From positions 1 through 64,000 of the forward strand of contig JAKADK010000002.1 in the NCBI GenBank assembly GCA_021820665.1: a DNA stretch of 64,000 bases. Direction: 5' to 3'. The notes below the pieces were generated by a model. That model saw only the letters and a list, made by a program, of their open reading frames with translations. It did not search any database and was not told the DNA's origin. Below, piece after piece: positions 1 through 64,000 of this stretch; the stretch's first letter is position 1, and each line of letters starts with the position of its first letter. The DNA is from Actinomycetes bacterium. Its GTDB lineage: Bacteria; Actinomycetota; Acidimicrobiia; Acidimicrobiales; RAAP-2. Position numbers and translations under genes: made by a program.

Positions 1-2
1 AG

Positions 3-578
3 GGCCCGGGACCGCTGTGCCTCGCCTGCGCGGACATGGACCATCTCGTCTACTTGCCCTCGGGGGACGCCGCGCTCACCCGACGTGCCAAGAAGGCGAG
101 CGGGCTCTCCGCGGTTGTGGTCCGTTTCAGCCGGACGAGGCGTCGCTACGAGCGCCAAGGGATCCTCGTCGAAGAGGCCGCTCTCGACCAAGCAGAGAGG
201 GAGTGCCTGGCAGACGAGGACGCCCGGGCGCGTCGCCGGGGGCGCGAGGAGGCTCGCCGGGCAGAGCAGGATGTCGCCTTCCAGGAAGAGATGGCAGCCG
301 AGATCGTCCGGCTGTTCCGCGGCTGCCCCACCGCGCGCGCCGAGGCGATCGCCCGCCAGGCCGGCGACCGGGGAAGCGGGCGGGTCGGGCGCAGCGCGGC
401 GGGTCGTGCGCTCGACCCGCGAGCGGTGACCCTCGCCGTGGCCGCCTCTGTGCGCCACGAGGACACCTGCTACGACGAGCTGCTCATGTCGGGCGTTCCT
501 CGAGGCGAGGCGCGCGAGCAGGTACGCGCTGAGGTTCAACGCATCGTGGCGAGCTGGCAGGCGCCCGAGCCGTGCTGA
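3..578 (+). CDS. DUF2293-family protein, 5' end outside the window
   Basis: The reading frame is open from base 3, so the true start lies before the window. The visible part begins with a Cys-x-x-Cys element (CLAC), continues into DHLVYLPSGDAALTRRA and a basic RRRYERQG stretch, and ends at TGA 578. This pattern matches the DUF2293 family as I know it, whose function is not established. The middle (about residues 60-90 from the first Met) is rich in Arg and Glu and probably a long helix. The C-terminal part, with a conserved-looking AVTLAVAASVRHEDTCYDELL segment, is compact. An internal ATG at 36 is unlikely to be the start because family similarity extends upstream of it. No obvious promoter or partner is visible apart from the downstream hypothetical pair on the same strand. 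Confidence 0.75.
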   Translation, partial: GPGPLCLACADMDHLVYLPSGDAALTRRAKKASGLSAVVVRFSRTRRRYERQGILVEEAALDQAERECLADEDARARRRGREEARRAEQDVAFQEEMAAEIVRLFRGCPTARAEAIARQAGDRGSGRVGRSAAGRALDPRAVTLAVAASVRHEDTCYDELLMSGVPRGEAREQVRAEVQRIVASWQAPEPC

Positions 579-648
579 GCGAGCATGCCCCGGTGGAGGC
601 TTCCCCGCGCCGCCGCGCCGCAACCCGCGCCTCGCGTACAGTCTGTCC

Positions 649-1521
649 ATGTGGCCAGAGCCGCCGTGGCTAGAGGAGCCGTCGCGAGACGAAGACCCTG
701 CGATCGCTGAGCTGTCGGCGATCGAGGACGCCGACGAGCTCTGCCGACGCCTGCTCGAGTCGGCCTGGGGCTGGAGATCGAGCTCCCGCTGCGCGGAGGC
801 GGTCGACCTGCTCGCCAGCGTGCGCGGCACCGGCACCCTCCCCGATGCGTTCCTCGCCATGTTGCTCTGTACCTGCGACCGGTGGGGCCGGGTCACGGCC
901 AAGCTGATCGCTGCGATCGACGGCTCCGGGATCCTCACCGGGGCCGATCTCGACGAGCTCGCCGAATCGTTCCTCTCCGAGGAGGTGGTGATCGAGTACC
1001 CCTTCCTCTGGGCGTGCCCTCAAGGACTGGACCTCGGCTCTTCCGACGAGGGGGCACCTGCCTTCGTGGTCGACGAGAACACAATGGCGAAGACTCGACG
1101 TCGCCCCGAGCCGCCCCTTCGCCGCTGGGCGGCCGCCCGGGCGCTTCGACACGACCCGGGGAGGCTCGACGACCTGCTGGCATCCACCGGCGCGCTGGCG
1201 CCCCGCCACCGCGAGGCGGCGCTCCAGGGCCTGCTCGACGCCGCGGATGCTCTGGAGGAGGGCGAACGCCGCCGGCTGGTGCGGCGCGGGTTGCGTTGCA
1301 GCGTCGGTAGCGTCCGCCGGTCCGCACTCGATCGGCTCTGCGAGCTCGACGGACCGGACGCGGCGCTCCGGCGTGCGCGCGCCGACGCCAATCGGGCCGT
1401 GCGGGCCTGGAGACCCGCCACTCCTGCCGCAACCGGCCGAGATGCAGCCTCCGGGCGCGCCGCGCCCGCCGCCACGCTCGATCCCCGTGGAGCCGACGGG
1501 GGCTCGGGGTCGCGAGCATGA
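649..1521 (+). CDS. Hypothetical protein, possible HEAT-like helical repeats
   Basis: I do not recognise this 290-residue protein. It is acidic and helical in the first half. Between about residues 175 and 250 it shows repeated Arg/Leu/Ala-rich helices (REAALQGLLDAADAL, RRLVRRGLRCSVGSVRRSALDRL) that resemble HEAT-type repeats; this is inference from composition and spacing. The last 40 residues are Pro/Ala/Gly-rich and probably disordered. The stop overlaps the start of the DUF6398 gene by 4 bp (ATGA at 1518-1521), so the two are probably translationally coupled and work together. No signal peptide or membrane segment is visible. The start is the first ATG after the DUF2293 gene; no clear ribosome-binding site precedes it. 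Confidence 0.6.
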   Translation: MWPEPPWLEEPSRDEDPAIAELSAIEDADELCRRLLESAWGWRSSSRCAEAVDLLASVRGTGTLPDAFLAMLLCTCDRWGRVTAKLIAAIDGSGILTGADLDELAESFLSEEVVIEYPFLWACPQGLDLGSSDEGAPAFVVDENTMAKTRRRPEPPLRRWAAARALRHDPGRLDDLLASTGALAPRHREAALQGLLDAADALEEGERRRLVRRGLRCSVGSVRRSALDRLCELDGPDAALRRARADANRAVRAWRPATPAATGRDAASGRAAPAATLDPRGADGGSGSRA

Positions 1522-2069
1522 CCGGGACACCCAGAACACCGTCGCCGGGCAACGACCTCTCAAGCCTCCGGGTGCCAAAGGCGCTGCGCGGCGACGTCGC
1601 CGAGATGGCGGCTCTGATCGACAAGGTGTGCACCGAGCACCTCGACGACGAGTACAGCGGGTTGTGCCTTCGCCTGCTCGGCAAGCTGGCCCGCAAGCGA
1701 CCGTCTCCGCTGGTGCGCGGCGAGCGGCGCGTCTGGGCCGCGGGTGTCCTTTACACCGTGGGCAGCATCAACTTCCTGTTCGACCCGAGTGAGGAGCCGC
1801 ACCTGCGCGCCGACGAGCTCGCCGCGCTCACCGGGGTGGCAAAGTCGACCATGCCCAACAAGGCCGCCCTGATCCGCCGGACGTTGCGGCTCGGCCCGAT
1901 CGAGCCCGAGCTGTGCCGCCGAGACCTCCTCGCCCGCCACCCCTACGCGTGGTTGGTCGAGATCGACGGGTTCATCGTGGACGTGCGGGCCCTGCCCCAG
2001 CCGCTCCAGGATGACGCACGGCGCCGGGGTCTCGTGCCATCCTGGCCGGGCCCGGCCTCACCACGCTGA
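1518..2069 (+). CDS. DUF6398-domain protein
   Basis: This 183-residue protein carries the features I know from DUF6398: an LARKRPSPL segment, RVWAAGVLYTVGSINFLFD (about residues 75-93), and an HTH-like ADELAALTGVAKSTMPNKA segment (about 99-117) that resembles a DNA-binding helix-turn-helix followed by an IRRTL helix. DUF6398 domains are often found near SEC-C-like or plasmid-type modules, but no function is established. It overlaps the preceding gene by 4 bp and should be co-translated with it. The C-terminal 50 residues after the HTH-like part are unassigned. A DNA-binding or regulatory role is inference only. Confidence 0.75.
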   Translation: MTGTPRTPSPGNDLSSLRVPKALRGDVAEMAALIDKVCTEHLDDEYSGLCLRLLGKLARKRPSPLVRGERRVWAAGVLYTVGSINFLFDPSEEPHLRADELAALTGVAKSTMPNKAALIRRTLRLGPIEPELCRRDLLARHPYAWLVEIDGFIVDVRALPQPLQDDARRRGLVPSWPGPASPR

Positions 2070-2274
2070 GCTCGGGCGCGCCGCGCACCGCTCGCTGAGC
2101 ACCGAGTGAGTTCCGTATTCCTGGCGAGACGCGGCGTGAGTGCCCGGCACCGGGGCATGACGACGAGAACGATCGAGGCGCCGGGTCGACGCGGCGTTCG
2201 GCCCGATGACGTCCTCGGCGTGCTCACCGTCGGCGGCAGACCTCGAGGCAGCGAAGAGGAAGGGCAACTCCCGG

Positions 2275-3651
2275 TCATCGTGGGGCCGACCCCAACGAAG
2301 GCGGCGGTCCGGTCTTCGAACCCCAACGGGCCTTTGCCCGCTCCAGGAACGGCGGCTCCTCGCTCGGTCCAGCTCCTTTGACGACGTCCTCGAAGCCCGG
2401 CATGAACCCAGTCTTTCGGTGATGTGCCTCGCGCACCTCGCGCACCACGCTCTCCCAACCCGCGCCCAGACCCGCCTTCTCGTAGCACCGCTTGGCCCGT
2501 TCGAAGTTCCCGAGTGCGGCACCGTAGTACTTGCTCTTCTTCGCGTTGACGACGCGCATCCCCATTGCTCGCCAGAGTCGAGCGGCTTCTCCAACGTGGG
2601 CCTTCTCGAGCCTTCGCGCAGCGGGTTCCAACGCGTAGTGGCTCACGGCCTCGAGCTCCTCATCGGTGCTCCGCTTCACCAGCGCTGAAAGGCGTGCGGT
2701 CTCCTTGGTCTCGACGAAGAGGCCGATCAAGGAGTACAGATCTGCTCCTGCCGCCGCCTCCATCGCCTTGGCGTGCCAGGACGCACGGTCTTGCTTGGGG
2801 GCGAACTTCATCAGGTCGTCGTAGGTGTACTTGCTCGGATGCTCGCGGAACTCGGCCCAGGCCGACGCGAGGGCCTCTTGGTCACGACCGAGCTTGCGTA
2901 GCAGCTCGCGTCTCAGGTTTTGGAGCTCGTGGTCGGCGGACGAGCCCCGAGGGTCCTTCGCCGTGATCTCGATGCCCCGCTCGACCCACGAAAGGGCCTC
3001 TTCGGGCTTGCGCTTCGCGATGAGCATTCTGGCGATGGCATGGCAGTCCTTCGCGCTCAGGCCCGTCTGCTGCGCGAGCGCGACGTAGGCCGCAACGTCC
3101 TTCTGTCCGACGTGCAGCGCGCGCAGCACCTCGGCCCAGCGTCGCTGCTTGTAGCCGGTACTGCGTCCATCCGGCCCGTCCGCCGGCCCGTCGCAGGCGG
3201 CCAACCGCTCGCGGGCTCGGGCAACGAGGGCGGCCAACCCCGCCTTGTCGAGCACCGACGCCACCTTGGTCTCCAGGCCGTAGCAGAAGCCGTAGGGGTC
3301 GTCGTCCATCCATCCGAGGAGGCGAGACACCGTGTCCTCTGGGGCCGCCCCGGCCGCCTGGCAGGCCTTCACCCACCCGCAGAACAGGTCCTCGACGAAC
3401 ATGCCGAACGCGCCGCTCGAATCGTCGAGCTCCTCCGCCTTCTCGTAGCAGCCGGCAAGAAACGCCTCGTAGAGCGCGACCGCCCGACCAGGTGCGCTCT
3501 CGAGGAGCGATGCGATATCGCGTTCGACCTCCTCGAGGTCGCGCACGAAGGAAAAGCACGAGCGGTCGCCGACGAAACGACCCGGGTCGAGCGCCGCCTC
3601 GATCTCCCGTTCGAGCGGGTCACGCGACCCGCGGGCGACCTTCTTGGTCAC
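2275..3651 (-). CDS. Conserved alpha-solenoid (TPR-like) protein, DUF6880-like
   Basis: The protein has about 458 residues from GTG 3651. It opens with a DPLEREIEAALDPGRFV segment, then EAFLAGCYEKAEELDDSSG and LLGWMDDDPYGFCY, followed by many paired helices (for example KPEEALSWVERGIEI and EPAARRLEKAHVGEAARLW) typical of TPR-like solenoids. It ends with HHRKTGFMPGFEDV and FLERAKARWG. I recall this pattern from conserved hypothetical proteins related to DUF6880, some linked to SWIM zinc-finger proteins; the family name is moderately secure and the function unknown. The GTG start overlaps the preceding gene's stop by 4 bp (3648-3651), which fixes the start and makes it the last gene of a three-gene coupled operon. 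A scaffold or binding role is inferred. Confidence 0.7.
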   Translation of the reverse strand: MTKKVARGSRDPLEREIEAALDPGRFVGDRSCFSFVRDLEEVERDIASLLESAPGRAVALYEAFLAGCYEKAEELDDSSGAFGMFVEDLFCGWVKACQAAGAAPEDTVSRLLGWMDDDPYGFCYGLETKVASVLDKAGLAALVARARERLAACDGPADGPDGRSTGYKQRRWAEVLRALHVGQKDVAAYVALAQQTGLSAKDCHAIARMLIAKRKPEEALSWVERGIEITAKDPRGSSADHELQNLRRELLRKLGRDQEALASAWAEFREHPSKYTYDDLMKFAPKQDRASWHAKAMEAAAGADLYSLIGLFVETKETARLSALVKRSTDEELEAVSHYALEPAARRLEKAHVGEAARLWRAMGMRVVNAKKSKYYGAALGNFERAKRCYEKAGLGAGWESVVREVREAHHRKTGFMPGFEDVVKGAGPSEEPPFLERAKARWGSKTGPPPSLGSAPR

Positions 3652-4022
3652 CGTCGGCCCCGTGAAGCACCCCGGGCGTTCGTTGCCTTCGGTCGCGCCT
3701 CGTCGTCCGGCTCCGCACGGAAGCCAGAATCGTCGCCCAGGTGGAAGTAGATGCGACCGCGCAGCGAGCCGTCGTCTTCCTGCACCGCCCACCCACGGCC
3801 GCTTGCATGCTCGCAGTCGTCGTGACCCTCCCACGAGAACTCGACACCGGGGCGCCCGTCGCGAGAGGCCTCCCGCCAGTCGAGGCCGCCCTCGACAGCG
3901 ATGAAGCCAAGGCTGCCCGTGTGATCTCGGCCGAACGCGATGAAGCCAGGCCCGACCAGGTCGACGTCTTCTTGCGCCCAGAGCTCCATCTCTGCGATCC
4001 GCCACCTGCCCACGAGGCTCAT
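3648..4022 (-). CDS. Conserved small hypothetical protein (MSLVGRW family)
   Basis: This 124-residue acidic protein starts MSLVGRWRIAEMELW and contains DLVGPGFIAFG, VEFSWEGHDD and GSLRGRIYFHLGDDSGF. The alternation of short beta-like segments suggests a small beta-rich fold. I have seen very similar small proteins in many bacteria, usually annotated hypothetical. The last 20 residues after the DDSGF motif are Arg/Ala-rich and look unrelated to the conserved core, so the C-terminus may have been altered. Both ends overlap neighbours by 4 bp (start in 4019-4022, stop in 3648-3651), giving a strictly coupled operon with the solenoid protein and the upstream conserved hypothetical protein. Confidence 0.75.
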   Translation of the reverse strand: MSLVGRWRIAEMELWAQEDVDLVGPGFIAFGRDHTGSLGFIAVEGGLDWREASRDGRPGVEFSWEGHDDCEHASGRGWAVQEDDGSLRGRIYFHLGDDSGFRAEPDDEARPKATNARGASRGRR

Positions 4023-5188
4023 CGTTGTCCCCCACGCACGTCGCCCGGACCGTCGATGAGACCGGCGCGCTCGAGGCGCCGGAGGAGGCCCTGCTTCTTC
4101 GAGTGCTGCTGGCGCAGCTCCACGAGGCGCCGATCGAACACCTCCTGGCGCCGCTCACGCTCGCTGACCGCCCGCAAGTCCCCGAGAAGCTCGACCGCTT
4201 CGTCGTACCGAGCAGGCTGGCGCGTGCCGATGGCGGCGTACACCCGCTCCCAGGCTTGGTCCTGGCGCGGCGCCAGCGCAGCCAGGTGCCGCTCGTGAGC
4301 AGCTGCTTGAGCGTGCTCTCGCCGGGCCTGCTCCTGCGCCCGGCGCTCAGCAGTAAGGCGCGCTCGCTGCTCGCGGTGTCGCCGCGCCGCGTCCTTGAGC
4401 TCGGCCACTGAGCGGCTTCCCTTCTCATCCGCGGAGCCATCGCGTCCGCCGCGGAAGCGCCGCGCCAGCTCCATGCCGAGGTTCGGGTCGCCGCTCGCGA
4501 GACGAGCGAGCAACGCATCCTTCTCTTCTACGGGCAGGCGGGCTACCCAGCCGGTCAGCTCGGCGGCGGAGGGCTCTATCGGGTCCAGCGGCTTGCTCGC
4601 CTCGGCCGCCACCGACAGCAGGTCTTCGTCGAGGCGCAGGAACTCAGCGAAACTCTGCAGCGCCGCGCTCAAAGTCGCAAGACCCGGCGGGACGGCCGGC
4701 TCGAGCTGGTTGTGCTCCGACTCGCCCGCGTCTACGGAGAGCAGCCACGCCAGGTACAAGAGCCTCCGGTCTCCGCCGGCCAGCTCGGAGCGCACCGGGA
4801 TGATCGAGCTGAGCGAGTCCTCGCCGCCTTCCTCCCAGTACTCATCCTCCTTCTCGCTCGTCAGCTGGACGATCACGTGGTCCCCTGCCGTCCACGCACA
4901 CGCCGAGTCGGTCGCGGCGTAACGAGACGCAGCCTCGACGTCGAGCAGTGACGCCGGCAGCCGCAACATCAGCTGGCGGGTCCCCCAGTTGGCGAGGTAC
5001 AAGAACGCGTCGAAGTACTGGGACATCAGCAGCCGCGGGTCGCCCTTGAAGTCGCCCCAGTGGTAGGTGTTGACAAAGCGCGTCGCAGTGATCCGAGCCC
5101 GCGTGGACAGCGCCCGCAGCTCCTGCTGCTGGCGAGCGTCGAGCGGCCGGTCGATGGCGAGGAACTCGTAGTACTGGTACTCGCTCAC
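4019..5188 (-). CDS. Conserved hypothetical protein with central coiled coil
   Basis: The start is GTG 5188, preceded by a strong GGAGGAGG ribosome-binding site 8-9 bases upstream; an open frame runs further 5' but has no such signal. The N-terminus (SEYQYYEFLAIDRPL, then a NTYHWGDFKGDP segment and MSQYFDAFLYLANWG) is a signature I associate with a widespread hypothetical family in bacteria. Residues about 255-320 (SVAELKDAARRHREQRARL onwards) are a highly charged Arg/Ala/Glu helix, probably a coiled coil, followed by a QPARYDEAVELLGDL helical segment. No membrane segment or signal peptide is present. It is the first gene of the 5188-to-2275 operon. Part of its 3' half is duplicated as a relic at 11253-11625. 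Function unknown. Confidence 0.75.
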   Translation of the reverse strand: MSEYQYYEFLAIDRPLDARQQQELRALSTRARITATRFVNTYHWGDFKGDPRLLMSQYFDAFLYLANWGTRQLMLRLPASLLDVEAASRYAATDSACAWTAGDHVIVQLTSEKEDEYWEEGGEDSLSSIIPVRSELAGGDRRLLYLAWLLSVDAGESEHNQLEPAVPPGLATLSAALQSFAEFLRLDEDLLSVAAEASKPLDPIEPSAAELTGWVARLPVEEKDALLARLASGDPNLGMELARRFRGGRDGSADEKGSRSVAELKDAARRHREQRARLTAERRAQEQARREHAQAAAHERHLAALAPRQDQAWERVYAAIGTRQPARYDEAVELLGDLRAVSERERRQEVFDRRLVELRQQHSKKQGLLRRLERAGLIDGPGDVRGGQR

Positions 5189-5300
5189 GGGCGGGTGACC
5201 TCCTCCTTCGAGCGGCCCGTGACGACCATAGACGCCTTCAGCGCGGTCCTGGGGACTTCGGTGGTCAACGGACAACGACCGCCCCGAGCCGGCTGCCGGC

Positions 5301-5759
5301 TCAAGACCATGATCCGGCACTCGGGTCCCAGGACAGTCCTGCCACGTTGCCCGAAACGGCAGGGCCGGCGAACACGACGACCGCCGAGACCACTTCGGCA
5401 AGTTGAGCTGGGAGGCGCTCCTCCAACTGTTGCTTTCTCCTCCACGCTGCCCAGCGCGCCTGTCCGATCTCCCCGTAGCCGTCGAGGACCCGGACGAGGG
5501 GAACCAGCTCGACCTGCCGGTGGCGGGCCACCTGGCGAACCGAGCCGGCGAGATCCGCTCCGGCCAGCGCATGACGGCGGCTCAGAAGGTAGATGTCGGC
5601 GAAGTCCCTCCAGCGGGTGTTGACCGTCCCTCGTGCAACGGCAGTGACGATCTTCTCGCCGTGCACCATCACGAGCGGATAGCCCCGCACGACGACCTCA
5701 CCGCCGAGCAGGCGTGGAAGGTGCAAGTCCTGGGGTGCGGGAGTGAGGGTGGTGCGACG
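5301..5759 (-). pseudogene. AbiEii/AbiGii-type toxin, C-terminal half only
   Basis: The frame reads TPAPQDLHLPRLLGGE, then GYPLVMVHGEKIVTA, NTRWRDFADIYLLSRRH and WAAWRRKQQLEERLP before stopping at 5301. These are hallmarks of the C-terminal part of AbiEii-type nucleotidyltransferase toxins of abortive-infection systems. The N-terminal nucleotidyltransferase half, which holds the GSxxD-type catalytic motif, is missing: similarity stops near 5755, where the promoter region of the next operon begins. No AbiEi antitoxin is next to it. The remnant should be inactive. A shorter, diverged copy of the same region lies at 11638-11838. Confidence 0.75.
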
Positions 5760-5800
5760 GCCATGTGGACATATAGCAACAGTTGTTGTAGTGTGTCAAC

Positions 5801-6037
5801 GTGACTCGTAAGCGGCACCCCTCAGGGGTGATCGAGGAAGCGGTCCGCTATGCCGAGTCGAACGGCTGGAGCTACCGGCCATCGGGAAAGTCTGCCCACG
5901 CCTGGGGCTTCGTCGTCTGTCCAGGAGACTGTCCACAGGTCGCCGTGTGGTCCACTCCGCGAGTTCCTGAGCACCACGCCCGGGCCATTCGGCGAGCCGC
6001 CGATCGATGCCCTCATTTCACAGGAGGATCTACATGA
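5801..6037 (+). CDS. Small HicA-like protein
   Basis: This is a 78-residue protein starting at GTG 5801: TRKRHPSGVIEEAVRYAESNGW, then GKSAHAWGFVVCP with a second Cys soon after, QVAVWSTPRVPEHHARAIRRAADRC. The helix, the GH-type turn with strands, and the final basic helix recall HicA-like small toxins, a family typed by a catalytic His on a double-stranded RNA-binding-like fold; here His33 in the SAHAW motif could play that role, but this is inference. Cys and His residues could also bind a metal. The stop overlaps the next start by 4 bp (ATGA, 6034-6037). A short palindrome CAACAGTTG (5777-5785) just upstream could be an operator. Confidence 0.65.
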   Translation: MTRKRHPSGVIEEAVRYAESNGWSYRPSGKSAHAWGFVVCPGDCPQVAVWSTPRVPEHHARAIRRAADRCPHFTGGST

Positions 6038-6564
6038 CCACCTACAACGTCACGCTTCTGGTCGCTGGTGTCGACGAGGAGGGTCTCGACGACATCTACG
6101 CCGCGACCGACGGTGCCGCCACTGTCGAGATTGGCGACCGTTGGACCAGCACGGTCGGATTCGACATCGAGGCCGGCACCTTCGCCGATGCGGTCCTGCA
6201 GGCCATCGACCAGATCGAGCAGGTCCCTGGCCTGAGCGTTGTCCGGGTCGAGCCGGATCAGTTGGTCTGGGCGTCGGAGATAGCCGATCGGGTCGGGCGG
6301 ACCCGTCAGTCCATCGACCAGTTGGTCAAGGGGCAGCGAGGTCCCGGGGGGTTCCCAGCCCCGGTGTCGGGGAACGTGCGGAACCCGCTGTGGCGCTGGG
6401 CCGACGTCGAGGCATGGTTTGCTGCCTACGAGCACCGCGAGATCGATACCGAGCGCCCGGCAGTGATCGGGGCGATCAACGGAGCACTTGAGGCACGGCG
6501 CAACCTGCACGTCCGGCCGAACCCCGAACTGGCGGCCAGACTGGAAGCATTGATCGGAGCGTGA
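6034..6564 (+). CDS. Two-domain protein: alpha/beta N-terminus and helix-turn-helix
   Basis: The protein has 176 residues and starts at ATG 6034 after a good AGGAGG site. Residues 1-75 alternate strands and helices ([50 protein letters not shown]), suggesting a small ferredoxin-like or dodecin-like fold. Residues about 76-125 ([21 protein letters not shown], then a W-x-W segment in [12 protein letters not shown]) look like an excisionase/AlpA-type HTH that would bind DNA. The rest is helical. Together with the upstream HicA-like gene (4-bp overlap), it has the layout of a two-gene toxin-antitoxin or regulator pair, and the primase-helicase follows 16 bp downstream. An antitoxin or regulatory role is inference. 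Confidence 0.65.
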
Positions 6565-6580
6565 CCAAGACGAGGTCATC

Positions 6581-8968
6581 GTGGCCGAAAGGCTGAGCGT
6601 CGATATGTCCGGCTCTGCTGTTTCCGATCACGAGGCGGAGCTGCGCGAGCTGCGTCGTGAGATTGAGCGGCTTCGTGCCGAGAACGATCGGCTGGCGCGG
6701 CTCGTCGGTTTGGTCGGTCCGCGTCCCTTGCCCGACGAGGCAGCCCGTTCACCGCTTTTCGGCGGACTCCCGGGTGCGGTGAACCGGTCCTCCTCGAAAG
6801 CGGACAAGGTCACGTTCTTTCGGCACCTCTTTGCCGGCCGCGACGACGTGCACGCGCTGCGATGGGAGAACGATCGTACGGGCCGAGCCGGATGGATGCC
6901 TGCGGTCGAAGGCGGCTTCCGACGAGGTCAGACCAACCGGACGTACCTGCCGCTCACCGACGACGTGATCACCGCTCACCTCGCCGGCACCATTCACGCC
7001 GGGTTGTACCCGTTGATGAACGGAGACGCCTGCAGGCTGCTCGTCTCCGACTTCGACGGGCCTATGGCACTCCTGGACGCCCTCGCCTACACCAAGGCAG
7101 CCCGGTCCTTCGACGTTCCGACGGCACTGGAAGTCTCCCGCTCTGGCTCGGGAGCCCACGTCTGGATGTTCTTCGCCGATGCGGTAGCGGCCACGATGGC
7201 TCGCAGGGTCGGCGTGGGTCTCCTCCGTGAGGCGATGGCGATCCGCGGCGAGTTGGACCTGGCCAGCTATGACCGATTGTTCCCGGCCCAGGATTTTCTG
7301 CCGGCATCGGGGTCGATCGGCAACTTGATCGCGCTGCCGCTGCAGGGCAAGTGCCGAAAGCAGGGAACGACCGTCTTCCTCGATTTGGCGACGCTGGAGC
7401 CCCACGAAGACCAGTTCGGCTACCTGTCGCATGTGGAGCGCCTTACCCCGAAGCAAGTGGCAGACCGCGCAGAGGCCATGCGGCCGCTCACCGTCGGACC
7501 TGGTGTCCGTCGCCTCCACGCCAGTGGGGCGACCCGGATGCACCCGCCGGCGCCAGCGGTGATCCGCGCTCGCTTGGGGGCAGGGATCTCACTGGAGCGT
7601 GCCGGGCTGCCTCCGGCCCTTCTCGGATCGCTCAAGCACGCCGCGTCGTTGCACAATCCCGAGTTCTACAAGCGCGAGAAGCGGCGACTGTCCACCTACG
7701 GCGTTCCCCGCTTCGTCCGCTGCTACCACGAGGATCTGGAGTGGCTACACCTACCTCGCGGACTCCGTGAGGTGGTCCAGGATCTGGTATTGCAGGCCGG
7801 CAGCCGACTGGAGATCACCGACGACCGGCCAGAACCGCCGCTCCATGACTTCTCGTTCAACGCGCAGCTTCTCCCGGCTCAGCAGCGCGCTCTGGACGCC
7901 ATCCTCGAACACGAGTTGGGAGTGCTGGTGGCACCACCTGGGGCGGGAAAGACCGTCGTCGGCTGCGCGCTGATTGCCAAGACTGGTCTCCCGACGCTCG
8001 TACTCGTCGATCGGACGGCGTTGCTCGACCAGTGGCGTGGCCAGGTCGAGACCCTGCTTGGCGTGAAACCGGGCCAGCTCGGTGGGGGTCGTCGGCGACG
8101 CAGCGGATTGGTCGACCTGGCGAGCCTGCAGACGCTCGCCCGCCGGGACGACCTCGCGGAGCTCCTTGCTGACTACGGGCTGGTGATCGCCGACGAATGC
8201 CATCATCTCCCCGCGGCCACGCTGGAGCGGGCTGTTCGCCAACTCCCGACTCGGCGCTGGCTCGGCCTGACGGCCACCCCATACCGGAGCGATGGTCTCG
8301 ACCAGATGATCCTCATGCAGTGCGGCCCCGTGCGTCATCGGATTCCGGTGGAGACGACAACGGACCAGCCATCAGCTGCGACCACGACGCGACACGTCCT
8401 GGTTCACAGGACCACGTTCCGGTACGACTCCGACTTCGACTCCAGCACCCTCGGCATGATCCAGGACATTTACCGGTCCCTCGTCCATGACGAGCAGCGC
8501 AACGCCGCCATCATCGCCGACGTCCAAGGCGCGCTTCGCCGTGGTCGTCACTGTTTGCTCCTGACCAGCCGAACGGCTCACATGGAGATCCTGGCTGGCG
8601 GTCTACGAGAGGCCGGGCACTCACCGGTCTCGCTCCACGGCAAGCTGGGCGCCAGAGCGAGGCGTACGGCCATCGAGTCCCTGAAGGTCACCGACGGCGG
8701 ACCGCCGCTCTTGGCCGTTGCTACCGGCCCGTACATTGGCGAAGGTTTCGACTGCCCCGCGTTGGATACCGTCTTCCTGGTCTTCCCGATGAAGTTCAAG
8801 GGACGGGTCGTGCAGTACGTGGGTCGGGTGCTCCGTCCCTATCCGGGCAAAACCAGCATCGAGGTCCACGACTACGTCGACGTCAGCATCCCAGTCCTTG
8901 CGTACACCCACACGGAACGATGTGCAGGCTACGCGAGTCTCGGCTTCCCATCACCAGTCGAGCTGTAG
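6581..8968 (+). CDS. TOTE-type AEP primase fused to SF2 helicase
   Basis: The protein has 795 residues. Residues 16-46 form a leucine-rich coiled coil. Residues about 70-300 carry an archaeo-eukaryotic primase domain: [18 protein letters not shown] start, catalytic DxD in VSDFDG (Asp157, Asp159), an SGSGAHVW motif (His193) and a third acidic residue in LDLA (Asp269). Residues about 425-780 are an SF2 helicase with Walker A APPGAGKT (451-458), DECH (538-541), TATPYR (564-569) and QYVGRVLRP as motif VI. This architecture matches the primase-helicases of TOTE conflict systems, thought to defend against invading DNA. GTG 6581 has a weak CGAGG site. It forms the third gene of the 5801-8968 operon. 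Confidence 0.85.
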
Positions 8969-9131
8969 GTCGCCTTTCCCGGCCCAGTGGGGACCAGAGC
9001 GAGCCGAGCACGTAGCCGCACGACCTGTCGGAGGACTGGCCCGGCTCCGGCCGAGGGCGCCGATCGCGTGACCAGCAGTTTCACAGCACCCGCCCGTCCA
9101 GGGAGCGAACCCGAACCGGCGATCGAAAGTG

Positions 9132-9149
9132 TCGCGATATCGCGATATC
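9132..9149. promoter_or_regulatory. Nested palindromic operator of the RHH antitoxin gene
   Basis: Two perfect 14-bp palindromes overlap: TCGCGATATCGCGA (9132-9145) and GATATCGCGATATC (9136-9149). They end 8 bp before the antitoxin ATG. Ribbon-helix-helix antitoxins bind short palindromic or tandem sites over their own promoter, so autoregulation is the expected role; the binding is inferred. Confidence 0.6.
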
Positions 9150-9157
9150 ATGAAGTC

Positions 9158-9367
9158 ATGGCAAAGCAAACCACCGTCAGGTTGCCCGATGAGCTGGCCG
9201 ACGAGGCGGAGGCGGTTGCTCGCGTTCGCGGTACCAGCATGAACGCGTTGATCGTCGACTCGCTCAGCGCTGAGGTTGCGCGCGTCCGGGAGGACAAGGA
9301 CTTCGTGACCCGCGCTCGCAAGCTGCTGGAGCGAGACAAGGAGCTCCTCGACCGACTCGCCAAGTGA
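9158..9367 (+). CDS. Ribbon-helix-helix antitoxin
   Basis: A 69-residue protein, MAKQTTVRLPDELADEAEAV, then RVRGTSMNALIVDSL. The TTVRLP strand followed by two helices is the ribbon-helix-helix DNA-binding fold; the charged C-terminal helix (EDKDFVTRARKLLERDKELLDRL) would wrap the toxin. ATG 9158 is chosen because it gives the canonical N-terminal strand and sits right after the operator palindromes. Its stop overlaps the downstream Fic/Doc remnant (GTGA, 9364-9367), the classic antitoxin-toxin arrangement. It may persist as an orphan, since the toxin is broken. Confidence 0.8.
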   Translation: MAKQTTVRLPDELADEAEAVARVRGTSMNALIVDSLSAEVARVREDKDFVTRARKLLERDKELLDRLAK

Positions 9368-9767
9368 TGCGATGCCTCAGCCTGGCCGAGTACCTCTGGC
9401 TGGCAGAGCAGGTCACCGGGATCGAGGCCGCGGTGCTCTCGAAGGCGGCGAGGATCGATCTGGCTGATTCGGCGCTGCACGCGCCCTCTGCCAGCTTCGG
9501 CGGCGAGGCGTTCTACCCCGACATCATCGACACGGCGGCGGTGCCCACCTGTCGCCTCGCATGAACTACCCGCTCCCCGATGGGAACAAGCGTGCTGTAT
9601 GGGCCGCGCTCGTCCTCTTCCTCGATCTCAACAGGATCGTCTGGTCGCCGGATCCGCCTGATGTCGACGAGGCCGAGCAGGCCATGCTGGCTGTGGCTGC
9701 ACATGACGTGGAAGAGCCATGGTTCGCCGACTGGCTCCGTGACCGCGTGGAACTGCCCTGGGGCTGA
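9364..9767 (+). pseudogene. Fic/Doc-family toxin, frameshifted
   Basis: The first part (9364-9564) reads LSLAEYLWLAEQVTGIEAA, then SFGGEAFYPDIIDTAAV, and stops at TGA. The second part (9561-9767) resumes in another frame with NYPLPDGNKRAVWAALVLFLDLN. Together they make one death-on-curing/Fic protein broken by a single-base frameshift near 9560. The Fic motif HPFx[D/E]GNKR appears as YPLPDGNKR, so the catalytic His is replaced by Tyr as well. Both changes predict loss of AMP- or phosphate-transfer activity. The position right behind an RHH antitoxin supports the identity. Confidence 0.8.
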
Positions 9768-9904
9768 GGCGATCATCGCCGGTACCCTTCCGACGGACCT
9801 TGGCATGCAGGCCGGCGAGGCTGATCGCCGGTCCTTCGACTACCGGAGCAAGGTTCGTATTCTGGGAGGCCAGGTGCGCCAACCGGTCCTCCGCACTTCT
9901 CGGT

Positions 9905-10135
9905 GCGGCGGACCGGGTAGTCTCGCTGCCGACCTCGTAGAGGGTGACTGCGACATCGAGGGCGCTGTCGGCCGGCTGGTAGACGACGTCGAGTTGGAAC
10001 GCGTCGGACAGCGCCCGTAGTTCGCCCTGGGCCGCCGCGTCGAGCGAGGTGGCGAGGATCCCGGCAAGCGGTCGAGCAATGGGGCGACGTCGGCCAACGT
10101 GGGCGCCCCTGTCGCCGAGGCTCGGGTCAGCACCG
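9905..10135 (-). pseudogene. Serine recombinase C-terminal relic
   Basis: Read on the minus strand, one frame gives PTLADVAPLLDRLP (about 10112-10060) and a second frame continues with ELRALSDAFQLDVVYQPAD and ALDVAVTLYE (about 10060-9930). This is the pattern of the C-terminal tail of large serine site-specific recombinases (LRALFDAFxLxVxYD...). The frame change near 10060 and lack of a resolvase catalytic domain show that only a fragment survives. It suggests that a mobile element once occupied this island. Confidence 0.55.
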
Positions 10136-10283
10136 CACCGGAGATCCCGCGCGGAAGACGGAGCGAGGCCGGGCATGCCGAATCGGGCGCGACCAGCCAC
10201 GTGTGGCACGACGTGCCGAGCCCGACCAAACAGAGGCGTGGCGCCCGTTGGGGGAAGGGCCAGACCGGATGTAGCGTTCGGCT

Positions 10284-11114
10284 ATGCGCTTCGCCTTCAA
10301 GACCTCACCGCAGCACACGACGTGGGCCGACATGCTGGCGGTGTGGAAGGTGGCCGACGACATCGACGTGTTCGAGTCGGGCTGGACGTTCGACCACTTC
10401 TACCCGATCGTCTCCGACAGCACCGGACCCTGCATGGAGGGCTGGACCACCCTTACGGCGCTGGCCCAGGCGACGACCCGTCTGCGCATGGGGACTCTGG
10501 TGACCGGCATTCATTATCGCCACCCGGCGGTCCTCGCCAACATGGTGAGCACCCTCGACATCATTTCCGGGGGACGTCTGGAGCTCGGGATCGGGGCGGG
10601 GTGGAACCAGGAGGAGTCGGGAGCCTACGGTATCGAACTGGGCACCCCGGCCCAGCGCAGCGACCGTTTCGAGGAGGCCTGCCAGGTGATCGTCGGACTC
10701 CTCACGCAGGAGACGACCACCTTCAAGGGCCGCTACTACCAGCTCAGCAATGCCCGCAACGAACCAAAGCCGGTCCAGCGCCCTCACCCGCCGATCTGCG
10801 TGGGCGGGAGCGGTGAGAAAAGGACGCTGCGCACGGCAGCCCGGTTCGCCCAGCACTGGAACTTCGTCGGCGGCACACCGGAAGACTTTGCCCGCAAACG
10901 AGACATCCTCTACCAGCACTGCGAGGACCTCGGCCGCGACCCGAAAGAGATCCTCCTCTCCAGCCACGTGACGTTCACCGGCGATCCGAAGGTCACCGCC
11001 GAGCAAGCCGCCGCGCTGGCTGAGGTCGGTGCCGAGCTGGGCATCGTCTACCTCCGACCGCCCCTTGATCCCGGAGTACTCGAGCCACTGGCCGCGGTGT
11101 TGCGCGAGGTGTAG
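10284..11114 (+). CDS. LLM-class flavin/F420-dependent oxidoreductase
   Basis: This 276-residue protein has the luciferase-like monooxygenase TIM-barrel pattern: FESGWTFDHFYPI near residue 30, TTRLRMGTLVTG (64-75), HPAVLANMVSTLDIISGGRLELGIGAGWNQEE (about 79-110) and GRYYQLSNARNEPKPVQRPHPPICVGGSGEKRTL. The GAGWNxxE element is typical of actinobacterial F420-dependent members. The substrate cannot be told from sequence. No ribosome-binding site precedes ATG 10284, so it may be translated from a leaderless mRNA. It stands alone between the recombinase relic and the duplicated relic, so its link to the island may be incidental. Confidence 0.85.
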   Translation: MRFAFKTSPQHTTWADMLAVWKVADDIDVFESGWTFDHFYPIVSDSTGPCMEGWTTLTALAQATTRLRMGTLVTGIHYRHPAVLANMVSTLDIISGGRLELGIGAGWNQEESGAYGIELGTPAQRSDRFEEACQVIVGLLTQETTTFKGRYYQLSNARNEPKPVQRPHPPICVGGSGEKRTLRTAARFAQHWNFVGGTPEDFARKRDILYQHCEDLGRDPKEILLSSHVTFTGDPKVTAEQAAALAEVGAELGIVYLRPPLDPGVLEPLAAVLREV

Positions 11115-11252
11115 TTGCGAGTCCGACGTTCCCTCAGCATCTTGGCCCCTACCGCTGACCATCAGGGCGCCCGACCGTTCGACTGGCTCGCCGCGCCCCG
11201 AAGGCCCTGCGTTATGGAGCTCTTCGCGTTGAGGCGTGGGGCGGTGCCTGAC

Positions 11253-11838
11253 CGGTGACCGTCCGCAAGTCCCCGAGAAGCTCGACAGCTTCGTCGTACC
11301 GAGCAGGCTGGCGAGTGCCGATGGCGGGGTAAACGTACTCCCAGCTTGGTTCTGGCGCGGCGCCAAGGCAGCCAGGTGCCGCCCGTGAGCAAGCTGCTTG
11401 GGCATGCTCTCGCCGGGCCCGCCCCTGCGCCCGGCGCTCAGCAGCAAGGCGTGCTCGCTGTTCGCGGTGTCGCCGCGCCGCGTCCTTGAGCACGGCCACC
11501 GTGCGGCTTCCCTCCTCATCCGCGGAACCATCGCGTTCGCCGCGGAAGCGCCGCGCCAGCTCCATGCCGAGGTGCAGGTCGCCGTTCGCAAGACGAGCAA
11601 GCAACGCATCCTTCACTTCTGCGGGCAACGACCGCCCCGAGCAGGCTGTCGGCTCACGACCACGATCCGGCACTCGGGTCCCAGGACAGTCCTGTCACGC
11701 TGCCCGAAACGGCAGGGTCGGCGAACGCGACGACCGCCGAGACCACTTCGGCAAGTTGAGCTGGCAGCGCTCCTCCAACTGTTGCTTTCTCCTCCACGCT
11801 GCCCAGCGCACCTGTCCGATCTCTCCGTAGCCGTCGAG
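11253..11838 (-). pseudogene. Decayed second copy of AbiEii/hypothetical-gene segment
   Basis: On the minus strand, 11838-11638 matches 5488-5266 (AbiEii C-terminal end) and 11625-11253 matches 4532-4160 (3' half of the conserved hypothetical gene). The protein-level match is close (LPAEVKDALLARLA here, LPVEEKDALLARLA in the intact copy; both have QPARYDEAVELLGDL). About 730 bp present in the intact copy are missing, and the join falls at a short shared CGGRCA-type sequence. Compensating one-base indels near 11350 and 11390 shift the frame locally. No start or stop of either gene is kept, so it is a relic. Confidence 0.8.
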
Positions 11839-11879
11839 AACCGGGTCACAAGCAGCTCATGGCTACCCGGCGATGATCT

Positions 11880-11901
11880 CCCCAGGCAAGAAGGTCTGGG
11901 G
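11880..11901 (-). terminator. Possible terminator hairpin after kdpF
   Basis: CCCCAG (11880-11885) can pair with CTGGGG (11896-11901) around a 10-base loop, 12 bases beyond the kdpF stop. There is no T-run, which is common in high-GC genomes. Confidence 0.35.
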
Positions 11902-11912
11902 TCGCTCCCGGA

Positions 11913-12002
11913 TCACAGCTTCTCGGGGCGGAGCATGGCGTAGAACAGGAAGATCATCAGGGCGATGCTGATGATGAAGGCCGCGATCTCGATGACGCTC
12001 AT
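11913..12002 (-). CDS. kdpF: KdpF, small subunit of the K+-transporting ATPase
   Basis: The 29-residue peptide MSVIEIAAFIISIALMIF continues LFYAMLRPEKL. One transmembrane helix followed by the LRPEK[LF] end is the KdpF signature. KdpF stabilises the KdpABC complex in the membrane. The ATG at 12002 follows an AGGTAGGAAG ribosome-binding site. Its position is unusual: it is the last gene of the cluster, after kdpC and a second small membrane peptide, whereas kdpF normally precedes kdpA. Confidence 0.85.
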   Translation of the reverse strand: MSVIEIAAFIISIALMIFLFYAMLRPEKL

Positions 12003-12042
12003 ACCGCTTCCTACCTTTCGATCAACGTGATGAAGGCCCGCT

Positions 12043-12138
12043 TCAGAGGCGGTCGCACGCGCGGGTATAGAGCCAGAACAGGCCAAATAGCACCACCACC
12101 ACGGCGATCCCACCAATCGTCTCCAACGCATATGTCAT
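12043..12138 (-). CDS. 31-residue single-span membrane peptide next to kdpF
   Basis: The peptide starts MTYALETIGGIAVVVVLFGL and ends LYTRACDRL. It has one hydrophobic helix (about residues 8-24) with a short basic tail, and ATG 12138 is preceded by AGGAGCAGG. I recall similar short peptides with a (D/E)RL end next to kdpF in actinobacteria, but their role is unknown. The gene lies 38 bp after the kdpC stop and 40 bp before kdpF, so it should be in the same transcript. It may help assemble or regulate the pump; that is inference. Confidence 0.6.
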   Translation of the reverse strand: MTYALETIGGIAVVVVLFGLFWLYTRACDRL

Positions 12139-12176
12139 CTCGCCTGCTCCTCTTCATTCATGTCTCGAACCGTTGT

Positions 12177-12758
12177 TCAATGCCCGACCAGCTTGAGCAG
12201 GGCCAGGTTGAGTTCCAAGACGTTGACGTGCGGGGCGCCGTAGAGCCCGAGGAAGCGTCCGCTCACGTGCTGGGCGACGAGCGCCCGCACCTCGCCGGCG
12301 GAAAGGTGGTTCGCCCGGGCAACTCTCGGTACTTGGAGGTAGGCAGCGGCTGGGGAGATGTCGGGGTCCAAGCCGCTGGCCGAGCTCTCGACGAGGTCGG
12401 GGGGGACCTGAGACGCCTTCACCCCCGGGTTCTCTTTCAACACTTGAGCCAAGTTGGTACGGATCTCCTTTAGGAGCGCCGGATTGGTCGGCCCGTAGTT
12501 GCTTGCCGCCGAAGAGGCAGCATTGTAGGGGGGTGTGGTCGCGCTCGGCCTGCCTTCGAAGAAGCGTGCCGCCGAGAACTGCTGGCCGATCAGCTTGGAC
12601 CCGATCACGTGGCCGTTCTCCGTGATCAGGCTGCCATTGGCGCGCCCGGGCATGAGGCCTTCGCCGATGCCGACCATGAGGAGGTTGTAGCCGAGGCCGA
12701 GGACGACGACGAACAGCAGCACCATGCGAGTGGCGCTCCAGATCACCTTGAGGCGCAT
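12177..12758 (-). CDS. kdpC: KdpC, K+-transporting ATPase subunit C
   Basis: The protein has 193 residues with one N-terminal transmembrane helix (MVLLFVVVLGLGYNLLMVGIG) and an extracytoplasmic domain. GQQFSAARFFEGRPSAT, NYGPTNPALL, PPDLVESSASGLDPDISP and YLQVPRVARAN are family hallmarks, as is the terminal NVLELNLAL. KdpC acts as a chaperone-like subunit that raises ATP affinity of KdpB. Length is normal. It follows kdpB with a 49-bp gap in the minus-strand operon. Confidence 0.95.
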   Translation of the reverse strand: MRLKVIWSATRMVLLFVVVLGLGYNLLMVGIGEGLMPGRANGSLITENGHVIGSKLIGQQFSAARFFEGRPSATTPPYNAASSAASNYGPTNPALLKEIRTNLAQVLKENPGVKASQVPPDLVESSASGLDPDISPAAAYLQVPRVARANHLSAGEVRALVAQHVSGRFLGLYGAPHVNVLELNLALLKLVGH

Positions 12759-12807
12759 GACTCCTCCTTTCCGCGCTGGACGCAGTGGGGGGTGGAAGCG
12801 GACATGG

Positions 12808-14958
12808 TCAGTGTGCGGTGGACACGAGGTGGAGGGCCGTGACGACCATGTCGATCAGCTTGATGCCGGCGAAGGGCACGATCAGGCCGCCGAGGCCATA
12901 GATGAGCAGGTTTTTGCGCAGGATGGCAACGGCGGTGGTGGCCCGATAGCGCACACCGCGCAGGGCGAGCGGGATGAGGACGGGGATGATGAGGGCGTTG
13001 AAGATGATCGCCGAGAGGATGGCCGTCTGAGGGGAGGTAAGGCGCATGATGTTGAGCGCCTGAAGCCCGGGATAGGCGACGACGAACATGGCGGGGATGA
13101 TGGCGAAGTACTTGGCGACGTCGTTCACCACGGAGAAGGTGGTCAACGCACCACGGGTGATGAGGATCTGCTTTCCGACCTCGACGATCTCGATCAGCTT
13201 GGTAGGATTGGAATCGAGGTCGATCATATTGCCGGCTTCTCGGGCAGCCATCGTCCCGGTGTTCATGGCGACCGCCACGTCCGCGTTGGCGAGCGCAGGC
13301 GCGTCGTTGGTGCCGTCGCCAACCATCCCCACCATGTAGCCTTCGGCCCGGATGGACTTCACATAGTCCATCTTTCGTTCGGGGGTCGCCTCGGCCAGGA
13401 AATCGTCGACACCGACTTCGGTTGCGATGGCGTTGGCGGTGATGGGGTTGTCGCCGGTGATCATCACGGTCTTGATGCCCGCCGCTCGGAGGGAGGCGAG
13501 GCGCTCTTTGATCCCGGGCTTCACCACATCCTTCAGCTCGACCGCACCGAGGATCCGGCGGTCCTCGGCCACGAGCAGCGGCGTGCTCCCGGCCCGCGAG
13601 ATCTCCTCTACAGCCGACTTGGTCTGTGGGTCGAGGTCGACCTCAGCCCAACGGGCAATCGAGTCTGCGGCACCTTTGCGGATCTGGCGACCGTCGAGGT
13701 CGACGCCGCTCATGCGCGTTTGGGCGCTGAAGGGCACAAAGGCGACCGTGCCCTCGTCGAGCTCCGGTACCCGCAGGTCGAAGCGTTCCTTCGCCAGCAC
13801 GACGATCGAGCGTCCCTCGGGCGTCTCGTCGGCGAGCGAAGACAGCTGAGCGGCCTCGGCCAGCTGTCGCTCGTCGACGCCCGGGGCGGGCACGAAGGTG
13901 CTTGCCTGACGGCTCCCCATGGTGAGCGTGCCGGTCTTGTCCAACATGATGACGTTCACATCCCCGGCCGCCTCGACCGCCCGGCCCGACAGGGCAAGGA
14001 CGTTGCGCTCGAGGAGCCGGTTCATCCCCGAGATGCCGATAGCCGAGAGCAGCCCGCCGATGGTAGTGGGGATGAGGGCCACGAGAAGTGCAATGAGGAC
14101 GGTGACCGATACCGTGGCGTGGGAGTAGGTGGAGAATGGTGCGACGGTGACGACCACCACCAGGAAGATCAGCGTGAGGCCGGCAAGGAGGAGGGCGAGT
14201 GCGATCTCGTTCGGGGTCTTCTGGCGGACGCCGGCTTCGATGAGGGTGATCATGCGGTCGAGGAACGACTCACCGCGCCCCGCGGTGATCTGTACCTGGA
14301 TCTCGTCCGAGAGGACGGTGGTACCCCCGGTCACCGCGCTTCGGTCGCCGCCGGACTCCCGGATCACCGGCGCCGACTCGCCGGTGATCGCCGACTCGTC
14401 CACCGAGGCGATGCCCTCGATCACCTCGCCATCTCCGGGGATCACCTCGCCGGCTGCCACGACGACGACATCGCCGACCCGGAGGGCAGTGGCGGGAACG
14501 ACCTCGATCCCGTCGGGGGTGAGCCTCCTCGCCTCGGTCTCGGTGCGGGTACGGCGAAGCTCGTCGGCGTGGGCCTGGCCGCGGCCTTCGGCCATCGCCT
14601 CGGCGAAGTTGGCGAACAGGACGGTCAGCCACAGCCAGATGGCGATCTGCCCGGTGAAGGAGAAGAGGCCCATCTTCCCCGAGGCGAGGTAGCGGAAGGC
14701 GTCGGCGGTGGTGAAGAGCGAGCCGACCTCGACGACGAACATCACCGGGTTGTGGGTGAGGGCGCGCGGATCGAGCTTGCGCAGCGACTGGCCCAAGCTG
14801 TGGCGCACGAGGTCGCGATCCCACATGCTCATCGTCCGGCGCCGACCCGCCCCACGATCGGGGGCACCCGCCCCCTGGTCGGGGGCCTGGTGGTCTCCAC
14901 CTGAGGAAAGAGCCGCCGCGGTTGCCTCGACCGGCGACGTCGGCTCCTGCTGGCTCAT
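12808..14958 (-). CDS. kdpB: KdpB, K+-transporting P-type ATPase catalytic subunit
   Basis: This is a P1A-type ATPase of 716 residues. It has the phosphorylation motif DKTGTLT (Asp340), the phosphatase loop [13 protein letters not shown], the hinge [21 protein letters not shown] and the K+-path segment [18 protein letters not shown]. It hydrolyses ATP to drive K+ uptake through KdpA. ATG 14958 (MSQQEP) is favoured over ATG 14979 because GGAGGTGG sits about 7 bases upstream of it, inside the longer frame. The first 45 residues are Pro/Ala/Gly-rich and not part of the family core. Confidence 0.95.
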
Positions 14959-15003
14959 CGCTTCCACCTCCATGCGCACCGGGATCGGATGCTCGTCATC
15001 TGC

Positions 15004-16722
15004 TCACCCACCGAAGAGCTTCCCGGCGTGGGCGGCGAACTGCTCAGCGAAGGGCCCGAGGGCGAGCGCCGGGAAGAAGATGAGGGCGCCGACGACGACG
15101 ACGGTGCCGGTGAGCAGCACCGTGAAGAGAGGGCCGTGGGTGGGAAACGTGCCGGCCGACTCGGGAACGCGCTGTTTCCTGGCCAGCGCACCCCCCATGG
15201 CGACGAGAGGGATGTACATCGGGAACCGGCCGAAGAGCATGGCAAGACCCACGGTCGCCGAGTACCACGGCGTCGCCGAATTGAGGCCGCCGAAGGCCGA
15301 GCCGTTGTTGCCCACCCCCGACGAGAACGCGTAAAGAACCTCGGAGAGCCCGTGGGGCCCGGGGTTGAAGATGCCGGATTTGCCGGCGGGGAGCGCCACC
15401 GACAGCGCGGAGAGCACCAGGATGACGAGACTCGGGACGATCATGGAGAGGACGGCCATCTTCACCTCGAACGACTCGATCTTCTTGCCGAGGTACTCGG
15501 GAGTCCGGCCCACCATGAGACCGGCGAGGAAAAGAGCCAGCACGGCGTAGGCGATCATCCCGATCATCCCCGCCCCCCAGGAGCCGAAGATCACCTCTCC
15601 GGTCATCATGTTGAACAGCGGGACCAGCCCGCCGATGGGGGTGAGGCTGTCATTCGAGGCGATCACGCTGCCCCACGAGACCGTGGTGGTCGAGTTCTCG
15701 AACAGCGACGTGGTCCCGGTACCGAAGCGGGCCTCTTTCCCCTCCAGATTGTGGGTGGCGGCCAGGTGGATGTGGTGAGCGATGAGGGCCGGGTTTCCGA
15801 CCGCCTCAAAGTGGTAGAGAACGAGCGCGCCAATCACGAACAAGATCGCCATCGAGGCGAAGATGGGCCGAGCCTGGCGGGTGTTCTTCACCATCTTGCC
15901 AAAGAGGAAGATGCAGGCGACGGGTACGCTGAACCCCAGGATCAGTTGGAAGAAGATCGACGCGGCATTGGGGCCGGCGAAGGGCTGGGCGGCGTTCATA
16001 TTGAAGAAGCCACCGCCGTTGTCGCCTAGCTGCATGATCGAGGTCATCGACGCAACGGGCCCCTGGGCGATGACCTGCCTGTGGCCCTGCAAGGTGTGTG
16101 CCACGGTGTAGGCGTGCAGGTTCTGGGGGCTCCCCAAGGCGATGAGGACGACTGCGCCCACGACGGCAAGCGGGACGGCCACCCACAGGAGGGTTCGAAT
16201 GAAGTCCCGCCAGAAGTTTCCAATGGTGTTTGCGTTGTGACGAGAAAAGCCCCGCACCACAGCGAGCAACAGGCAGATGCCGGTCACCGGGGAGAGGAAC
16301 TGCTGGACGGTGAGCCACATCTGGGAGAGGTAGCTGAGCGTCGTCTCGCCGCCGTAGTTCTGCCAGTTGGTGTTGGTCATGAAGCTGATGGAGGTGTTCA
16401 GGTTCACCCAGAACGGCACCTTCGGCATGTGCGCCGGGTTGAAGATGGTCAACACCGGCTGGAGAGCGAGCAGGATCATGAGGATCACAAAGCCCACGAC
16501 GTTCACCATGAGAAGGGCGAAGACGTAGCGAGTCCAACGCATCTCAACATTGGGGTCGATCCCGCAGGTGCGGTAGACGCCGCGCTCTACGGGCACGAGG
16601 ACGCGGTCCATGAATGTACGGCCGCCCTCCAGGGTTTTGAACATGTAGGTGCCGAGAAACTTCCCGATGACCGTCACCACGGCCAGGAGGACGAAAATCT
16701 GCAGAACGCCTTGCCAGGTCAC
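15004..16722 (-). CDS. kdpA: KdpA, K+-translocating channel-like subunit
   Basis: The protein has 572 residues and about ten membrane helices. The selectivity-filter-like loops TNTNWQNYGGE, LGDNGGGFFN, TTTVSWGSV and GVGNNGSAFGG are visible. KdpA binds and passes K+ with high affinity. The start ATG overlaps the stop of the OB-fold gene by 4 bp (16719-16722), so translation is probably coupled. Length and motifs are normal for the family. Confidence 0.95.
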   Translation of the reverse strand: MTWQGVLQIFVLLAVVTVIGKFLGTYMFKTLEGGRTFMDRVLVPVERGVYRTCGIDPNVEMRWTRYVFALLMVNVVGFVILMILLALQPVLTIFNPAHMPKVPFWVNLNTSISFMTNTNWQNYGGETTLSYLSQMWLTVQQFLSPVTGICLLLAVVRGFSRHNANTIGNFWRDFIRTLLWVAVPLAVVGAVVLIALGSPQNLHAYTVAHTLQGHRQVIAQGPVASMTSIMQLGDNGGGFFNMNAAQPFAGPNAASIFFQLILGFSVPVACIFLFGKMVKNTRQARPIFASMAILFVIGALVLYHFEAVGNPALIAHHIHLAATHNLEGKEARFGTGTTSLFENSTTTVSWGSVIASNDSLTPIGGLVPLFNMMTGEVIFGSWGAGMIGMIAYAVLALFLAGLMVGRTPEYLGKKIESFEVKMAVLSMIVPSLVILVLSALSVALPAGKSGIFNPGPHGLSEVLYAFSSGVGNNGSAFGGLNSATPWYSATVGLAMLFGRFPMYIPLVAMGGALARKQRVPESAGTFPTHGPLFTVLLTGTVVVVGALIFFPALALGPFAEQFAAHAGKLFGG

Positions 16723-17099
16723 GGCTCGCTCCTCGTGTCGCGCGCTTGTCGGTTCGGCTCGGCATCGCCCAGCGGTGCGAGCAGCTCATAGAGCGGGTTC
16801 AGGATCTCTGTGCGGCAGCCATTTGCTCGGGGGGTCCCACGGGCCTCGATCGCGACCCCCGGGACGAGACCGGGGATGGTCCGGCGCCCGAAGAAGACGA
16901 GCACGACCGCGCCGGTGGCGTCGCAGAGCTCCGCCTCGAACGTCGGCCCGTTCGCACCGGCGAGGGTCCGGACGTGCCGGAGGTGACCCCGCACGGTGGC
17001 TGGGTGGCGAGCGACGAGGTCCCTCACGGCTGCCGGTGGACCGAAGCGGTCGCGGTCATCGTCGTGAGCGGATCCGGGATGGGCACGAGAGGACAGCAT
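16719..17099 (-). CDS. OB-fold nucleic-acid-binding domain protein
   Basis: The protein has 126 residues. RGHLRHVRTLAGANGPTFEAELCDATGAVVLVFFGRRTIPGLVPGVAIEARGTP is the pattern of an OB-fold of the tRNA-anticodon/RecG-wedge type (strands, then an F-x-G-R-R-x-I-P-G loop), a form common in actinobacteria. The N-terminal 25 and C-terminal 20 residues are charged and disordered-looking. It is the first gene of the kdp transcript and overlaps kdpA by 4 bp. Why a nucleic-acid-binding protein leads a K+ pump operon is unclear; it could be a post-transcriptional regulator or chance linkage. Confidence 0.7.
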   Translation of the reverse strand: MLSSRAHPGSAHDDDRDRFGPPAAVRDLVARHPATVRGHLRHVRTLAGANGPTFEAELCDATGAVVLVFFGRRTIPGLVPGVAIEARGTPRANGCRTEILNPLYELLAPLGDAEPNRQARDTRSEP

Positions 17100-17273
17100 G
17101 CAGGCTCACACCTCTCGTACCGCGTCGGACGACCGGCGCGGACCGACCGTACGCGCTACCTCCCGCCAGCGCAGCGCCGGTAGCTCACGGGTCGGATGAG
17201 GAGTGGAGAAGGTCGATCGGGGCAAGGCCACGGAGCCCGTTCTAGCCTTCGGCACCGCGGCGAGGGAGGCGTT

Positions 17274-17323
17274 TTCACGCGCTGTTCACGCGCGAGCGCG
17301 CATTTTTCGCGCCCTGTTCACGG
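17274..17323. promoter_or_regulatory. Phased TTCACG repeats upstream of kdpD, candidate KdpE site
   Basis: TTCACGCGC occurs at 17274-17282 and 17285-17293, exactly 11 bp apart, and TTCACGG recurs at 17317-17323, about three helical turns on. OmpR-family regulators such as KdpE bind phased direct repeats. The site lies in the 260-bp divergent region between the OB-fold/kdpABC and kdpDE operons. Confidence 0.4.
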
Positions 17324-17359
17324 TCGCTGCCAGCGAGTTCGCCAGAGAACGTCATTACC

Positions 17360-20038
17360 ATGAGCGGTATGCTCCGAGGATCGCTTCGGGTGTACCTCGG
17401 CTCGGCTCCCGGCGTCGGCAAGACCTACAACATGCTGAACGAGGGCTGGCGCCGGCGAGAGCGCGGCACCGACGTCGTCGTCGGCTGGACCGACAGTCAC
17501 GGGCGGGAGGCGACCGCCGCCCAGTTGCGGGACCTCGAAGTCATCCCGCCCAAGCTGCTCGTCCACCGCGGCCAGGTGCTCGCCGAGATGGACCTCGAAC
17601 TGCTCCTGCGCCGCCAACCCGAGGTGGCGCTCGTCGACGAGTTGGCCCACACCAACGCACCGGGAGCGGCCCACGACAAACGCTGGCAGGACGTCGAGTC
17701 GCTCCTCGATGCCGGCATCACGGTGATCTCGACGGTCAATATCCAGAACCTCGAGTCACTGAACGATGTCGTCGCTGCCATCACCGGCGTACCCCAACAC
17801 GAAACGGTCCCCGATGCCTTCGTGCGGGGCGCCGAGCAGGTCGAGCTGGTCGACATGACCCCCGAAGCGCTGCGCCGCCGTATGGCCCACGGTCACGTCT
17901 ATCCGCCCGAGCAGGTCGACGTGGCGCTGGCCAACTACTTCCGTCTGGGGAACCTGGTCGCCCTGCGCGAGCTTGCCCTCTTGTGGGTGGCCGACAACGT
18001 CGACGAGCAGCTCCAGAGCTACCGACGGCGTCACGGGATCGACGAGCCCTGGGAGACCAAGGAACGGGTGCTCGTCGCCCTCACCGGCGCCAGGAGCGGG
18101 GAGCACCTCATCCGGCGAGCAGCGCGCATGGCCCAGCGTGCCAAAGGCGCCCTCATCGCCGTGCACGTCGCCGACGACGGGCACGGCAAGAGCTTTCCGT
18201 CGCACCTCGACGAGCAGCGCGCGCTCGTCACCCAACTCGGCGGCAGCTACCGGGAGGTCGTCGGCACCGACGTCGCCGACGCGCTGGTCCAGGTAGCGCG
18301 AGCAGAGAACGCCACCCAGATCGTAATCGGCGCCAGCCACCGCTCACGTTGGACCCGCCTCAGCGGCGGGTCGGTCGTGAACGCTGTCATTGCCAATTCG
18401 GGCGACACCGTCGACGTCCACGTCATCTCCACGCCGGCACGAGCTGTCATTGACAAGACGAACCCGTCGACGACCGAACGCAAGGGCCGAGGTGCACCCA
18501 CGCTTCTCGCCCGCCTCGCGGCGGCCGGCGCCGTCGGCACTCGTCGGCGGATCCTCGGCCTCGTGATCGCCATCGTCGCCCTCCCCCTCGTCACCCTCTG
18601 TCTCGCTGCGACGCGCGGGGAGCTGCCACTTGGCACCGTCTCGCTCCTGTACCTCCTCCCGGTGGTCGCCGCTGCCGCCGTCGGCGGTGCTCTGGCCGGT
18701 GCGGTCGCCGGCCTCGGCGGCTTCCTCCTTCTCAACTGGTTCTTCAGTCCCCCGATCCATACGTTGTCCATCGCGGATCCTCGCGACGTCTTCACTCTGG
18801 TCGTCTTCGTGGTGGTGGCCGCCATCGTGAGCGCCCTCGTGGACGTGGCCGCCCGGCGTTCCGTCGATGCCCGACGCGCCCGTCTGCAGGCCGCGTCCCT
18901 GGCTCGGGCCACCGGCACACTGGTCGATCGGCCCGACCCGCTCCCGGCGCTCGTGGACGAGATCGTCCAGACCTTTCCCGTCCGTGGTGCCGCCGTACTA
19001 CGCCGTGCCGGCGACGGTTGGAGGACCGAGGCGACCGCCGGAGAGGAACCGCCCTCCTCGCCTCGCGATGCCACGCTCGCCTTGCCAATCGACGAGGCCC
19101 GGGTGCTCGCCCTGGCGGCTGGCCGGATGCGAGCCGACGACCGGGTGGCGGTCGGCACGTTCGCCAGCCAGCTCGCAGTCGCCGTCGTGAAGCGCGAGCT
19201 CCACGCGCAGGCATCCGAGGCCACCGCCCTCGCCAAGGCGAACGAGATGCGGACGGCACTGCTCGCGGCGGTGAGCCACGACCTGCGCACACCGCTGGCG
19301 TCGATCAAGACGGCGGCCACGAGCTTCCTCCCCGACGACGTGGCCTGGGACCCGGACGCGGTCCGTACCTTGCTCGGAACCATCGACGCCGAGGTCGACC
19401 GGCTCTCGGCACTGGTCGCCAACCTCCTCGACATGAGCAGGTTGACCACCGGTGCCGTTGTCGTGCACCTCGAGCACGTCGGGTTCGACGAAGTGGTGGC
19501 CGCCGCGCTGACGTCGCTCTCCAACGGCACCGACCGGGTAGAGCTGAGCATCCCCGAGGCCCTCGACCCCGTCGATGCCGACGCTCCTCTCCTCGAGCGC
19601 GCCATCGCCAATCTGCTGGCCAATGCCATCCACGCCTCGGGTGATCACCCTGTCCGCGTCATCGCTGCCAGCCAGCCGGGCGGCTGGGTGGAGCTTCGGA
19701 TCGTCGACCGGGGTCCGGGGATCGCGCCCGTGGACCGGGAACGGATCTTCCTCCCGTTCCAGCGCCTCGGGGACCGCGAGGCCGGCAGCGGTGTCGGCCT
19801 CGGGCTGGCGGTGGCCAAAGGTTTCATCGAGGCGCTCGGGGGGGACCTCCAGGTCGAAGATACCCCTGGGGGTGGCGCTACCATGATCGTCCGACTCCCT
19901 CGGGCCCAGGTGGTGGCGTCCCGTCTTGCACCTGAGGTGCCGGATACCTCTCGGCGCCGAGCCGGTTCGAATGATGGAGCCACGACCCCCGGGCCACCAC
20001 TCGGCGAATCGATCCTCTCGAGGGGCGGAACCGAGTGA
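17360..20038 (+). CDS. kdpD: KdpD, K+/turgor sensor histidine kinase
   Basis: The protein has 892 residues. The N-terminal KdpD domain has Walker A GSAPGVGKT (14-22) and VDELAHTN. A universal-stress-like domain follows (about 230-360, VLVALTGARSGEHLIRRAA, IVIGASHRSRW). Four short membrane helices (about 395-500, DUF4118-type) lead to a GAF-like segment, then HisKA with SHDLRTPLASIKTA (His640) and an HATPase with RGPGIAP and GVGLGLAVAKGFIEALGG. It phosphorylates KdpE when K+ is limiting. It overlaps kdpE by 4 bp (GTGA at 20035-20038). Confidence 0.95.
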   Translation: MSGMLRGSLRVYLGSAPGVGKTYNMLNEGWRRRERGTDVVVGWTDSHGREATAAQLRDLEVIPPKLLVHRGQVLAEMDLELLLRRQPEVALVDELAHTNAPGAAHDKRWQDVESLLDAGITVISTVNIQNLESLNDVVAAITGVPQHETVPDAFVRGAEQVELVDMTPEALRRRMAHGHVYPPEQVDVALANYFRLGNLVALRELALLWVADNVDEQLQSYRRRHGIDEPWETKERVLVALTGARSGEHLIRRAARMAQRAKGALIAVHVADDGHGKSFPSHLDEQRALVTQLGGSYREVVGTDVADALVQVARAENATQIVIGASHRSRWTRLSGGSVVNAVIANSGDTVDVHVISTPARAVIDKTNPSTTERKGRGAPTLLARLAAAGAVGTRRRILGLVIAIVALPLVTLCLAATRGELPLGTVSLLYLLPVVAAAAVGGALAGAVAGLGGFLLLNWFFSPPIHTLSIADPRDVFTLVVFVVVAAIVSALVDVAARRSVDARRARLQAASLARATGTLVDRPDPLPALVDEIVQTFPVRGAAVLRRAGDGWRTEATAGEEPPSSPRDATLALPIDEARVLALAAGRMRADDRVAVGTFASQLAVAVVKRELHAQASEATALAKANEMRTALLAAVSHDLRTPLASIKTAATSFLPDDVAWDPDAVRTLLGTIDAEVDRLSALVANLLDMSRLTTGAVVVHLEHVGFDEVVAAALTSLSNGTDRVELSIPEALDPVDADAPLLERAIANLLANAIHASGDHPVRVIAASQPGGWVELRIVDRGPGIAPVDRERIFLPFQRLGDREAGSGVGLGLAVAKGFIEALGGDLQVEDTPGGGATMIVRLPRAQVVASRLAPEVPDTSRRRAGSNDGATTPGPPLGESILSRGGTE

Positions 20039-20721
20039 GCCACATCCTCGTCGTCGATGACGAAGCCCCTTTCGCCCGGGCCTTGAGCATCGGCCTGCGG
20101 GCCCGTGGCTATGACGTCGAATGGGTTGCCAACGGGCGAAGCGGGCTCGAGGCGGCAGCCCGAGAGCACCCCGACGTCATCTTGCTGGACCTCGGCCTGC
20201 CCGACCTCGACGGAATCGATGTCCTGCGGGGCCTGCGCGCCTGGACGACGACGCCGGTCATCGTGCTTTCCGCTCGCAGCTACGAGCAGGCAAAGGTCGA
20301 AGCGTTGGACTGCGGGGCCGACGACTACGTCACCAAGCCCTTCGGCATGGACGAGCTTCTGGCCCGCGTCCGCACTGCGCTGCGCCGGGGGGCGCCGACC
20401 GAGGACCGGGCGCGGGTCGTGACCGAGCACTTCACCATCGACCTCCTCAATGAGCAGGTGATCGACCATCAGGGCCGGCCGGTGCACCTGACTCCGACCG
20501 AGTGGCACATGCTCGCCACCCTGGCGCGCAACCCTGGAAAGCTCATTTCTCAACGCCAGCTTCTCCAGACAGTGTGGGGACCGCAGTACGAGCGGGAGTC
20601 GGACTACCTGCGAAGCTACATGGGCAGGATCCGACGAAAGCTGGAACCTGACCCTGCCCGGCCCCGCTACTTCCAGACTGAGCCAGGAATGGGCTACCGG
20701 TTCGTCGTGCCCGAGGAGTAG
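20035..20721 (+). CDS. kdpE: KdpE, OmpR-family response regulator
   Basis: The protein has 228 residues. The receiver domain has acidic Asp8/Asp9, phospho-acceptor Asp52 in ILLDLGLPD and the conserved Lys in VTKPFGMDELL. The winged-helix domain contains HLTPTEWHMLATLARNPGKL and SDYLRSYMGRIRRKLEPDPARPRYFQTEPGMGYRF. It activates kdp transcription. GTG 20035 is fixed by the 4-bp overlap with kdpD. Confidence 0.95.
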   Translation: MSHILVVDDEAPFARALSIGLRARGYDVEWVANGRSGLEAAAREHPDVILLDLGLPDLDGIDVLRGLRAWTTTPVIVLSARSYEQAKVEALDCGADDYVTKPFGMDELLARVRTALRRGAPTEDRARVVTEHFTIDLLNEQVIDHQGRPVHLTPTEWHMLATLARNPGKLISQRQLLQTVWGPQYERESDYLRSYMGRIRRKLEPDPARPRYFQTEPGMGYRFVVPEE

Positions 20722-20722
20722 A

Positions 20723-20738
20723 AGCACGGGATCGTGCT
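20723..20738 (+). terminator. Hairpin immediately after kdpE
   Basis: AGCACG (20723-20728), loop GGAT, CGTGCT (20733-20738) form a perfect 6-bp stem that begins one base after the kdpE stop codon. No T-run follows. Confidence 0.45.
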
Positions 20739-20884
20739 GACATGCGGCGGGTTCGCCGAAGCGGCCTCAGCTCATGGGGACACCCGCGAGACGGAGCTGG
20801 GCACGGCGACTGTACCGCCTCTCTGCGCACGTGTCAGCTGAAACACAGAGGGCCGTAGGGCATGGTCAAGATGAGCAACCATCG

Positions 20885-20930
20885 GTGCACGAGCACCGTG
20901 CACGAGCACCGTGCACGAGCACCGTGCGCC
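20885..20930. repeat. Three tandem 13-bp repeats, GTGCACGAGCACC
   Basis: GTGCACGAGCACC is repeated perfectly at 20885, 20898 and 20911, with a partial fourth (GTGCGCC). Each unit holds an inverted GTGC/GCAC pair. The array lies 78 bp upstream of the RDD gene and could be an operator cluster or a simple tandem repeat. Confidence 0.8.
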
Positions 20931-21007
20931 TTGCCCCGATAGATTGAGCCTCGCGGTCCCCTGCGGAGGCGCACCCGCGTGTGCCCGACGGCGAAATGAG
21001 GCGAGTG

Positions 21008-21613
21008 ATGACCCAATCCCCCGGCGTGCCTGAGAACGATCCGGCTGCGGCAGGCTTCGGAGCGCCTCTCCCGCCGCCGATGCCGCCGCCGATGCCTTCG
21101 TCGTCGATGCCACCGCCGCCGCCTCCCGACGGAGGACCGTCCGCCCAGTGGTCGTACCCCGCGGCGTCTCCCGTGCCGCCGGGAATGGCATTCCCGGCGT
21201 CCCCAGGGATGTACTTCGACCCGGCCACGGGTCTCACACTGCCCGTCGGCACGGCGCTGGCGCCGGTGGGTCGGCGGATCGGTGCCTACTTCCTCAGCAT
21301 CGTGCTCGTCGTCGTGACCCTGGTGATCGGCTACCTCATCTGGGGAGCCATCCTGTGGGGACGGGGAACGAGCCCGGCCCTCAACGTGTTGGGCATGCGG
21401 GTCTGGCACCCCGACACGGCTCGACCGGCCGGTTGGTGGCGCATGGCGTTGCGGGACGTCATCGGTGGCATCGTCCAGGGCTTCCTCGGCGGGATCACGG
21501 GCCTCGTCTCGTTCATCCTCTTCCTCGCCACGAGGGAGCACCGGAGCCTGTGCGATCTGGTGGGCGGAACGGTGGTCATCCACGACCCCAACAAGGTCCT
21601 GCCCCAGCGGTAG
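21008..21613 (+). CDS. RDD-family membrane protein with proline-rich N-terminus
   Basis: The protein has about 201 residues from ATG 21008; the frame is open a little further upstream. Residues 1-60 are dominated by Pro, Met and Ser (PPPMPPPMPSSSMPPPPPP). The RDD domain follows: VGRRIGAYFLSIVLVVVTL with a membrane helix, LNVLGMRVWHPDTARPAGWWRMALRD, two further hydrophobic segments and HRSLCDLVGGTVVI. RDD proteins are small integral membrane proteins of mostly unknown function, some proposed as ion exchangers. A 13-bp tandem repeat lies just upstream. Confidence 0.8.
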   Translation: MTQSPGVPENDPAAAGFGAPLPPPMPPPMPSSSMPPPPPPDGGPSAQWSYPAASPVPPGMAFPASPGMYFDPATGLTLPVGTALAPVGRRIGAYFLSIVLVVVTLVIGYLIWGAILWGRGTSPALNVLGMRVWHPDTARPAGWWRMALRDVIGGIVQGFLGGITGLVSFILFLATREHRSLCDLVGGTVVIHDPNKVLPQR

Positions 21614-21721
21614 ACAAGGCGGGGGAGCAGCGGCGGTTTGGCAGGCCCGGTTGGAAGGCTGGCGGCCAGGTCTGCGCCCTCGCACAACAGCGGGGACCGA
21701 TCCCCCGCATAGCGACAACGG

Positions 21722-22837
21722 ATGCCGTCGCCCTACGCTGCTCGGGTGCCCATGGCGACCGACCACTCCGCCGCGACGCCGCTCGGTGGTCGCGAGGGCG
21801 GCGCCACTCCCTCGGGAGCGTGGCGACGGATCGCCTCGTGGTGGGGCGCCGACGCTCGCACCTGGCGTCGTCGCCTCGTGGTCGCGCTCGGTGCCCTCTG
21901 GGTCCTTGACGGCTTGCTCCAGTTCCAGCCGGCGATGTACAGCCGGGGTCCGGACAGCTTCGCCGCCACCGTCCTGCAGTACAACACCATGGGTCGCCCG
22001 AACCTCCTCACGGACCTCATCCGGTTCGCCGTCACCCTGACCTACGGCAGCTCCACCCACGAAGTGGTCTTCAACACGCTCGCCGCGGTGACCCAAGTGG
22101 CTATCGGCGTCGGCCTGCTCGTCCGGCGCACGGAGCGACTCGCGCTGGTTGCCTCTGCGTGCTGGGCGATCGTCCCCTGGGTGGTGGGCGAGGCGCTGGG
22201 CCAGCTGCTGTTCCCCCAGACCACCATGGCCATCACCGGCGCTCCCGGTGCCGCGCTCGTCTACCTCGTCCTGAGCCTGGCGCTGTGGCCCCGTCGCTCT
22301 CGCCCGGAGGGCGAACCGTCGCCGTCTCTTCCTCCCCCCGCCCCTGCCGAGGGTGGGCTGCTCGGCCGAAGGGGAGCGCTTGTCGTCTGGGCCCTGGCCT
22401 GGGGAGGCACGGCGCTGCTCGAGCTCGAACGGGCCAACTGGGCCCCGAACGCCATCTCCGCCCAGCTGGCAGAGCTGGCCAGCCGAGAGCCCGGGTTCCT
22501 TGCCGCCCTCGACCGCCTGACGTCCAGCGCGACGTTCGGGCATGGCACGGAGATCGCCCTCGTCTTGGCTCTGGTGCAACTCTGGATTGCCACCGCCGCG
22601 CTGCGACCGCCCACCCGCACCACCGCGCTCGCCGTCGGGATCGTCGTGTCGATCGTCTTCTGGGTCGTCGGGCAGAACCTGGGTGGATTGTTCACCGGTA
22701 CCGCCAGCGACCCCAACCTGGGACCGCCGATGGTGCTGCTCGCACTTGCTCTCTGGCCCCGGACCGGCGCCCCCGGGGCCGGGGCCGATCCCGATCCACC
22801 GGATGCCGGTCGGACGACGCGCCATCGCGACACGTGA
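21722..22837 (+). CDS. Polytopic membrane protein of unknown function
   Basis: The protein has 371 residues from ATG 21722, or 361 from ATG 21752; neither has a clear ribosome-binding site. It contains about seven or eight hydrophobic segments (for example RLVVALGALWVLDGLLQF, EVVFNTLAAVTQVAIGVGLLV, AALVYLVLSLALW, IALVLALVQLWIATAAL, LAVGIVVSIVFWVVGQNLGG). The central linker (about 195-215) is Pro-rich and cytoplasmic-looking. The WVLDGLLQFQPAMYSRGPDSFA segment recalls a small conserved actinobacterial membrane family, but I cannot assign a function. It is convergent with the next gene. Confidence 0.7.
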   Translation: MPSPYAARVPMATDHSAATPLGGREGGATPSGAWRRIASWWGADARTWRRRLVVALGALWVLDGLLQFQPAMYSRGPDSFAATVLQYNTMGRPNLLTDLIRFAVTLTYGSSTHEVVFNTLAAVTQVAIGVGLLVRRTERLALVASACWAIVPWVVGEALGQLLFPQTTMAITGAPGAALVYLVLSLALWPRRSRPEGEPSPSLPPPAPAEGGLLGRRGALVVWALAWGGTALLELERANWAPNAISAQLAELASREPGFLAALDRLTSSATFGHGTEIALVLALVQLWIATAALRPPTRTTALAVGIVVSIVFWVVGQNLGGLFTGTASDPNLGPPMVLLALALWPRTGAPGAGADPDPPDAGRTTRHRDT

Positions 22838-22879
22838 CCACGAGGGCGCCCGGGCCGCTCGAGCGTCAGTGCCGGTCGG

Positions 22880-24283
22880 TCACCACTGGGGCCAGCCAGC
22901 CGGCAGCGTGCCCGTGGGTGGGTTGTTCTGCAGGACGCCGCCGGGAGCGCCGAGCGCTTGGAGGAGCTGGGAGAAGTTGGCCCCGAACGCCGTCGAGTTG
23001 GCCCCGCTGAACTGCCCGTACTCGCGGGCCATCGTGTACCCCTGGCCCGACCCACCGGCCCATCCCGTCTCGATCCCGTCCGGACCCTCGTACATGGTTC
23101 CGAGCACCGTCGCCGAGGTGACGTCCTGGCCGACCACCACCATCGGCTCGATGTCCTCGGCGGCATAGACGACCAGCCCTGCAGCCGGGCCGGCGGTTAA
23201 CCGGTAGGTGATGAACGTCCCTCCTGGCCACCCGGCGTTGGTCGTGTTGAGCACGACGCCGTTGCCAATGGCATAGATCGGACCGTACCCGCTGTAGTCG
23301 ACACCCTGGTCGATCCGCTCCGGCGAGAGAGCGCTGATCGCCCGCAACGGATTGGCGTACGTCCCCGGCGACGGGGCCGGACCACCCGGGGCCGGACCAC
23401 CCGGGGCCGGTGACGGAGGTGTCGACGCGCCCGTATCGGCCGCCTGTTGCGCCGCCCGCTGCGCGGCCAGTTGAGCCGCCTGCTGAGCCGCCTGCTGCGC
23501 CGCCCGCTGCGCGGCCAGTTGAGCCGCCTGCTGAGCCGCCTGCTGAGCCGCCTGCTGCCGGGCGGCCATCGCTTCCTCCTGCGCCCGCTGCGCCGCCGCC
23601 TCCCGCTGCAGCGCTGCCGCAAGCACTGCCTGGAGATTGCCCTTCACGTGGGCAAGGGTGGCCTCGTCGCTGGCCAGAGCCACCTGCGCCCGCTGCCGGT
23701 CAGCGGCCAAGGTGGCGACGAGCTGGGCAGCGTGGGCCGTCGCTCCGTGCGCCGCCGCAGCCGCAGCCGTCTCTATCTGCTGGTCACGTCGGTAGGTGGC
23801 AACGGCCGTGTCGAGCTTTCCCGCTGCGAGCCCCGCGTACTCGCTCTGCGCCATCGCCTTCGTCTGGCTCCCCGACTCGAAGAGCGTCAGCTCAGGCGAG
23901 CCGGCCAATGAGGCAGATCCGGACACGTAGGACTGCACCGCGACCCGGCGCAACCGGGCCAGGGCGCTCGCCGCCGCCGACCGGTCGGCCGACAACCGAC
24001 GATCGTCCACCGACTCGAGGTGCTGGGCTGCCGACAGGCGGGCCTGGGCCACGTCCGACTCGCTGACGATCTGCTGGACGGCGGCACCCTGGGCGATGAT
24101 CTGCTGTTCGATCTGACTGATCTGAGCCCGGTCGGCGGAGGCACCGCTCGCTCCGGCATCAGCCGGCGATCCGCCGACCACCACCACGATCGAGCCCACG
24201 AACGCCGTCACCGCGACGGCAATGCGGGTCAACCGCAGACCCCTGCCACCCGCAGCACTGCCCTTCTGCGTCGTCTCGTGCAT
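22880..24283 (-). CDS. Secreted coiled-coil protein with degenerate M23-like domain
   Basis: The protein has 467 residues. Residues 18-43 are a signal peptide (LTRIAVAVTAFVGSIVVVVGG then an A-x-A type site). Residues about 50-275 are Ala/Gln-rich coiled coil, including an AAQQAAQ/LAAQRAAQ repeat. A Pro/Gly linker precedes the C-terminal domain (about 310-467), which reads NPLRAISALSPERIDQGVDYSGYGPIYAIGNGVV like an M23 peptidase fold. The zinc ligands HxxxD and HxH of active M23 enzymes are not present, so it is probably non-catalytic. The layout resembles NlpC/M23 cell-wall factors of the FtsEX-partner type; a role in peptidoglycan remodelling is inference. Confidence 0.75.
   Translation of the reverse strand: MHETTQKGSAAGGRGLRLTRIAVAVTAFVGSIVVVVGGSPADAGASGASADRAQISQIEQQIIAQGAAVQQIVSESDVAQARLSAAQHLESVDDRRLSADRSAAASALARLRRVAVQSYVSGSASLAGSPELTLFESGSQTKAMAQSEYAGLAAGKLDTAVATYRRDQQIETAAAAAAHGATAHAAQLVATLAADRQRAQVALASDEATLAHVKGNLQAVLAAALQREAAAQRAQEEAMAARQQAAQQAAQQAAQLAAQRAAQQAAQQAAQLAAQRAAQQAADTGASTPPSPAPGGPAPGGPAPSPGTYANPLRAISALSPERIDQGVDYSGYGPIYAIGNGVVLNTTNAGWPGGTFITYRLTAGPAAGLVVYAAEDIEPMVVVGQDVTSATVLGTMYEGPDGIETGWAGGSGQGYTMAREYGQFSGANSTAFGANFSQLLQALGAPGGVLQNNPPTGTLPAGWPQW
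23448..23543. repeat. Two 48-bp tandem repeats in the coiled-coil gene
   Basis: A 48-bp unit starting TGCGCCGCCCGC is present twice in a row (23448-23495 and 23496-23543), with shorter TGAGCCGCCTGC echoes after it. It encodes 16-residue Ala/Gln-rich coiled-coil units and could vary in copy number without changing frame. Confidence 0.75.
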
Positions 24284-24574
24284 CCAGCTCCCATGGTCGT
24301 CTGCGGCTGGCGGCCCTGTCCTGGGTCCTCGTCGTCCCCTGCAGCGCCGCGCCGGCTCCCGCGGCCACCTGGCCCGGGGAGATGTCGCGACCGCCGCACG
24401 CTACCAGCCCCGCCGGTGGCGATCAACGTTCCCGATACCGATCACCACCCGCATGCCGGGGAGACCCAGCAGCAAAGGGGCGCCATTGCGCTCGACGCCG
24501 TCCCGAAGAGGCGTCGTCCCGGTGGCCCGGAGGGGTCGGCAACCGGTGCGCCGGAGAGCTCACACCCTAAGGCC
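24284..24574 (-). other. Long leader of the coiled-coil/M23-like gene
   Basis: These 290 bases between the coiled-coil gene and the short aldehyde dehydrogenase gene hold no convincing ORF. On the minus strand the segment about 24310-24410 is rich in paired G/C blocks, including GGGAGCCGG and GGGGACGACGAGGACCC. This recalls c-di-AMP (ydaO-type) riboswitch leaders, which often precede cell-wall hydrolase genes in actinobacteria, but I could not verify a consensus match. Confidence 0.25.
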
Positions 24575-25444
24575 TCACACCCCGACGGGGTGCCACACCG
24601 TTTTCGTCTCCACGAACGCCAGCATCCGGTGGGGCGTGGGCCTCTCCCGCCAGTCGAGCGCGGCCGCAGGCGGCCGGAGCACCCGCTTCACGCTCCCCGC
24701 CGCCAGCTGCTCGAGCTCGGTGACGAGCTCCGCCGGTACCCCGCACAGGTCCAGGGCGTCGACGTCCCGGTGGGCAGCCAGCACGGGGCCCACCTCGACA
24801 AGCGATCCGGTGAGCAGGTTGACGACACCACCGGGAAGATCGGAGGTGGCGAGCACCTCGGCCAGCGTCACCCCCGGCAGTGGCCGCAGCTCGGAAGCCA
24901 CGACCACGGTGGCGTTGCCGGTCACGATGGCCGGTGCCACCACGCTCACCAGGCCCAACAGGGACGATTCTTGCGGCGCGGCGATGCCCACGACACCGGT
25001 CGGCTCGGGGAGGCTGAAGTTGAAGTACGGTCCGGCGACCGGGTTCGAGGAGCCGGCGACCTGGGCGACCTTGTCCGCCCACCCCGCATACCAGACCAAC
25101 CGGTCGACGGCGGCATCGACGAGGGCGCCCGCCGCCCGGGCATCAACTCCCTCGCCCGCCTCCACCGCCTCGACGAACTGGGCCCGGCGGTCTTCGAGCA
25201 TCTCGGCGATGCGGTACACGACCTGCCCTCGGTTGTAGGCGGTGGCCGCCGCCCAGCCGACCTGCGCCTTGCGTGCCGCCACCACCGCATCCCTCACGTC
25301 CTTGCGGGACGCCCGGGCGGCGTTGGCGAGGAAGCCTCCGTCGGCGGCCCGCACGACGTAGGTGCGACCCGACTCCGAGCGAGGGAACGCTCCGCCGATC
25401 GCCAGCTTGTAGGTCTTGCGGACGCCGATCCGGTCGTCAGACAT
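24575..25444 (-). CDS. Short aldehyde dehydrogenase homologue lacking the catalytic Cys
   Basis: The protein has 289 residues, against about 480-500 for ordinary ALDHs. The N-terminal NAD-binding half is clear (YKLAIGGAFPRSESGRTY, AVVAARKAQVGWAAATAYNRGQVVYRIAEMLE, PTGVVGIAAPQESSLLGL). The catalytic domain is cut short: no GQxC motif or ELGGK-type glutamate motif is present and the frame ends after FVETKTVWHPVGV. The ending looks natural, not frameshifted. It overlaps the full ALDH gene by 8 bp (25437-25444), so the two products probably assemble together. I recall such long/short ALDH pairs behind deoC in actinobacteria. A structural or regulatory subunit role is inferred. Confidence 0.8.
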   Translation of the reverse strand: MSDDRIGVRKTYKLAIGGAFPRSESGRTYVVRAADGGFLANAARASRKDVRDAVVAARKAQVGWAAATAYNRGQVVYRIAEMLEDRRAQFVEAVEAGEGVDARAAGALVDAAVDRLVWYAGWADKVAQVAGSSNPVAGPYFNFSLPEPTGVVGIAAPQESSLLGLVSVVAPAIVTGNATVVVASELRPLPGVTLAEVLATSDLPGGVVNLLTGSLVEVGPVLAAHRDVDALDLCGVPAELVTELEQLAAGSVKRVLRPPAAALDWRERPTPHRMLAFVETKTVWHPVGV

Positions 25445-26870
25445 CGAGGTACGCCTCCAGACCGTGGCGACCGCCCTCCCGGCCGAACCCGGACTCCCGG
25501 TAGCCGCCGAACGGGCTGGTGGGGTCGAAGCGGTTGAAGGTGTTGGCCCAGACGACTCCGGCCCGGAGCTGCTGGGCCATCCACAAGATCCGGCTCCCCT
25601 TCTCCGTCCAGATCCCGGCGGACAACCCGTAGGGCGTGTTGTTGGCCTTCATGACGGCCTCTTCGGGCGTCCGGAACGTGAGCACCGAGAGCACCGGACC
25701 GAAGATCTCCTCCCGGGCGATGCGGTGGGACGGCGACACGTCGGTGAAGATGGTCGGCGGGAACCAGAACCCGTGCTCGGGGAGCGCGCAGGGCGACGTC
25801 CACCGCTCGGCACCCTCGGCCACGCCCGCGGCGGCCAGCTCGGTGATCTTCTCCAGCTGCACCGGGGAGTTGATCGCTCCGATGTCAGTGTTCTTGTCCA
25901 GGGGATCCCCGAGCCGGAGGGTCTGGAGCCGGGCCTTCAGCTTCTCGACGACCAGTTCGGCGATCGACTCCTGCACGAGCAGTCGCGACCCGGCACAGCA
26001 CACGTGGCCCTGGTTGAAGTAGATCCCGTTGACGATCCCTTCGATCGCCTGGTCGAGCGGGGCGTCCTCGAACACGATGTTGGCGCCCTTGCCCCCGAGC
26101 TCCAGGGTGAGCCTCTTGCCGGTGCCGGCCAGCTCCCGCTGGATGCCCTTCCCCACGTCGGTCGACCCGGTGAAGGCGATCTTCGCCACCCCCGGATGGG
26201 CGACGAGAGCGGCACCGGTCGCACCGGCCCCCGTGACCACGTTCACCACCCCGGGCGGCAACCCGGCCTCCTGGAAGATCTCCGCCAGCACCAGGGCGGT
26301 GAGCGGGGTGGTCTCAGCCGGCTTCAGCACGCTGGTGTTGCCGGCCGCCAGCGCCGGGGCGAGCTTCCACGCCGCCATGAGGAGCGGGAAGTTCCAGGGG
26401 ATGATCTGACCGGCGACACCGATCGGCTGCGGCGAGGGACCGAACCCGGCGTACTCCAGCTTGTCCGCCCAGCCGGCGTAGTAGAAGAAGTACGCCGCCG
26501 ACAGCGGGACGTCGATGTCCCGTGACTCCCGGATCGGCTTCCCGTTGTCCAGGCTCTCGAGCACGGCCAGCTCGCGGGACCGCTCCTGGAGGATACGGGC
26601 CACGCGGAACAGGTACTTCGCCCGCTCCGCTCCGCTCATGGGGCCCCACGTCTCGTGCTGCGCACGCCGCGCCGCCTCGACCGCACGGTCGACGTCGGCG
26701 GGTCCGGCGGCGGCAACCTCCGCCAGCACCTCCTCGGTGGCCGGGTTGACCGTCTTGAACGCCGAGCCGTCCCCGGGGTCGACGAACTCGCCGTCGATGA
26801 ACAGCCCGTAGGAGGGCTGCAGGTCCACGATGGCGCGGGACTCGGGCGCCGGTGCGTACTCCCAGTTCAT
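25437..26870 (-). CDS. Aldehyde dehydrogenase, full length, deoxyribose operon
   Basis: About 477 residues from ATG 26870, which has GAGAGG 5 bases upstream; two upstream ATGs lack one. Key elements: IIPWNFPLLMAAWKLAPALAAGN, FTGSTDVGKGI, LELGGKGANIVFEDA (catalytic Glu), GHVCCAGSRL (catalytic Cys), REEIFGPVLSVL and GGYRESGFGREGG. It oxidises an aldehyde with NAD(P)+. Next to deoC the likely substrate is acetaldehyde from 2-deoxyribose-5-phosphate cleavage; this is context, not sequence. It is co-transcribed with the short ALDH and lies 114 bp after deoC. Confidence 0.9.
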   Translation of the reverse strand: MNWEYAPAPESRAIVDLQPSYGLFIDGEFVDPGDGSAFKTVNPATEEVLAEVAAAGPADVDRAVEAARRAQHETWGPMSGAERAKYLFRVARILQERSRELAVLESLDNGKPIRESRDIDVPLSAAYFFYYAGWADKLEYAGFGPSPQPIGVAGQIIPWNFPLLMAAWKLAPALAAGNTSVLKPAETTPLTALVLAEIFQEAGLPPGVVNVVTGAGATGAALVAHPGVAKIAFTGSTDVGKGIQRELAGTGKRLTLELGGKGANIVFEDAPLDQAIEGIVNGIYFNQGHVCCAGSRLLVQESIAELVVEKLKARLQTLRLGDPLDKNTDIGAINSPVQLEKITELAAAGVAEGAERWTSPCALPEHGFWFPPTIFTDVSPSHRIAREEIFGPVLSVLTFRTPEEAVMKANNTPYGLSAGIWTEKGSRILWMAQQLRAGVVWANTFNRFDPTSPFGGYRESGFGREGGRHGLEAYLDV

Positions 26871-26984
26871 TGGCCTCTCATCTCTTCGTGTCTCCGTCAT
26901 GTCGTCCACGCCGCCGTCGTACCCGGTGGCGCACACGGGAACGCGCCCCGCAACCCTGCGCGACCCGGCGGGCGGTCATCCCGA

Positions 26985-28016
26985 TCAGTCCTGGCTGAAG
27001 TCGTCGGCTCGGACGTAGGCACCGGTCAGCTGCTTCGTGCGCTGCATGAGGACGTCGTTCAAGAGGCTCGACGCCCCGAAGCGGAAGCGGTCCGGGGCCA
27101 GCCATGCCTCGCCGGCGGTCTCGCGGACGACCACTAGATAGCGCAGCGCGTCCTTCGCGCTCCGGATGCCGCCCGCCACCTTCACGCCCACCTGGCGACC
27201 CGTCGCCGTGTCGAAGTCGCGCACTGCCTCCAGCATGACGAGCGCCACCGGCAGGGTGGCCGCCGGCGCGACCTTCCCGGTCGACGTCTTGATGAAGTCC
27301 GCGCCCCCGAGCATGGCCAGCCAGCTCGCCCGCTTCACGTTGTCGTAGGTGACGAGCTCGCCCGTCTCGAGGATGACCTTCAGGTGAGCGCCACCGCACG
27401 CCTCCTTCACGGCGCGCACCTCGTCCAGGACCAACTGGTACCGGCCCGAGAGGAATGCCCCCCGGTCGATCACCATGTCGATCTCGTCGGCGCCGGCCGA
27501 CACCGCCTGCCGCACGTCCGCCAGCTTCACGTCGAGCGCCGCCCTCCCAGAGGGGAACGCGGTCGCCACCGCCGCCACGGCAACGGGGCTCCCGGAGAGC
27601 GCGGCCTTCGCCGTGCCCACGAGGTCCGGATAGACGCACACCGCCGCCACCGGAGGGACGCCAGCATCGCCCAGGTCAGGGTGCCGGGCCTTGGCGCACA
27701 GCGAGCGGATCTTCCCCGGGGTGTCGGCCCCCTCCAGCGTGGTGAGGTCGATCATCCGGACGACGAGCTCGAGCGCCGCCAGCTTCGACGCGGCCTTGAT
27801 GGAGCGCGTCGCCAACATGGCGGTGCGCGCCTCGGCGCCGACCTGGTCCACCCCCGGCAGGCCCATGAGAAATCGTCGGAGGGAGGCCTCCGAGGCCGCG
27901 ATGTCGGCGAGGGCTGCTCCGTCCCTCCCCGCCACCACCAGGGTCCCCGCGCTCCCGGCCCACGGCGCCGTCCCCCGTGGCTTCGCTTCCAACTGGGTCT
28001 CCGTGACCATGCCCAT
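26985..28016 (-). CDS. deoC: Deoxyribose-phosphate aldolase
   Basis: About 343 residues from ATG 28016, supported by GAGGA 8 bases upstream; the frame is open further 5'. DLTTLEGADT, VCVYPDLV, AVATAFPSG, EIDMVIDRGAFLSG, HLKVILETGEL, ADFIKTSTGK (Schiff-base Lys) and VGVKVAGGIR are all present. The enzyme cleaves 2-deoxyribose-5-phosphate to glyceraldehyde-3-phosphate and acetaldehyde. It is longer than the E. coli form, as is usual for this actinobacterial type. It acts downstream of thymidine phosphorylase (encoded just upstream) and feeds the ALDH pair. Confidence 0.95.
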   Translation of the reverse strand: MGMVTETQLEAKPRGTAPWAGSAGTLVVAGRDGAALADIAASEASLRRFLMGLPGVDQVGAEARTAMLATRSIKAASKLAALELVVRMIDLTTLEGADTPGKIRSLCAKARHPDLGDAGVPPVAAVCVYPDLVGTAKAALSGSPVAVAAVATAFPSGRAALDVKLADVRQAVSAGADEIDMVIDRGAFLSGRYQLVLDEVRAVKEACGGAHLKVILETGELVTYDNVKRASWLAMLGGADFIKTSTGKVAPAATLPVALVMLEAVRDFDTATGRQVGVKVAGGIRSAKDALRYLVVVRETAGEAWLAPDRFRFGASSLLNDVLMQRTKQLTGAYVRADDFSQD

Positions 28017-28226
28017 CACCCCGATCCTCGTCACTGGCGCCGGCGGCAGCACCATCCCGGCAGGCGGGACGTCCCGGCGGTGAACGGCGACGGAGGCCCC
28101 GGACACGAGGGCGAGCCACGCAGAGCCGAGCACCGGCCGTCGCGCCCGACCACGGGTCTCATCGTACTCGCCGGAGGCCCGGCACGGTCCCGGGACCGAC
28201 CGGTCACCTGCCCACCCGAACCGGCG

Positions 28227-29528
28227 TCAACAGCCGAGCCGCTCGAGCACGGCGGGGCTGGTGGCGGGCGCGGCGTCGCCGACCTCGATGGCGCCGGCCA
28301 CGGCGGCCTCGGCCAGGCCGAGCCGGGCCGGATCGTCGCCCCACAGCTCCAGGACTGGCTCCCCGGCAACGACCTCGTCCCCGGGCTTGGCGCGGCACAC
28401 CACACCGGCGGTCATCGACACGTCGTCACCCGGCCGGGAGCGGCCCGCTCCCAGGTGGAACGACGCCATGCCCACCGCTCTGGCCTCCAGACGGCACAGG
28501 AAGCCGCTGCGATCCGCCCGCACCGTCCCCAGCAGCCGGCCGGTCGGCAGCGGCCGCTCCAGGTCGCCACCCTGGGCTTCCACCATGGCCTCGAACCGCT
28601 GCCGGGCGCGACCGTCTCCGAGCGCGGCGGCCGGGTCGCCCTCGATGCCCGCCAGGCTCAGCATGGCGGTCGCCTCGGCGACCACCAGCTCCCGGAGGTC
28701 GGCGGGACCACCGCCGTCGAGCACCTCGAGCGCCTCTGCCACCTCCAGGGCGTTACCGACGGTCCTGCCGATCGGTGTGTCCATGGCCGTGAGCATGGCC
28801 GCCGTACGGACACCGTGGGCTGCACCCACGTCCACCATGGTCGCCGCCAGCGTCCGTGCCCGTTCGCGCTCGGTCATGAAGGCGCCGGTGCCGACCTTCA
28901 CGTCCAACAGCAACGACCCCGTCCCCTCGGCGATCTTCTTCGACATGATCGAGCTGACGACGAGCGGGATCGACTCCACCGTCGCCGTGATGTCCCGCAA
29001 CGCGTACAGACGCCGGTCGGCCGGCACGATCTCGGCGCTGGCGGCGGTGATCACGCATCCGACGTCGTCGAGCACCGCCAGCACCTCATCGGGGCGCAGG
29101 TCCGACCGCCAGCCGGCGATGGCGTCCATCTTGTCCAGGGTGCCCCCGGTGTGGCCCAGCCCCCGCCCCGACATCTGGGGTACGACCGCACCGAACACCG
29201 CCACCAGGGGGACGAGCACGAGGGAGATCTTGTCCCCGACCCCGCCGGTCGAGTGCTTGTCGACCGTGGGCCGCCCGAGGTTGCTCAGGTCGATCCGCGT
29301 GCCCGAGGCGATCATGGCGTCGGTCCACACCGCCAGCTCCCTACCCGTCATGCCGCGCCACAGGATGGCCATCAACAGGGCCGCCATCTGCTCCTCGGCA
29401 AACCCTCCCCCGATGTAGGCACGCATGAGGCGCTCGATCGCCTCGGCCGGGAGCTCTCCTCCGTCGCGCTTCGTCCGGATGAGGTCCACGGCATCGAGCA
29501 GTTGGCCGGCAGAGCTCGCTGGTGTCAT
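28227..29528 (-). CDS. deoA: Thymidine/pyrimidine-nucleoside phosphorylase
   Basis: The protein has 433 residues from ATG 29528 (MTPASSAGQLLDAVDLIRTKRDGGEL). The signature KHSTGGVGDKISLVLVPLVA and SGRGLGHTGGTLDKMDAIAGW are complete, along with SKKIAEGTGSLLLDVKVGTGAFM. The enzyme splits thymidine, deoxyuridine or uridine with phosphate into base and (deoxy)ribose-1-phosphate. It leads the deoA-deoC-ALDH-ALDH operon and shares a 100-bp divergent control region with the ribokinase gene. Confidence 0.95.
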   Translation of the reverse strand: MTPASSAGQLLDAVDLIRTKRDGGELPAEAIERLMRAYIGGGFAEEQMAALLMAILWRGMTGRELAVWTDAMIASGTRIDLSNLGRPTVDKHSTGGVGDKISLVLVPLVAVFGAVVPQMSGRGLGHTGGTLDKMDAIAGWRSDLRPDEVLAVLDDVGCVITAASAEIVPADRRLYALRDITATVESIPLVVSSIMSKKIAEGTGSLLLDVKVGTGAFMTERERARTLAATMVDVGAAHGVRTAAMLTAMDTPIGRTVGNALEVAEALEVLDGGGPADLRELVVAEATAMLSLAGIEGDPAAALGDGRARQRFEAMVEAQGGDLERPLPTGRLLGTVRADRSGFLCRLEARAVGMASFHLGAGRSRPGDDVSMTAGVVCRAKPGDEVVAGEPVLELWGDDPARLGLAEAAVAGAIEVGDAAPATSPAVLERLGC

Positions 29529-29573
29529 CGTCCCGACGGTAACACCCGCAGCCCCTCGCTCCCGCCCGCACCA

Positions 29574-29588
29574 GCCACCTAAGGTGGC
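29574..29588. promoter_or_regulatory. 15-bp palindrome between divergent deoA and ribokinase genes
   Basis: GCCACCT-A-AGGTGGC is a perfect inverted repeat centred in the divergent promoter region, 46 bp from deoA and 41 bp from the kinase start. It is a likely operator for a regulator that controls both directions; no regulator gene is next to it. Confidence 0.5.
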
Positions 29589-29629
29589 CAGGTGAGCCGT
29601 CCTCCCATCCATGCGCCGGGGACCTGCCC

Positions 29630-30571
29630 ATGACCGCGGCCCGGGTCGTCGTGGTCGGCTCGCTCAACACCGACCACGTCCTGTCGGTGACCTCCCTCCC
29701 GGTCCGGGGAGAGACGGTGCCCTGCCTCGGCGAGGTGATGGCTCACGGGGGAAAGGGCGCCAACCAAGCCGCCGCCTCGGCCGCGCTCGGCCTGGAGACG
29801 GTGTTCGTCGGCGCCGTCGGAGCCGACGCGGCAGGCGAGGCCGGCGTGGGCGAGCTCCGACGGGCCGGTGTGGACGTCTCGGCCGTCCAACGGGTTGCCG
29901 GGCCGACCGGGAAGGCCACCGTCGTCGTCGACCCGGACGGCGCCAACTTCATCATCGTCGAGCGTGGCGCCAATGCCGCGCTCGAACCTGACCACGTCCA
30001 CCGAGCGATCACCGAGTCGGCCGGGCCCGGGTCGATGATCCTGGCGAGCCTGGAGATCCCCCTCGACGCCGTTGCCGCCGCCGGCCAGGCCGCCCGGCAC
30101 GTGGGCGCCGGCTTCGTCCTCAACCCGGCGCCGGCCCGGCTGCTCCCCGACGACCTGCTGTCCGCCTGCGACATCCTCATGCCCAACGAGGTCGAGCTCG
30201 CCCAGCTCCAGATGCCGCCCGAGCGGCTCTTCACCCTGGGCGTCGGTGCCGTCGTGGTCACCCGGGGCGAAGAGGGGGCGGACCTGTTGCGCCCCGGGCG
30301 CCGGCCCACTCGCTTCCCCGCGCTCCGGGTCGACGTCCGGGACACCACGGGCGCCGGGGACACGTTCGTCGCCGCGTTCTGCGCCGCCCGAACCCTCGGA
30401 TTCGACCTCGACACCTCGTGCCGGTTCGCCGCCATCGCCGGCTCATTATCGACCACCGGGGCCGGAGCGCGGGGCCACCTCCCGTCCCGGCCGGAGGTCG
30501 AGCGCGCGATGACCGGCGACCCCGCGTCACGCGGCGCGCCCTGGCCCGCGCCGGGACCGACCGGCCGATGA
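29630..30571 (+). CDS. rbsK: Ribokinase-type PfkB sugar kinase
   Basis: The protein has 313 residues. VVGSLNTDHVLSV, AHGGKGANQAAASAALG, the ATP/phosphate loop VDVRDTTGAGDTFVAAFCAA (catalytic Asp in GAGD) and NPAPARLLPDDLL are typical of RbsK. It would phosphorylate ribose released by the nucleoside hydrolase to ribose-5-phosphate. About 30 C-terminal residues are Pro/Arg-rich and dispensable-looking. It is followed by the SAH-hydrolase-like gene on the same strand, 85 bp later. Confidence 0.85.
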   Translation: MTAARVVVVGSLNTDHVLSVTSLPVRGETVPCLGEVMAHGGKGANQAAASAALGLETVFVGAVGADAAGEAGVGELRRAGVDVSAVQRVAGPTGKATVVVDPDGANFIIVERGANAALEPDHVHRAITESAGPGSMILASLEIPLDAVAAAGQAARHVGAGFVLNPAPARLLPDDLLSACDILMPNEVELAQLQMPPERLFTLGVGAVVVTRGEEGADLLRPGRRPTRFPALRVDVRDTTGAGDTFVAAFCAARTLGFDLDTSCRFAAIAGSLSTTGAGARGHLPSRPEVERAMTGDPASRGAPWPAPGPTGR

Positions 30572-30656
30572 GGTGCCACAGCAACGACGCGGACGCTCGA
30601 CCGGGAAAGCCAGGAAGATCGACCGGGGCGAAGAGGAGACCAGGAAAGGGGCACCA

Positions 30657-31805
30657 GTGGGATCGAGGATGGAGTGGGTGGGCGACAGTTGTGGCCTGTT
30701 GGGCGCCATCGGCACCGAGCTCGACGCCAGGCAGCCCTTCGCCGGGAAACGCATCGGCACGGGCATCCATCTGGAGCCCAAGACGGTCGCCCTGCTGGTG
30801 ACGTTGCAGCGGGGAGGGGCTGAGGTCATCGCCACCGGGAACCTGGGGACGACCCAAGCCGAGGCGGTCAGCCACCTCCAGGCGAACGGCGTCGCCGTCG
30901 TCGGTGGCCCGACGACGGACCCCGACGAGCACGACGCCTCACTGCGCGAGGTCCTGGCGGCCGAGCCCGACCTCCTGCTCGACAACGGCGGCGACCTGTT
31001 CGTCCGCTACCTCGAAGCCCCCTACGAGCACCTCCTCGGCGGGACCGAGGAGACGACGTCGGGGCGGATGCGACTCGAGTCCCGCCGCCGGGAGATCCGG
31101 CGGCCGCTGCTCGTCATCAACGACAGCCCCATCAAGCAGTTCGCCGAGAACAAGCACGCCGTCGGGCAGAGCGTGCTGGAGTCGTTCCTCCGCATCACCA
31201 ACCGCTCGACCAACGGATTGCGGGTCACGGTGTTCGGCTACGGCGCCTGCGGGAAGGGCGTCGCACAGAACTTCGGGCGCGCCTGCGCCGACGTCGCCGT
31301 CGTCGACGTCGACCCGGTGGCGCGTCTCGAGGCCTGCCTCGACGGCTTCGCCGTGCCGGACCGGGCCGAAGCCCTGGCCGGTGCCGAGGTGGTGGTGACG
31401 GTCACCGGCGCCCAGCGGGTCCTCACCGCCGAGGATCTCCCGCTCCTGCGCGACGACGTCATCCTCGCCAACGGGGGCCATTTTCCGACGGAGATCGCCG
31501 TCGAGGAGATCATGGCACACGCCTCGGTGCGCGACATCCGGGACGCCGCCGACGGCATCGAAACGGTGGTGCTCGACGACGACCGGCGGGTCCACGTCCT
31601 CACCCACGGCTTCATGGTCAACCTGAACGGCCCGCGACCGCTCGGGAACTCCATCGGGTCGATGGACCTCGGCTTCGCCCTCCAGGCCCGCTGCCTCGAG
31701 GCAGTCGCCCTGGGGCAGGTGGGAGCGGCCGATTGCGTGGTCCCGGTGCCTCCCCGGATCGACCGGGAGGTGGCCGAGGCCTACCTGGCACTCCGGGCCC
31801 GGTGA
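30657..31805 (+). CDS. Divergent S-adenosylhomocysteine hydrolase paralogue
   Basis: About 382 residues from GTG 30657 (AGGAAAGGGG site 5 bases upstream). It aligns by eye with SAH hydrolase: TGIHLEPKTVALLVTL (His55 equivalent), GNLGTTQ in place of the usual CN(P/I)xSTQ, LLLDNGGDLFV (Asp131 position is Asn), EETTSGRMRL (Glu156 kept), INDSPIKQFAENKHAVG (Lys186 and Asn191 kept, Asp190 position is Glu), a GYGACGKGVA NAD+ loop and GHFPTEIAVEEI. The C-terminal KPDHYRY tail of true SAH hydrolases is absent. It likely still oxidises a ribosyl 3'-OH with tight NAD+, but on another nucleoside. It lies among nucleoside-catabolic genes. Confidence 0.8.
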   Translation: MGSRMEWVGDSCGLLGAIGTELDARQPFAGKRIGTGIHLEPKTVALLVTLQRGGAEVIATGNLGTTQAEAVSHLQANGVAVVGGPTTDPDEHDASLREVLAAEPDLLLDNGGDLFVRYLEAPYEHLLGGTEETTSGRMRLESRRREIRRPLLVINDSPIKQFAENKHAVGQSVLESFLRITNRSTNGLRVTVFGYGACGKGVAQNFGRACADVAVVDVDPVARLEACLDGFAVPDRAEALAGAEVVVTVTGAQRVLTAEDLPLLRDDVILANGGHFPTEIAVEEIMAHASVRDIRDAADGIETVVLDDDRRVHVLTHGFMVNLNGPRPLGNSIGSMDLGFALQARCLEAVALGQVGAADCVVPVPPRIDREVAEAYLALRAR

Positions 31806-31829
31806 CCGATCGCTGGCCGCGCTCGCCGG

Positions 31830-31849
31830 CCGACCGCCACGCTGGTCGG
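31830..31849. terminator. Hairpin between convergent genes
   Basis: CCGACC (31830-31835) pairs with GGTCGG (31844-31849) around an 8-base loop, in the 63-bp gap between the SAH-hydrolase-like gene and the phosphosugar mutase gene, which are transcribed towards each other. Confidence 0.45.
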
Positions 31850-31868
31850 GTCTGCCGCGCCCGTCGGG

Positions 31869-33689
31869 CTAGTCGGCCGGGATGACGCCCAGCGCGTCGA
31901 CCGCCGCCGACGCCAGCTCCCCGGCCCGGGCATTGCTGGACGCCCGCCGGTCGCCCAGCTCCGAGGCATGCTCGACCGCGGTCGCCACCTCGACGTAGAT
32001 CTTCAGCTTCGGCTCGGTCCCGCTCGGCCGGAGCACCACCCGGGCGGCGTCTCCGACGTGCCAGACGAGAACGTCGGCTGGTCCGTGGGGAGCGCCCGGC
32101 CACCGCTCGGCGGCCCCGCCGGCCAGGTCGACCACGCCGGGGCGGGCCGCACGCAGGTCGGTGACGACCACCTTCCCGCCGCCCAGCTCGGACGGCGGCG
32201 ACCGGCGCACCGCCTCGAGCGCCCGGGCGAGGCGCGCCATCCCCTCGGCGCCGCCCACCCTGACCGCGCGCTGGCAGGTGACGTGGAGGCCGTGGCGGAG
32301 CGCCAGGTCGTCGAGGCGGTCCCGGAGCGTCCGACCCAGACACTGGGCGGCGCCGGCCAGCTCGACGACGCGGAGGGCGGCGCTGATGCCGTCCTTGTCG
32401 GCGACCACGTCGGGTCGCACGGCGTAGCCGAGGGCCTCTTCATAGCCGTAGACGAGCCGACCGTCGGGTCCCGCCGCCCGGACGATCCATTTGAACCCGG
32501 TGAGGGTGGTCACGCACCGCACCCCAGCCCGGTCCGCCATCTTCCGCAGGAGCGAGCCGGACACCACCGTCGTCGCCACCACCGGCGGGGGGGCCTCACC
32601 GCCGGACGCGGCGAGGTCTGGTGGACCGGCAGCCGCCAGCCGGGCAAGGACGTCGTCGGCCAGCAGCACACCGAGCTCGTCCCCGGTCAGCCGTTCGTAG
32701 CCCCCGGGTCCGGGTCTGGGCCCGGGTCCGGGTCCGGGTCTGGGCACCATCACCGCCAATCGGTCGGCGTCCGGGTCGTTGGCGACGACGAGGTCGGCAT
32801 GGATCGCCTCGGCCATCGCCCGGGCCCCGTCCAGGACGCCGGGTTCCTCGGGATTGGGGAACGGCATCCCGGGGAACGCCGGGTCTGGGCGAGCCTCGTG
32901 GGGCACCGAGTGGGGCGGTGGCCAGCCACCGGCCTCCAGGACCGCCCGGAGCGTCTCGGTGCCCACGCCATGGAGAGCGGTGTGGACGACGACGAGGGAT
33001 GAGGTGCGCCGTGGCGCGTCCGGCCCCGGAGGAGCGGCGCCGGCGATCGCCTCCACGTAGGCGTCGACCACGCCGTCGGCATCATCCACGGGACACGGTC
33101 CGTCCTCCCAGCCCTCGGGCAGCGAGGAGAGCTCGACGGCGTCGACGGCGGCGGCGATCTCGGCATCGAGCGGGGGGAGCAGCTGGCCCCCGTCCGCCAC
33201 GTAGAGCTTCAGGCCGTTCTCCGCCCGCGGGTTGTGGCTGGCCGTGACCATGAGCCCCAGATCGGCACGGAGGTGGCGTACTGCGAACGCCAGCACCGGC
33301 GTGGGGAGCGCCCGTGGGAGCAACGAGACAGCGCAACCGGCGCGGCACAGCACCCGGGCTGCGTCTGCCGCGAACACCTTCGAGTTGGTCCGGCCGTCGT
33401 AGCCGATGGCGACGCGGGCCCGCCCGCGCGTCGGTGCCCGGTCAGCCAGGTGACGCCCGAGGCCGACCGCCACGCGAGCGACGACCAGTCGGTTCATCCG
33501 GAGTGGGCCCGCGCCGAGCTCGGCCCTGATCCCCGCCGTCCCGAAGGTCAAGGATCCCTCGAACCGGGAGCGCAGCCCCTGGATGTCGCGCTGGCCGACG
33601 AGCATGGCCAGCTCGGTCCGGGTGACCGGGTCCGGATCGTGGTCCCGCCACTCGGCGGCGGCGGCGATCAGTGCGCCTGGGTCGGTCAC
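31869..33689 (-). CDS. Phosphohexomutase/phosphopentomutase-type enzyme
   Basis: The protein has 606 residues from GTG 33689, which overlaps the PfkB stop by 4 bp. The alpha-D-phosphohexomutase motifs are complete: catalytic Ser in VTASHNPRAENGLK, metal-binding NDPDADRLAV, sugar-binding GYEEALGY and phosphate-binding RPSGTEPKLKIY. N-terminal LTFGTAGIRAELGAGPLRMNRL is typical of PGM2-like enzymes that also act as phosphopentomutase. In this operon it probably interconverts (deoxy)ribose-1- and -5-phosphate. A Gly/Pro insert (PRPGPGPGPRPGPGG) just after DPDADR comes from a hexanucleotide repeat. Confidence 0.9.
   Translation of the reverse strand: MTDPGALIAAAAEWRDHDPDPVTRTELAMLVGQRDIQGLRSRFEGSLTFGTAGIRAELGAGPLRMNRLVVARVAVGLGRHLADRAPTRGRARVAIGYDGRTNSKVFAADAARVLCRAGCAVSLLPRALPTPVLAFAVRHLRADLGLMVTASHNPRAENGLKLYVADGGQLLPPLDAEIAAAVDAVELSSLPEGWEDGPCPVDDADGVVDAYVEAIAGAAPPGPDAPRRTSSLVVVHTALHGVGTETLRAVLEAGGWPPPHSVPHEARPDPAFPGMPFPNPEEPGVLDGARAMAEAIHADLVVANDPDADRLAVMVPRPGPGPGPRPGPGGYERLTGDELGVLLADDVLARLAAAGPPDLAASGGEAPPPVVATTVVSGSLLRKMADRAGVRCVTTLTGFKWIVRAAGPDGRLVYGYEEALGYAVRPDVVADKDGISAALRVVELAGAAQCLGRTLRDRLDDLALRHGLHVTCQRAVRVGGAEGMARLARALEAVRRSPPSELGGGKVVVTDLRAARPGVVDLAGGAAERWPGAPHGPADVLVWHVGDAARVVLRPSGTEPKLKIYVEVATAVEHASELGDRRASSNARAGELASAAVDALGVIPAD
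32704..32745. repeat. Hexanucleotide repeat (CCGGGT)n inside the mutase gene
   Basis: Imperfect CCGGGT/CTGGGC hexamers run through 32704-32745 and encode alternating Pro, Gly and Arg on the minus strand. The insert sits in a surface-loop position next to the metal-binding loop. Confidence 0.7.
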
Positions 33690-34681
33690 CGTGCCGTCCC
33701 CGTCGCACCGGCGCCCACCGGGGCCGGCGGCATCGCCCCCACGGTGGCCACGCAGGTCCGGGCCGCTTCCAGCGCCAGGGCCGGACCGCCGAGGAGCCAC
33801 CCGGCGGCGAAGGCGTCGCCCGCGCCCGTCGTGTCGCGGACGGTCGCCGCCCGAAGAGCGTCGGACCGGTGCTCCCCCTCCCCGTCGATGAGCACGTAGC
33901 CAGCGGCCCCGAGCTTCACCACGGCCTGGTCCACGGCCAGCGGCCCGGCGGCGGCGTGCTCCGCGGCGTTGGCGAAGACGAGGGTGGCGCCACAGGCCTC
34001 GACGGCCCGCCGCACGGCGGCCCGCCCCACCGCGGCCACGAGCACCGCCGACGACAGGTCGACGCTGACGACGGCGCCGGCCCTGCGGGCCCGCTCACCG
34101 GCGGTGATCGCCACGGACGAGGAGTGCTCCCCAAAGAGGGCGTAGCCCGACAGGTGGAGCCACGCGCTGCGTTCGAACCAGGCGTCCTCCACCTCCAGCC
34201 CGGCGAGGTCCGCGCCGGCCCCGCGGTCTGACACCATGCTCCGCTTCCCGTCGGGCGTCACCATCGACGCCACGATGCCTGTCCTCCCCCCGCGCGCCCC
34301 GACCACCTCGACGCCGGCGTCGGCCAGCATCGTGGACACGAGCGAGCCGGCCCGGTCGTCACCAAGCCTGGTGACCAGCCGGGCACGCCCTCCCAGCGCC
34401 ACGTACCAGGCCGCCACGTTCGCCGCCTGGCCACCGGCCGACAGCGTGATCCCACCAGGCACGTCGTCGTCGGCCACCGGCAGCCGGGAGAGCTCCACGA
34501 CCACGTCCATCGCCGCGTCCCCGAACGTGCAGAGCAGGTCCGGTCCCGAAGGCTCGTCCGGGCCGGTCGGAGCCGGGGTCGGAGCCGGGGTTGGACCGGC
34601 CCTCCCCTCACCCGACGGCGGTCCGTCCCGCCGTGCGGGACGGGAGGGCACCGGACCGTTCAACCGGGCGCCGTGGTTCAA
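33686..34681 (-). CDS. PfkB carbohydrate kinase, possibly pseudouridine kinase
   Basis: The protein has up to 331 residues. Core motifs: FGDAAMDVVVELSRLP, GGQAANVAAWYVALGG, WLHLSGYALFG and VRDTTGAGDAFAAGWLLGG. The upstream boundary is uncertain: TTG 34681 would overlap the nucleoside hydrolase stop by 4 bp, but the first 45 residues are Pro/Ala/Arg-rich and outside the family core. It is two genes from psuG. PsuG works with a PfkB kinase that makes pseudouridine-5'-phosphate, so PsuK is the favoured guess; ribokinase or another nucleoside kinase is possible. Confidence 0.8.
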   Translation of the reverse strand: MNHGARLNGPVPSRPARRDGPPSGEGRAGPTPAPTPAPTGPDEPSGPDLLCTFGDAAMDVVVELSRLPVADDDVPGGITLSAGGQAANVAAWYVALGGRARLVTRLGDDRAGSLVSTMLADAGVEVVGARGGRTGIVASMVTPDGKRSMVSDRGAGADLAGLEVEDAWFERSAWLHLSGYALFGEHSSSVAITAGERARRAGAVVSVDLSSAVLVAAVGRAAVRRAVEACGATLVFANAAEHAAAGPLAVDQAVVKLGAAGYVLIDGEGEHRSDALRAATVRDTTGAGDAFAAGWLLGGPALALEAARTCVATVGAMPPAPVGAGATGTAR

Positions 34682-35613
34682 CCGAGCGCCGCGATCGCCG
34701 CGACGAGGGTGTCGAACAGTGCGTCACGACGCACCGAGACCCCGACGTCGTGCCGGCTGTCCTCGCCGTCGTCGACGAACGCCGTCACCGTCATCCCGCT
34801 GGTGTGGGCACCGCACGTCTCGACCACTACGTGTGCCGCTCGGGTGCCGAACAGCTCGGGATCGGCGACGTAGGCCACCGCGCAGGCGTCGTGGACAGGG
34901 GGATCGTCCATCCGCTGCTCACGGCGGTAGGTGCTCCGGAAGAACTCCAGGAGCTGTCCGGCGAAGACGCCGAGCGGCGACCCGATGGCCGAGACCCGCC
35001 CCTGGGCCTCTTCGGAGCACCCGGCCTGGTGGGTGACGTCGAGACCCATCATCGTGACCCGCCACGGGGCGTCGAAGACGACGGCGGCGGCCTCCGGGTC
35101 GACGTAGATGTTGAACTCCGCCGCCGGCGTCACGTTCCCCCGGCCGTAGGCCCCGCCCATGATCACGATCTCCCGCGCCGCCCCGGCCATCGCCGGCTCT
35201 CTCCTGAGCGCCAGCGCGATGTTCGTGAGCGGCCCGGTCGCCACGATCGTCACCTCCCCGGGTGACGCCATGACCTCTTCGACGAGGAAGTCGCAGGCAT
35301 GGCCGGGGCGGGGGTGCACGGTCGGCGTCACTGGCGGCGGGCCGTCCAGGCCGCTCGCCCCGTGGATCTCAGGTGCGACCCGCAGCGGGCGGAGGAGGGG
35401 ACGGCTGGCACCACGCACGATCGGTGTCCCGGTGAGCCCGGCCACCGTGGCGACCGCGCACGCGTTTCGGGTGGTCTTCTCCACCGTCTGGTTGCCGGCG
35501 ACGGTGGTGATCCCGACGAGATCGACCCGGGGATCGCCGGCCGCCAGCATGATGGCCAACGCGTCGTCGTGACCCGGATCGCAGTCGAGGATGATGCGGC
35601 GGAGGTTGGCCAC
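34678..35613 (-). CDS. Inosine/uridine-preferring nucleoside hydrolase
   Basis: The protein has 311 residues from GTG 35613. RRIILDCDPGHDDALAIMLA carries the Ca2+-binding DxDxxxDD motif; GITTVAGNQTVEKTTRNA, VATGPLTNIALALRREP and MGGAYGRGNVTPAAEFNIYVDPEAA complete the active site. It hydrolyses ribonucleosides to base and ribose, giving substrate for the ribokinase. It is flanked by psuG (8-bp gap) and the PfkB gene (4-bp overlap) in one operon. Confidence 0.9.
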   Translation of the reverse strand: MANLRRIILDCDPGHDDALAIMLAAGDPRVDLVGITTVAGNQTVEKTTRNACAVATVAGLTGTPIVRGASRPLLRPLRVAPEIHGASGLDGPPPVTPTVHPRPGHACDFLVEEVMASPGEVTIVATGPLTNIALALRREPAMAGAAREIVIMGGAYGRGNVTPAAEFNIYVDPEAAAVVFDAPWRVTMMGLDVTHQAGCSEEAQGRVSAIGSPLGVFAGQLLEFFRSTYRREQRMDDPPVHDACAVAYVADPELFGTRAAHVVVETCGAHTSGMTVTAFVDDGEDSRHDVGVSVRRDALFDTLVAAIAALG

Positions 35614-35621
35614 TGCGACAC

Positions 35622-36641
35622 TCAGGCGCCCCGGGGGCCGGCGGCGGGCCCTCCACCGTCGCCCGGACCGACACTGGTGGCGGCGCGGGCGGCGCGGGCG
35701 GCGCGGCCGGCGCATGCCACGGCGATGGCAGTACCGAGAGCCACGTTCCCCCGCACGGCGGCGAGGTTGGCCTCGACCGAGGCCCCCCCGGTACGGCGCG
35801 CCATGAAGTCGAGGAGGAAGGGGGTGAGGGCCTGCCCGCCGATCCCCTGGTCCGCCGCGGCCGCCAGCGCCTCGGCCAGCGCGGCGTCGTGCAGCTCCGG
35901 GTCGAGCTGGCGGTCTTCGGGCACCGGGTTGGCCACGACCAGCGCGGTCTCCGGCCCCCCGAGCACCTCTCGGAAGGCCATGACCTCGGCGATCTGCTCG
36001 GGCGACTCCACGGTCCAGTCCACGGGATGTCCGGAGCTGGTGACGTAGAAGCCGGGGAACATCGGGGTCCGGTACCCGACGACGGCGACGTTGAGCGTCT
36101 CCAGCCGCTGCAGGGTGGCAGCGATGTCGAGGATGGACTTCACCCCGGAGGAGACGACGGTGAGGCGGGTCCGGCTGAGCATGGCCAGATCGGCGGACTC
36201 GTCCCACGACTCCGTCCACCCCCGGTGGACGCCACCCAGCCCGCCGGTGGCAAAGACCCTGATGCCGGCGCGGGCAGCCAGGAAGCTGACGGCGGAGACC
36301 GTGGTCCCCCCACTCGCCCCGGTGGCCAGCGCCAGGGAAATATCGCGGAAGCCGAGCTTGCGCATCGTCGTCTCTGACGCCACCCGCTCGAGCTCGTCCT
36401 TGTCCAACCCGATCCGGACGACCCCGTCGAGCACGGCGATGGTGGCCGGGCAGCCCCCTCCGTCCCGGACAATCCGCTCGAGCTCCCGGGCCACCTCGAG
36501 GTTCCGCGGGCGGGGCAGCCCGTGGGAGATGATCGTCGACTCCAGTGCCACGACCGGCGCTCCGGCCCGGAGGGCGTCACCCACCTCCCCGGCGACAGCC
36601 ACACCTCCGTTGATCCCGGTTCCCGGGGAACGCATGCTCAT
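35622..36641 (-). CDS. psuG: Pseudouridine-5'-phosphate glycosidase
   Basis: The protein has 339 residues. APVVALESTIISHGLPRP, GCPATIAVLDGVVRIGL, FATGGLGGVHRG, DLAMLSRTRLTVVSSGVKSILDI and PMFPGFYVTSSGHPVDW are diagnostic for PsuG. The enzyme splits pseudouridine-5'-phosphate into uracil and ribose-5-phosphate, opening the C-C glycosidic bond. The uracil could enter the ring-degradation operon at 42-48 kb. The C-terminal 25 residues are Ala/Arg/Gly-rich. Confidence 0.95.
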   Translation of the reverse strand: MSMRSPGTGINGGVAVAGEVGDALRAGAPVVALESTIISHGLPRPRNLEVARELERIVRDGGGCPATIAVLDGVVRIGLDKDELERVASETTMRKLGFRDISLALATGASGGTTVSAVSFLAARAGIRVFATGGLGGVHRGWTESWDESADLAMLSRTRLTVVSSGVKSILDIAATLQRLETLNVAVVGYRTPMFPGFYVTSSGHPVDWTVESPEQIAEVMAFREVLGGPETALVVANPVPEDRQLDPELHDAALAEALAAAADQGIGGQALTPFLLDFMARRTGGASVEANLAAVRGNVALGTAIAVACAGRAARAARAATSVGPGDGGGPAAGPRGA

Positions 36642-36678
36642 CGGACCCGACCTCTCTCGCTCGCCTCGACCGCCTCGG

Positions 36679-37599
36679 TCACTCCCGCAGCTCCGCGAAC
36701 GCGCCCTCGGCGGCGCTCCCCGCCTGAGGCCACCGCCACCCGGCGAACCACAGGGCGAGGACGGTCACGATGTAGGGCATCATCTGGATGAACTCCAGGG
36801 GCAGGCCGAAGATGGCGTGGATCTGGCTGAAGATACCGAGCGCCGTGGCGATCCCGAAGATGAACGATGCCAGCACGACGCCCCACGGCGCCTCCCGTCC
36901 GAACAGCACGGCCGTGAAGGCCACGTAGCCGACCCCCGCCGTCATGTCGTAGGAGAATGCGTGGAGGGAGCCGACGGAAAGCTCGCTCCCCCCGATGGCG
37001 CACATGGCGCCGGTGATGCACAGGGCGCCGAGCTGGACCAGACGCACGCGGACACCAGCCGCCTTGGCGGCGAAGGGGTACTGCCCGGATGCCGACACCC
37101 GAAGGCCGAAGTTGGTCCGGCGGGCCACCACCCACACGACGAAGGCGGCCACGGGAAGAAGGTAGACGAGGAGGGAGAGCGAGCTCAACATCGACAGCGG
37201 GCCCGTGGCGGTGCCCGAGACGGGCGCACCGATGATGGCGTTGGCGCTGACTGCGCCCGAGGTGTGGAAGATGGCGCCCTGGAGAAAACTGGTCCCCCCG
37301 ACACCGATCCCGACCAAGCCGAGCCCGGCGATGATGGCGTTCGCCTTCAAGATCACCACCACGAACCAGAACACGACGGACACGAGCACGCACACGGCCA
37401 TGGCGAGGAGGATCCCGGTCCAGGCCGAGCCGAGCGCGATGGCGCCACCGATCGACGCGAACGCCCCGATGAGCATCAGGCCCTCCAGGCCGAGCTGGTA
37501 GATGCCCGCCCGGTGGGCGAACAGGCACCCGAGCGCCGCCCACAGGATCGGCGTCGTGCCCAGGAGCACGCTGTTGACGAACGTGTAGACCTCGTTCAT
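36679..37599 (-). CDS. ABC transporter permease, nucleoside-type (second permease)
   Basis: The protein has 306 residues from ATG 37599, which overlaps the upstream permease by 4 bp. About eight membrane helices are visible. MNEVYTFVNSVLLGTTPILWAALGCLFAHRAGIYQLGLEGLML is typical of the BmpC/YufQ-type permeases (BPD_transp_2 family) of guanosine/nucleoside importers. It pairs with the 37596-38765 permease. Confidence 0.9.
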   Translation of the reverse strand: MNEVYTFVNSVLLGTTPILWAALGCLFAHRAGIYQLGLEGLMLIGAFASIGGAIALGSAWTGILLAMAVCVLVSVVFWFVVVILKANAIIAGLGLVGIGVGGTSFLQGAIFHTSGAVSANAIIGAPVSGTATGPLSMLSSLSLLVYLLPVAAFVVWVVARRTNFGLRVSASGQYPFAAKAAGVRVRLVQLGALCITGAMCAIGGSELSVGSLHAFSYDMTAGVGYVAFTAVLFGREAPWGVVLASFIFGIATALGIFSQIHAIFGLPLEFIQMMPYIVTVLALWFAGWRWPQAGSAAEGAFAELRE

Positions 37600-38765
37600 A
37601 CCGGAGTCCCCACTGATCCAGGGCTGGCGGCGGGCGTGCCGCGCTGCCGTTCGTCGGCGTCCGGCGGCGCCCCGCTGGGGACCGGCACCTCGTCGCCGCG
37701 GTGGCCGGGACGCGGGCCACCCCGCACGCGCTGGGCCAGGCCCTGTGACCACCGACCCCAGCCCACCTTGGCCGTGACGACGAAGGACACGAGACCCGTG
37801 AGGAAGACGAGCGAGGTGCTCGGCAGGCCGGTGGCGATGGGCAGGTACAGGCTGGCCGCCGTCAGCCCCCCGAAGACCAGGGCGGCGACGAGCACGCCCC
37901 CGACGGCGAGCACGCCGACCAACGCGACGAGGATGGCGGTGAGACCGATGTTGGGGTCATAACCGCTCGAGATGCTCCCGAGCGGGCCCAGGATCTCGAT
38001 GGCGCCACCGAGGCCGGCGGTGAAGCCGGTGATGGCGAAGGTCGCCAGGCCGATCTGGCGGATCTCGACACCCTGCACCTCGGCCATGACCGGGTTCCTA
38101 CCGATCAGGGCGATCTCGAACCCGAAGCGGGTGCGTCGCAGGAGCCACCACACCGCGGCACCGACGAGGAGGACGCCGAGCACCACGCCGATGCCGATCC
38201 CGGAGGCCGGGGTCACCCGGACCGCATTGGGCACCGAGGTCGTGACCGCCACCTGCCCGGCACCGGCGCTCGACTTGAGGGGGCCGACGGCAACGTAGGT
38301 GACCAGGTACTCGGCGATGAAGCTGAACATGAGGGTGCCGATGACCTCGTTCACGTTGAAGTAGACGCGCAGCAGCCCGGGGAGGATCGACCACACCATG
38401 CCCGCCACCGCTCCGGCCAGGATGGCCAGCATGGCCACGATCGGCCCTCCGAGCGAGGTCGGCAGGGTGAGGCCGACGTAGAGGGAGACGATCCCTCCGG
38501 CATAGAACTGCCCCTGGGCGCCGGCGTTGAAGAAACCGCCCCGGAAGCTGACGACCACCCCGATGGCGATGAAGGCCAGGGGGAGGGCGTAGCGGAGCGT
38601 GAGCGCCAGCGACCCGGGCCCGGTGATGGCCCCGGTCACCACCCCGCTCGCCGTGCCGCCGGCGGAGAACCCGCCGGCCTGGAAGGTGATGGCCGCCAGG
38701 GCCAGGCCCACCAGCAGCGCCACGCCGCTGCGACCGACGCTGCCCAGCCCGTTGCGCCAGTTCAC
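37596..38765 (-). CDS. ABC transporter permease, nucleoside-type (first permease)
   Basis: The protein has 389 residues from GTG 38765 (4-bp overlap with the ATPase gene). Hydrophobic helices start at residue 13. RYALPLAFIAIGVVVSFRGGFFNAGAQGQFYAGG and FNVNEVIGTLMFSFIAEYLV are signatures of YufP-type permeases. The C-terminal 45 residues (after KVGWGRWSQGLAQRVRGG) are charged and Pro-rich, probably cytoplasmic. Confidence 0.9.
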   Translation of the reverse strand: MNWRNGLGSVGRSGVALLVGLALAAITFQAGGFSAGGTASGVVTGAITGPGSLALTLRYALPLAFIAIGVVVSFRGGFFNAGAQGQFYAGGIVSLYVGLTLPTSLGGPIVAMLAILAGAVAGMVWSILPGLLRVYFNVNEVIGTLMFSFIAEYLVTYVAVGPLKSSAGAGQVAVTTSVPNAVRVTPASGIGIGVVLGVLLVGAAVWWLLRRTRFGFEIALIGRNPVMAEVQGVEIRQIGLATFAITGFTAGLGGAIEILGPLGSISSGYDPNIGLTAILVALVGVLAVGGVLVAALVFGGLTAASLYLPIATGLPSTSLVFLTGLVSFVVTAKVGWGRWSQGLAQRVRGGPRPGHRGDEVPVPSGAPPDADERQRGTPAASPGSVGTPV

Positions 38766-40393
38766 GACGCCGCCCCCACGACCATGGCATGACCGAGCAT
38801 CGTCCGGTCGTAGGGAGGACGGAGCTCCTCGACGCGCTCCCCGTCGAGGATGACCACGATCCGATCGGAGAGCGCGAACAGCTCGTCGAGGTCGGACGAG
38901 ACGAGGAGGACGCCGACCCCCTGGCGGCGCGCCCGGCGCAACGCTTCCCACACGAGCTCGGTGCCCCCCAGGTCCAGTCCCTGGGTCGGTTGCTCGGCCA
39001 CGATGACCCGGGCGTCGTCGTCGACCTCCCGAGCCAGGACGACGCGCTGCAGGTTGCCGCCGGAGAGCTCCCGCATGGCCTGGTCACTGGCGGCGTACCG
39101 GACCTGCCACCGCTGGAGGCGCTCCTCTCCCCGCTTGCGCAGCCTGCGTTCGGACAAGAAGCCCCGGCGGACCACCCCGGACACCCCGTAGCCAGACGAC
39201 ACGGGTGCCGCCATGGCGTTCACCCACAGCGAGCTCGACAGCGACACCGCTCTCGACTGCCGGTCGGCAGGGATGTAGCGCAGGCCGAGCCGGCGGCGAG
39301 CGGCGATCCGGAGCCCGGAGGCGTCCGCGCCGCCGAGGACCACCCGACCCTCCCGCGGTGCCAACAGCCCCACCACCACGTCCACCAACGCCTGCTGGCC
39401 GTTGCCCTCCACGCCGGCGATCCCGACGATCTCGCCCGGGAAGACCTCCACCGAGAACGACCGCAGGCCACGGCGGCCCTCTACCGAGCTGACCGACACG
39501 TCCTGCACCCGCAACACGGCCGCCTCCGACGTGTCGCGCTGGTCCCTGCCAGGCAGTCCGCCGCTCTCTACCGACGTCGCGTTCCCCGACGCGGTTGCAC
39601 CGGTCAGGCCCTCCGGGGCGTCGGCGAGGCCCATGGCCACGGCCGAGGCGCCGGTCACGACCTGCTCGCTCGAAGCGCCCATGATCAGCCGGGCGATCTC
39701 GTCGTCATCGATGGTCCCCATGGCCGTCGGCGGCAGGACGACCTTCCCGCCGGCGAGCACGGCCACGGTGCCTGCCAGCTCGCGCACCTGGCGGAGCTTG
39801 TGCATCACGACGAGGAAGGTGATGCCCTGGGCGGCCAGTGCCCGGAGCCGGTCGAACAGCCCGGCGATGGCCTCGGGCGGGAGGACGGCGGTGGGCTCGT
39901 CGAGCACGATCACCCGGCTGCCGCTGGAGAGCGCCCGGGTGATCTCGACAGCCTGTTGCTGCTCGGGTGCGAGGTCGCGGATAAGGACCTTCGGGGAAAC
40001 GGTGAACCCCAGCTCCTCCAGCTGGTCCGCCCACCGCCGCTCCATCCGACCCCGCTGGAACAACCCACCGCGCGCCGTGCCCGGCCGGAAGAGCTGGAGC
40101 GCCTCGGCCACGGTGAACTGCGGCGGGAGCGCGAAGGTCTGGTGGACCAGCTCGACGCCCTCGCGCCGGCGCCCTTGAGCGGTCGCCGGGTACGCCGTGC
40201 CCTCGATGATCACCTCGCCCCGTTCGGCCCGGATGAGGCCGGCAAGGACCCGGCACAGAGTCGTCTTCCCCGCCCCGTTCTGGCCGGCCACGGCGTGGAT
40301 CGCTCCTGCCTCCTCCCACGACAGGCTCACCCCGTCGAGGGCAACGGTCGTCCCGAAGTCGACACGCACGTCGTTGCACCCGAGGACGATCAC
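38762..40393 (-). CDS. ABC transporter double-ATPase subunit, nucleoside importer
   Basis: The protein has 543 residues and two nucleotide-binding domains. The first has Walker A GQNGAGKT (37-44), LAPEQQQAVEITRAL and VIVLDEPTAVLPPEA. The second has GVEGNGQQALVD in place of a normal Walker A (no Lys-Thr), LSGGNLQRVVLAREVDDD and VIVAEQPTQGLDLGG. The degenerate second Walker A is usual for sugar/nucleoside-type double ATPases. It energises import with the two permeases and the BMP lipoprotein. Confidence 0.9.
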   Translation of the reverse strand: MIVLGCNDVRVDFGTTVALDGVSLSWEEAGAIHAVAGQNGAGKTTLCRVLAGLIRAERGEVIIEGTAYPATAQGRRREGVELVHQTFALPPQFTVAEALQLFRPGTARGGLFQRGRMERRWADQLEELGFTVSPKVLIRDLAPEQQQAVEITRALSSGSRVIVLDEPTAVLPPEAIAGLFDRLRALAAQGITFLVVMHKLRQVRELAGTVAVLAGGKVVLPPTAMGTIDDDEIARLIMGASSEQVVTGASAVAMGLADAPEGLTGATASGNATSVESGGLPGRDQRDTSEAAVLRVQDVSVSSVEGRRGLRSFSVEVFPGEIVGIAGVEGNGQQALVDVVVGLLAPREGRVVLGGADASGLRIAARRRLGLRYIPADRQSRAVSLSSSLWVNAMAAPVSSGYGVSGVVRRGFLSERRLRKRGEERLQRWQVRYAASDQAMRELSGGNLQRVVLAREVDDDARVIVAEQPTQGLDLGGTELVWEALRRARRQGVGVLLVSSDLDELFALSDRIVVILDGERVEELRPPYDRTMLGHAMVVGAAS

Positions 40394-40617
40394 GAGGAAA
40401 GGCCCTCAGGGCTCCCCGGACGGGGCGACCGGCTCATGGCGCCCTCACGGCGCGGCACGCTCACCGCACCACGCCGGCGCGGCCGGAGCCCCGGCCGGGG
40501 CACGGGCCCCCGCCGGGGCTCCTGGGGCAGGCAGCGACCCGGCGCCACCGGCGACCGCACGACCTGGCATCGCCCGCAGACGGCGCCGAGTCGATACCCC
40601 GGGAACGAGGGAGGCCA

Positions 40618-41742
40618 TCAGGGAATGGCACTCGTGTTCACCGGGATCTTCAGGGTCCCCGCCGAATAGGCCGCCTCGGCCGCCTGCATCTTCTTCAGCC
40701 CCGCCGTGAAGCGGGCCCCCACCGCCGCCGGCGCCGACGTGGCGAACACCGGGCTCGGCGTGTAACCGGTGACCTTGTCCTTCATGCCCTGCTCGATGGC
40801 CTGTCCGGCCAACGACCACGTGGGTTGCATCGCCGATGCCAGCTGGAGCGCCAGCGACGTCCCGAACTGGAGGATGGCCGATCCCAGGATCAGGCTGGGC
40901 GCCTGCTTGTAGGCGGTGGGGTCGGAGTCGTAGCTCATGTAGAGCTTGTGCGCCTCCGCCGACTTGAGCACGCCGAGGTCCGTGGCCGAGGCGTCCGTCT
41001 GGATCACGTCGACACCGGAGCCGTACATGCTGTCGGCCACCTGCTGGCCACCGTTCGGGTCCGTGTAGGAGCCCACGAACGCGCCGGACACCGAGATCGC
41101 AGGGTTGACCGACTTTGCACCAGCGGCGAGCGCCCAATAGTCCTCGTTGATCGCGGGATTCGCCGCACCACCGATGTACCCGATCTTGTTGGTGGTCGTA
41201 ATGTGGGCCGCCAGGATACCGGCGAAGTACATGCCCTCGTAGAACTTGTACCCGACGGTCACGACATTGGGGATCGCCGGGGTGAACGGCGTGCCGTAGA
41301 TCCAGATGAACCTGGTCTTCGGGTGGGCCTTTGCCGCCGCTTGCAAGGGAGTACCCATCTCCGGGAAGCACGTGGCCACCACGTCGTAGGACGCGGCCAG
41401 CAGGTCGAGGGTGGACGTGTAGCTCGAGGGGTCGCTCACGAAGACGTATCGGGTCTTGGCACCGTACTTCTTCCCGGCCGCGTCCATGGCCGCGATCATG
41501 TCGAGGACCGGCGGATCACCGCCGGAGCTCTGCGGACTGACGAAGGCGATCGACGACGGCGCCGACGACGACGGCTTCGACTTCGTGGTCGCCGTCGACT
41601 TCGTGCTGGAGCTACAGGCGGCGAGCAACTCGGGGAACAACGCCGGCGCCGCGACGCCGGCCACCGTCACCAGGCCGGCCTTCCGCAGGAACGATCGCCT
41701 GGACTCGGTCGGCGGAGCTACTTCGAAGGAACCCTCGGTCAT
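40618..41742 (-). CDS. BMP-family substrate-binding lipoprotein
   Basis: The protein has 374 residues. RRSFLRKAGLVTVAGVAA is a twin-arginine signal and LLAACSSS a lipobox, so it is probably a Tat-exported lipoprotein anchored outside the membrane. The BMP/PnrA fold is clear (IAFVSPQSSGGDPPVLDMIAAMD, VVATCFPEMGTPLQAAAKAHP, GYKFYEGMYFAGILAAHITTTNKIGYIGG, GVDVIQTDASATDLG). BMP proteins bind purine or other nucleosides. It is the first gene of the importer operon, 224 bp ahead of the ATPase gene. Confidence 0.9.
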   Translation of the reverse strand: MTEGSFEVAPPTESRRSFLRKAGLVTVAGVAAPALFPELLAACSSSTKSTATTKSKPSSSAPSSIAFVSPQSSGGDPPVLDMIAAMDAAGKKYGAKTRYVFVSDPSSYTSTLDLLAASYDVVATCFPEMGTPLQAAAKAHPKTRFIWIYGTPFTPAIPNVVTVGYKFYEGMYFAGILAAHITTTNKIGYIGGAANPAINEDYWALAAGAKSVNPAISVSGAFVGSYTDPNGGQQVADSMYGSGVDVIQTDASATDLGVLKSAEAHKLYMSYDSDPTAYKQAPSLILGSAILQFGTSLALQLASAMQPTWSLAGQAIEQGMKDKVTGYTPSPVFATSAPAAVGARFTAGLKKMQAAEAAYSAGTLKIPVNTSAIP

Positions 41743-41775
41743 GGGATGACTACCTCTCTATGAGTACCTGAACTG

Positions 41776-41806
41776 ATAGTGGAACAAATCTGTAACCTGT
41801 TGTCAA
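41776..41806 (-). promoter_or_regulatory. Candidate promoter of the nucleoside importer operon
   Basis: The 41743-41958 gap is markedly AT-rich for this genome. On the minus strand TTGACA (41806-41801) is followed after 19 bases by CACTAT (41781-41776), about 34 bases before the BMP start. The spacing is slightly long, so the -10 element is tentative. Confidence 0.4.
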
Positions 41807-41958
41807 GCATTTAGTAAGATTAGGCGGTCTATCTTCGCTCTTCAGTCGAAATATGACGCGCGTTTCTACCAAGCCAGTATGTCAATGAGATGCGGGGAAT
41901 ATTCGCACCATTGTTGCGGCCCGACACAGCCGATCGACGGCCTCTCTCCTCCTTGCGC

Positions 41959-42963
41959 TCACGCGAGATCGACGTGCCCGATCACCTCGTTCCCGTACGC
42001 CTCGATGGTGCCCACCGGGTCGTCGTGCATGAGGTAGAGCGCGAACTGGTCTGCGCCCAGGCCTCGGAGCTCCATCAGCCGCTCGCGGTGGCGCTCGGGT
42101 GGCCCAAGAAGGCAGAACCGGTCGACGATCTCGTCGGGGACGAACTCGGTGTCGGGGTTCCCGGCCTTCCCGTGGTGGCTGTAGTCATAGCCTCGCCGGT
42201 CCTTGATGTAGTCGGTCAGGGCCACCGGCACCGACCCGGAGGTCTCCCCGTAGCGAGCCACGATGTCGGCCACGTGGTTGCCGACCATCCCGCCGAACCA
42301 GCGCACCTGGTCCCGCTGGTGCGCGAGGTCGTCCCCCACGTAGGCGGGGGCGGCCACGCAGACCGTGAAGGCGTCCCGGTCGCGACCGGTGGACCGCAGC
42401 GCGTCGAGCGTCGACGCCACGGCCCATTCGACGACGAAGGGGTCGGCCAGCTGCAAGATGAGGCCGTCGGCGTCGGTGCCGGCCATGGCCAGCGCTTTCG
42501 GGCCGTAGGCGCCCATCCACATCTCGAGCGTGCCCTCGGTCACCCAGGGGATCCGCACGGTCGTGCCGTGGACGCTCGCCTCCCGGCCCTCGGCCAGGTC
42601 CTTCACGACCCGCATGCACTCCCGGAGCGTCGCCAGCTTCGCCGGGCCACCCCCGGTCACCCGCACGGCGGAGTCACCCCGGCCGATGCCACAGACGGTG
42701 CGTGGCCCGAACATCTCGTTCAACGTGGCGAACAACGACGCCGTGACCGTCCAGTCACGGGTGAGCGGGTTGGTCACCATGGGGCCCACCATGATGCGGT
42801 CCGTGGCCTGGAGGATCTGGGAGTAGATCACGAAGGGCTCTTCCCAGAGCACGCAGGAGTCGAAGGTCCACAGGTGGGTGAACCCGGCGTCCTCCGCCAG
42901 CTTCGCCAGCTCCACCACCCGGCTGGCCGGGGGGTTGGTCTGGAGCACAAGTCCGATGTCCAC
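41959..42963 (-). CDS. LLM-class oxidoreductase, TIGR03842/CPS_4043-like
   Basis: The protein has 334 residues. MDIGLVLQTNPPASRVVELAKLAEDAGFTHLWTFDSCVLWEEPFVIY and VCGIGRGDSAVRVTGGGPAKL are nearly identical to the pattern I know for TIGR03842 proteins. They are luciferase-like flavoproteins grouped with F420-dependent enzymes, and they often neighbour dihydropyrimidinase genes. Cofactor (F420 or FMN) cannot be told here. It is downstream of hydA with a 39-bp gap. It may reduce the pyrimidine ring, since no classical dihydropyrimidine dehydrogenase is encoded in the window. Confidence 0.85.
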   Translation of the reverse strand: MDIGLVLQTNPPASRVVELAKLAEDAGFTHLWTFDSCVLWEEPFVIYSQILQATDRIMVGPMVTNPLTRDWTVTASLFATLNEMFGPRTVCGIGRGDSAVRVTGGGPAKLATLRECMRVVKDLAEGREASVHGTTVRIPWVTEGTLEMWMGAYGPKALAMAGTDADGLILQLADPFVVEWAVASTLDALRSTGRDRDAFTVCVAAPAYVGDDLAHQRDQVRWFGGMVGNHVADIVARYGETSGSVPVALTDYIKDRRGYDYSHHGKAGNPDTEFVPDEIVDRFCLLGPPERHRERLMELRGLGADQFALYLMHDDPVGTIEAYGNEVIGHVDLA

Positions 42964-43002
42964 GTCAGGCTCCCTTCGGTCCGGTCGTCACGACACCTCC
43001 GC

Positions 43003-44403
43003 TCACAGGAACCGGTTGAGCCCACGCTCGAGGAACGACCCGTGCCCCGGCACCCCGGTGTAGGTGCCATCCTCCGCCACGACCGCACCGCGCGACAGGA
43101 CGGTCGCCACGGCGCCGTCCACGGCCATGCCCTCGTAGGCCGAGTAGTCGACGGCCATGTGGTGGGTGGCGGCGGAGATGGTGCGGGTGGGCCGGGGGTC
43201 GTAGACGACGATGTCGGCGTCCGAGCCGGGGGCGATCACGCCCTTCTTCGGGAACAGCCCGAACATCCGGGCCGGGGTGGTCGCCGTCACGTCCACCCAC
43301 CGCTCGGGCGACAGCTCCCCGCGCCGTACACCCTGGTAGATGAGGTCCATCCGGTGCTCGACCCCGGGGAGCCCGTTGGGGATCTTCGAGAAGTCGCCGC
43401 GGCCCAGCTCTTTTTGGTCCTTGAAGCAGAACGGGCAGTGGTCGGTCGACACGATGCTCAGGTCGTCCGTCCGCAGCCCCCGCCACAGGTCGACCTGATG
43501 ACGACGGTCCCGCAGCGGCGGCGAGCAGACGTACTTCGCCCCGTCGAACCCGGGCCGGGCCATGTCGTCCTCCGACAGGAACAGGTACTGCGGGCAGGTC
43601 TCCGCGAACACATGGTCTCCGCGGTCCCGCGCCGCCACCACCTCGTCGAGCGCCTCGGCCGCCGACAGGTGGACGATGTAGAGAGGGGCACCCGCCACCC
43701 GGGCAAGCTGGATGGCCCGGTGGGTCGCCTCGCCCTCCAGGAGCGCCGGTCGCGTGGCCCCGTGGAACCGTGGGTCTCCCTCGCCACGGGCCAGCGCCTG
43801 GGCGACCAGTAGGTCGATGGCGATGCCGTTCTCGGCGTGCATCATGACCATCGCGCCGTTGGCGGACGCCTGCTGCATGGCCCGGAGGATCTGGCCGTCG
43901 GTCGAGTAGAAGACGCCCGGATAGGCCATGAACAGCTTGAAGCTGGTGACGCCCTCGTCGACCAGCACGTCCATCTCCTTCATCGACGCCTCGTCCACGT
44001 CGGACACGATCATGTGGAAGCCGTAGTCGATGGCACAGTTCCCCTCGGCCTTGGCATGCCAGGCGTCGAGCCCCTCACGGAGGGAGTGGCCCTTGGACTG
44101 GATGGCGAAGTCGATGATCGTCGTCGTGCCACCGATCGCCGCCGCGCGCGTGCCGGTCTCGAACGTGTCGGCCGACTGGGTCCCCCCGAAGGGCATCTCC
44201 ATGTGGGTGTGCCCGTCGATCCCCCCGGGGACGACCAGCATCCCCGTGGCGTCGACGATGCGGTCGGCCCCCTGCACCCAGGACCCGGCCAGGTCCGAGC
44301 CTCGGGCACCGAGCGCCACGATGACCTCGCCTTCCACCAGCACGTCGGCGGCGATCGGCCCGCTGGCGTTGACGACGGTCCCTCCCCTGATCAGGATCTT
44401 CAT
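43003..44403 (-). CDS. hydA: Dihydropyrimidinase / D-hydantoinase
   Basis: The protein has 466 residues of the amidohydrolase superfamily. Metal ligands: His65/His67 in GIDGHTHMEMPFGG, carbamylated Lys156 in VTSFKLFMAYPG, His in MMHAENG and YIVHLSAAEALD, Asp in STDHCPF. It opens the dihydrouracil or dihydrothymine ring to N-carbamoyl-beta-amino acid in the cytoplasm. It sits between the nitrilase-like gene and the LLM gene in the ring-degradation operon. Confidence 0.95.
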   Translation of the reverse strand: MKILIRGGTVVNASGPIAADVLVEGEVIVALGARGSDLAGSWVQGADRIVDATGMLVVPGGIDGHTHMEMPFGGTQSADTFETGTRAAAIGGTTTIIDFAIQSKGHSLREGLDAWHAKAEGNCAIDYGFHMIVSDVDEASMKEMDVLVDEGVTSFKLFMAYPGVFYSTDGQILRAMQQASANGAMVMMHAENGIAIDLLVAQALARGEGDPRFHGATRPALLEGEATHRAIQLARVAGAPLYIVHLSAAEALDEVVAARDRGDHVFAETCPQYLFLSEDDMARPGFDGAKYVCSPPLRDRRHQVDLWRGLRTDDLSIVSTDHCPFCFKDQKELGRGDFSKIPNGLPGVEHRMDLIYQGVRRGELSPERWVDVTATTPARMFGLFPKKGVIAPGSDADIVVYDPRPTRTISAATHHMAVDYSAYEGMAVDGAVATVLSRGAVVAEDGTYTGVPGHGSFLERGLNRFL

Positions 44404-44487
44404 CGGGGTGCCCTGCCTCCTTCCGGGACGGCGCTCACGGCTCCGGCCGACGGCGGCGACGTGCCAACCGGAGCCGGGAGCAGACGG

Positions 44488-45327
44488 TTAGGGAGCGGTG
44501 ATGCTGCCATAGCTGTCGGGCCGGCGATCCCGGTAGAAAGCCCAGGTGTGGCGGACCTCCTCCAGGACGCTCATGTCCAGGTCGCGGACGATCACGTCGT
44601 CGTCGCTGTCGGATGCGGGATCGCCGATCACCTGCCCGCGGGGATCGACGAAGTACGACGACCCGTAGAAGTCGTTGTCGCCGAGGTCCTCCACGCCTAC
44701 GCGGTTGATGGCGCCCACGAAGTACTCGTTGGCCACTGCCGCCGCCGGCTGCTCCAGGTTCCACAGGTACGCCGAGAGCCCCCGGCTCGTGGCCGACGGG
44801 TTGAACACGATCCGGGCGCCGGCCAGCCCGAGCGCCCTCCACCCCTCGGGGAAGTGGCGGTCATAGCAGATGTAGACGCCGATCGGGCCGACCGCGGTGG
44901 AGAACACGGGATACCCGAGGTTGCCGGGCCGGAAGTAGAACTTCTCCCAGAACCCCGACACCTGGGGAATGTGGTGCTTCCGGTACTTGCCGAGGTAGGT
45001 CCCGTCCGCGTCGATCACCATGGCGGTGTTGTAGAACACCCCCTCCTGCTCGACCTCGTAGACGGGAACGACGAGCACCATCCCGGTGTCCCGAGCCAAC
45101 TGGCACATCACCTCGGTGGTGGGCCCGGGCACGGACTCGGTGTACGAGTAGTACTCGGCATCCTGGACCTGGCAGAAGTAGGGACCGTAGAAGAGCTCCT
45201 GGAAGCACAGCACCTGGGCTCCCTGGTCGGCCGCCCGGCGGGCGAGGGAGATGTTGGACTCGATCATCGAGTCCTTCGACCCCGTCCATTTCGTCTGCAC
45301 CAGCGCTGCACGGACGATCTCAGCCAC
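44488..45327 (-). CDS. Nitrilase-superfamily beta-ureidopropionase-like amidohydrolase
   Basis: The protein has 279 residues from GTG 45327, preceded by GGAGGGAG. The catalytic triad is Glu44 (LCFQELFYGPYF), Lys117 (KYRKHHIPQ) and Cys154 (VYICYDRHFPEG). It resembles N-carbamoyl-beta-alanine/N-carbamoylputrescine amidohydrolases. After dihydropyrimidinase, it would release beta-alanine or beta-aminoisobutyrate, CO2 and NH3. The upstream open frame is not part of the gene. Confidence 0.9.
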   Translation of the reverse strand: MAEIVRAALVQTKWTGSKDSMIESNISLARRAADQGAQVLCFQELFYGPYFCQVQDAEYYSYTESVPGPTTEVMCQLARDTGMVLVVPVYEVEQEGVFYNTAMVIDADGTYLGKYRKHHIPQVSGFWEKFYFRPGNLGYPVFSTAVGPIGVYICYDRHFPEGWRALGLAGARIVFNPSATSRGLSAYLWNLEQPAAAVANEYFVGAINRVGVEDLGDNDFYGSSYFVDPRGQVIGDPASDSDDDVIVRDLDMSVLEEVRHTWAFYRDRRPDSYGSITAP

Positions 45328-45449
45328 GTTCGCTCCCTCCTCGTCGCCAGGCCACTCCTGCCGATCGGTCACTGCGGGCGTCACTGCGCGCCCTCCTGGC
45401 CCCACGGGCCTCGTGCCAGGCTGCCCGGCACCGCTCCGGTCGTGGCACC

Positions 45450-46985
45450 CTAGCCATCGGAACCACCGGCGTTCGGGAAGGCGAGCGACGAATGGTGGGC
45501 GGCGATGGCGTGCCACCGGCTCGTCACCACCTTCCCCCGCGTGTAGAAGCGCACGCCGTCGGGCCCGTAGACGTGGAGATCGCCGAAGAGCGAGCTGTTC
45601 CAACCCCCGAACGAGTAGTACGACACCGGTACCGGGATCGAGATGTTCACGCCGACCATCCCGGCCTCGACCTCGGTCTCGAAACGCTGGGCGGCAGCGC
45701 CGTCGTTCGTGAAGATGGCGGCGCCGTTGCCGTAGCCATTGCGCTCGATGAGGCCCAGCGCGTCGTCGAGCGTCGCCACCCTGACCACCGAGAGCACGGG
45801 ACCGAAGATCTCCTCCGTGTAGACCCGCATCTCGGGTGAGACGTCGTCGAGGAGGCACGGGCCCAGCCAGAACCCTCGGGGGTCACCGGCGATGTCGTGG
45901 TCGCGCCCGTCGATGGCCACCTTCGCCCCTTCGGCTGCGCCGACGTCCAAGTAGGACGCCACGTGCGCCCGGTGCTCGGCCGTCACCAGCGGACCCATCT
46001 CGGAGGCCTCGTCGGTCCCCGGACCGACCACCAGGCCGGAGACGCGCTCCCGGATCCGGTCGACCAGCACGTCGCCGCACCCGCCCACGGCCACGAGGAC
46101 CGAGGCGGCCATGCACCGCTCGCCGGCCGAGCCGAACCCGGCGCTCACCGCCGCCTCGGCCGCGTCGGCCATGTCGGCATCGGGGAGGACCACCATGTGG
46201 TTCTTGGCGCCGCCCAGAGCCTGGACGCGCTTTCCGGCGGCGGCGGCGGTCTCGTAGACGTGGCGGGCCACGGCCGTCGATCCCACGAAGCTGACGGCCG
46301 CTATCCCCGGGTGGGCGAGGATGCGCTCGACGGCGTCCCGGTCCCCGTGCACCACGTTGAGGACGCCCTCGGGCAGCCCCGCCTCCGCCGCCAGCTCGGC
46401 CAGGTACACCGCCGAGGACGGGTCCTTCTCCGACGGCTTCAGCACGAAGGTGTTGCCGCAGGCGATGGCCAGCGGGAACATCCACAGCGGCACCATCGCC
46501 GGGAAGTTGAACGGCGTGATGCCGGCGACCACTCCGAGCGGTTGGCGAAGGGAGTGGACGTTGACCCCGCCCGAGGCGTGCTCGGTGAACTCGCCCTTCA
46601 GGAGCTGGGCGATCCCGCAGGCGAACTCCACGACCTCCAGCCCCCGTGCCACCTCACCGGCGGCATCGGCTCGGACCTTGCCGTGCTCGCTCGTCACGAG
46701 CGCCGCCAGCTCGTCGAGGCGAGCGGCCAGCAACTCGCGGAAGCCGAACAGCACCGCCGTGCGCCGGGCGAGCGAGGTGTCCCGCCACGCCGGGAACGCC
46801 TGGGCGGCAGCGGCGACCGCGGCGTCCACCTCCGCATCGGTAGCGAAGTCGACCTCGCCGGCGAGCGTCCCGGTGGCCGGGTCGAACACCGGGCCGCGCC
46901 GCGCCGCGTCACCGACCCACGGCTTCCCGCCGATCCAATGGGTGATGCGCCTGGTCTGCTCCTGGGGCGTCACTGCCTGCGTCAC
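45450..46985 (-). CDS. mmsA: CoA-acylating methylmalonate-semialdehyde dehydrogenase
   Basis: The protein has 511 residues from GTG 46985 (4-bp overlap with the aminotransferase gene). RRITHWIGGKPWVGD, ITPFNFPAMVPLWMFPLAIACGN, LGGAKNHMVVLPDAD and GSAGERCMA (catalytic Cys) are diagnostic of MmsA/IolA-type ALDHs; the usual catalytic Glu is replaced, as in that family. It converts malonate or methylmalonate semialdehyde with CoA and NAD+ to acetyl- or propionyl-CoA, the last step of uracil/thymine breakdown. Confidence 0.95.
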   Translation of the reverse strand: MTQAVTPQEQTRRITHWIGGKPWVGDAARRGPVFDPATGTLAGEVDFATDAEVDAAVAAAAQAFPAWRDTSLARRTAVLFGFRELLAARLDELAALVTSEHGKVRADAAGEVARGLEVVEFACGIAQLLKGEFTEHASGGVNVHSLRQPLGVVAGITPFNFPAMVPLWMFPLAIACGNTFVLKPSEKDPSSAVYLAELAAEAGLPEGVLNVVHGDRDAVERILAHPGIAAVSFVGSTAVARHVYETAAAAGKRVQALGGAKNHMVVLPDADMADAAEAAVSAGFGSAGERCMAASVLVAVGGCGDVLVDRIRERVSGLVVGPGTDEASEMGPLVTAEHRAHVASYLDVGAAEGAKVAIDGRDHDIAGDPRGFWLGPCLLDDVSPEMRVYTEEIFGPVLSVVRVATLDDALGLIERNGYGNGAAIFTNDGAAAQRFETEVEAGMVGVNISIPVPVSYYSFGGWNSSLFGDLHVYGPDGVRFYTRGKVVTSRWHAIAAHHSSLAFPNAGGSDG

Positions 46986-48343
46986 CGGATGCCCTGCTCC
47001 TCTCGTTGCCCCCCGGCGCCGTGCCGAGCGGCTGCCTCCAGCGCGGCGGCGAGCACGTCGACCGCGGTGTCTGCCTCGTCCATCGTCACGCTCATCGGCG
47101 GCGCGATGCGGAGCACGTTGCCCCGCAGCCCTCCCTTCCCGATGAGCACACCCCGGCGGCGGGCCTCTTCCAGCACGACCTGGGCCGCCACCGGGTTCGC
47201 CACCGTCGTGCCCGGATGCACGAGCTCGACTCCGAGCATGAGACCCTTCCCCCGGAGCTCCCCCACGATCGGGAGTCGGCCCGCCCGCTCGTCGAGCCGG
47301 TCCCGGAGGTGTCGGCCGACCTTCAGGGCATTGCCCTGCAGGTCCTGGGAGATGAGATAGTCGAGATTGGCGAGCGCTCCCGCCGTCGACAGCGGGTTCC
47401 CGCCGAAGGTGGAGATGGAGTTGGCCTGGATGGAGTCGACGACCTCGGCTCGACCCACGATCCCGCCGATGGCGAGCCCGTTGCCGAGGCCCTTCGCGAA
47501 CGTGACGAGGTCGGGCACGATGCCGTGGGCCTGGAACCCCCAGAAATGCTCGCCTGTCCGTCCCCAGCCGGTCTGGACCTCGTCGGCGACGAAGAGGATC
47601 CCGGAGTCGTCGAGCACCGCCTTCATCGCCCCGAACAGCCCGTCGGGAGGAACGACGAAGCCGCCGACACCCTGGATCGGCTCGGCGATCATGCAGGCGA
47701 TGTCGCCGGCCGTCGCCGTCTCGATCACGTCGCGCAGGTCGGCGACGCAGGCGTCGATGACCGCTGCGTCGGTCATCCCGGCGAACGGGCCGCCGAGCCG
47801 GTTCCCGGCATGGACGTAGCTGACGTTGAGCGGGCTCAGGCTGGAAGCCGACCAGGACCGGTTCCCGGTCACGGCCATGGCGGTGAACGAGCGACCGTGA
47901 TAGCTGTTGCGGGCGGCGATCACCTCGTTGGAGCGCCGGGACGTGCACGCCAGCATCAGTGCCGCCTCCACCGCCTCGGTCCCCGAGCTGACGAACCACA
48001 CCTTCGCGTCGGGGATCGTCGACAGCTCGGCGATGCGCTCGGCCAGCTCGACCATGGGTCGGATGAGATAGAGCGTGGAGGTGTGGAGCATACGGCCCGC
48101 CTGCTCGCGGATGGCCTCCACCACCTCGGGAACGTTGTAGCCCGTGCTGGTGGTGAGGATCCCTCCGAAGAAGTCGAGGTACTCCACGCCGTCGGCGTCC
48201 ACCACCCGCCGGCCCTCGCCCCGCACCAGCTCGATGGGCTCGTCGTAGTACAGGGAGACCCAGCGCGGCATGACCGCCCGGTGACGCTGCAGGAGATCGG
48301 CATGGGGCGGTGCCGCCTCGACCGGCACCGCTGTCGTGTTCAC
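46982..48343 (-). CDS. Class III aminotransferase (beta-alanine/beta-aminoisobutyrate type)
   Basis: The protein has 453 residues from GTG 48343 with GGAGGAG about 8 bases upstream. PLP-fold motifs: FVSSGTEAVEAALMLA, NSYHGRSFTAMAVTG, FVADEVQTGWGRTG and VTFAKGLGNGLAIGG (Schiff-base Lys). It probably moves the amino group of beta-alanine or beta-aminoisobutyrate to an oxo-acid acceptor, giving the semialdehyde for MmsA. AGXT2-like enzymes look similar. It leads the ring-degradation operon and is divergent from the PucR gene. Confidence 0.9.
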   Translation of the reverse strand: MNTTAVPVEAAPPHADLLQRHRAVMPRWVSLYYDEPIELVRGEGRRVVDADGVEYLDFFGGILTTSTGYNVPEVVEAIREQAGRMLHTSTLYLIRPMVELAERIAELSTIPDAKVWFVSSGTEAVEAALMLACTSRRSNEVIAARNSYHGRSFTAMAVTGNRSWSASSLSPLNVSYVHAGNRLGGPFAGMTDAAVIDACVADLRDVIETATAGDIACMIAEPIQGVGGFVVPPDGLFGAMKAVLDDSGILFVADEVQTGWGRTGEHFWGFQAHGIVPDLVTFAKGLGNGLAIGGIVGRAEVVDSIQANSISTFGGNPLSTAGALANLDYLISQDLQGNALKVGRHLRDRLDERAGRLPIVGELRGKGLMLGVELVHPGTTVANPVAAQVVLEEARRRGVLIGKGGLRGNVLRIAPPMSVTMDEADTAVDVLAAALEAAARHGAGGQREEQGIR

Positions 48344-48455
48344 CAACGAACGCTCCTCCCGGTCGATCGCGGACCCTCCCACCCGGGCGACACCGGGGCC
48401 CGGCGGCACCACGAAATGGAGATACGGGTCACTCTAGGAAACCCGCTGATCGAGA

Positions 48456-48551
48456 AGAATGGGCATTCTGTCGATACTGGCCGCTCAAGTGATACGTTTC
48501 GTATCGCTGCCCCTGCCGTTCGTGGCGGCTACGAGTGGTTTATTCACCACT
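48456..48551. promoter_or_regulatory. Three inverted repeats in the pucR/aminotransferase control region
   Basis: Perfect inverted repeats: AGAATG-GG-CATTCT (48456-48469), GATACG-TTT-CGTATC (48491-48505) and AGTGGT-TTATTC-ACCACT (48534-48551). They fill the 338-bp divergent region, which has no other gene. One or more could be the operator of the adjacent PucR regulator. Confidence 0.5.
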
Positions 48552-48681
48552 GATGGTGGCGATCGACAGCTCGAGGCCGAGCCCCCGGGTTCACGCCCGG
48601 GGCACGACGCCGACGCGATGGGCTCGGGCATGCCGGATGGGCCGGATGGGCCGGGAACGTTCGAGGAAGGACGCGGAGACG

Positions 48682-50490
48682 ATGGTTGCGACCGAGCCGG
48701 ATGCCTTCCCGCCGCGGCACCGCCGACCGCAGCAGGCCGGGCAGCGCGGGCACCAGACGGGGCACGGCTCACGCCCGGCAGCGGACGGATCCGGCGTACA
48801 GCTCCCGACGGTCGCCGAGGTGCTCCAGCTCCCCGAGGTTCGGAGGGGGCATCCGAGCATCGAGGCCGCCGCCCACGCGGTGGACCGTCCGGTCCGGTGG
48901 GTCCACGTGAGCGAGGTGGCAGACATCGGCCATCTCCTCCAGGGCGGCGAGCTGATCCTCTCGACCGGGGTGGCCCTCCCCGAGGCTGCCGAGGGCCTCA
49001 CCCGCTACGTCGCCGGGCTGGCCGCCGCCCAAGCCACCGGGGTGGTGATCGAGCTGGGACGCCGCTACTCCTCGCTACCTGCCGCCCTCGTCCAGGGGGC
49101 GGAGGCCCACGGGCTACCGCTGATCGCCCTGCACACGGAGGTCCCCTTCGTCGCCATCACCGAGGCGATCCACTCGGTCATCGTGAGCACGCAGGTCCGC
49201 CGGCTCCAGCTGGGCGAAGCCGTCCACCAGGCCTTCCGGTCGCTGGCGGCGGAGGCCTCCACCTCCCAGGAGATCGTCGACCAGGTCGCCAGGCTCGCCG
49301 GCTGCCCAGTCGTCTTCGAGAACGTCGCCCGCCGGGTCCTGGCCTTCGCCGGCGTCACCGACGGGCCCGCCGTCCTCGACCACTGGGTGGAGCGGTCCCG
49401 GGAGGCGGCGTGGACGGACCGGTCCGGCGCCGTCGACGGTGAGCAGTGGATGGCGACCACGGTGGGCGCCCGGGGGCAGGTGTGGGGGCGGCTCGTCCTC
49501 CTGCCGAGCCCCCCGGCCGGTCCGCTCCTGAAGACGATCCTGGAGCAGGGGGCCACGACACTGGCGATCCACCTGCTCATCGAGCGGGAAGAGCGGTTCT
49601 TGGAGCACCAGACCCACCGGACGCTGATCGCCGACATCATCGACCACCGCTACGCCGCGCCGGACGAGGTCCACTCCCGGGCCGAGGCGTTGGGCGTCGT
49701 GACCCGCCACCGCGAGCTCACCGCCCTCGTGGTGCGGACCGAGCGGGGCGTGGCGCTGGCCGACATCGCCCGGCACGCGGCGGCCCGGGAGGAGGTCACG
49801 GCGGTGGCCCGGGCACTGACCGATACCGGTACCAGTGGGCTCGTCGGCCTGCTCGAGCCCGGACGGATCGGCGTCATCCTCTCGACCCCGTCCACCAGCC
49901 GCCCGCACGGCGCCGTCGAGGCCTGCGCCCGCGCCGTCCACGACCGAGCCGGTCGGCTGGCCCCGTCGGCCTCCATGGTGATCGGGGTCGGATCGTCGGT
50001 GACCGGGGTCGACAGGCTCCGGGAGTCGTTCGCCGAGGCCGACGAGGCCGCCGACGCCGCCCAGAGCCTTCCCGGGAACCGCCTCTTCGTCACCACCGCC
50101 GATATCCGGATCCGGGGCCTCCTTCACCTTCTCCGGGACGACCCCCGGCTCCAGAGCTACGCCGAGCGCGAGCTGGGTCCGCTCATCGCCTACGACCAGC
50201 GCCACCGCACCGACCTGATGGGGACGCTGGCGGCCTACCTCGAGGCCGGTGGGAACAAGTCGGCGGCGGCAGCAGCCGCCCACGTCACCCGGGCCACGCT
50301 CTACCACCACCTGGCGCGCATCGCCGAGATCCTGGGGTGCGACCTCGAAGCACCGGAGTCGCGCCACTCGCTCTACGTGGCCCTGGTGGCCCGCCAGTCG
50401 CTCGAGCGTTCCGGGCAGGGACAGCCGGCCGGACCCCGGGAAGCTCGGAGCGGCCGGGTAGCCCGGCGCGGCCGGCCGACCAGCAGATGA
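48682..50490 (+). CDS. PucR-family transcriptional regulator
   Basis: About 602 residues from ATG 48682 (GGAG 6 bases upstream); the frame is open from 48535. The N-terminal PucR ligand domain (about 40-165) starts LPTVAEVLQLPEVRRGHP and includes STGVALPEA. A GAF/GGDEF-like middle follows, and the C-terminal PucR HTH is TLAAYLEAGGNKSAAAAAAHVTRATLYHHLARI (about 513-545). PucR proteins control purine, pyrimidine or amine catabolism in response to a pathway metabolite. Its divergent position points to control of the uracil-degradation operon. Confidence 0.9.
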   Translation: MVATEPDAFPPRHRRPQQAGQRGHQTGHGSRPAADGSGVQLPTVAEVLQLPEVRRGHPSIEAAAHAVDRPVRWVHVSEVADIGHLLQGGELILSTGVALPEAAEGLTRYVAGLAAAQATGVVIELGRRYSSLPAALVQGAEAHGLPLIALHTEVPFVAITEAIHSVIVSTQVRRLQLGEAVHQAFRSLAAEASTSQEIVDQVARLAGCPVVFENVARRVLAFAGVTDGPAVLDHWVERSREAAWTDRSGAVDGEQWMATTVGARGQVWGRLVLLPSPPAGPLLKTILEQGATTLAIHLLIEREERFLEHQTHRTLIADIIDHRYAAPDEVHSRAEALGVVTRHRELTALVVRTERGVALADIARHAAAREEVTAVARALTDTGTSGLVGLLEPGRIGVILSTPSTSRPHGAVEACARAVHDRAGRLAPSASMVIGVGSSVTGVDRLRESFAEADEAADAAQSLPGNRLFVTTADIRIRGLLHLLRDDPRLQSYAERELGPLIAYDQRHRTDLMGTLAAYLEAGGNKSAAAAAAHVTRATLYHHLARIAEILGCDLEAPESRHSLYVALVARQSLERSGQGQPAGPREARSGRVARRGRPTSR

Positions 50491-50503
50491 CCGGGACCAC
50501 TCG

Positions 50504-51250
50504 TCACTTCGTGAGGACGACGATCCCCCAGTGCCGGCGCTGGGTCGTCGCCGTCCTGAGCACCTGGGCGGCCTGACCGACCCGGGTGGCGAGCATGCGG
50601 CTGCGCAGCGATGCCGGCTGGCGACGGAGGTAGAGGTTGCGGTGGAGCTCGTGGGGGTGGGGGTGGACGACGGCGGCACGGAAACCCGCCTCCGTGCCGG
50701 CGGCGACCACCTGGGGCGGCGTCATGTCCCGCTCCCGGACGCCGAAGGTGGCGACGGCATGGACCGACCCTTCCGAGACGGCGTGCCCGGTCCCCGGTTC
50801 ACAGGCGATGCAGACGCCGCCGTCCCGGAGTGCGGCGTAGGCAACCCGGAGCGGCCGGCGCTCGTCCTCGGCGTGGTGCAGGGTGTCGAAGAAGACGACG
50901 GCGTCGAACACCCCGAACGACGCCGGCAACGGCTCGTCGAAGTCGTGGGTGGCGAACGCCAGCGAGGGGAGGGCAAATGCGGCCCGTGCCGTATCGATCG
51001 CCTCCGGGGAGAGGTCGACGCCGACGACGTCGTAACCGGAACGGGCCAGGAACGAGCTCGTCCAACCGGTGCCGCACCCGAGGTCGAGCACCCGGCCAGG
51101 CGGCTCGGGCAGCAGGCTCATTACCGCGCCGATCTCCACCAGCAGTCGGCCGCGATCGGGGACGCTGAACGGCTTGAGCACCGACTGGGCCAGGGCCTCC
51201 TCGGGGATGTTGCGGAAGTACGCCGCCTCCACATCCTTTTCCGCGGGCAC
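50504..51250 (-). CDS. Class I SAM-dependent methyltransferase
   Basis: The protein has 248 residues. Motif I is VLDLGCGTG (54-62), motif II GVDLSPEAIDTAR and motif IV VFFDTLHHAEDE. The C-terminal half (GVCIACEPGTGHAVSEG, HPHPHELHRNLYLRRQPAS) is like methyltransferases near glycosyltransferase or lipid genes. The substrate is unknown. It is convergent with pucR with only 13 bp between them. Confidence 0.85.
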   Translation of the reverse strand: MPAEKDVEAAYFRNIPEEALAQSVLKPFSVPDRGRLLVEIGAVMSLLPEPPGRVLDLGCGTGWTSSFLARSGYDVVGVDLSPEAIDTARAAFALPSLAFATHDFDEPLPASFGVFDAVVFFDTLHHAEDERRPLRVAYAALRDGGVCIACEPGTGHAVSEGSVHAVATFGVRERDMTPPQVVAAGTEAGFRAAVVHPHPHELHRNLYLRRQPASLRSRMLATRVGQAAQVLRTATTQRRHWGIVVLTK

Positions 51251-51350
51251 CCCGAGAGTATGGGTGGCTGCCCCGTCGACCGCAAGGGCACCTCACCGCG
51301 TCGAACCATCGGCGACCGGGCGGGCTCGGGTGCCTGCCCGCGTACCGGGC

Positions 51351-52175
51351 TCACACCTTCCGGTACTGGCGCACCGCCAGGACCGAGAAGACGACGAGGA
51401 TCCCCGCCGCCCACGCCAGGGACTGCCAGAGCCAGTGCTCGACCGACCCACCGGCAAGCAGGCCCCGCACCGCGTCGACCGTCACGCTCACCGGCTGCAC
51501 GTTGGCGAACGCCTGGAGCCACCCGGGCATGCTCGAAACGGGCACGAACGCCGAGGAGGCGAAGACCAGGGGGAACAGCGGGAGGAACGCGGCGACTTGG
51601 GCTGTCTCCGGGTCCTTCACGAGCAGACCGACCGTGGCGTACACCCACGAGAACGCGTACCCGAAGAGCAGGACCAACCCCAGGCCGCCCAGGTCGGTGC
51701 CGATGCTCCCGTGGAACCGGAAGCCGACCAGGACGCCGACGATCACCATGAGCGCCAGGACGAACACGTTGCGGATGAGGTCGGCGATGGTACGGCCGGC
51801 CAGCACGGCGGACCGGGCCATGGGGAGGGACCGGAAGCGGTCGATGATGCCACCCTGGAGATCGGTGGCCAGGCCGACCGCCGTCGAGGAGCCGCCGAAC
51901 AGCGAGGTCTGCACGAAGATCCCCGGCATCAGGTAGTCCACGTAGGCGCCATGGGGCACCCGGATCGCCCCGGCGAAGACGTAGCGGAAGAGCAGGACGA
52001 ACATGACCGGTTGGATGCTCGAGAAGATGAGTAGCCGCGGAGTCCGCAGGATCCGGATGAGGTTGCGCTTGGTGATCCCGGCGATGTCGACCAGCGCCAC
52101 ACCGACGCCGATGGACCGGGGCGACGGCGTCGCGGACGCCGGCGGGCTGGCGGCGGGGAGGTCGAGCGCGGTCAT
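51351..52175 (-). CDS. ABC-2 type exporter permease
   Basis: The protein has 274 residues from ATG 52175 (4-bp overlap with the ATPase gene). Six membrane helices; RILRTPRLLIFSSIQPVMFVLLFRYVF, LMPGIFVQTSLFGGSSTAVGLA, GIIDRFRSLPMARSAVLAGR and SSMPGWLQAFANVQPVSVTVDAVR are typical of DrrB-like permeases. With the ATPase it probably exports a drug or lipid. Confidence 0.9.
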   Translation of the reverse strand: MTALDLPAASPPASATPSPRSIGVGVALVDIAGITKRNLIRILRTPRLLIFSSIQPVMFVLLFRYVFAGAIRVPHGAYVDYLMPGIFVQTSLFGGSSTAVGLATDLQGGIIDRFRSLPMARSAVLAGRTIADLIRNVFVLALMVIVGVLVGFRFHGSIGTDLGGLGLVLLFGYAFSWVYATVGLLVKDPETAQVAAFLPLFPLVFASSAFVPVSSMPGWLQAFANVQPVSVTVDAVRGLLAGGSVEHWLWQSLAWAAGILVVFSVLAVRQYRKV

Positions 52176-53296
52176 CGGGACCGCCGAGACGTGCCGGGCC
52201 GGGCGGCGGTGGCCACGGCGGCCGGGGCGCGTGCCGAAGTGCCAGAGCCGCTCGGGCCAGAGCCGCTCGGGCCAGAGCCGCTGGACGCCGACGGGGCGGC
52301 AGGTGCGCCGCCGGCACCCCCGGGTCCGCCGGCACCCCCGGAAGGTAACCCGTCGGCTGCGGTATGTCCGGTGAGCGAGAGGAAGACGTCGTCGAGGGAA
52401 GGCCGGCGGAGGCCGATCTCCTCGAGGGCGATGCCCCGGTCGTCGAGGAGCCGCGCCGCCGCCAGGACCGTCTTCACCGTGCTCTCGGCAGCGACGGTCA
52501 CGACCTTCCGGGAGACGTCCACGTTGGGCTTCCCGTGGCCCAGTCCGGCGACGAGGTCGGCGGCGCCGGCCAGCTGGTCCGGGTCGGACACCGTGACCTC
52601 GAGGACGGCGCCGCCGAGCTCGTCCTTCAGCTCGATGCTCGTCCCCTCGGCGATGACCTGGCCGTGGTCGATCACCACGATCCGGTCGGCCAGCCGGTCG
52701 GCCTCCTCCAGGTACTGCGTCGTGAGCAGCAGGGTGGTGCCGTCCGCCACCAGCACCTCGATGAAACGCCACAGGTCGACGCGGGTGGCGGGGTCCAGGC
52801 CCGTCGTGGGCTCGTCCATGATGAGCACCTGAGGCCGACCGACCAGGCTCGCCCCCAGGTCCAACCGGCGACGCATCCCCCCCGAGTAGGTCCGCACAGG
52901 CCGGTCGGCGGCGTCGGTCAGGGTGAGGCGTTCCAGCACCTCGCGGGCACGTCGCTTCCGCTCGACCTTGCCGAGGTGGTAGAGGAGGCCGACCAGCTCG
53001 AGGTTCTCCCGGCCGGTCAGCATCTCGTCGACGGCCGCGAACTGGCCGGCCAGCCCGATCTTCGACCGGAGGGCGACGGCGTCACGGTCGACGTCACAGC
53101 CGGCGACGGTTGCCGTACCGGAGTCGGCCTTCAACAGCGTCGTGAGGATCCGGACGAGGGTGGTCTTCCCGGCGCCGTTCGGACCCAGGAGGCCGAGCAC
53201 CGTGCCCGCCTCCACTCGCAGGTCGACCCCGTCGAGGGCCAGCGTGTCCCCGAAGGCCTTCGAAACGCCCCGGGCATCGATCATCAGTTCGGGCAC
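52172..53296 (-). CDS. DrrA-type ABC exporter ATPase
   Basis: The protein has 374 residues from GTG 53296 with GGAGAGG upstream. Walker A GPNGAGKT (38-45), signature YSGGMRRRLDLGASLVG, Walker B VLIMDEPTTGLDPATR and H-loop LLTTQYLEEAD. The C-terminal regulatory domain ends with IGLRRPSLDDVFLSLTGHTA, as in daunorubicin-resistance ATPases. A 55-residue Gly/Ser/Pro/Ala-rich tail follows and is encoded partly by a 15-bp tandem repeat. Confidence 0.9.
   Translation of the reverse strand: MPELMIDARGVSKAFGDTLALDGVDLRVEAGTVLGLLGPNGAGKTTLVRILTTLLKADSGTATVAGCDVDRDAVALRSKIGLAGQFAAVDEMLTGRENLELVGLLYHLGKVERKRRAREVLERLTLTDAADRPVRTYSGGMRRRLDLGASLVGRPQVLIMDEPTTGLDPATRVDLWRFIEVLVADGTTLLLTTQYLEEADRLADRIVVIDHGQVIAEGTSIELKDELGGAVLEVTVSDPDQLAGAADLVAGLGHGKPNVDVSRKVVTVAAESTVKTVLAAARLLDDRGIALEEIGLRRPSLDDVFLSLTGHTAADGLPSGGAGGPGGAGGAPAAPSASSGSGPSGSGPSGSGTSARAPAAVATAARPGTSRRSR
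52241..52283. repeat. 15-bp tandem repeat in the exporter ATPase tail
   Basis: GCCAGAGCCGCTCGG occurs at 52241 and 52256 with a diverged third copy at 52271. It encodes the SGSGP units of the disordered C-terminal tail. Confidence 0.75.
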
Positions 53297-53424
53297 AGCC
53301 TCTCCTACCTCTCGCCGGTCGGGGTCATGGGCCGAGTCTGCCCCACGGTCCCGCCTGCCCGGGATCGGGCCCGCCCATACCGACGGGTCGTCCGTCGGGC
53401 CGGTTCGGGCACCGGCCCAGCATA

Positions 53425-53460
53425 GCGAACGGATTGGATTTTTAAACACTAAATACCCAT
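53425..53460. promoter_or_regulatory. AT-rich divergent promoter segment
   Basis: The 348 bp between the exporter ATPase and the next methyltransferase hold no gene. An AT-rich patch with ATTTTTAAACACTAAAT (53438-53454) stands out from the GC-rich surroundings and may hold promoters or a repressor operator for the exporter. Confidence 0.35.
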
Positions 53461-53644
53461 CTGCGCCGGGCGAAGGGCGCGCCTGCCGGCGGCGGGAACG
53501 GTTGGACCGGCAGGCCCGGGCTCGCGGGCTGGACGGGGCTGGACCGACGATGCAGGCGGGGCCGTGCGTCCCTATGCTCGGCTGCGGGGCCGCGACCGGG
53601 CGGAGACGAACCGGCAACGGAGCGGACACGAGAGGATGACAACC

Positions 53645-54271
53645 ATGGGTGACGGTCCGGAGACATCGGTCGAAGCGGCCTGGGATGCCCGCTACGCCGC
53701 GAGCGGGCTCGTCTGGTCGGCCGAGCCCAACCAGACGGTGGCGGAGCTGACGTTCGCGCTCGCCCCGGGCCGGGCGGCGGACCTCGCCTGCGGCGAGGGC
53801 CGTAACGCCCTGGCCCTCGCCCGCCTCGGGTGGCGCGTGACCGCCGTCGACATCTCCTCGGTGGCGCTGGACAAGGGCCGAGCCATGGCCGAGCGGGACG
53901 GGCTGGAAGTGGAGTGGGTGCACGGCGACGTGCTGCAGGTCCCGTTGCCCGAGAGCGCCTTTGACCTCGTGGTCCTCGCCTACGTGCAGCTGGCGGCCGA
54001 TGCCCAGGTCACGCTCCTCGGACGTGCCGCCGCACTGCTCGCCCCCGGTGGTCGGCTCCTCGTGGTGGCCCACGATGCCGACAACGTGACCCGGGGGTAC
54101 GGCGGCCCCCCGGACCCGTCGGTCTGCTACACCGTCGAACGCACCCGCTCCGCGCTCGACGGGCTCGTCATCGAGCGGCTGGGCCAGGTGACGCGCACGG
54201 TGGAAAAGGACGGGGCCAGCCACGACGCGATCGACCTGGTGGCCTTCGCCCGACGTCCAGAAGCAGCGTAG
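53645..54271 (+). CDS. Class I SAM-dependent methyltransferase, TehB/thiopurine-like
   Basis: About 208 residues from ATG 53645 (GAGAGG 9 bases upstream); ATG 53636 is the alternative. WDARYAASGLVWSAEPNQTVAELTFALAPGRAADLACGEGRNALALARLGWRVTAVDIS is the pattern of small methyltransferases that act on toxic thiols, halides or tellurite. The acceptor is not known. It is transcribed alone towards the MscS gene. Confidence 0.85.
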   Translation: MGDGPETSVEAAWDARYAASGLVWSAEPNQTVAELTFALAPGRAADLACGEGRNALALARLGWRVTAVDISSVALDKGRAMAERDGLEVEWVHGDVLQVPLPESAFDLVVLAYVQLAADAQVTLLGRAAALLAPGGRLLVVAHDADNVTRGYGGPPDPSVCYTVERTRSALDGLVIERLGQVTRTVEKDGASHDAIDLVAFARRPEAA

Positions 54272-54275
54272 GTAC

Positions 54276-54311
54276 CGCCGCCGCGTCGGGCACACGGTCG
54301 GCGTGGCGGCG
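54276..54311. terminator. GC-rich hairpin between convergent genes
   Basis: CGCCGCCGCG (54276-54285) pairs with CGTGGCGGCG (54302-54311) with one G-U pair and a 16-base loop. It fills the gap between the convergent methyltransferase and MscS genes. Confidence 0.5.
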
Positions 54312-55544
54312 TCAGCCGGCGGCCGGCCCGCCCCGCACGGGGCTCGACACCGGTCCGGCGCTCCGATCAGCGGGCGTCCGACCGGGCGCCTGACACTCGG
54401 CGGCGGTGTCCCCGGTGACGCCCGCGGCCCCGGCGGCTTCCGGGGCACCTGAGTCGCCGGCAACGGCGGGGTGGCCGTCCCGGCCGCTGTCACCGGCGTG
54501 TGACGACACTCCGTCGAGCTCGGCACCCGGCCCGGTCCGAACCCGGGGAAGAGCACCGGGGTGGTGGTCACGCAGGTAGGCGACAAGCTTCTCGCGCACC
54601 ATGCACTGGAGGATCCAACCCGAGGAGCTGTCGCGGGCGCTCATGACTGCCCGGAGCTGGATGCACGACGGCCCGGTCCCTGTGACCTGCAGGCTCCAGA
54701 CCGCTCCGTCCCAGTCCGGTGAGGCCCGGAGGATCTCGAACAGGTACGCACGCAGCTCCTCGACCGGGGCCGTGTGGTCCACGTCGACGTGGATGAACTC
54801 CAACAGGTTGGCGCTCGTGCGCGTCCAGTTCTCGAACGGGTTCTCGATGAGGTAGGAGATCGGGAGGATGAGGCACCGGCGGTCCCAGATGCGTACCACC
54901 ACGTGGGTCAGGTTGATCTCCTCGACCCGACCCCAGTGCCCCTGGACCACCACGACGTCGTCGACCCGGATGGGCTGGGAGATGGCGATCTGGATCCCGG
55001 CGAGGAAGTTCGTGGTCACCGGCTTGGCCGCCAGCCCGAGCACGACGCCGGCGATGCCGGCCGACGCCAGCAGGCTGGCACCGGCGACACGGACCTCACC
55101 GAAGCTGAGCAGGATGCCCCCCACCGCCAGGACGACCACCACCGCGCCGACCAGGCGGCGGAACACCTGGAGCTGGGTCTTGACCCGCCGGGCCCGGAGG
55201 TTGTCGGCGACGTCCACCCGGAGCCTTGCCAGGACGACGTCCTCGAAGACGTAGGTGCAGCGGTAGAGCAGCCACGCCGTGGCGCTGACCAGCACGATCA
55301 GCAGGACGTGGTTGACGGCGGCGCCGGGCCGGGACGTGACCGGGACGGCCGCGTCGCCGAGCGCCACGCCCGAGAACGTCATGATGACCCGGAACGGGCC
55401 GCGGAGACGGGTGAGCAACGAGCGCTCCGCCGCCGCCCCTGTCCCCGGCAGGGTGCGGCGGACGAGCGCCGTCACGGCCAGGGCGAGCCCGAGCCCGATC
55501 GCGCCTCCGCCCCCGAGTGCGACGAGCTGTCTCCAGACTTCCAC
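54312..55544 (-). CDS. MscS-family mechanosensitive channel
   Basis: About 410 residues from GTG 55544, chosen because GAGGAG lies 9 bases upstream and the first membrane helix follows at once; the frame is open to 55724. Four or more membrane helices precede the MscS core: LLASAGIAGVVLGLAAKPVTTNFLAGIQIAISQPIRVDDVVVVQGHWGRVEEINLTHVVVRIWDRRCLILPISYL. The pore helix and beta domain are intact. The last 90 residues are Gly/Ala/Pro-rich. It would release solutes on hypo-osmotic shock. Confidence 0.9.
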   Translation of the reverse strand: MEVWRQLVALGGGGAIGLGLALAVTALVRRTLPGTGAAAERSLLTRLRGPFRVIMTFSGVALGDAAVPVTSRPGAAVNHVLLIVLVSATAWLLYRCTYVFEDVVLARLRVDVADNLRARRVKTQLQVFRRLVGAVVVVLAVGGILLSFGEVRVAGASLLASAGIAGVVLGLAAKPVTTNFLAGIQIAISQPIRVDDVVVVQGHWGRVEEINLTHVVVRIWDRRCLILPISYLIENPFENWTRTSANLLEFIHVDVDHTAPVEELRAYLFEILRASPDWDGAVWSLQVTGTGPSCIQLRAVMSARDSSSGWILQCMVREKLVAYLRDHHPGALPRVRTGPGAELDGVSSHAGDSGRDGHPAVAGDSGAPEAAGAAGVTGDTAAECQAPGRTPADRSAGPVSSPVRGGPAAG

Positions 55545-55781
55545 TACGTCGAGCTCCTCGACATCACGTGCCTCGAACTGCCGGCGCGGTCGCGCGGCAC
55601 CACCGGGCGCCACGGGGCTTCGTCCGGCGCCGGATGGTGCAGTCGGATCGGCTCCACGGGCTGGCTCCTTGCGCCGGACCCACGACGTCTCACCGTCCGG
55701 TCCCCGCATCGTACAAGGCTCCATAGCCGTTGCGGGGCGCGTGCGTCCGCCGGGAGGCTGGTCCCAGGTGGCTCACCTCGG

Positions 55782-56552
55782 TCATCCGTGCTCGCCGAAC
55801 CACCGGCCGAGGACCGACCGGTAGGCGTCGTCGTACCGGTCGTACCCGTCTCTGAGCGCGCCACCCGGCCAGTCGGGGGGGAGGAGGACACGGGGAAGCA
55901 GCGGGTCCGACTGGAGGTGGCGGAGGACGTCGGCACTCACCACGAATCCCTCGGCCAGAACCTGGCGGTCCCCGGCGACCAGAGGATCGAGCAGCGCCGC
56001 CATCGACGACTGCAACCCGCGGGCCCGATGAGCCCACCCGTCGAGGTCCCACAGCCGACGGGCCAGCTCCTTCGGGTCCCCCACCGGAGCGGACCGGAAC
56101 CACCGGACCTCCTCGGCCTCGATCGACCGAGCCTCTTCCAGGTTGTCCGGGCGCAGCCACACGCCTTCGCGCAGCTCGGACAGGCGGGCGGCCGCCAGCG
56201 TCGCTCGCAGCGTCGCCCTGTCTGCGGCGCTGCGACGCCGGCCGGCCACGACCACCGCCTCCAGCCACGTGCGGCCGTCCCATGCATCCGTCCGGGCACG
56301 GCGGCTGGCGGTCTGTCGCGCCTGGCGGGCCAGGAGATGGTCAGCGGTGATGCCGTACCAGCCGTCGCCGTCCCCCGCCACCTCGCCGGCGACAGCCATC
56401 CGCGACAACGCGGTACGCGCCGTACCTTCGGGAATCCCGAAGAGCGCAGCCGTCCGGACCAGCAACTGCACCGGCAGCCGAGGCGGGTCGGTGCCCAAGA
56501 GCACGGAGAGCAACACCGACCTCGCCGTCAACGCCTTCCGTGCTGCCATCAT
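55782..56552 (-). CDS. PaaX-like transcriptional regulator
   Basis: The protein has 256 residues from ATG 56552. The N-terminal winged helix (LTARSVLLSVLLGTDPPRLPVQLLVRTAALFGIPEGTARTALSRMAVAGEV) matches PaaX, the repressor of phenylacetate catabolism, and the C-terminal PaaX-type domain (WLRPDNLEEAR, DPLLPRVLLPPDWPG) follows. No phenylacetate genes are in view, so the regulated genes are unknown. Confidence 0.85.
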   Translation of the reverse strand: MMAARKALTARSVLLSVLLGTDPPRLPVQLLVRTAALFGIPEGTARTALSRMAVAGEVAGDGDGWYGITADHLLARQARQTASRRARTDAWDGRTWLEAVVVAGRRRSAADRATLRATLAAARLSELREGVWLRPDNLEEARSIEAEEVRWFRSAPVGDPKELARRLWDLDGWAHRARGLQSSMAALLDPLVAGDRQVLAEGFVVSADVLRHLQSDPLLPRVLLPPDWPGGALRDGYDRYDDAYRSVLGRWFGEHG

Positions 56553-56689
56553 CCGCTTGGCCTCATGGTACCCGAACGGGGCGCCGCGACCTCGGTTCGG
56601 CACTCCGGCACCAATGCGCCGGCACTCCCAGCTCGGCAGCAGGTCACCGGCGGACTCACCGCCCCACGTCGGGGGCTCCGAACCCGGGC

Positions 56690-57490
56690 TCAAGGCCGTA
56701 GGCCGCTCACCCGTAGCGTGACGTTGTAGCGCCCTCTCGTCGTGCTCGAGGGCAGCGCCGGCATGCCCGCCGCGCCACCGTCGGGAACCGCTCCCGGCTC
56801 GGGCGCAGCCCCGGCCCCGGCGCTGGGATCGGATCCGAACAGCTCCTGGGCCCTCGGCAGGATGCGGCACACTCCGTGGTAGGCGAACCGTGACGGCCCC
56901 CCGAACACGAAGAGATCACCGGAGGCGAGAACGAGGTCCTGCCACGGTCGGCCGCGGCGCTCCGGGTTCCCGAACCGGAACACGCACGGATCCCCGAGGC
57001 TCACCGACACCACCGGCTCGGCCGAACGCTCGTCTCGATCGCGATGCATCCCCATCCGGGCACCAGGGTCGTAGAAGTTGACGAGCGCGACGTCGGGCCG
57101 GTAGCGGGCGGCTGCCTCCTCGTCGCCGTAGGCCTCCGCCACCGCTCGCCGGCCGAGGTCTCCGAGCCACTCCGGGAACGGCAGCACTGGCCGGCCACCG
57201 CCACCGCCACCGCCACCGCCACCGCCACGGCCACGGCCACCGCCACCGCCACCGGGGAGACCCCCGACGGTCCGCGAGTAGCCGTAGGGATACCAATGCC
57301 AGCCGAGACAGACGGTCCGCACCGACATGACGCCGCCCCGGGGTAGCCGGGTGGGCGGGATCTGCTCCGGTGGTCCCGACCAGCCCCGGCAGGACCGGAG
57401 CAGGCGGGCTTGGCCGGCGAGGTCGAGCCATCCCGGAACGTGGACGGCTCCGGGGGCCACCTCGACAGGGGTGCCGACGTGCAGGCTCAT
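56690..57490 (-). CDS. alkB: AlkB-type Fe(II)/2-oxoglutarate DNA repair dioxygenase
   Basis: The protein has 266 residues from ATG 57490. Iron ligands His149/Asp151 (VNFYDPGARMGMHRDRDE) and His205 (FAYHGVCRI), and the 2-oxoglutarate motif RYNVTLRVSGLR at the end. It reverses alkylation of DNA bases by oxidative demethylation. Residues 79-99 are a Gly/Arg run that interrupts the usual segment between YSRT and PVLPFPEWL; it comes from a (CCACCG)n repeat. ATG 57490 lacks a clear ribosome-binding site. Confidence 0.9.
   Translation of the reverse strand: MSLHVGTPVEVAPGAVHVPGWLDLAGQARLLRSCRGWSGPPEQIPPTRLPRGGVMSVRTVCLGWHWYPYGYSRTVGGLPGGGGGGRGRGGGGGGGGGGGRPVLPFPEWLGDLGRRAVAEAYGDEEAAARYRPDVALVNFYDPGARMGMHRDRDERSAEPVVSVSLGDPCVFRFGNPERRGRPWQDLVLASGDLFVFGGPSRFAYHGVCRILPRAQELFGSDPSAGAGAAPEPGAVPDGGAAGMPALPSSTTRGRYNVTLRVSGLRP
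57195..57254. repeat. (CCACCG)n hexanucleotide repeat in alkB
   Basis: About ten CCACCG or CCACGG hexamers in a row encode the polyglycine/arginine loop of AlkB. Being a multiple of three, length change would keep the reading frame. Confidence 0.8.
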
Positions 57491-57622
57491 CGAACATGCA
57501 TCGTGCCACGCCGGCGACGGCTCGGGCGCGGCCAGTTCGCACCGCCCGGCGGTACCTTCATCGGCCAGGCCGGGCGGGACCACCCGCCGCGACGCAGGGG
57601 CACCCGGCGCTCGGAGCACTCG

Positions 57623-58084
57623 TCAGCGGGCGCGCAACTTCGCCACGGCATCGAGTGCCCGATCGGCGTGGACGTGCATGCGTACCTCGCTCTGGATCAC
57701 CGACGCGATGCGGCCGTCGGGAGCGATCACGAAGGTGGCCCGCTTCGTCGGGGAGAGTGCCGTGAACCGCCGGCGGACCCCGTAGCGGGTGGCGACGGCG
57801 CCGTCGGGATCAGACAGCAGCGGGAAGTCGAAGGTGTGCTTCTCGGAGAACCGCTTCTGCTTCTCCACCGGATCGGCACTGATCCCGACACGCTGGGCGC
57901 CGGCGGCCTCGAACTCGGCGCTCAGGTCCCGGAAGTGGCAGCTCTCGGCCGTGCATCCCGGTGTCATGGCCGCCGGGTAGAAGAAGAGGACGACCGGGCC
58001 GTTGGCGAGGAAGTCGCCGAGCCGCCGCGGCGTGCCGTTCTCGTCCGGGAGCTCGAAGTCGGGAGCCGGGTCGCCTGGTTGCAC
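57623..58084 (-). CDS. bcp: Bcp/PrxQ-type peroxiredoxin
   Basis: The protein has 153 residues from GTG 58084. Peroxidatic Cys44 (TPGCTAESC) and Cys49, five residues on, as in the two-Cys Bcp type. ISADPVEKQKRFSEKHTFDFPLLSD is typical. It reduces hydroperoxides using thioredoxin. It lies downstream of the large signalling gene on the same strand with a 111-bp gap. Confidence 0.95.
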   Translation of the reverse strand: MQPGDPAPDFELPDENGTPRRLGDFLANGPVVLFFYPAAMTPGCTAESCHFRDLSAEFEAAGAQRVGISADPVEKQKRFSEKHTFDFPLLSDPDGAVATRYGVRRRFTALSPTKRATFVIAPDGRIASVIQSEVRMHVHADRALDAVAKLRAR

Positions 58085-58195
58085 GGGCCGAGGCTAGCGA
58101 ACAGGGGCCGGCGTGGGGCGGACCGGCGTGGCAGGGGCCGGGCGACCCGGACCCGGACCCGGAGAGGAGCTCCGGATGCGGGCCCCGCAGGTGCG

Positions 58196-61100
58196 TCAGG
58201 TCTCGAACCGGTCTTCGGGCAGGGGCAGGGTGAGGACGAAGTCGGATCCTCCGGTGTCGGCCCGCCGGTAGCGGAGGTCGCCGCCGTGACACCGGGCGAG
58301 CCCGCGGGCGAGGTAGAGCCCGATCCCGATGCCGCGGGAGGTGTGGTCGGCCCGGGCGAACTTCCGGAACAGACGCCCGACCTGGTCGGGCGGGATACCG
58401 GGGCCCTGGTCGACCACATGGACGGCCACCCATCCCTCCAACAGCTCACCCCAGACGAGGACAGGGGCGCCGCGGGGGCTGAACCGGAAGGCATTCCCGA
58501 TCACGTTCCCCAGGATCTGCCCGATCCGGACCGGATCGGCGAGGATCCGCACGGAGGGGAGGTCGCCGAGGACGATCGGTGGCACGTCCTGGCGTACCAT
58601 GTCCCGGACGACCCGACCGACGAGGTCGTCGAGTGGCCACACGGCGGTCTGCAGCGGGAGGTTGCCGGCCCCGATGGCTTGGAGGTCCGCCATCGACGAC
58701 ACGATGGCCTCCATGCCTCCGGTCTGGCGCACGATGGTCTCCAGCTCGGCGCCGGCCTGGTGCCAGAGGGCCTCGGATGCCTCGCCACCCGCCTCCCGGA
58801 GCTCGTCGAGCTCCATCTGGAGCAGCGTGACGGCGCTCCGTACGGCGTGAATGGGGTTCCGGAGCTCGTGGGCAAGGGTGGCCACGGTGTCGGTGAAGCG
58901 AGCCTCGTCGACCGTGGCGGAGGGCATCCCGTCGACGCCACCCGAACCGGTCGCTCCCCCCGGCGCGCCCGCTCCCCCCGGCGCGCCCCCGACCTCGGCC
59001 GGCAGGCCCCACGCCCCGTCCACCATCGCTCCCAACTGGCCGGGAGGCACGGGGCGGCTCCAGAGATAGCCCTGCCCGAACCGGCAGCCCATGCGGACGA
59101 GCTCCTGGCGGTGGGCCTCGGTCTCGACCCCTTCGGCGATAACATCCAGGCCCATCCGCTCGGCCAGGTGGACCACGAGGTCGACGATGACCGTGTCCTC
59201 GGGATCCGTGACCAGGCCGGCGACGAAGGTACGGTCCACCTTCAGGACCTCGATGGGGAAGCGCTTCAGGTAGGCGAGCGACGAGTAGCCCGTTCCGAAG
59301 TCGTCGATGGCGATCCGGACGCCCCTCCCGTGCAGGGCGCCGAGCGTGTGCTGGGCGGCGAGGACGTCCTCCATCACCGTGCTCTCGGTGACCTCGAGGC
59401 ACAGGTTTGCCGGCGGGACGCCGGACTCGGCCAGGGCACGGTCGAGGGCATCGAACAGGTCGGGGTCGTTGAGCTGGCGCATCGAGAGGTTGACCGCCAT
59501 GGTGAGGCCCATCTCCGGATGCTCGGCGTGCAGCGCCGCCAGCTCGAGGCAGGCGGTGCGGAGCACCCAGATGCCGATGGGAAGGATGAGGTTCGTCCGT
59601 TCAGCCGTCTCCATGAAGGCATCCGGGGCCAGGAGGCCCTCCACCGGGTGGTTCCAGCGCAACAGGGCCTCGAAGCCGACCAGCCGGCCCGTGGCGATCT
59701 CCACGACCGGCTGGTAGTAGAGGACCAGCTGGTCGTTCTCGATCGCCAGCTCCAGATCCTCTTCGATACGCAGCCGTTGGAGGGTGATCCGACGGAGCTC
59801 GTCGTCGAAGAGCTCGATCCTGTCGCCGCCACCCGCCTTCGCCTTCCAGAGCGCTGTCTCGGCCCGGGCGAGGAGCTCTTCGGCACCCGAGGCGGTCGAC
59901 CGGGTCGTGACCGGCAGATCAGCGGCGGTGACATGGGCCACCCCCATCGAGCACCGGACGCGTCGGGCATGCGCCTGGACGGTGAAGGGCTCGTCGAAGC
60001 AGCCGGCGACCTCCCTTGCCCGGGCCACGGCGTGGCGAGGCTCGGGCACCTGGTCGTAGATGATGGCGAACTCGTCCCCGCCCAGGTGGAACACGGCCGC
60101 GTCGCCGTCCTGGGACAGCTTCAGGCGCTCGGCCACCGCCACGATGAGCTCGTCCCCGGCGCGGTGCCCATGGTTCGAGTTGATGAGCTTCAGGTGGTCG
60201 ATGTTCATGAGGGCGAGGGCGACGGGCCGGTCAGCGTCGTCCGGGTCGTTCACGAGCCCCTGGAGCCGGTGCATGAGCAGCACCCGGTTGGGCAGACCGG
60301 TGAGCGGGTTGTGGGTCGCCTGGTACACCAGCCGGTCCTCCCCCTGACGTCGTTCGGTGACGTCCCGGGTGGTGACCACCATGCCGGCCACCGCCGGGTC
60401 TGCCAGAAGGTTGACGCCGACCGACTCGCAGTGCACATAGTGGCCCCCGGTGGTACGGAGCCGGTACTGGACCGTCTCACGTGAGCCGAGCTTCCATTTC
60501 ATGAAGGCGGCGCGGAGCCGGGCGCGATCTTCGGGATGGACGTGGTCGAGGAACCCGCCCCCGAGGAGCGGGGTGACCCGGGTGTGGCCCAGCCCCTGCG
60601 CCGCGGAGGGGGCGATGTAGGTGACGCCGCCCTCGGCGTCGTGGATCGACACGACGTCGGAGATGCCCTGGACCACCGACCGGAACCGCTCCTCGACCGA
60701 TGTGGTGACGGCGGCGGCCGACGCCCGCATCATGGCGTACCCGACGGACCGCCGGAGCTGCTCGGCCGTGAAGCCGGTCCCGACGAGGAAGTCCTGGGCG
60801 CCGTGCTCGAGCGCCTCCCGGCCGAGTGCCGTGTCCTCCTGGTCGACGAGCAGGATCACCGCCAGTGAGCGGTCCTCGTCGAGGAGCTTGCGCAGGCCGT
60901 TGAGACCGACGGTGTCCGGCAGGCCCGCCGCCAGGAGCACGACGTCGGGCCGGCGAGCGCGGAGGAGGCCGAGCCCGTCGGCCAGGGTCACGGCGCAGTC
61001 GAGCCGGTGGGTACCCAGCCCGCCGGGAGCCGGACCGGTCAGTGCGTCCTCGATTGCACGGCGATGACGGGGGTCCCCGCTGACCAGGTACACCACCGCG

Positions 61101-61222
61101 TCGGGCGCGGGCTGGCCCTCGGCCTGGGCATCCACCTCAGCCGGCGCCCACGGCTCTCCGGCGGTCGGCGCCCACGCCTCTCCCGGCGCATCCGGCCACT
61201 GGCGGAGCCCGTCCAGGCTCAT
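58196..61222 (-). CDS. REC-PAS-GGDEF-EAL-histidine kinase fusion protein
   Basis: The protein has 1008 residues. Domains: receiver-like (42-165), PAS (178-292), GGDEF (295-480), EAL (485-735), a Gly/Pro/Ala linker, HisKA with LAHELRNPIHAVRSA (His785), and an HATPase ending VVDQGPGIPP and GIGIGLYLARGLARCHGGDL. GGDEF 381-385 is intact with no RxxD inhibition site seen; EAL active-site residues FEALLRW, NLS, EVTES, DDFGTG, KVDR and EGVE are present. In the receiver the phospho-acceptor Asp is Ala98 and the conserved Lys is Gly148. It may link c-di-GMP turnover to phosphorelay. No membrane helix. Confidence 0.9.
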   Translation of the reverse strand: MSLDGLRQWPDAPGEAWAPTAGEPWAPAEVDAQAEGQPAPDAVVYLVSGDPRHRRAIEDALTGPAPGGLGTHRLDCAVTLADGLGLLRARRPDVVLLAAGLPDTVGLNGLRKLLDEDRSLAVILLVDQEDTALGREALEHGAQDFLVGTGFTAEQLRRSVGYAMMRASAAAVTTSVEERFRSVVQGISDVVSIHDAEGGVTYIAPSAAQGLGHTRVTPLLGGGFLDHVHPEDRARLRAAFMKWKLGSRETVQYRLRTTGGHYVHCESVGVNLLADPAVAGMVVTTRDVTERRQGEDRLVYQATHNPLTGLPNRVLLMHRLQGLVNDPDDADRPVALALMNIDHLKLINSNHGHRAGDELIVAVAERLKLSQDGDAAVFHLGGDEFAIIYDQVPEPRHAVARAREVAGCFDEPFTVQAHARRVRCSMGVAHVTAADLPVTTRSTASGAEELLARAETALWKAKAGGGDRIELFDDELRRITLQRLRIEEDLELAIENDQLVLYYQPVVEIATGRLVGFEALLRWNHPVEGLLAPDAFMETAERTNLILPIGIWVLRTACLELAALHAEHPEMGLTMAVNLSMRQLNDPDLFDALDRALAESGVPPANLCLEVTESTVMEDVLAAQHTLGALHGRGVRIAIDDFGTGYSSLAYLKRFPIEVLKVDRTFVAGLVTDPEDTVIVDLVVHLAERMGLDVIAEGVETEAHRQELVRMGCRFGQGYLWSRPVPPGQLGAMVDGAWGLPAEVGGAPGGAGAPGGATGSGGVDGMPSATVDEARFTDTVATLAHELRNPIHAVRSAVTLLQMELDELREAGGEASEALWHQAGAELETIVRQTGGMEAIVSSMADLQAIGAGNLPLQTAVWPLDDLVGRVVRDMVRQDVPPIVLGDLPSVRILADPVRIGQILGNVIGNAFRFSPRGAPVLVWGELLEGWVAVHVVDQGPGIPPDQVGRLFRKFARADHTSRGIGIGLYLARGLARCHGGDLRYRRADTGGSDFVLTLPLPEDRFET

Positions 61223-61254
61223 CGTCGACCACCTGACGCAGGCGCGTATCCACC

Positions 61255-61344
61255 ACTACGCGTAGTATCCATATCACCTAGTGTGCCGTATTTGATGGCG
61301 GGGCGGTAGTCCGATCGACCGTTTTCCCTGACACAAACATGTCA
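61255..61344. promoter_or_regulatory. Divergent promoter region with two palindromes
   Basis: The 256-bp region between the fusion kinase (minus) and the second kinase (plus) is AT-richer than its surroundings. It contains the 12-bp perfect palindrome ACTACGCGTAGT (61255-61266) and TGACA-N6-TGTCA (61329-61344). Either could bind a shared regulator. Confidence 0.4.
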
Positions 61345-61478
61345 AATTGCGCACTGCAGGAGGGACCACGGTCATTTTTCGCCAGCCAGTGACACGTTCG
61401 TGCCGTTGCGAGACGGGCCTCCGCAGCAGACAATTGTGGTGAGAGGACAGAGGACAACGGAGCAACAACAGAGGGCTG

Positions 61479-63707
61479 ATGACGACAGGGACGGACACGG
61501 GACGAGCTACCGCGCCGGGGTCGGCCCTGCCCGGGAGCAGGCCCGGAGGTGCCCCGGGGGCTCCTCATCCCGCCGTCCGGCCGCCGGACCCGGCCGCTCA
61601 GCTCGACGCCATCCTCGCCTCGTCGATCGTGGCCCTCTTCTCGATCGACCTCGACGGGACCATCACCAACTGGAACCCGGGGGCGGAGCGCATCTACGGG
61701 TGGACCACCGACGAGGCGATCGGGCAGTCCGTCACCACGCTCGTACCCCCCGAAGAGCTCTCCCGTCACGAGCAGATGACGGCGGCGGCGGCGGGTGGGC
61801 AGACCGTCACCATGGACCTGGTCAGGAGGTGGCGGAGCGACGGGACGACAGGGATCCTGTCGGTCACGCTCGCGCCGATCCGCGACGCACGCGGACGCGT
61901 CGTGGGCATCTCGGCGATCGCCCGGGACCAGGAGATCGTCCAGCAGGCGTCGGCGGCGCTGGTGTCCAGCGAGGCTCGATTCCACCAGGTGATGGAGACC
62001 TCGCTGGTGGGTGCGTGCATGCTCGACCCGGTCGGTCGGATGACGTACGCCAACCGGTCGCTGGCGGACCTGCTCCGGGTAAGCAGGGACGACCTCGCCG
62101 GTCGCATGTTCACCGAGTTCATCGCCGCCGAGGACCTGCCTGCTGCCCGCCGCTGGATCGAGGGCAGGGGAGGTGCCGAGCCGGGATCGGCCGTCGGGCA
62201 CCTCCGGCGCCCGGACGGCTCCGAAGCGTTGGTGCGGTACGCCGCCAACTCCATGTTCGGCACCGACGGCCGGGTCGAGGAGACCATCGTCCTCGTCAGC
62301 GACGTCAGCGATCTCCACCGAGCTGAGGCGGCCCTGCTCCTCCAGGCCCGTCGCCTGACGGCCCTCCACCGGCTGTCCCAACGAATGAACAGCCTGGTGT
62401 CCCGCCCGGACCAGATGCTCCAGCACGTCGCCGAGCGCTCCGCTGACCTCTTCGGGGCCACGGTCGTCGTCCGCCTCCACGACCAACCGGCTCGTCCGTG
62501 GGTCGCCGTCGACGCGGAGGTCGACACGACCCTTGCCACCCGGGTCATCGAGGACCTGTGGGACGGCTCCCCCGAAGAGCCGAGCGCGCCGCTGCGCCGG
62601 GTGACCCACGCCCAGCAGGTCGTGGTGTTCAACACCATCACACCGAAGATCCTCGCGTTCTCGCCCCGGATAGCCCGCGCCATCGCCCAGGGCATCCCGA
62701 TCGCCGCGCTGGCCATCATCCCCTTCACCGAGGATGCCAGGACCGCCGGGAGCCTCATCGTCGTCCGCCATCAGACCGGGATGCCGTTCACGACCGACGA
62801 GGTGACCGTGGCGGAGACCCTCGCCGGCCTGGTGTCGATCGCCATCAAGAACGCCCACCTGGTCGACGCATTGGGCACGAGGACGCGGCAGGCCGAGGAC
62901 GCAGCGGCACGGCTGCGCCGGAGCGTGCACGATCTCTCGTCGAGCGACGCCGAGCGCCAGGCGCTGCTCACCCGTTTGATCCGGACACGGGAGCAGGAGC
63001 GCAGCCGCATCGCCGCCGAGATCCACGACGACTCCCTCCAGGTGCTCGCCGCCGTCGGGCTCCGCCTCCAGCTCCTCCGGCGCCACCTCGAGGACCCCGA
63101 CACCGTGGAGCTGCTCAACGGCGTGGAGACGACGCTGGGTGAGGCGACCGACCGGCTCCGCCGGCTGCTCTTCGACCTGCGGCCGCCGGCCCTCGACGGT
63201 GCCGGACTGGCCGGCGCCCTGGAGGAACTGGCAGGGGTCCTCTTCGACCAGCACGGAACCGGCGTGCGCTGGCAGCTCGATGACCGGCTGACGCGCCGGC
63301 CGCCCCCGGCCGAAGAAGCGATCATCTACCGGATCGCTCGGGAGGCGATGACCAACGCGGCCAAGCACGCCGGCTGCTCCAGGATCGTCGTCGAGCTGTC
63401 CGATACCGCCGAGGGCGCCTTCGTCAGGGTGCAGGACGACGGCGTCGGGTTCCGGCTGGGGGCGACCGCCATCGGCCATTTCGGGCTCCTGCAGATGCGG
63501 GAGCACGCCGAGCTCGCCCGGGGCGTGCTGGAGATCCACTCGACACCGGGGGCCGGCACCACCGTGGAGCTCCAGATCCCGTACGGAGACGAGCAGGCCG
63601 CGACCGAGAAGGAGCTGGACGTCGGGGCCGAAGGGGACAGCGGGGCCGGCGGCGGGTCGGAACGGGACGTCGGGGCCGGCAGCGGGGATGGGGCGACGCC
63701 CGCCTGA
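61479..63707 (+). CDS. PAS-PAS-GAF sensor histidine kinase (NarL-type partner)
   Basis: The protein has 742 residues and no membrane helix. Two PAS domains (about 40-155, with WNPGAERIYGWTTDEAIGQS, and 165-285, with GRMTYANRSLADLL), a GAF domain (about 295-465), HisKA_3 with RSRIAAEIHDDSLQ (His516) and HATPase with EAMTNAAKHAGCSRIVVEL and FGLLQMREHAELARG. It would phosphorylate a NarL/LuxR-type regulator; one lies convergent just downstream. The last 40 residues are a Gly/Ser/Asp-rich repeat-like tail. Confidence 0.9.
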   Translation: MTTGTDTGRATAPGSALPGSRPGGAPGAPHPAVRPPDPAAQLDAILASSIVALFSIDLDGTITNWNPGAERIYGWTTDEAIGQSVTTLVPPEELSRHEQMTAAAAGGQTVTMDLVRRWRSDGTTGILSVTLAPIRDARGRVVGISAIARDQEIVQQASAALVSSEARFHQVMETSLVGACMLDPVGRMTYANRSLADLLRVSRDDLAGRMFTEFIAAEDLPAARRWIEGRGGAEPGSAVGHLRRPDGSEALVRYAANSMFGTDGRVEETIVLVSDVSDLHRAEAALLLQARRLTALHRLSQRMNSLVSRPDQMLQHVAERSADLFGATVVVRLHDQPARPWVAVDAEVDTTLATRVIEDLWDGSPEEPSAPLRRVTHAQQVVVFNTITPKILAFSPRIARAIAQGIPIAALAIIPFTEDARTAGSLIVVRHQTGMPFTTDEVTVAETLAGLVSIAIKNAHLVDALGTRTRQAEDAAARLRRSVHDLSSSDAERQALLTRLIRTREQERSRIAAEIHDDSLQVLAAVGLRLQLLRRHLEDPDTVELLNGVETTLGEATDRLRRLLFDLRPPALDGAGLAGALEELAGVLFDQHGTGVRWQLDDRLTRRPPPAEEAIIYRIAREAMTNAAKHAGCSRIVVELSDTAEGAFVRVQDDGVGFRLGATAIGHFGLLQMREHAELARGVLEIHSTPGAGTTVELQIPYGDEQAATEKELDVGAEGDSGAGGGSERDVGAGSGDGATPA

Positions 63708-63709
63708 CG

Positions 63710-63737
63710 GCCGATCGCTCCCACCGGAGCGATCGGC
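63710..63737. terminator. Strong bidirectional terminator hairpin
   Basis: GCCGATCGCTCC (63710-63721), loop CACC, GGAGCGATCGGC (63726-63737) form a perfect 12-bp stem two bases after the kinase stop, in the 48-bp gap between convergent genes. Confidence 0.75.
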
Positions 63738-63755
63738 GACCAGCGAGCTACGCGC

Positions 63756-63998
63756 CTACATGCCGTCCATGCTGACGAGCCCGGACCGGACCGCCACCGA
63801 GAGCGCCTCGAGCTTCGAGTGCGCTCCCAGCTTCGTGAGGATGTTCCGGACGTGGTTGCGCACCGTATGGGGGCTGAGCGAGAGACGTTCAGCCATTCCC
63901 TCGGTCGACATCCCCGCGGCCAGCAGGCCGAGGACCTCCGCCTCTCGGTCGCTGAGCCGGGGCCTGACGCCGACACGGGGTCGCGGGTGACGGGTCAT
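63756..63998 (-). CDS. LuxR-family HTH protein, probably the C-terminus of a response regulator
   Basis: The visible 80 residues are RLSDREAEVLGLLAAGMSTEG, MAERLSLSPHTVRNHVRNILTKLGAHSKLEALSVAVRSG, a complete NarL/LuxR helix-turn-helix. An ATG at 63998 could start a stand-alone protein, but the frame is open to the window edge, so a receiver domain may lie outside. It is convergent with the NarL-type kinase and is a natural partner for it. Confidence 0.8.
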   Translation of the reverse strand: MTRHPRPRVGVRPRLSDREAEVLGLLAAGMSTEGMAERLSLSPHTVRNHVRNILTKLGAHSKLEALSVAVRSGLVSMDGM

Positions 63999-64000
63999 CC

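Follow-up and report, generated by a model that had tools for sequence, protein, structure and literature searches.

Introduction

Toxin-antitoxin systems of HicAB Class 3 are organised with the hicA gene first, followed by the gene for a HicB protein carrying a C-terminal helix-turn-helix (HTH) domain (PMC10865869), and the histidine of the GSH motif of HicA is essential (PMC3969222). TOTE conflict systems are named after their TPR, OB, TBP and Effector components (PMC12458937). The PDC candidates of PADLOC were obtained by a guilt-by-embedding approach and, for most of them, validation is pending (PMC12988326). One of these candidates, PDC-M06, is relevant here and our literature search yielded no paper naming it.

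The locus considered below lies within the window, which is the whole 64,000-nucleotide stretch of DNA that was analysed. Its first two genes, which adjoin one another, match both of the PDC-M06 profiles; we refer to them as M06A and M06B, and to the pair as M06AB. Directly behind them lies a gene for an AEP primase-helicase and, in this, the window's trio differs from PDC-M06, which has no conserved third gene. The pair resembles HicAB Class 3 in its gene order, in the predicted fold of the toxin, in a histidine located in the beta1-beta2 loop, in the HTH domain of the partner protein and in a candidate operator at the promoter. It differs from HicAB in that neither product yields a Pfam or NCBIfam match to HicA or HicB, in that the N-terminal domain of M06B looks ferredoxin-like and is not recognisable as a HicB domain, and in that M06A, unlike HicA, carries a conserved TP motif and Cys residues. 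A further parallel is provided by the AbiE type IV toxin-antitoxin systems, which can also adjoin the same kind of primase-helicase gene, although the AbiE toxin and antitoxin families are unrelated to M06AB. We consider it fairly probable that M06AB constitutes an autonomous HicAB-like toxin-antitoxin cassette and that the AEP gene behind it is a separate gene and not a dedicated third component.

Organisation of the Locus

The three ORFs are co-directional and compactly arranged, with the first two overlapping by 4 bp (ATGA) and the third following after a gap of 16 bp (Table 1). This layout, including the gene sizes of 78, 176 and 795 aa, and the intact primase and helicase motifs of ORF 3, had been described correctly in an earlier, sequence-only reading of the window. 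A search for a terminator between M06AB and the AEP gene yielded none. All three ORFs are under purifying selection, with dN/dS values of 0.10 for ORF 1 and 0.09 for ORF 2, relative to locus L084, and of 0.14-0.19 for ORF 3, relative to loci L080 and L085.

Table 1. Features of the three-gene locus in the window and, where an L number is given, toxin-antitoxin genes at other loci.
Feature	Position	Strand	Remarks
Operator/promoter dyad	5765-5800	+	GTGGACA-TATAG-CAACA-GT-TGTTG-TAGTG-TGTCAAC
ORF 1 (M06A)	5801-6037	+	GTG start, 78 aa; HicA-like toxin candidate, invariant His33
ORF 2 (M06B)	6034-6564	+	ATG start, 176 aa; antitoxin/autorepressor candidate
ORF 3 (AEP primase-helicase)	6581-8968	+	GTG start, 795 aa
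AEP metal-binding motif SDFDG (DxD)	7046-7060	+	within ORF 3
Helicase motifs I to II (APPGAGKT ... DECH)	7931-8203	+	within ORF 3
AbiEii / AbiEi_2 / PemK / HigA-like genes	L061:5471-6391, L065:5381-6223, L145:2841-3953, L073:7396-8382, L062:8686-9087, L066:6640-7758, L064:4691-5047, L154:6410-6721		directly upstream of AEP-TOTE helicase genes, same strand, unrelated lineages		

M06A, a HicA-Like Toxin Candidate

ORF 1 matches the PDC-M06A profile of PADLOC (E 8.9e-22) and phrog_5923 of the PHROGs collection (E 7.5e-19). Its predicted structure shows an alpha-beta-beta-beta-alpha fold (pLDDT 86.9) and, when the model was compared with the PDB using Foldseek, the first four ranks were all occupied by HicA chains (6g26 twice, 4c26 and 4p78), the best match having a probability of 0.87 and an E value of 0.23. 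When ranked by Z score, HicA or HicBA-type toxin-antitoxin entries accounted for five of the seven top rows, with Z values of 4.8 to 3.6. A profile-profile comparison with HicA proteins of related genomes aligned the stretch alpha1-GW-beta1-His and placed His33 of M06A, which is invariant in 22 sequences, on the GSH histidine of HicA; in the model the residue occurs in the beta1-beta2 loop, as does the essential histidine of HicA. The profile score of 21.2 compares with a maximum of 16.4 for 60 column shuffles and with 11.9 for a reversed control, at a nominal probability of 19%. The description of ORF 1 as HicA-like in the earlier reading was, on the basis of the fold model, structure matches and profile alignment, a correct guess.

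None of 13 members matched the curated HicA model PF07927 at E 1, and a sequence search of the PDB with M06A gave matches at chance level only. Since the PF07927 match is absent, we call the pair HicAB-like and do not file it as a member of HicAB. In the record of phage Cyrano, the same pair is annotated as HicA toxin and putative antitoxin HicB. M06A is predicted to be a small mRNA-cleaving RNase that employs His33. Diverged relatives of gene 1 occur at L026:8595-8807 and L028:8743-8976, where the neighbouring gene is not gene 2, and they may form a further HicA-like family that has a different partner.

M06B, the HTH Partner

ORF 2 matches the PDC-M06B profile (E 1.3e-16) and phrog_2620 (E 8.9e-22). 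The structural model (pLDDT 85.7) has two domains, an N-terminal beta-alpha-beta-beta-alpha-beta domain, for which structure matches reveal a resemblance to general ferredoxin-like folds, and a C-terminal AlpA/MerR-like HTH domain with a weak match to AlpA (8c3t, E 0.015), in agreement with the assignment of an HTH protein made earlier. HicB was not among the fold matches listed for M06B, and this excludes nothing. M06B may employ one of its domains to bind and mask M06A, and may repress transcription by means of the HTH. Viral contigs carry the N-terminal domain of M06B in a form lacking the HTH (near 4001 in L131, L134 and L137, and near 887 in L139), and in L139 and L140 there is a short upstream ORF that resembles only the end of gene 1.

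Another reading of the pair takes M06B for a DNA-binding regulator, of excisionase type or otherwise, with M06A as a small accessory protein and no toxin present. The labelling of phrog_2620 as excisionase and transcriptional regulator, and the AlpA-like character of the HTH, both fit with this, but the predicted HicA-like fold of M06A with its conserved histidine does not, nor does the manner in which the two genes decay. Among 36 loci, M06A was broken and M06B retained in 11, and the reverse occurred in two, an asymmetry with a binomial p value of 4e-4 after allowing for gene lengths. Two of the cases of breakage lie on a single-contig chromosome (L166) and on the plasmid of an isolate (L092). 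More frequent breakage of M06A with retention of M06B is as expected of a toxin. Moreover, the gene following the pair is unrelated in most loci examined and there is no recurrent integrase among them. We therefore regard the regulator reading as quite improbable.

A Candidate Operator

Of 32 loci from distantly related hosts, 27 have a dyad of the form GTTGACA...TGTCAAC 5' of gene 1 and, in many of the actinobacterial loci, this dyad encloses an inner CAACA-nn-TGTTG repeat. The dyad in the window extends over 36 bp and ends exactly at the GTG start codon of gene 1, it overlaps the promoter, with a promoter-like -35 element (TGGACA/TTGACA) within its left arm, and it is unique in the 3.2 Mb genome. 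An operator of this type was not found 5' of the AEP genes of ten other lineages. Judged from its sequence, the dyad looks like an autorepressed toxin-antitoxin promoter to which M06B would be expected to bind.

Association of the Pair with the Primase-Helicase Gene

The sequence-only reading had interpreted the locus as a new, dedicated defence unit, with the two small proteins serving to control the primase-helicase or to arm it. Apart from the compact co-directional order with its 4-bp overlap and 16-bp gap, the lack of a detectable terminator and the purifying selection on all three genes, such a unit gains support from related loci, where the order of the three genes is kept intact in L080 and in degraded form in L081, L082 and L085. 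The wider distribution of the genes tells strongly against it. M06A adjoins M06B in 73 of 85 M06B loci, and does so in Actinobacteria, in alphaproteobacteria and as far afield as enterobacterial phage-plasmids, while an AEP primase-helicase gene is present at five of the 85 and absent from 80. The 85 include many near-identical phage-plasmids and do not amount to 85 independent events, but the AEP gene is found in no lineage other than the one to which all five belong, a recent lineage in which gene 2 is 90-100% identical.

Two genome samples gave the same picture. In a phylum-wide sample of 396 genomes, gene 1 was present in 15 and AEP-TOTE in 26, and in a class-wide sample of 345 genomes gene 2 matches occurred in 31 and AEP in nine; in both samples the window's genome was the only one in which they shared a locus, such that elsewhere among the 26 AEP-carrying genomes the pair does not lie beside the AEP gene. 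M06AB thus occurs mostly without the AEP gene, which the sequence-only reading had itself named as a finding that would break the link between the three genes, and AEP carriers mostly lack the pair; the proposed link fails.

In L083 (87% identity) the homology with the window breaks off 2 bp past the M06B stop codon, and in L084 (81% identity) it does so within M06B and a transposase-like ORF follows. Inside the lineage that carries the AEP gene, the parts decay separately. L082 has kept M06AB and lost both the AEP core and the helicase C-terminus, the AEP core of L081 has been removed by a different deletion, and L085 has kept a full AEP helicase with M06A destroyed and M06B truncated; most of the relatives come from metagenome bins, where assembly errors can mimic deletions and frameshifts. 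The deletions of the AEP catalytic core lie near 3878 in L081 and near 10806-10814 in L082, and gene 2 is intact in both. The neighbourhood data thus largely refute the dedicated three-gene unit and we reject it, regarding it as highly improbable; a false three-gene system is thereby removed.

In other genomes, the only candidate for a conserved third gene after M06AB was one for an unrelated ParA-like ATPase on a single plasmid, from Polymorphobacter (L093:5756-8507), where the small pair is followed by an overlapping ORF of 614 aa; it is a one-off. Viral contigs searched with actinobacterial-type M06A and with one M06B subgroup yielded no extra loci.

Proposed Mode of Action

For an autonomous HicAB-like cassette, we envisage that M06A would cleave mRNA and that M06B would mask M06A through one of its domains, while the HTH of M06B would repress the shared promoter by binding to the 36-bp dyad. 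Loss of M06B would then both free the toxin and raise its transcription. The M06AB cassette would move by itself between genomes and phages and, in one Acidimicrobiaceae-type lineage, a separate AEP gene of mobile or defence type lies 16 bp behind it. There, the AEP gene is probably transcribed from the repressed promoter of the cassette, on a shared transcript. Given the purifying selection on both AEP and M06AB, and since no terminator separates them, their co-expression may matter in the lineage that carries both.

The uncharacterised PDC-M06 thereby gains a concrete and testable identity, comprising a HicA-like toxin, an HTH antitoxin, a defined operator and the prediction of an essential histidine, and this identity holds from Actinobacteria to enterobacterial phage-plasmids.

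The Primase-Helicase and TOTE Systems

The product of ORF 3 consists of an N-terminal coiled coil, an AEP primase and an SF2 helicase. It matches the Pfam families AEP-TOTE (PF22548; 237.7 bits against a cut-off of 27, E 1.7e-70) and ResIII (75.3 bits, E 7e-21). The primase motifs SDFDG (aa 156-160) and SGSGAHVW (aa 188-195) are present, as are all of the diagnostic SF2 helicase motifs, namely APPGAGKT (451-458), DECH (538-541), LTATP (563-567) and QYVGRVLRP (745-753). Among PDB structures, the helicase part is nearest to XPB (XPBII)/RadD. Patterns derived from the protein revealed no phage-borne relatives in the viral contigs searched.

The primase-helicase had also been described as TOTE-type, with a shape that belongs to TOTE conflict systems. 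This stands as regards the AEP domain, which falls within the Pfam family that takes its name from TOTE, but it does not extend to membership of a TOTE conflict system. No gene for a TBP was detected in the window's genome (no PF00352 match at E 0.1) and there is no OB/CSD gene at the locus, the sole PF00313 match in the genome being a 95-aa frame on another contig. With two hallmarks of TOTE thus missing, TBP from the genome and OB from the locus, we reject the assignment of the locus as a TOTE system. The only indication of a TPR at the locus is a sub-threshold match in the DUF6880 protein encoded at 2278-3750 (-). A DUF6880 gene also occurs near the small pair on a Mycobacterium chimaera plasmid (L092:6861-8090, -).

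On a Sphingobium plasmid (L141:818-5301), an AEP-helicase gene overlaps the end of tniQ, which itself follows tniB, and this suggests that the AEP-helicase is a cargo or a component of a Tn7-like element.

Toxin-Antitoxin Genes Upstream of AEP-Helicase Genes

The immediate upstream neighbour on the same strand is a recognised toxin-antitoxin gene in nine of 38 AEP-helicase lineages, a pattern which was tested post hoc on small numbers and is a lead, not a result. The nine comprise five AbiEii genes, one AbiEi_2, one PemK/MazF, one HigA-like HTH gene, which is preceded by a HigB-like ORF as judged by eye, and M06B of the window. GmrSD_N, another defence gene, was employed as a control from the same sample of genomes; about three of 39 at most had a candidate upstream ORF, again by eye, and no toxin-antitoxin family was present among the 25 upstream families listed of a total of 29. 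The excess for AEP corresponds to a Fisher p value between 0.001 and 0.05, depending on whether the control is counted as 0 or 3. In addition, a HipBA pair precedes the AEP-helicase gene on an Undibacterium plasmid.

These counts could be read as showing that AEP primase-helicases recruit interchangeable toxin-antitoxin modules as guards, of which the window would carry a HicAB-like version, the modules either exacting a penalty when the helicase is lost or inhibited, or being triggered through it. Besides the post-hoc nature of the test and its small numbers, the presence of toxin-antitoxin genes downstream of AEP as well (in about four of 30) speaks against this, as a location in a toxin-antitoxin-rich island may suffice to explain the pattern. 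Moreover, the gaps vary, some of the modules are remnants, L082 has the toxin-antitoxin genes with no working helicase and L085 the helicase with no toxin-antitoxin genes. We consider the guard reading tentative and rather unlikely. Its broader form, in which AEP-TOTE would be a defence effector that recruits AbiE, MazEF, HigBA and HicAB-like guards or triggers directly upstream, with that of the window under the operator of the cassette, is likewise unlikely in our view. What is left of the proposed link is a looser association between these primase-helicases and a variety of toxin-antitoxin modules, and the counts raise the broader question of why AEP primase-helicase genes lie so often behind unrelated toxin-antitoxin modules.

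L080 carries an intact AbiE pair upstream (AbiEii 4256-5143, AbiEi 5143-5736). In the window, the AbiEii gene at the same place (5301-5726, -) is a truncated remnant, with about 1.3 kb missing relative to L080. Further along the window, at 9158-9764, a ribbon-helix-helix gene is followed by a frameshifted gene for a Doc-like toxin, and at the same place in L082 there is an uninterrupted Fic/Doc ORF.
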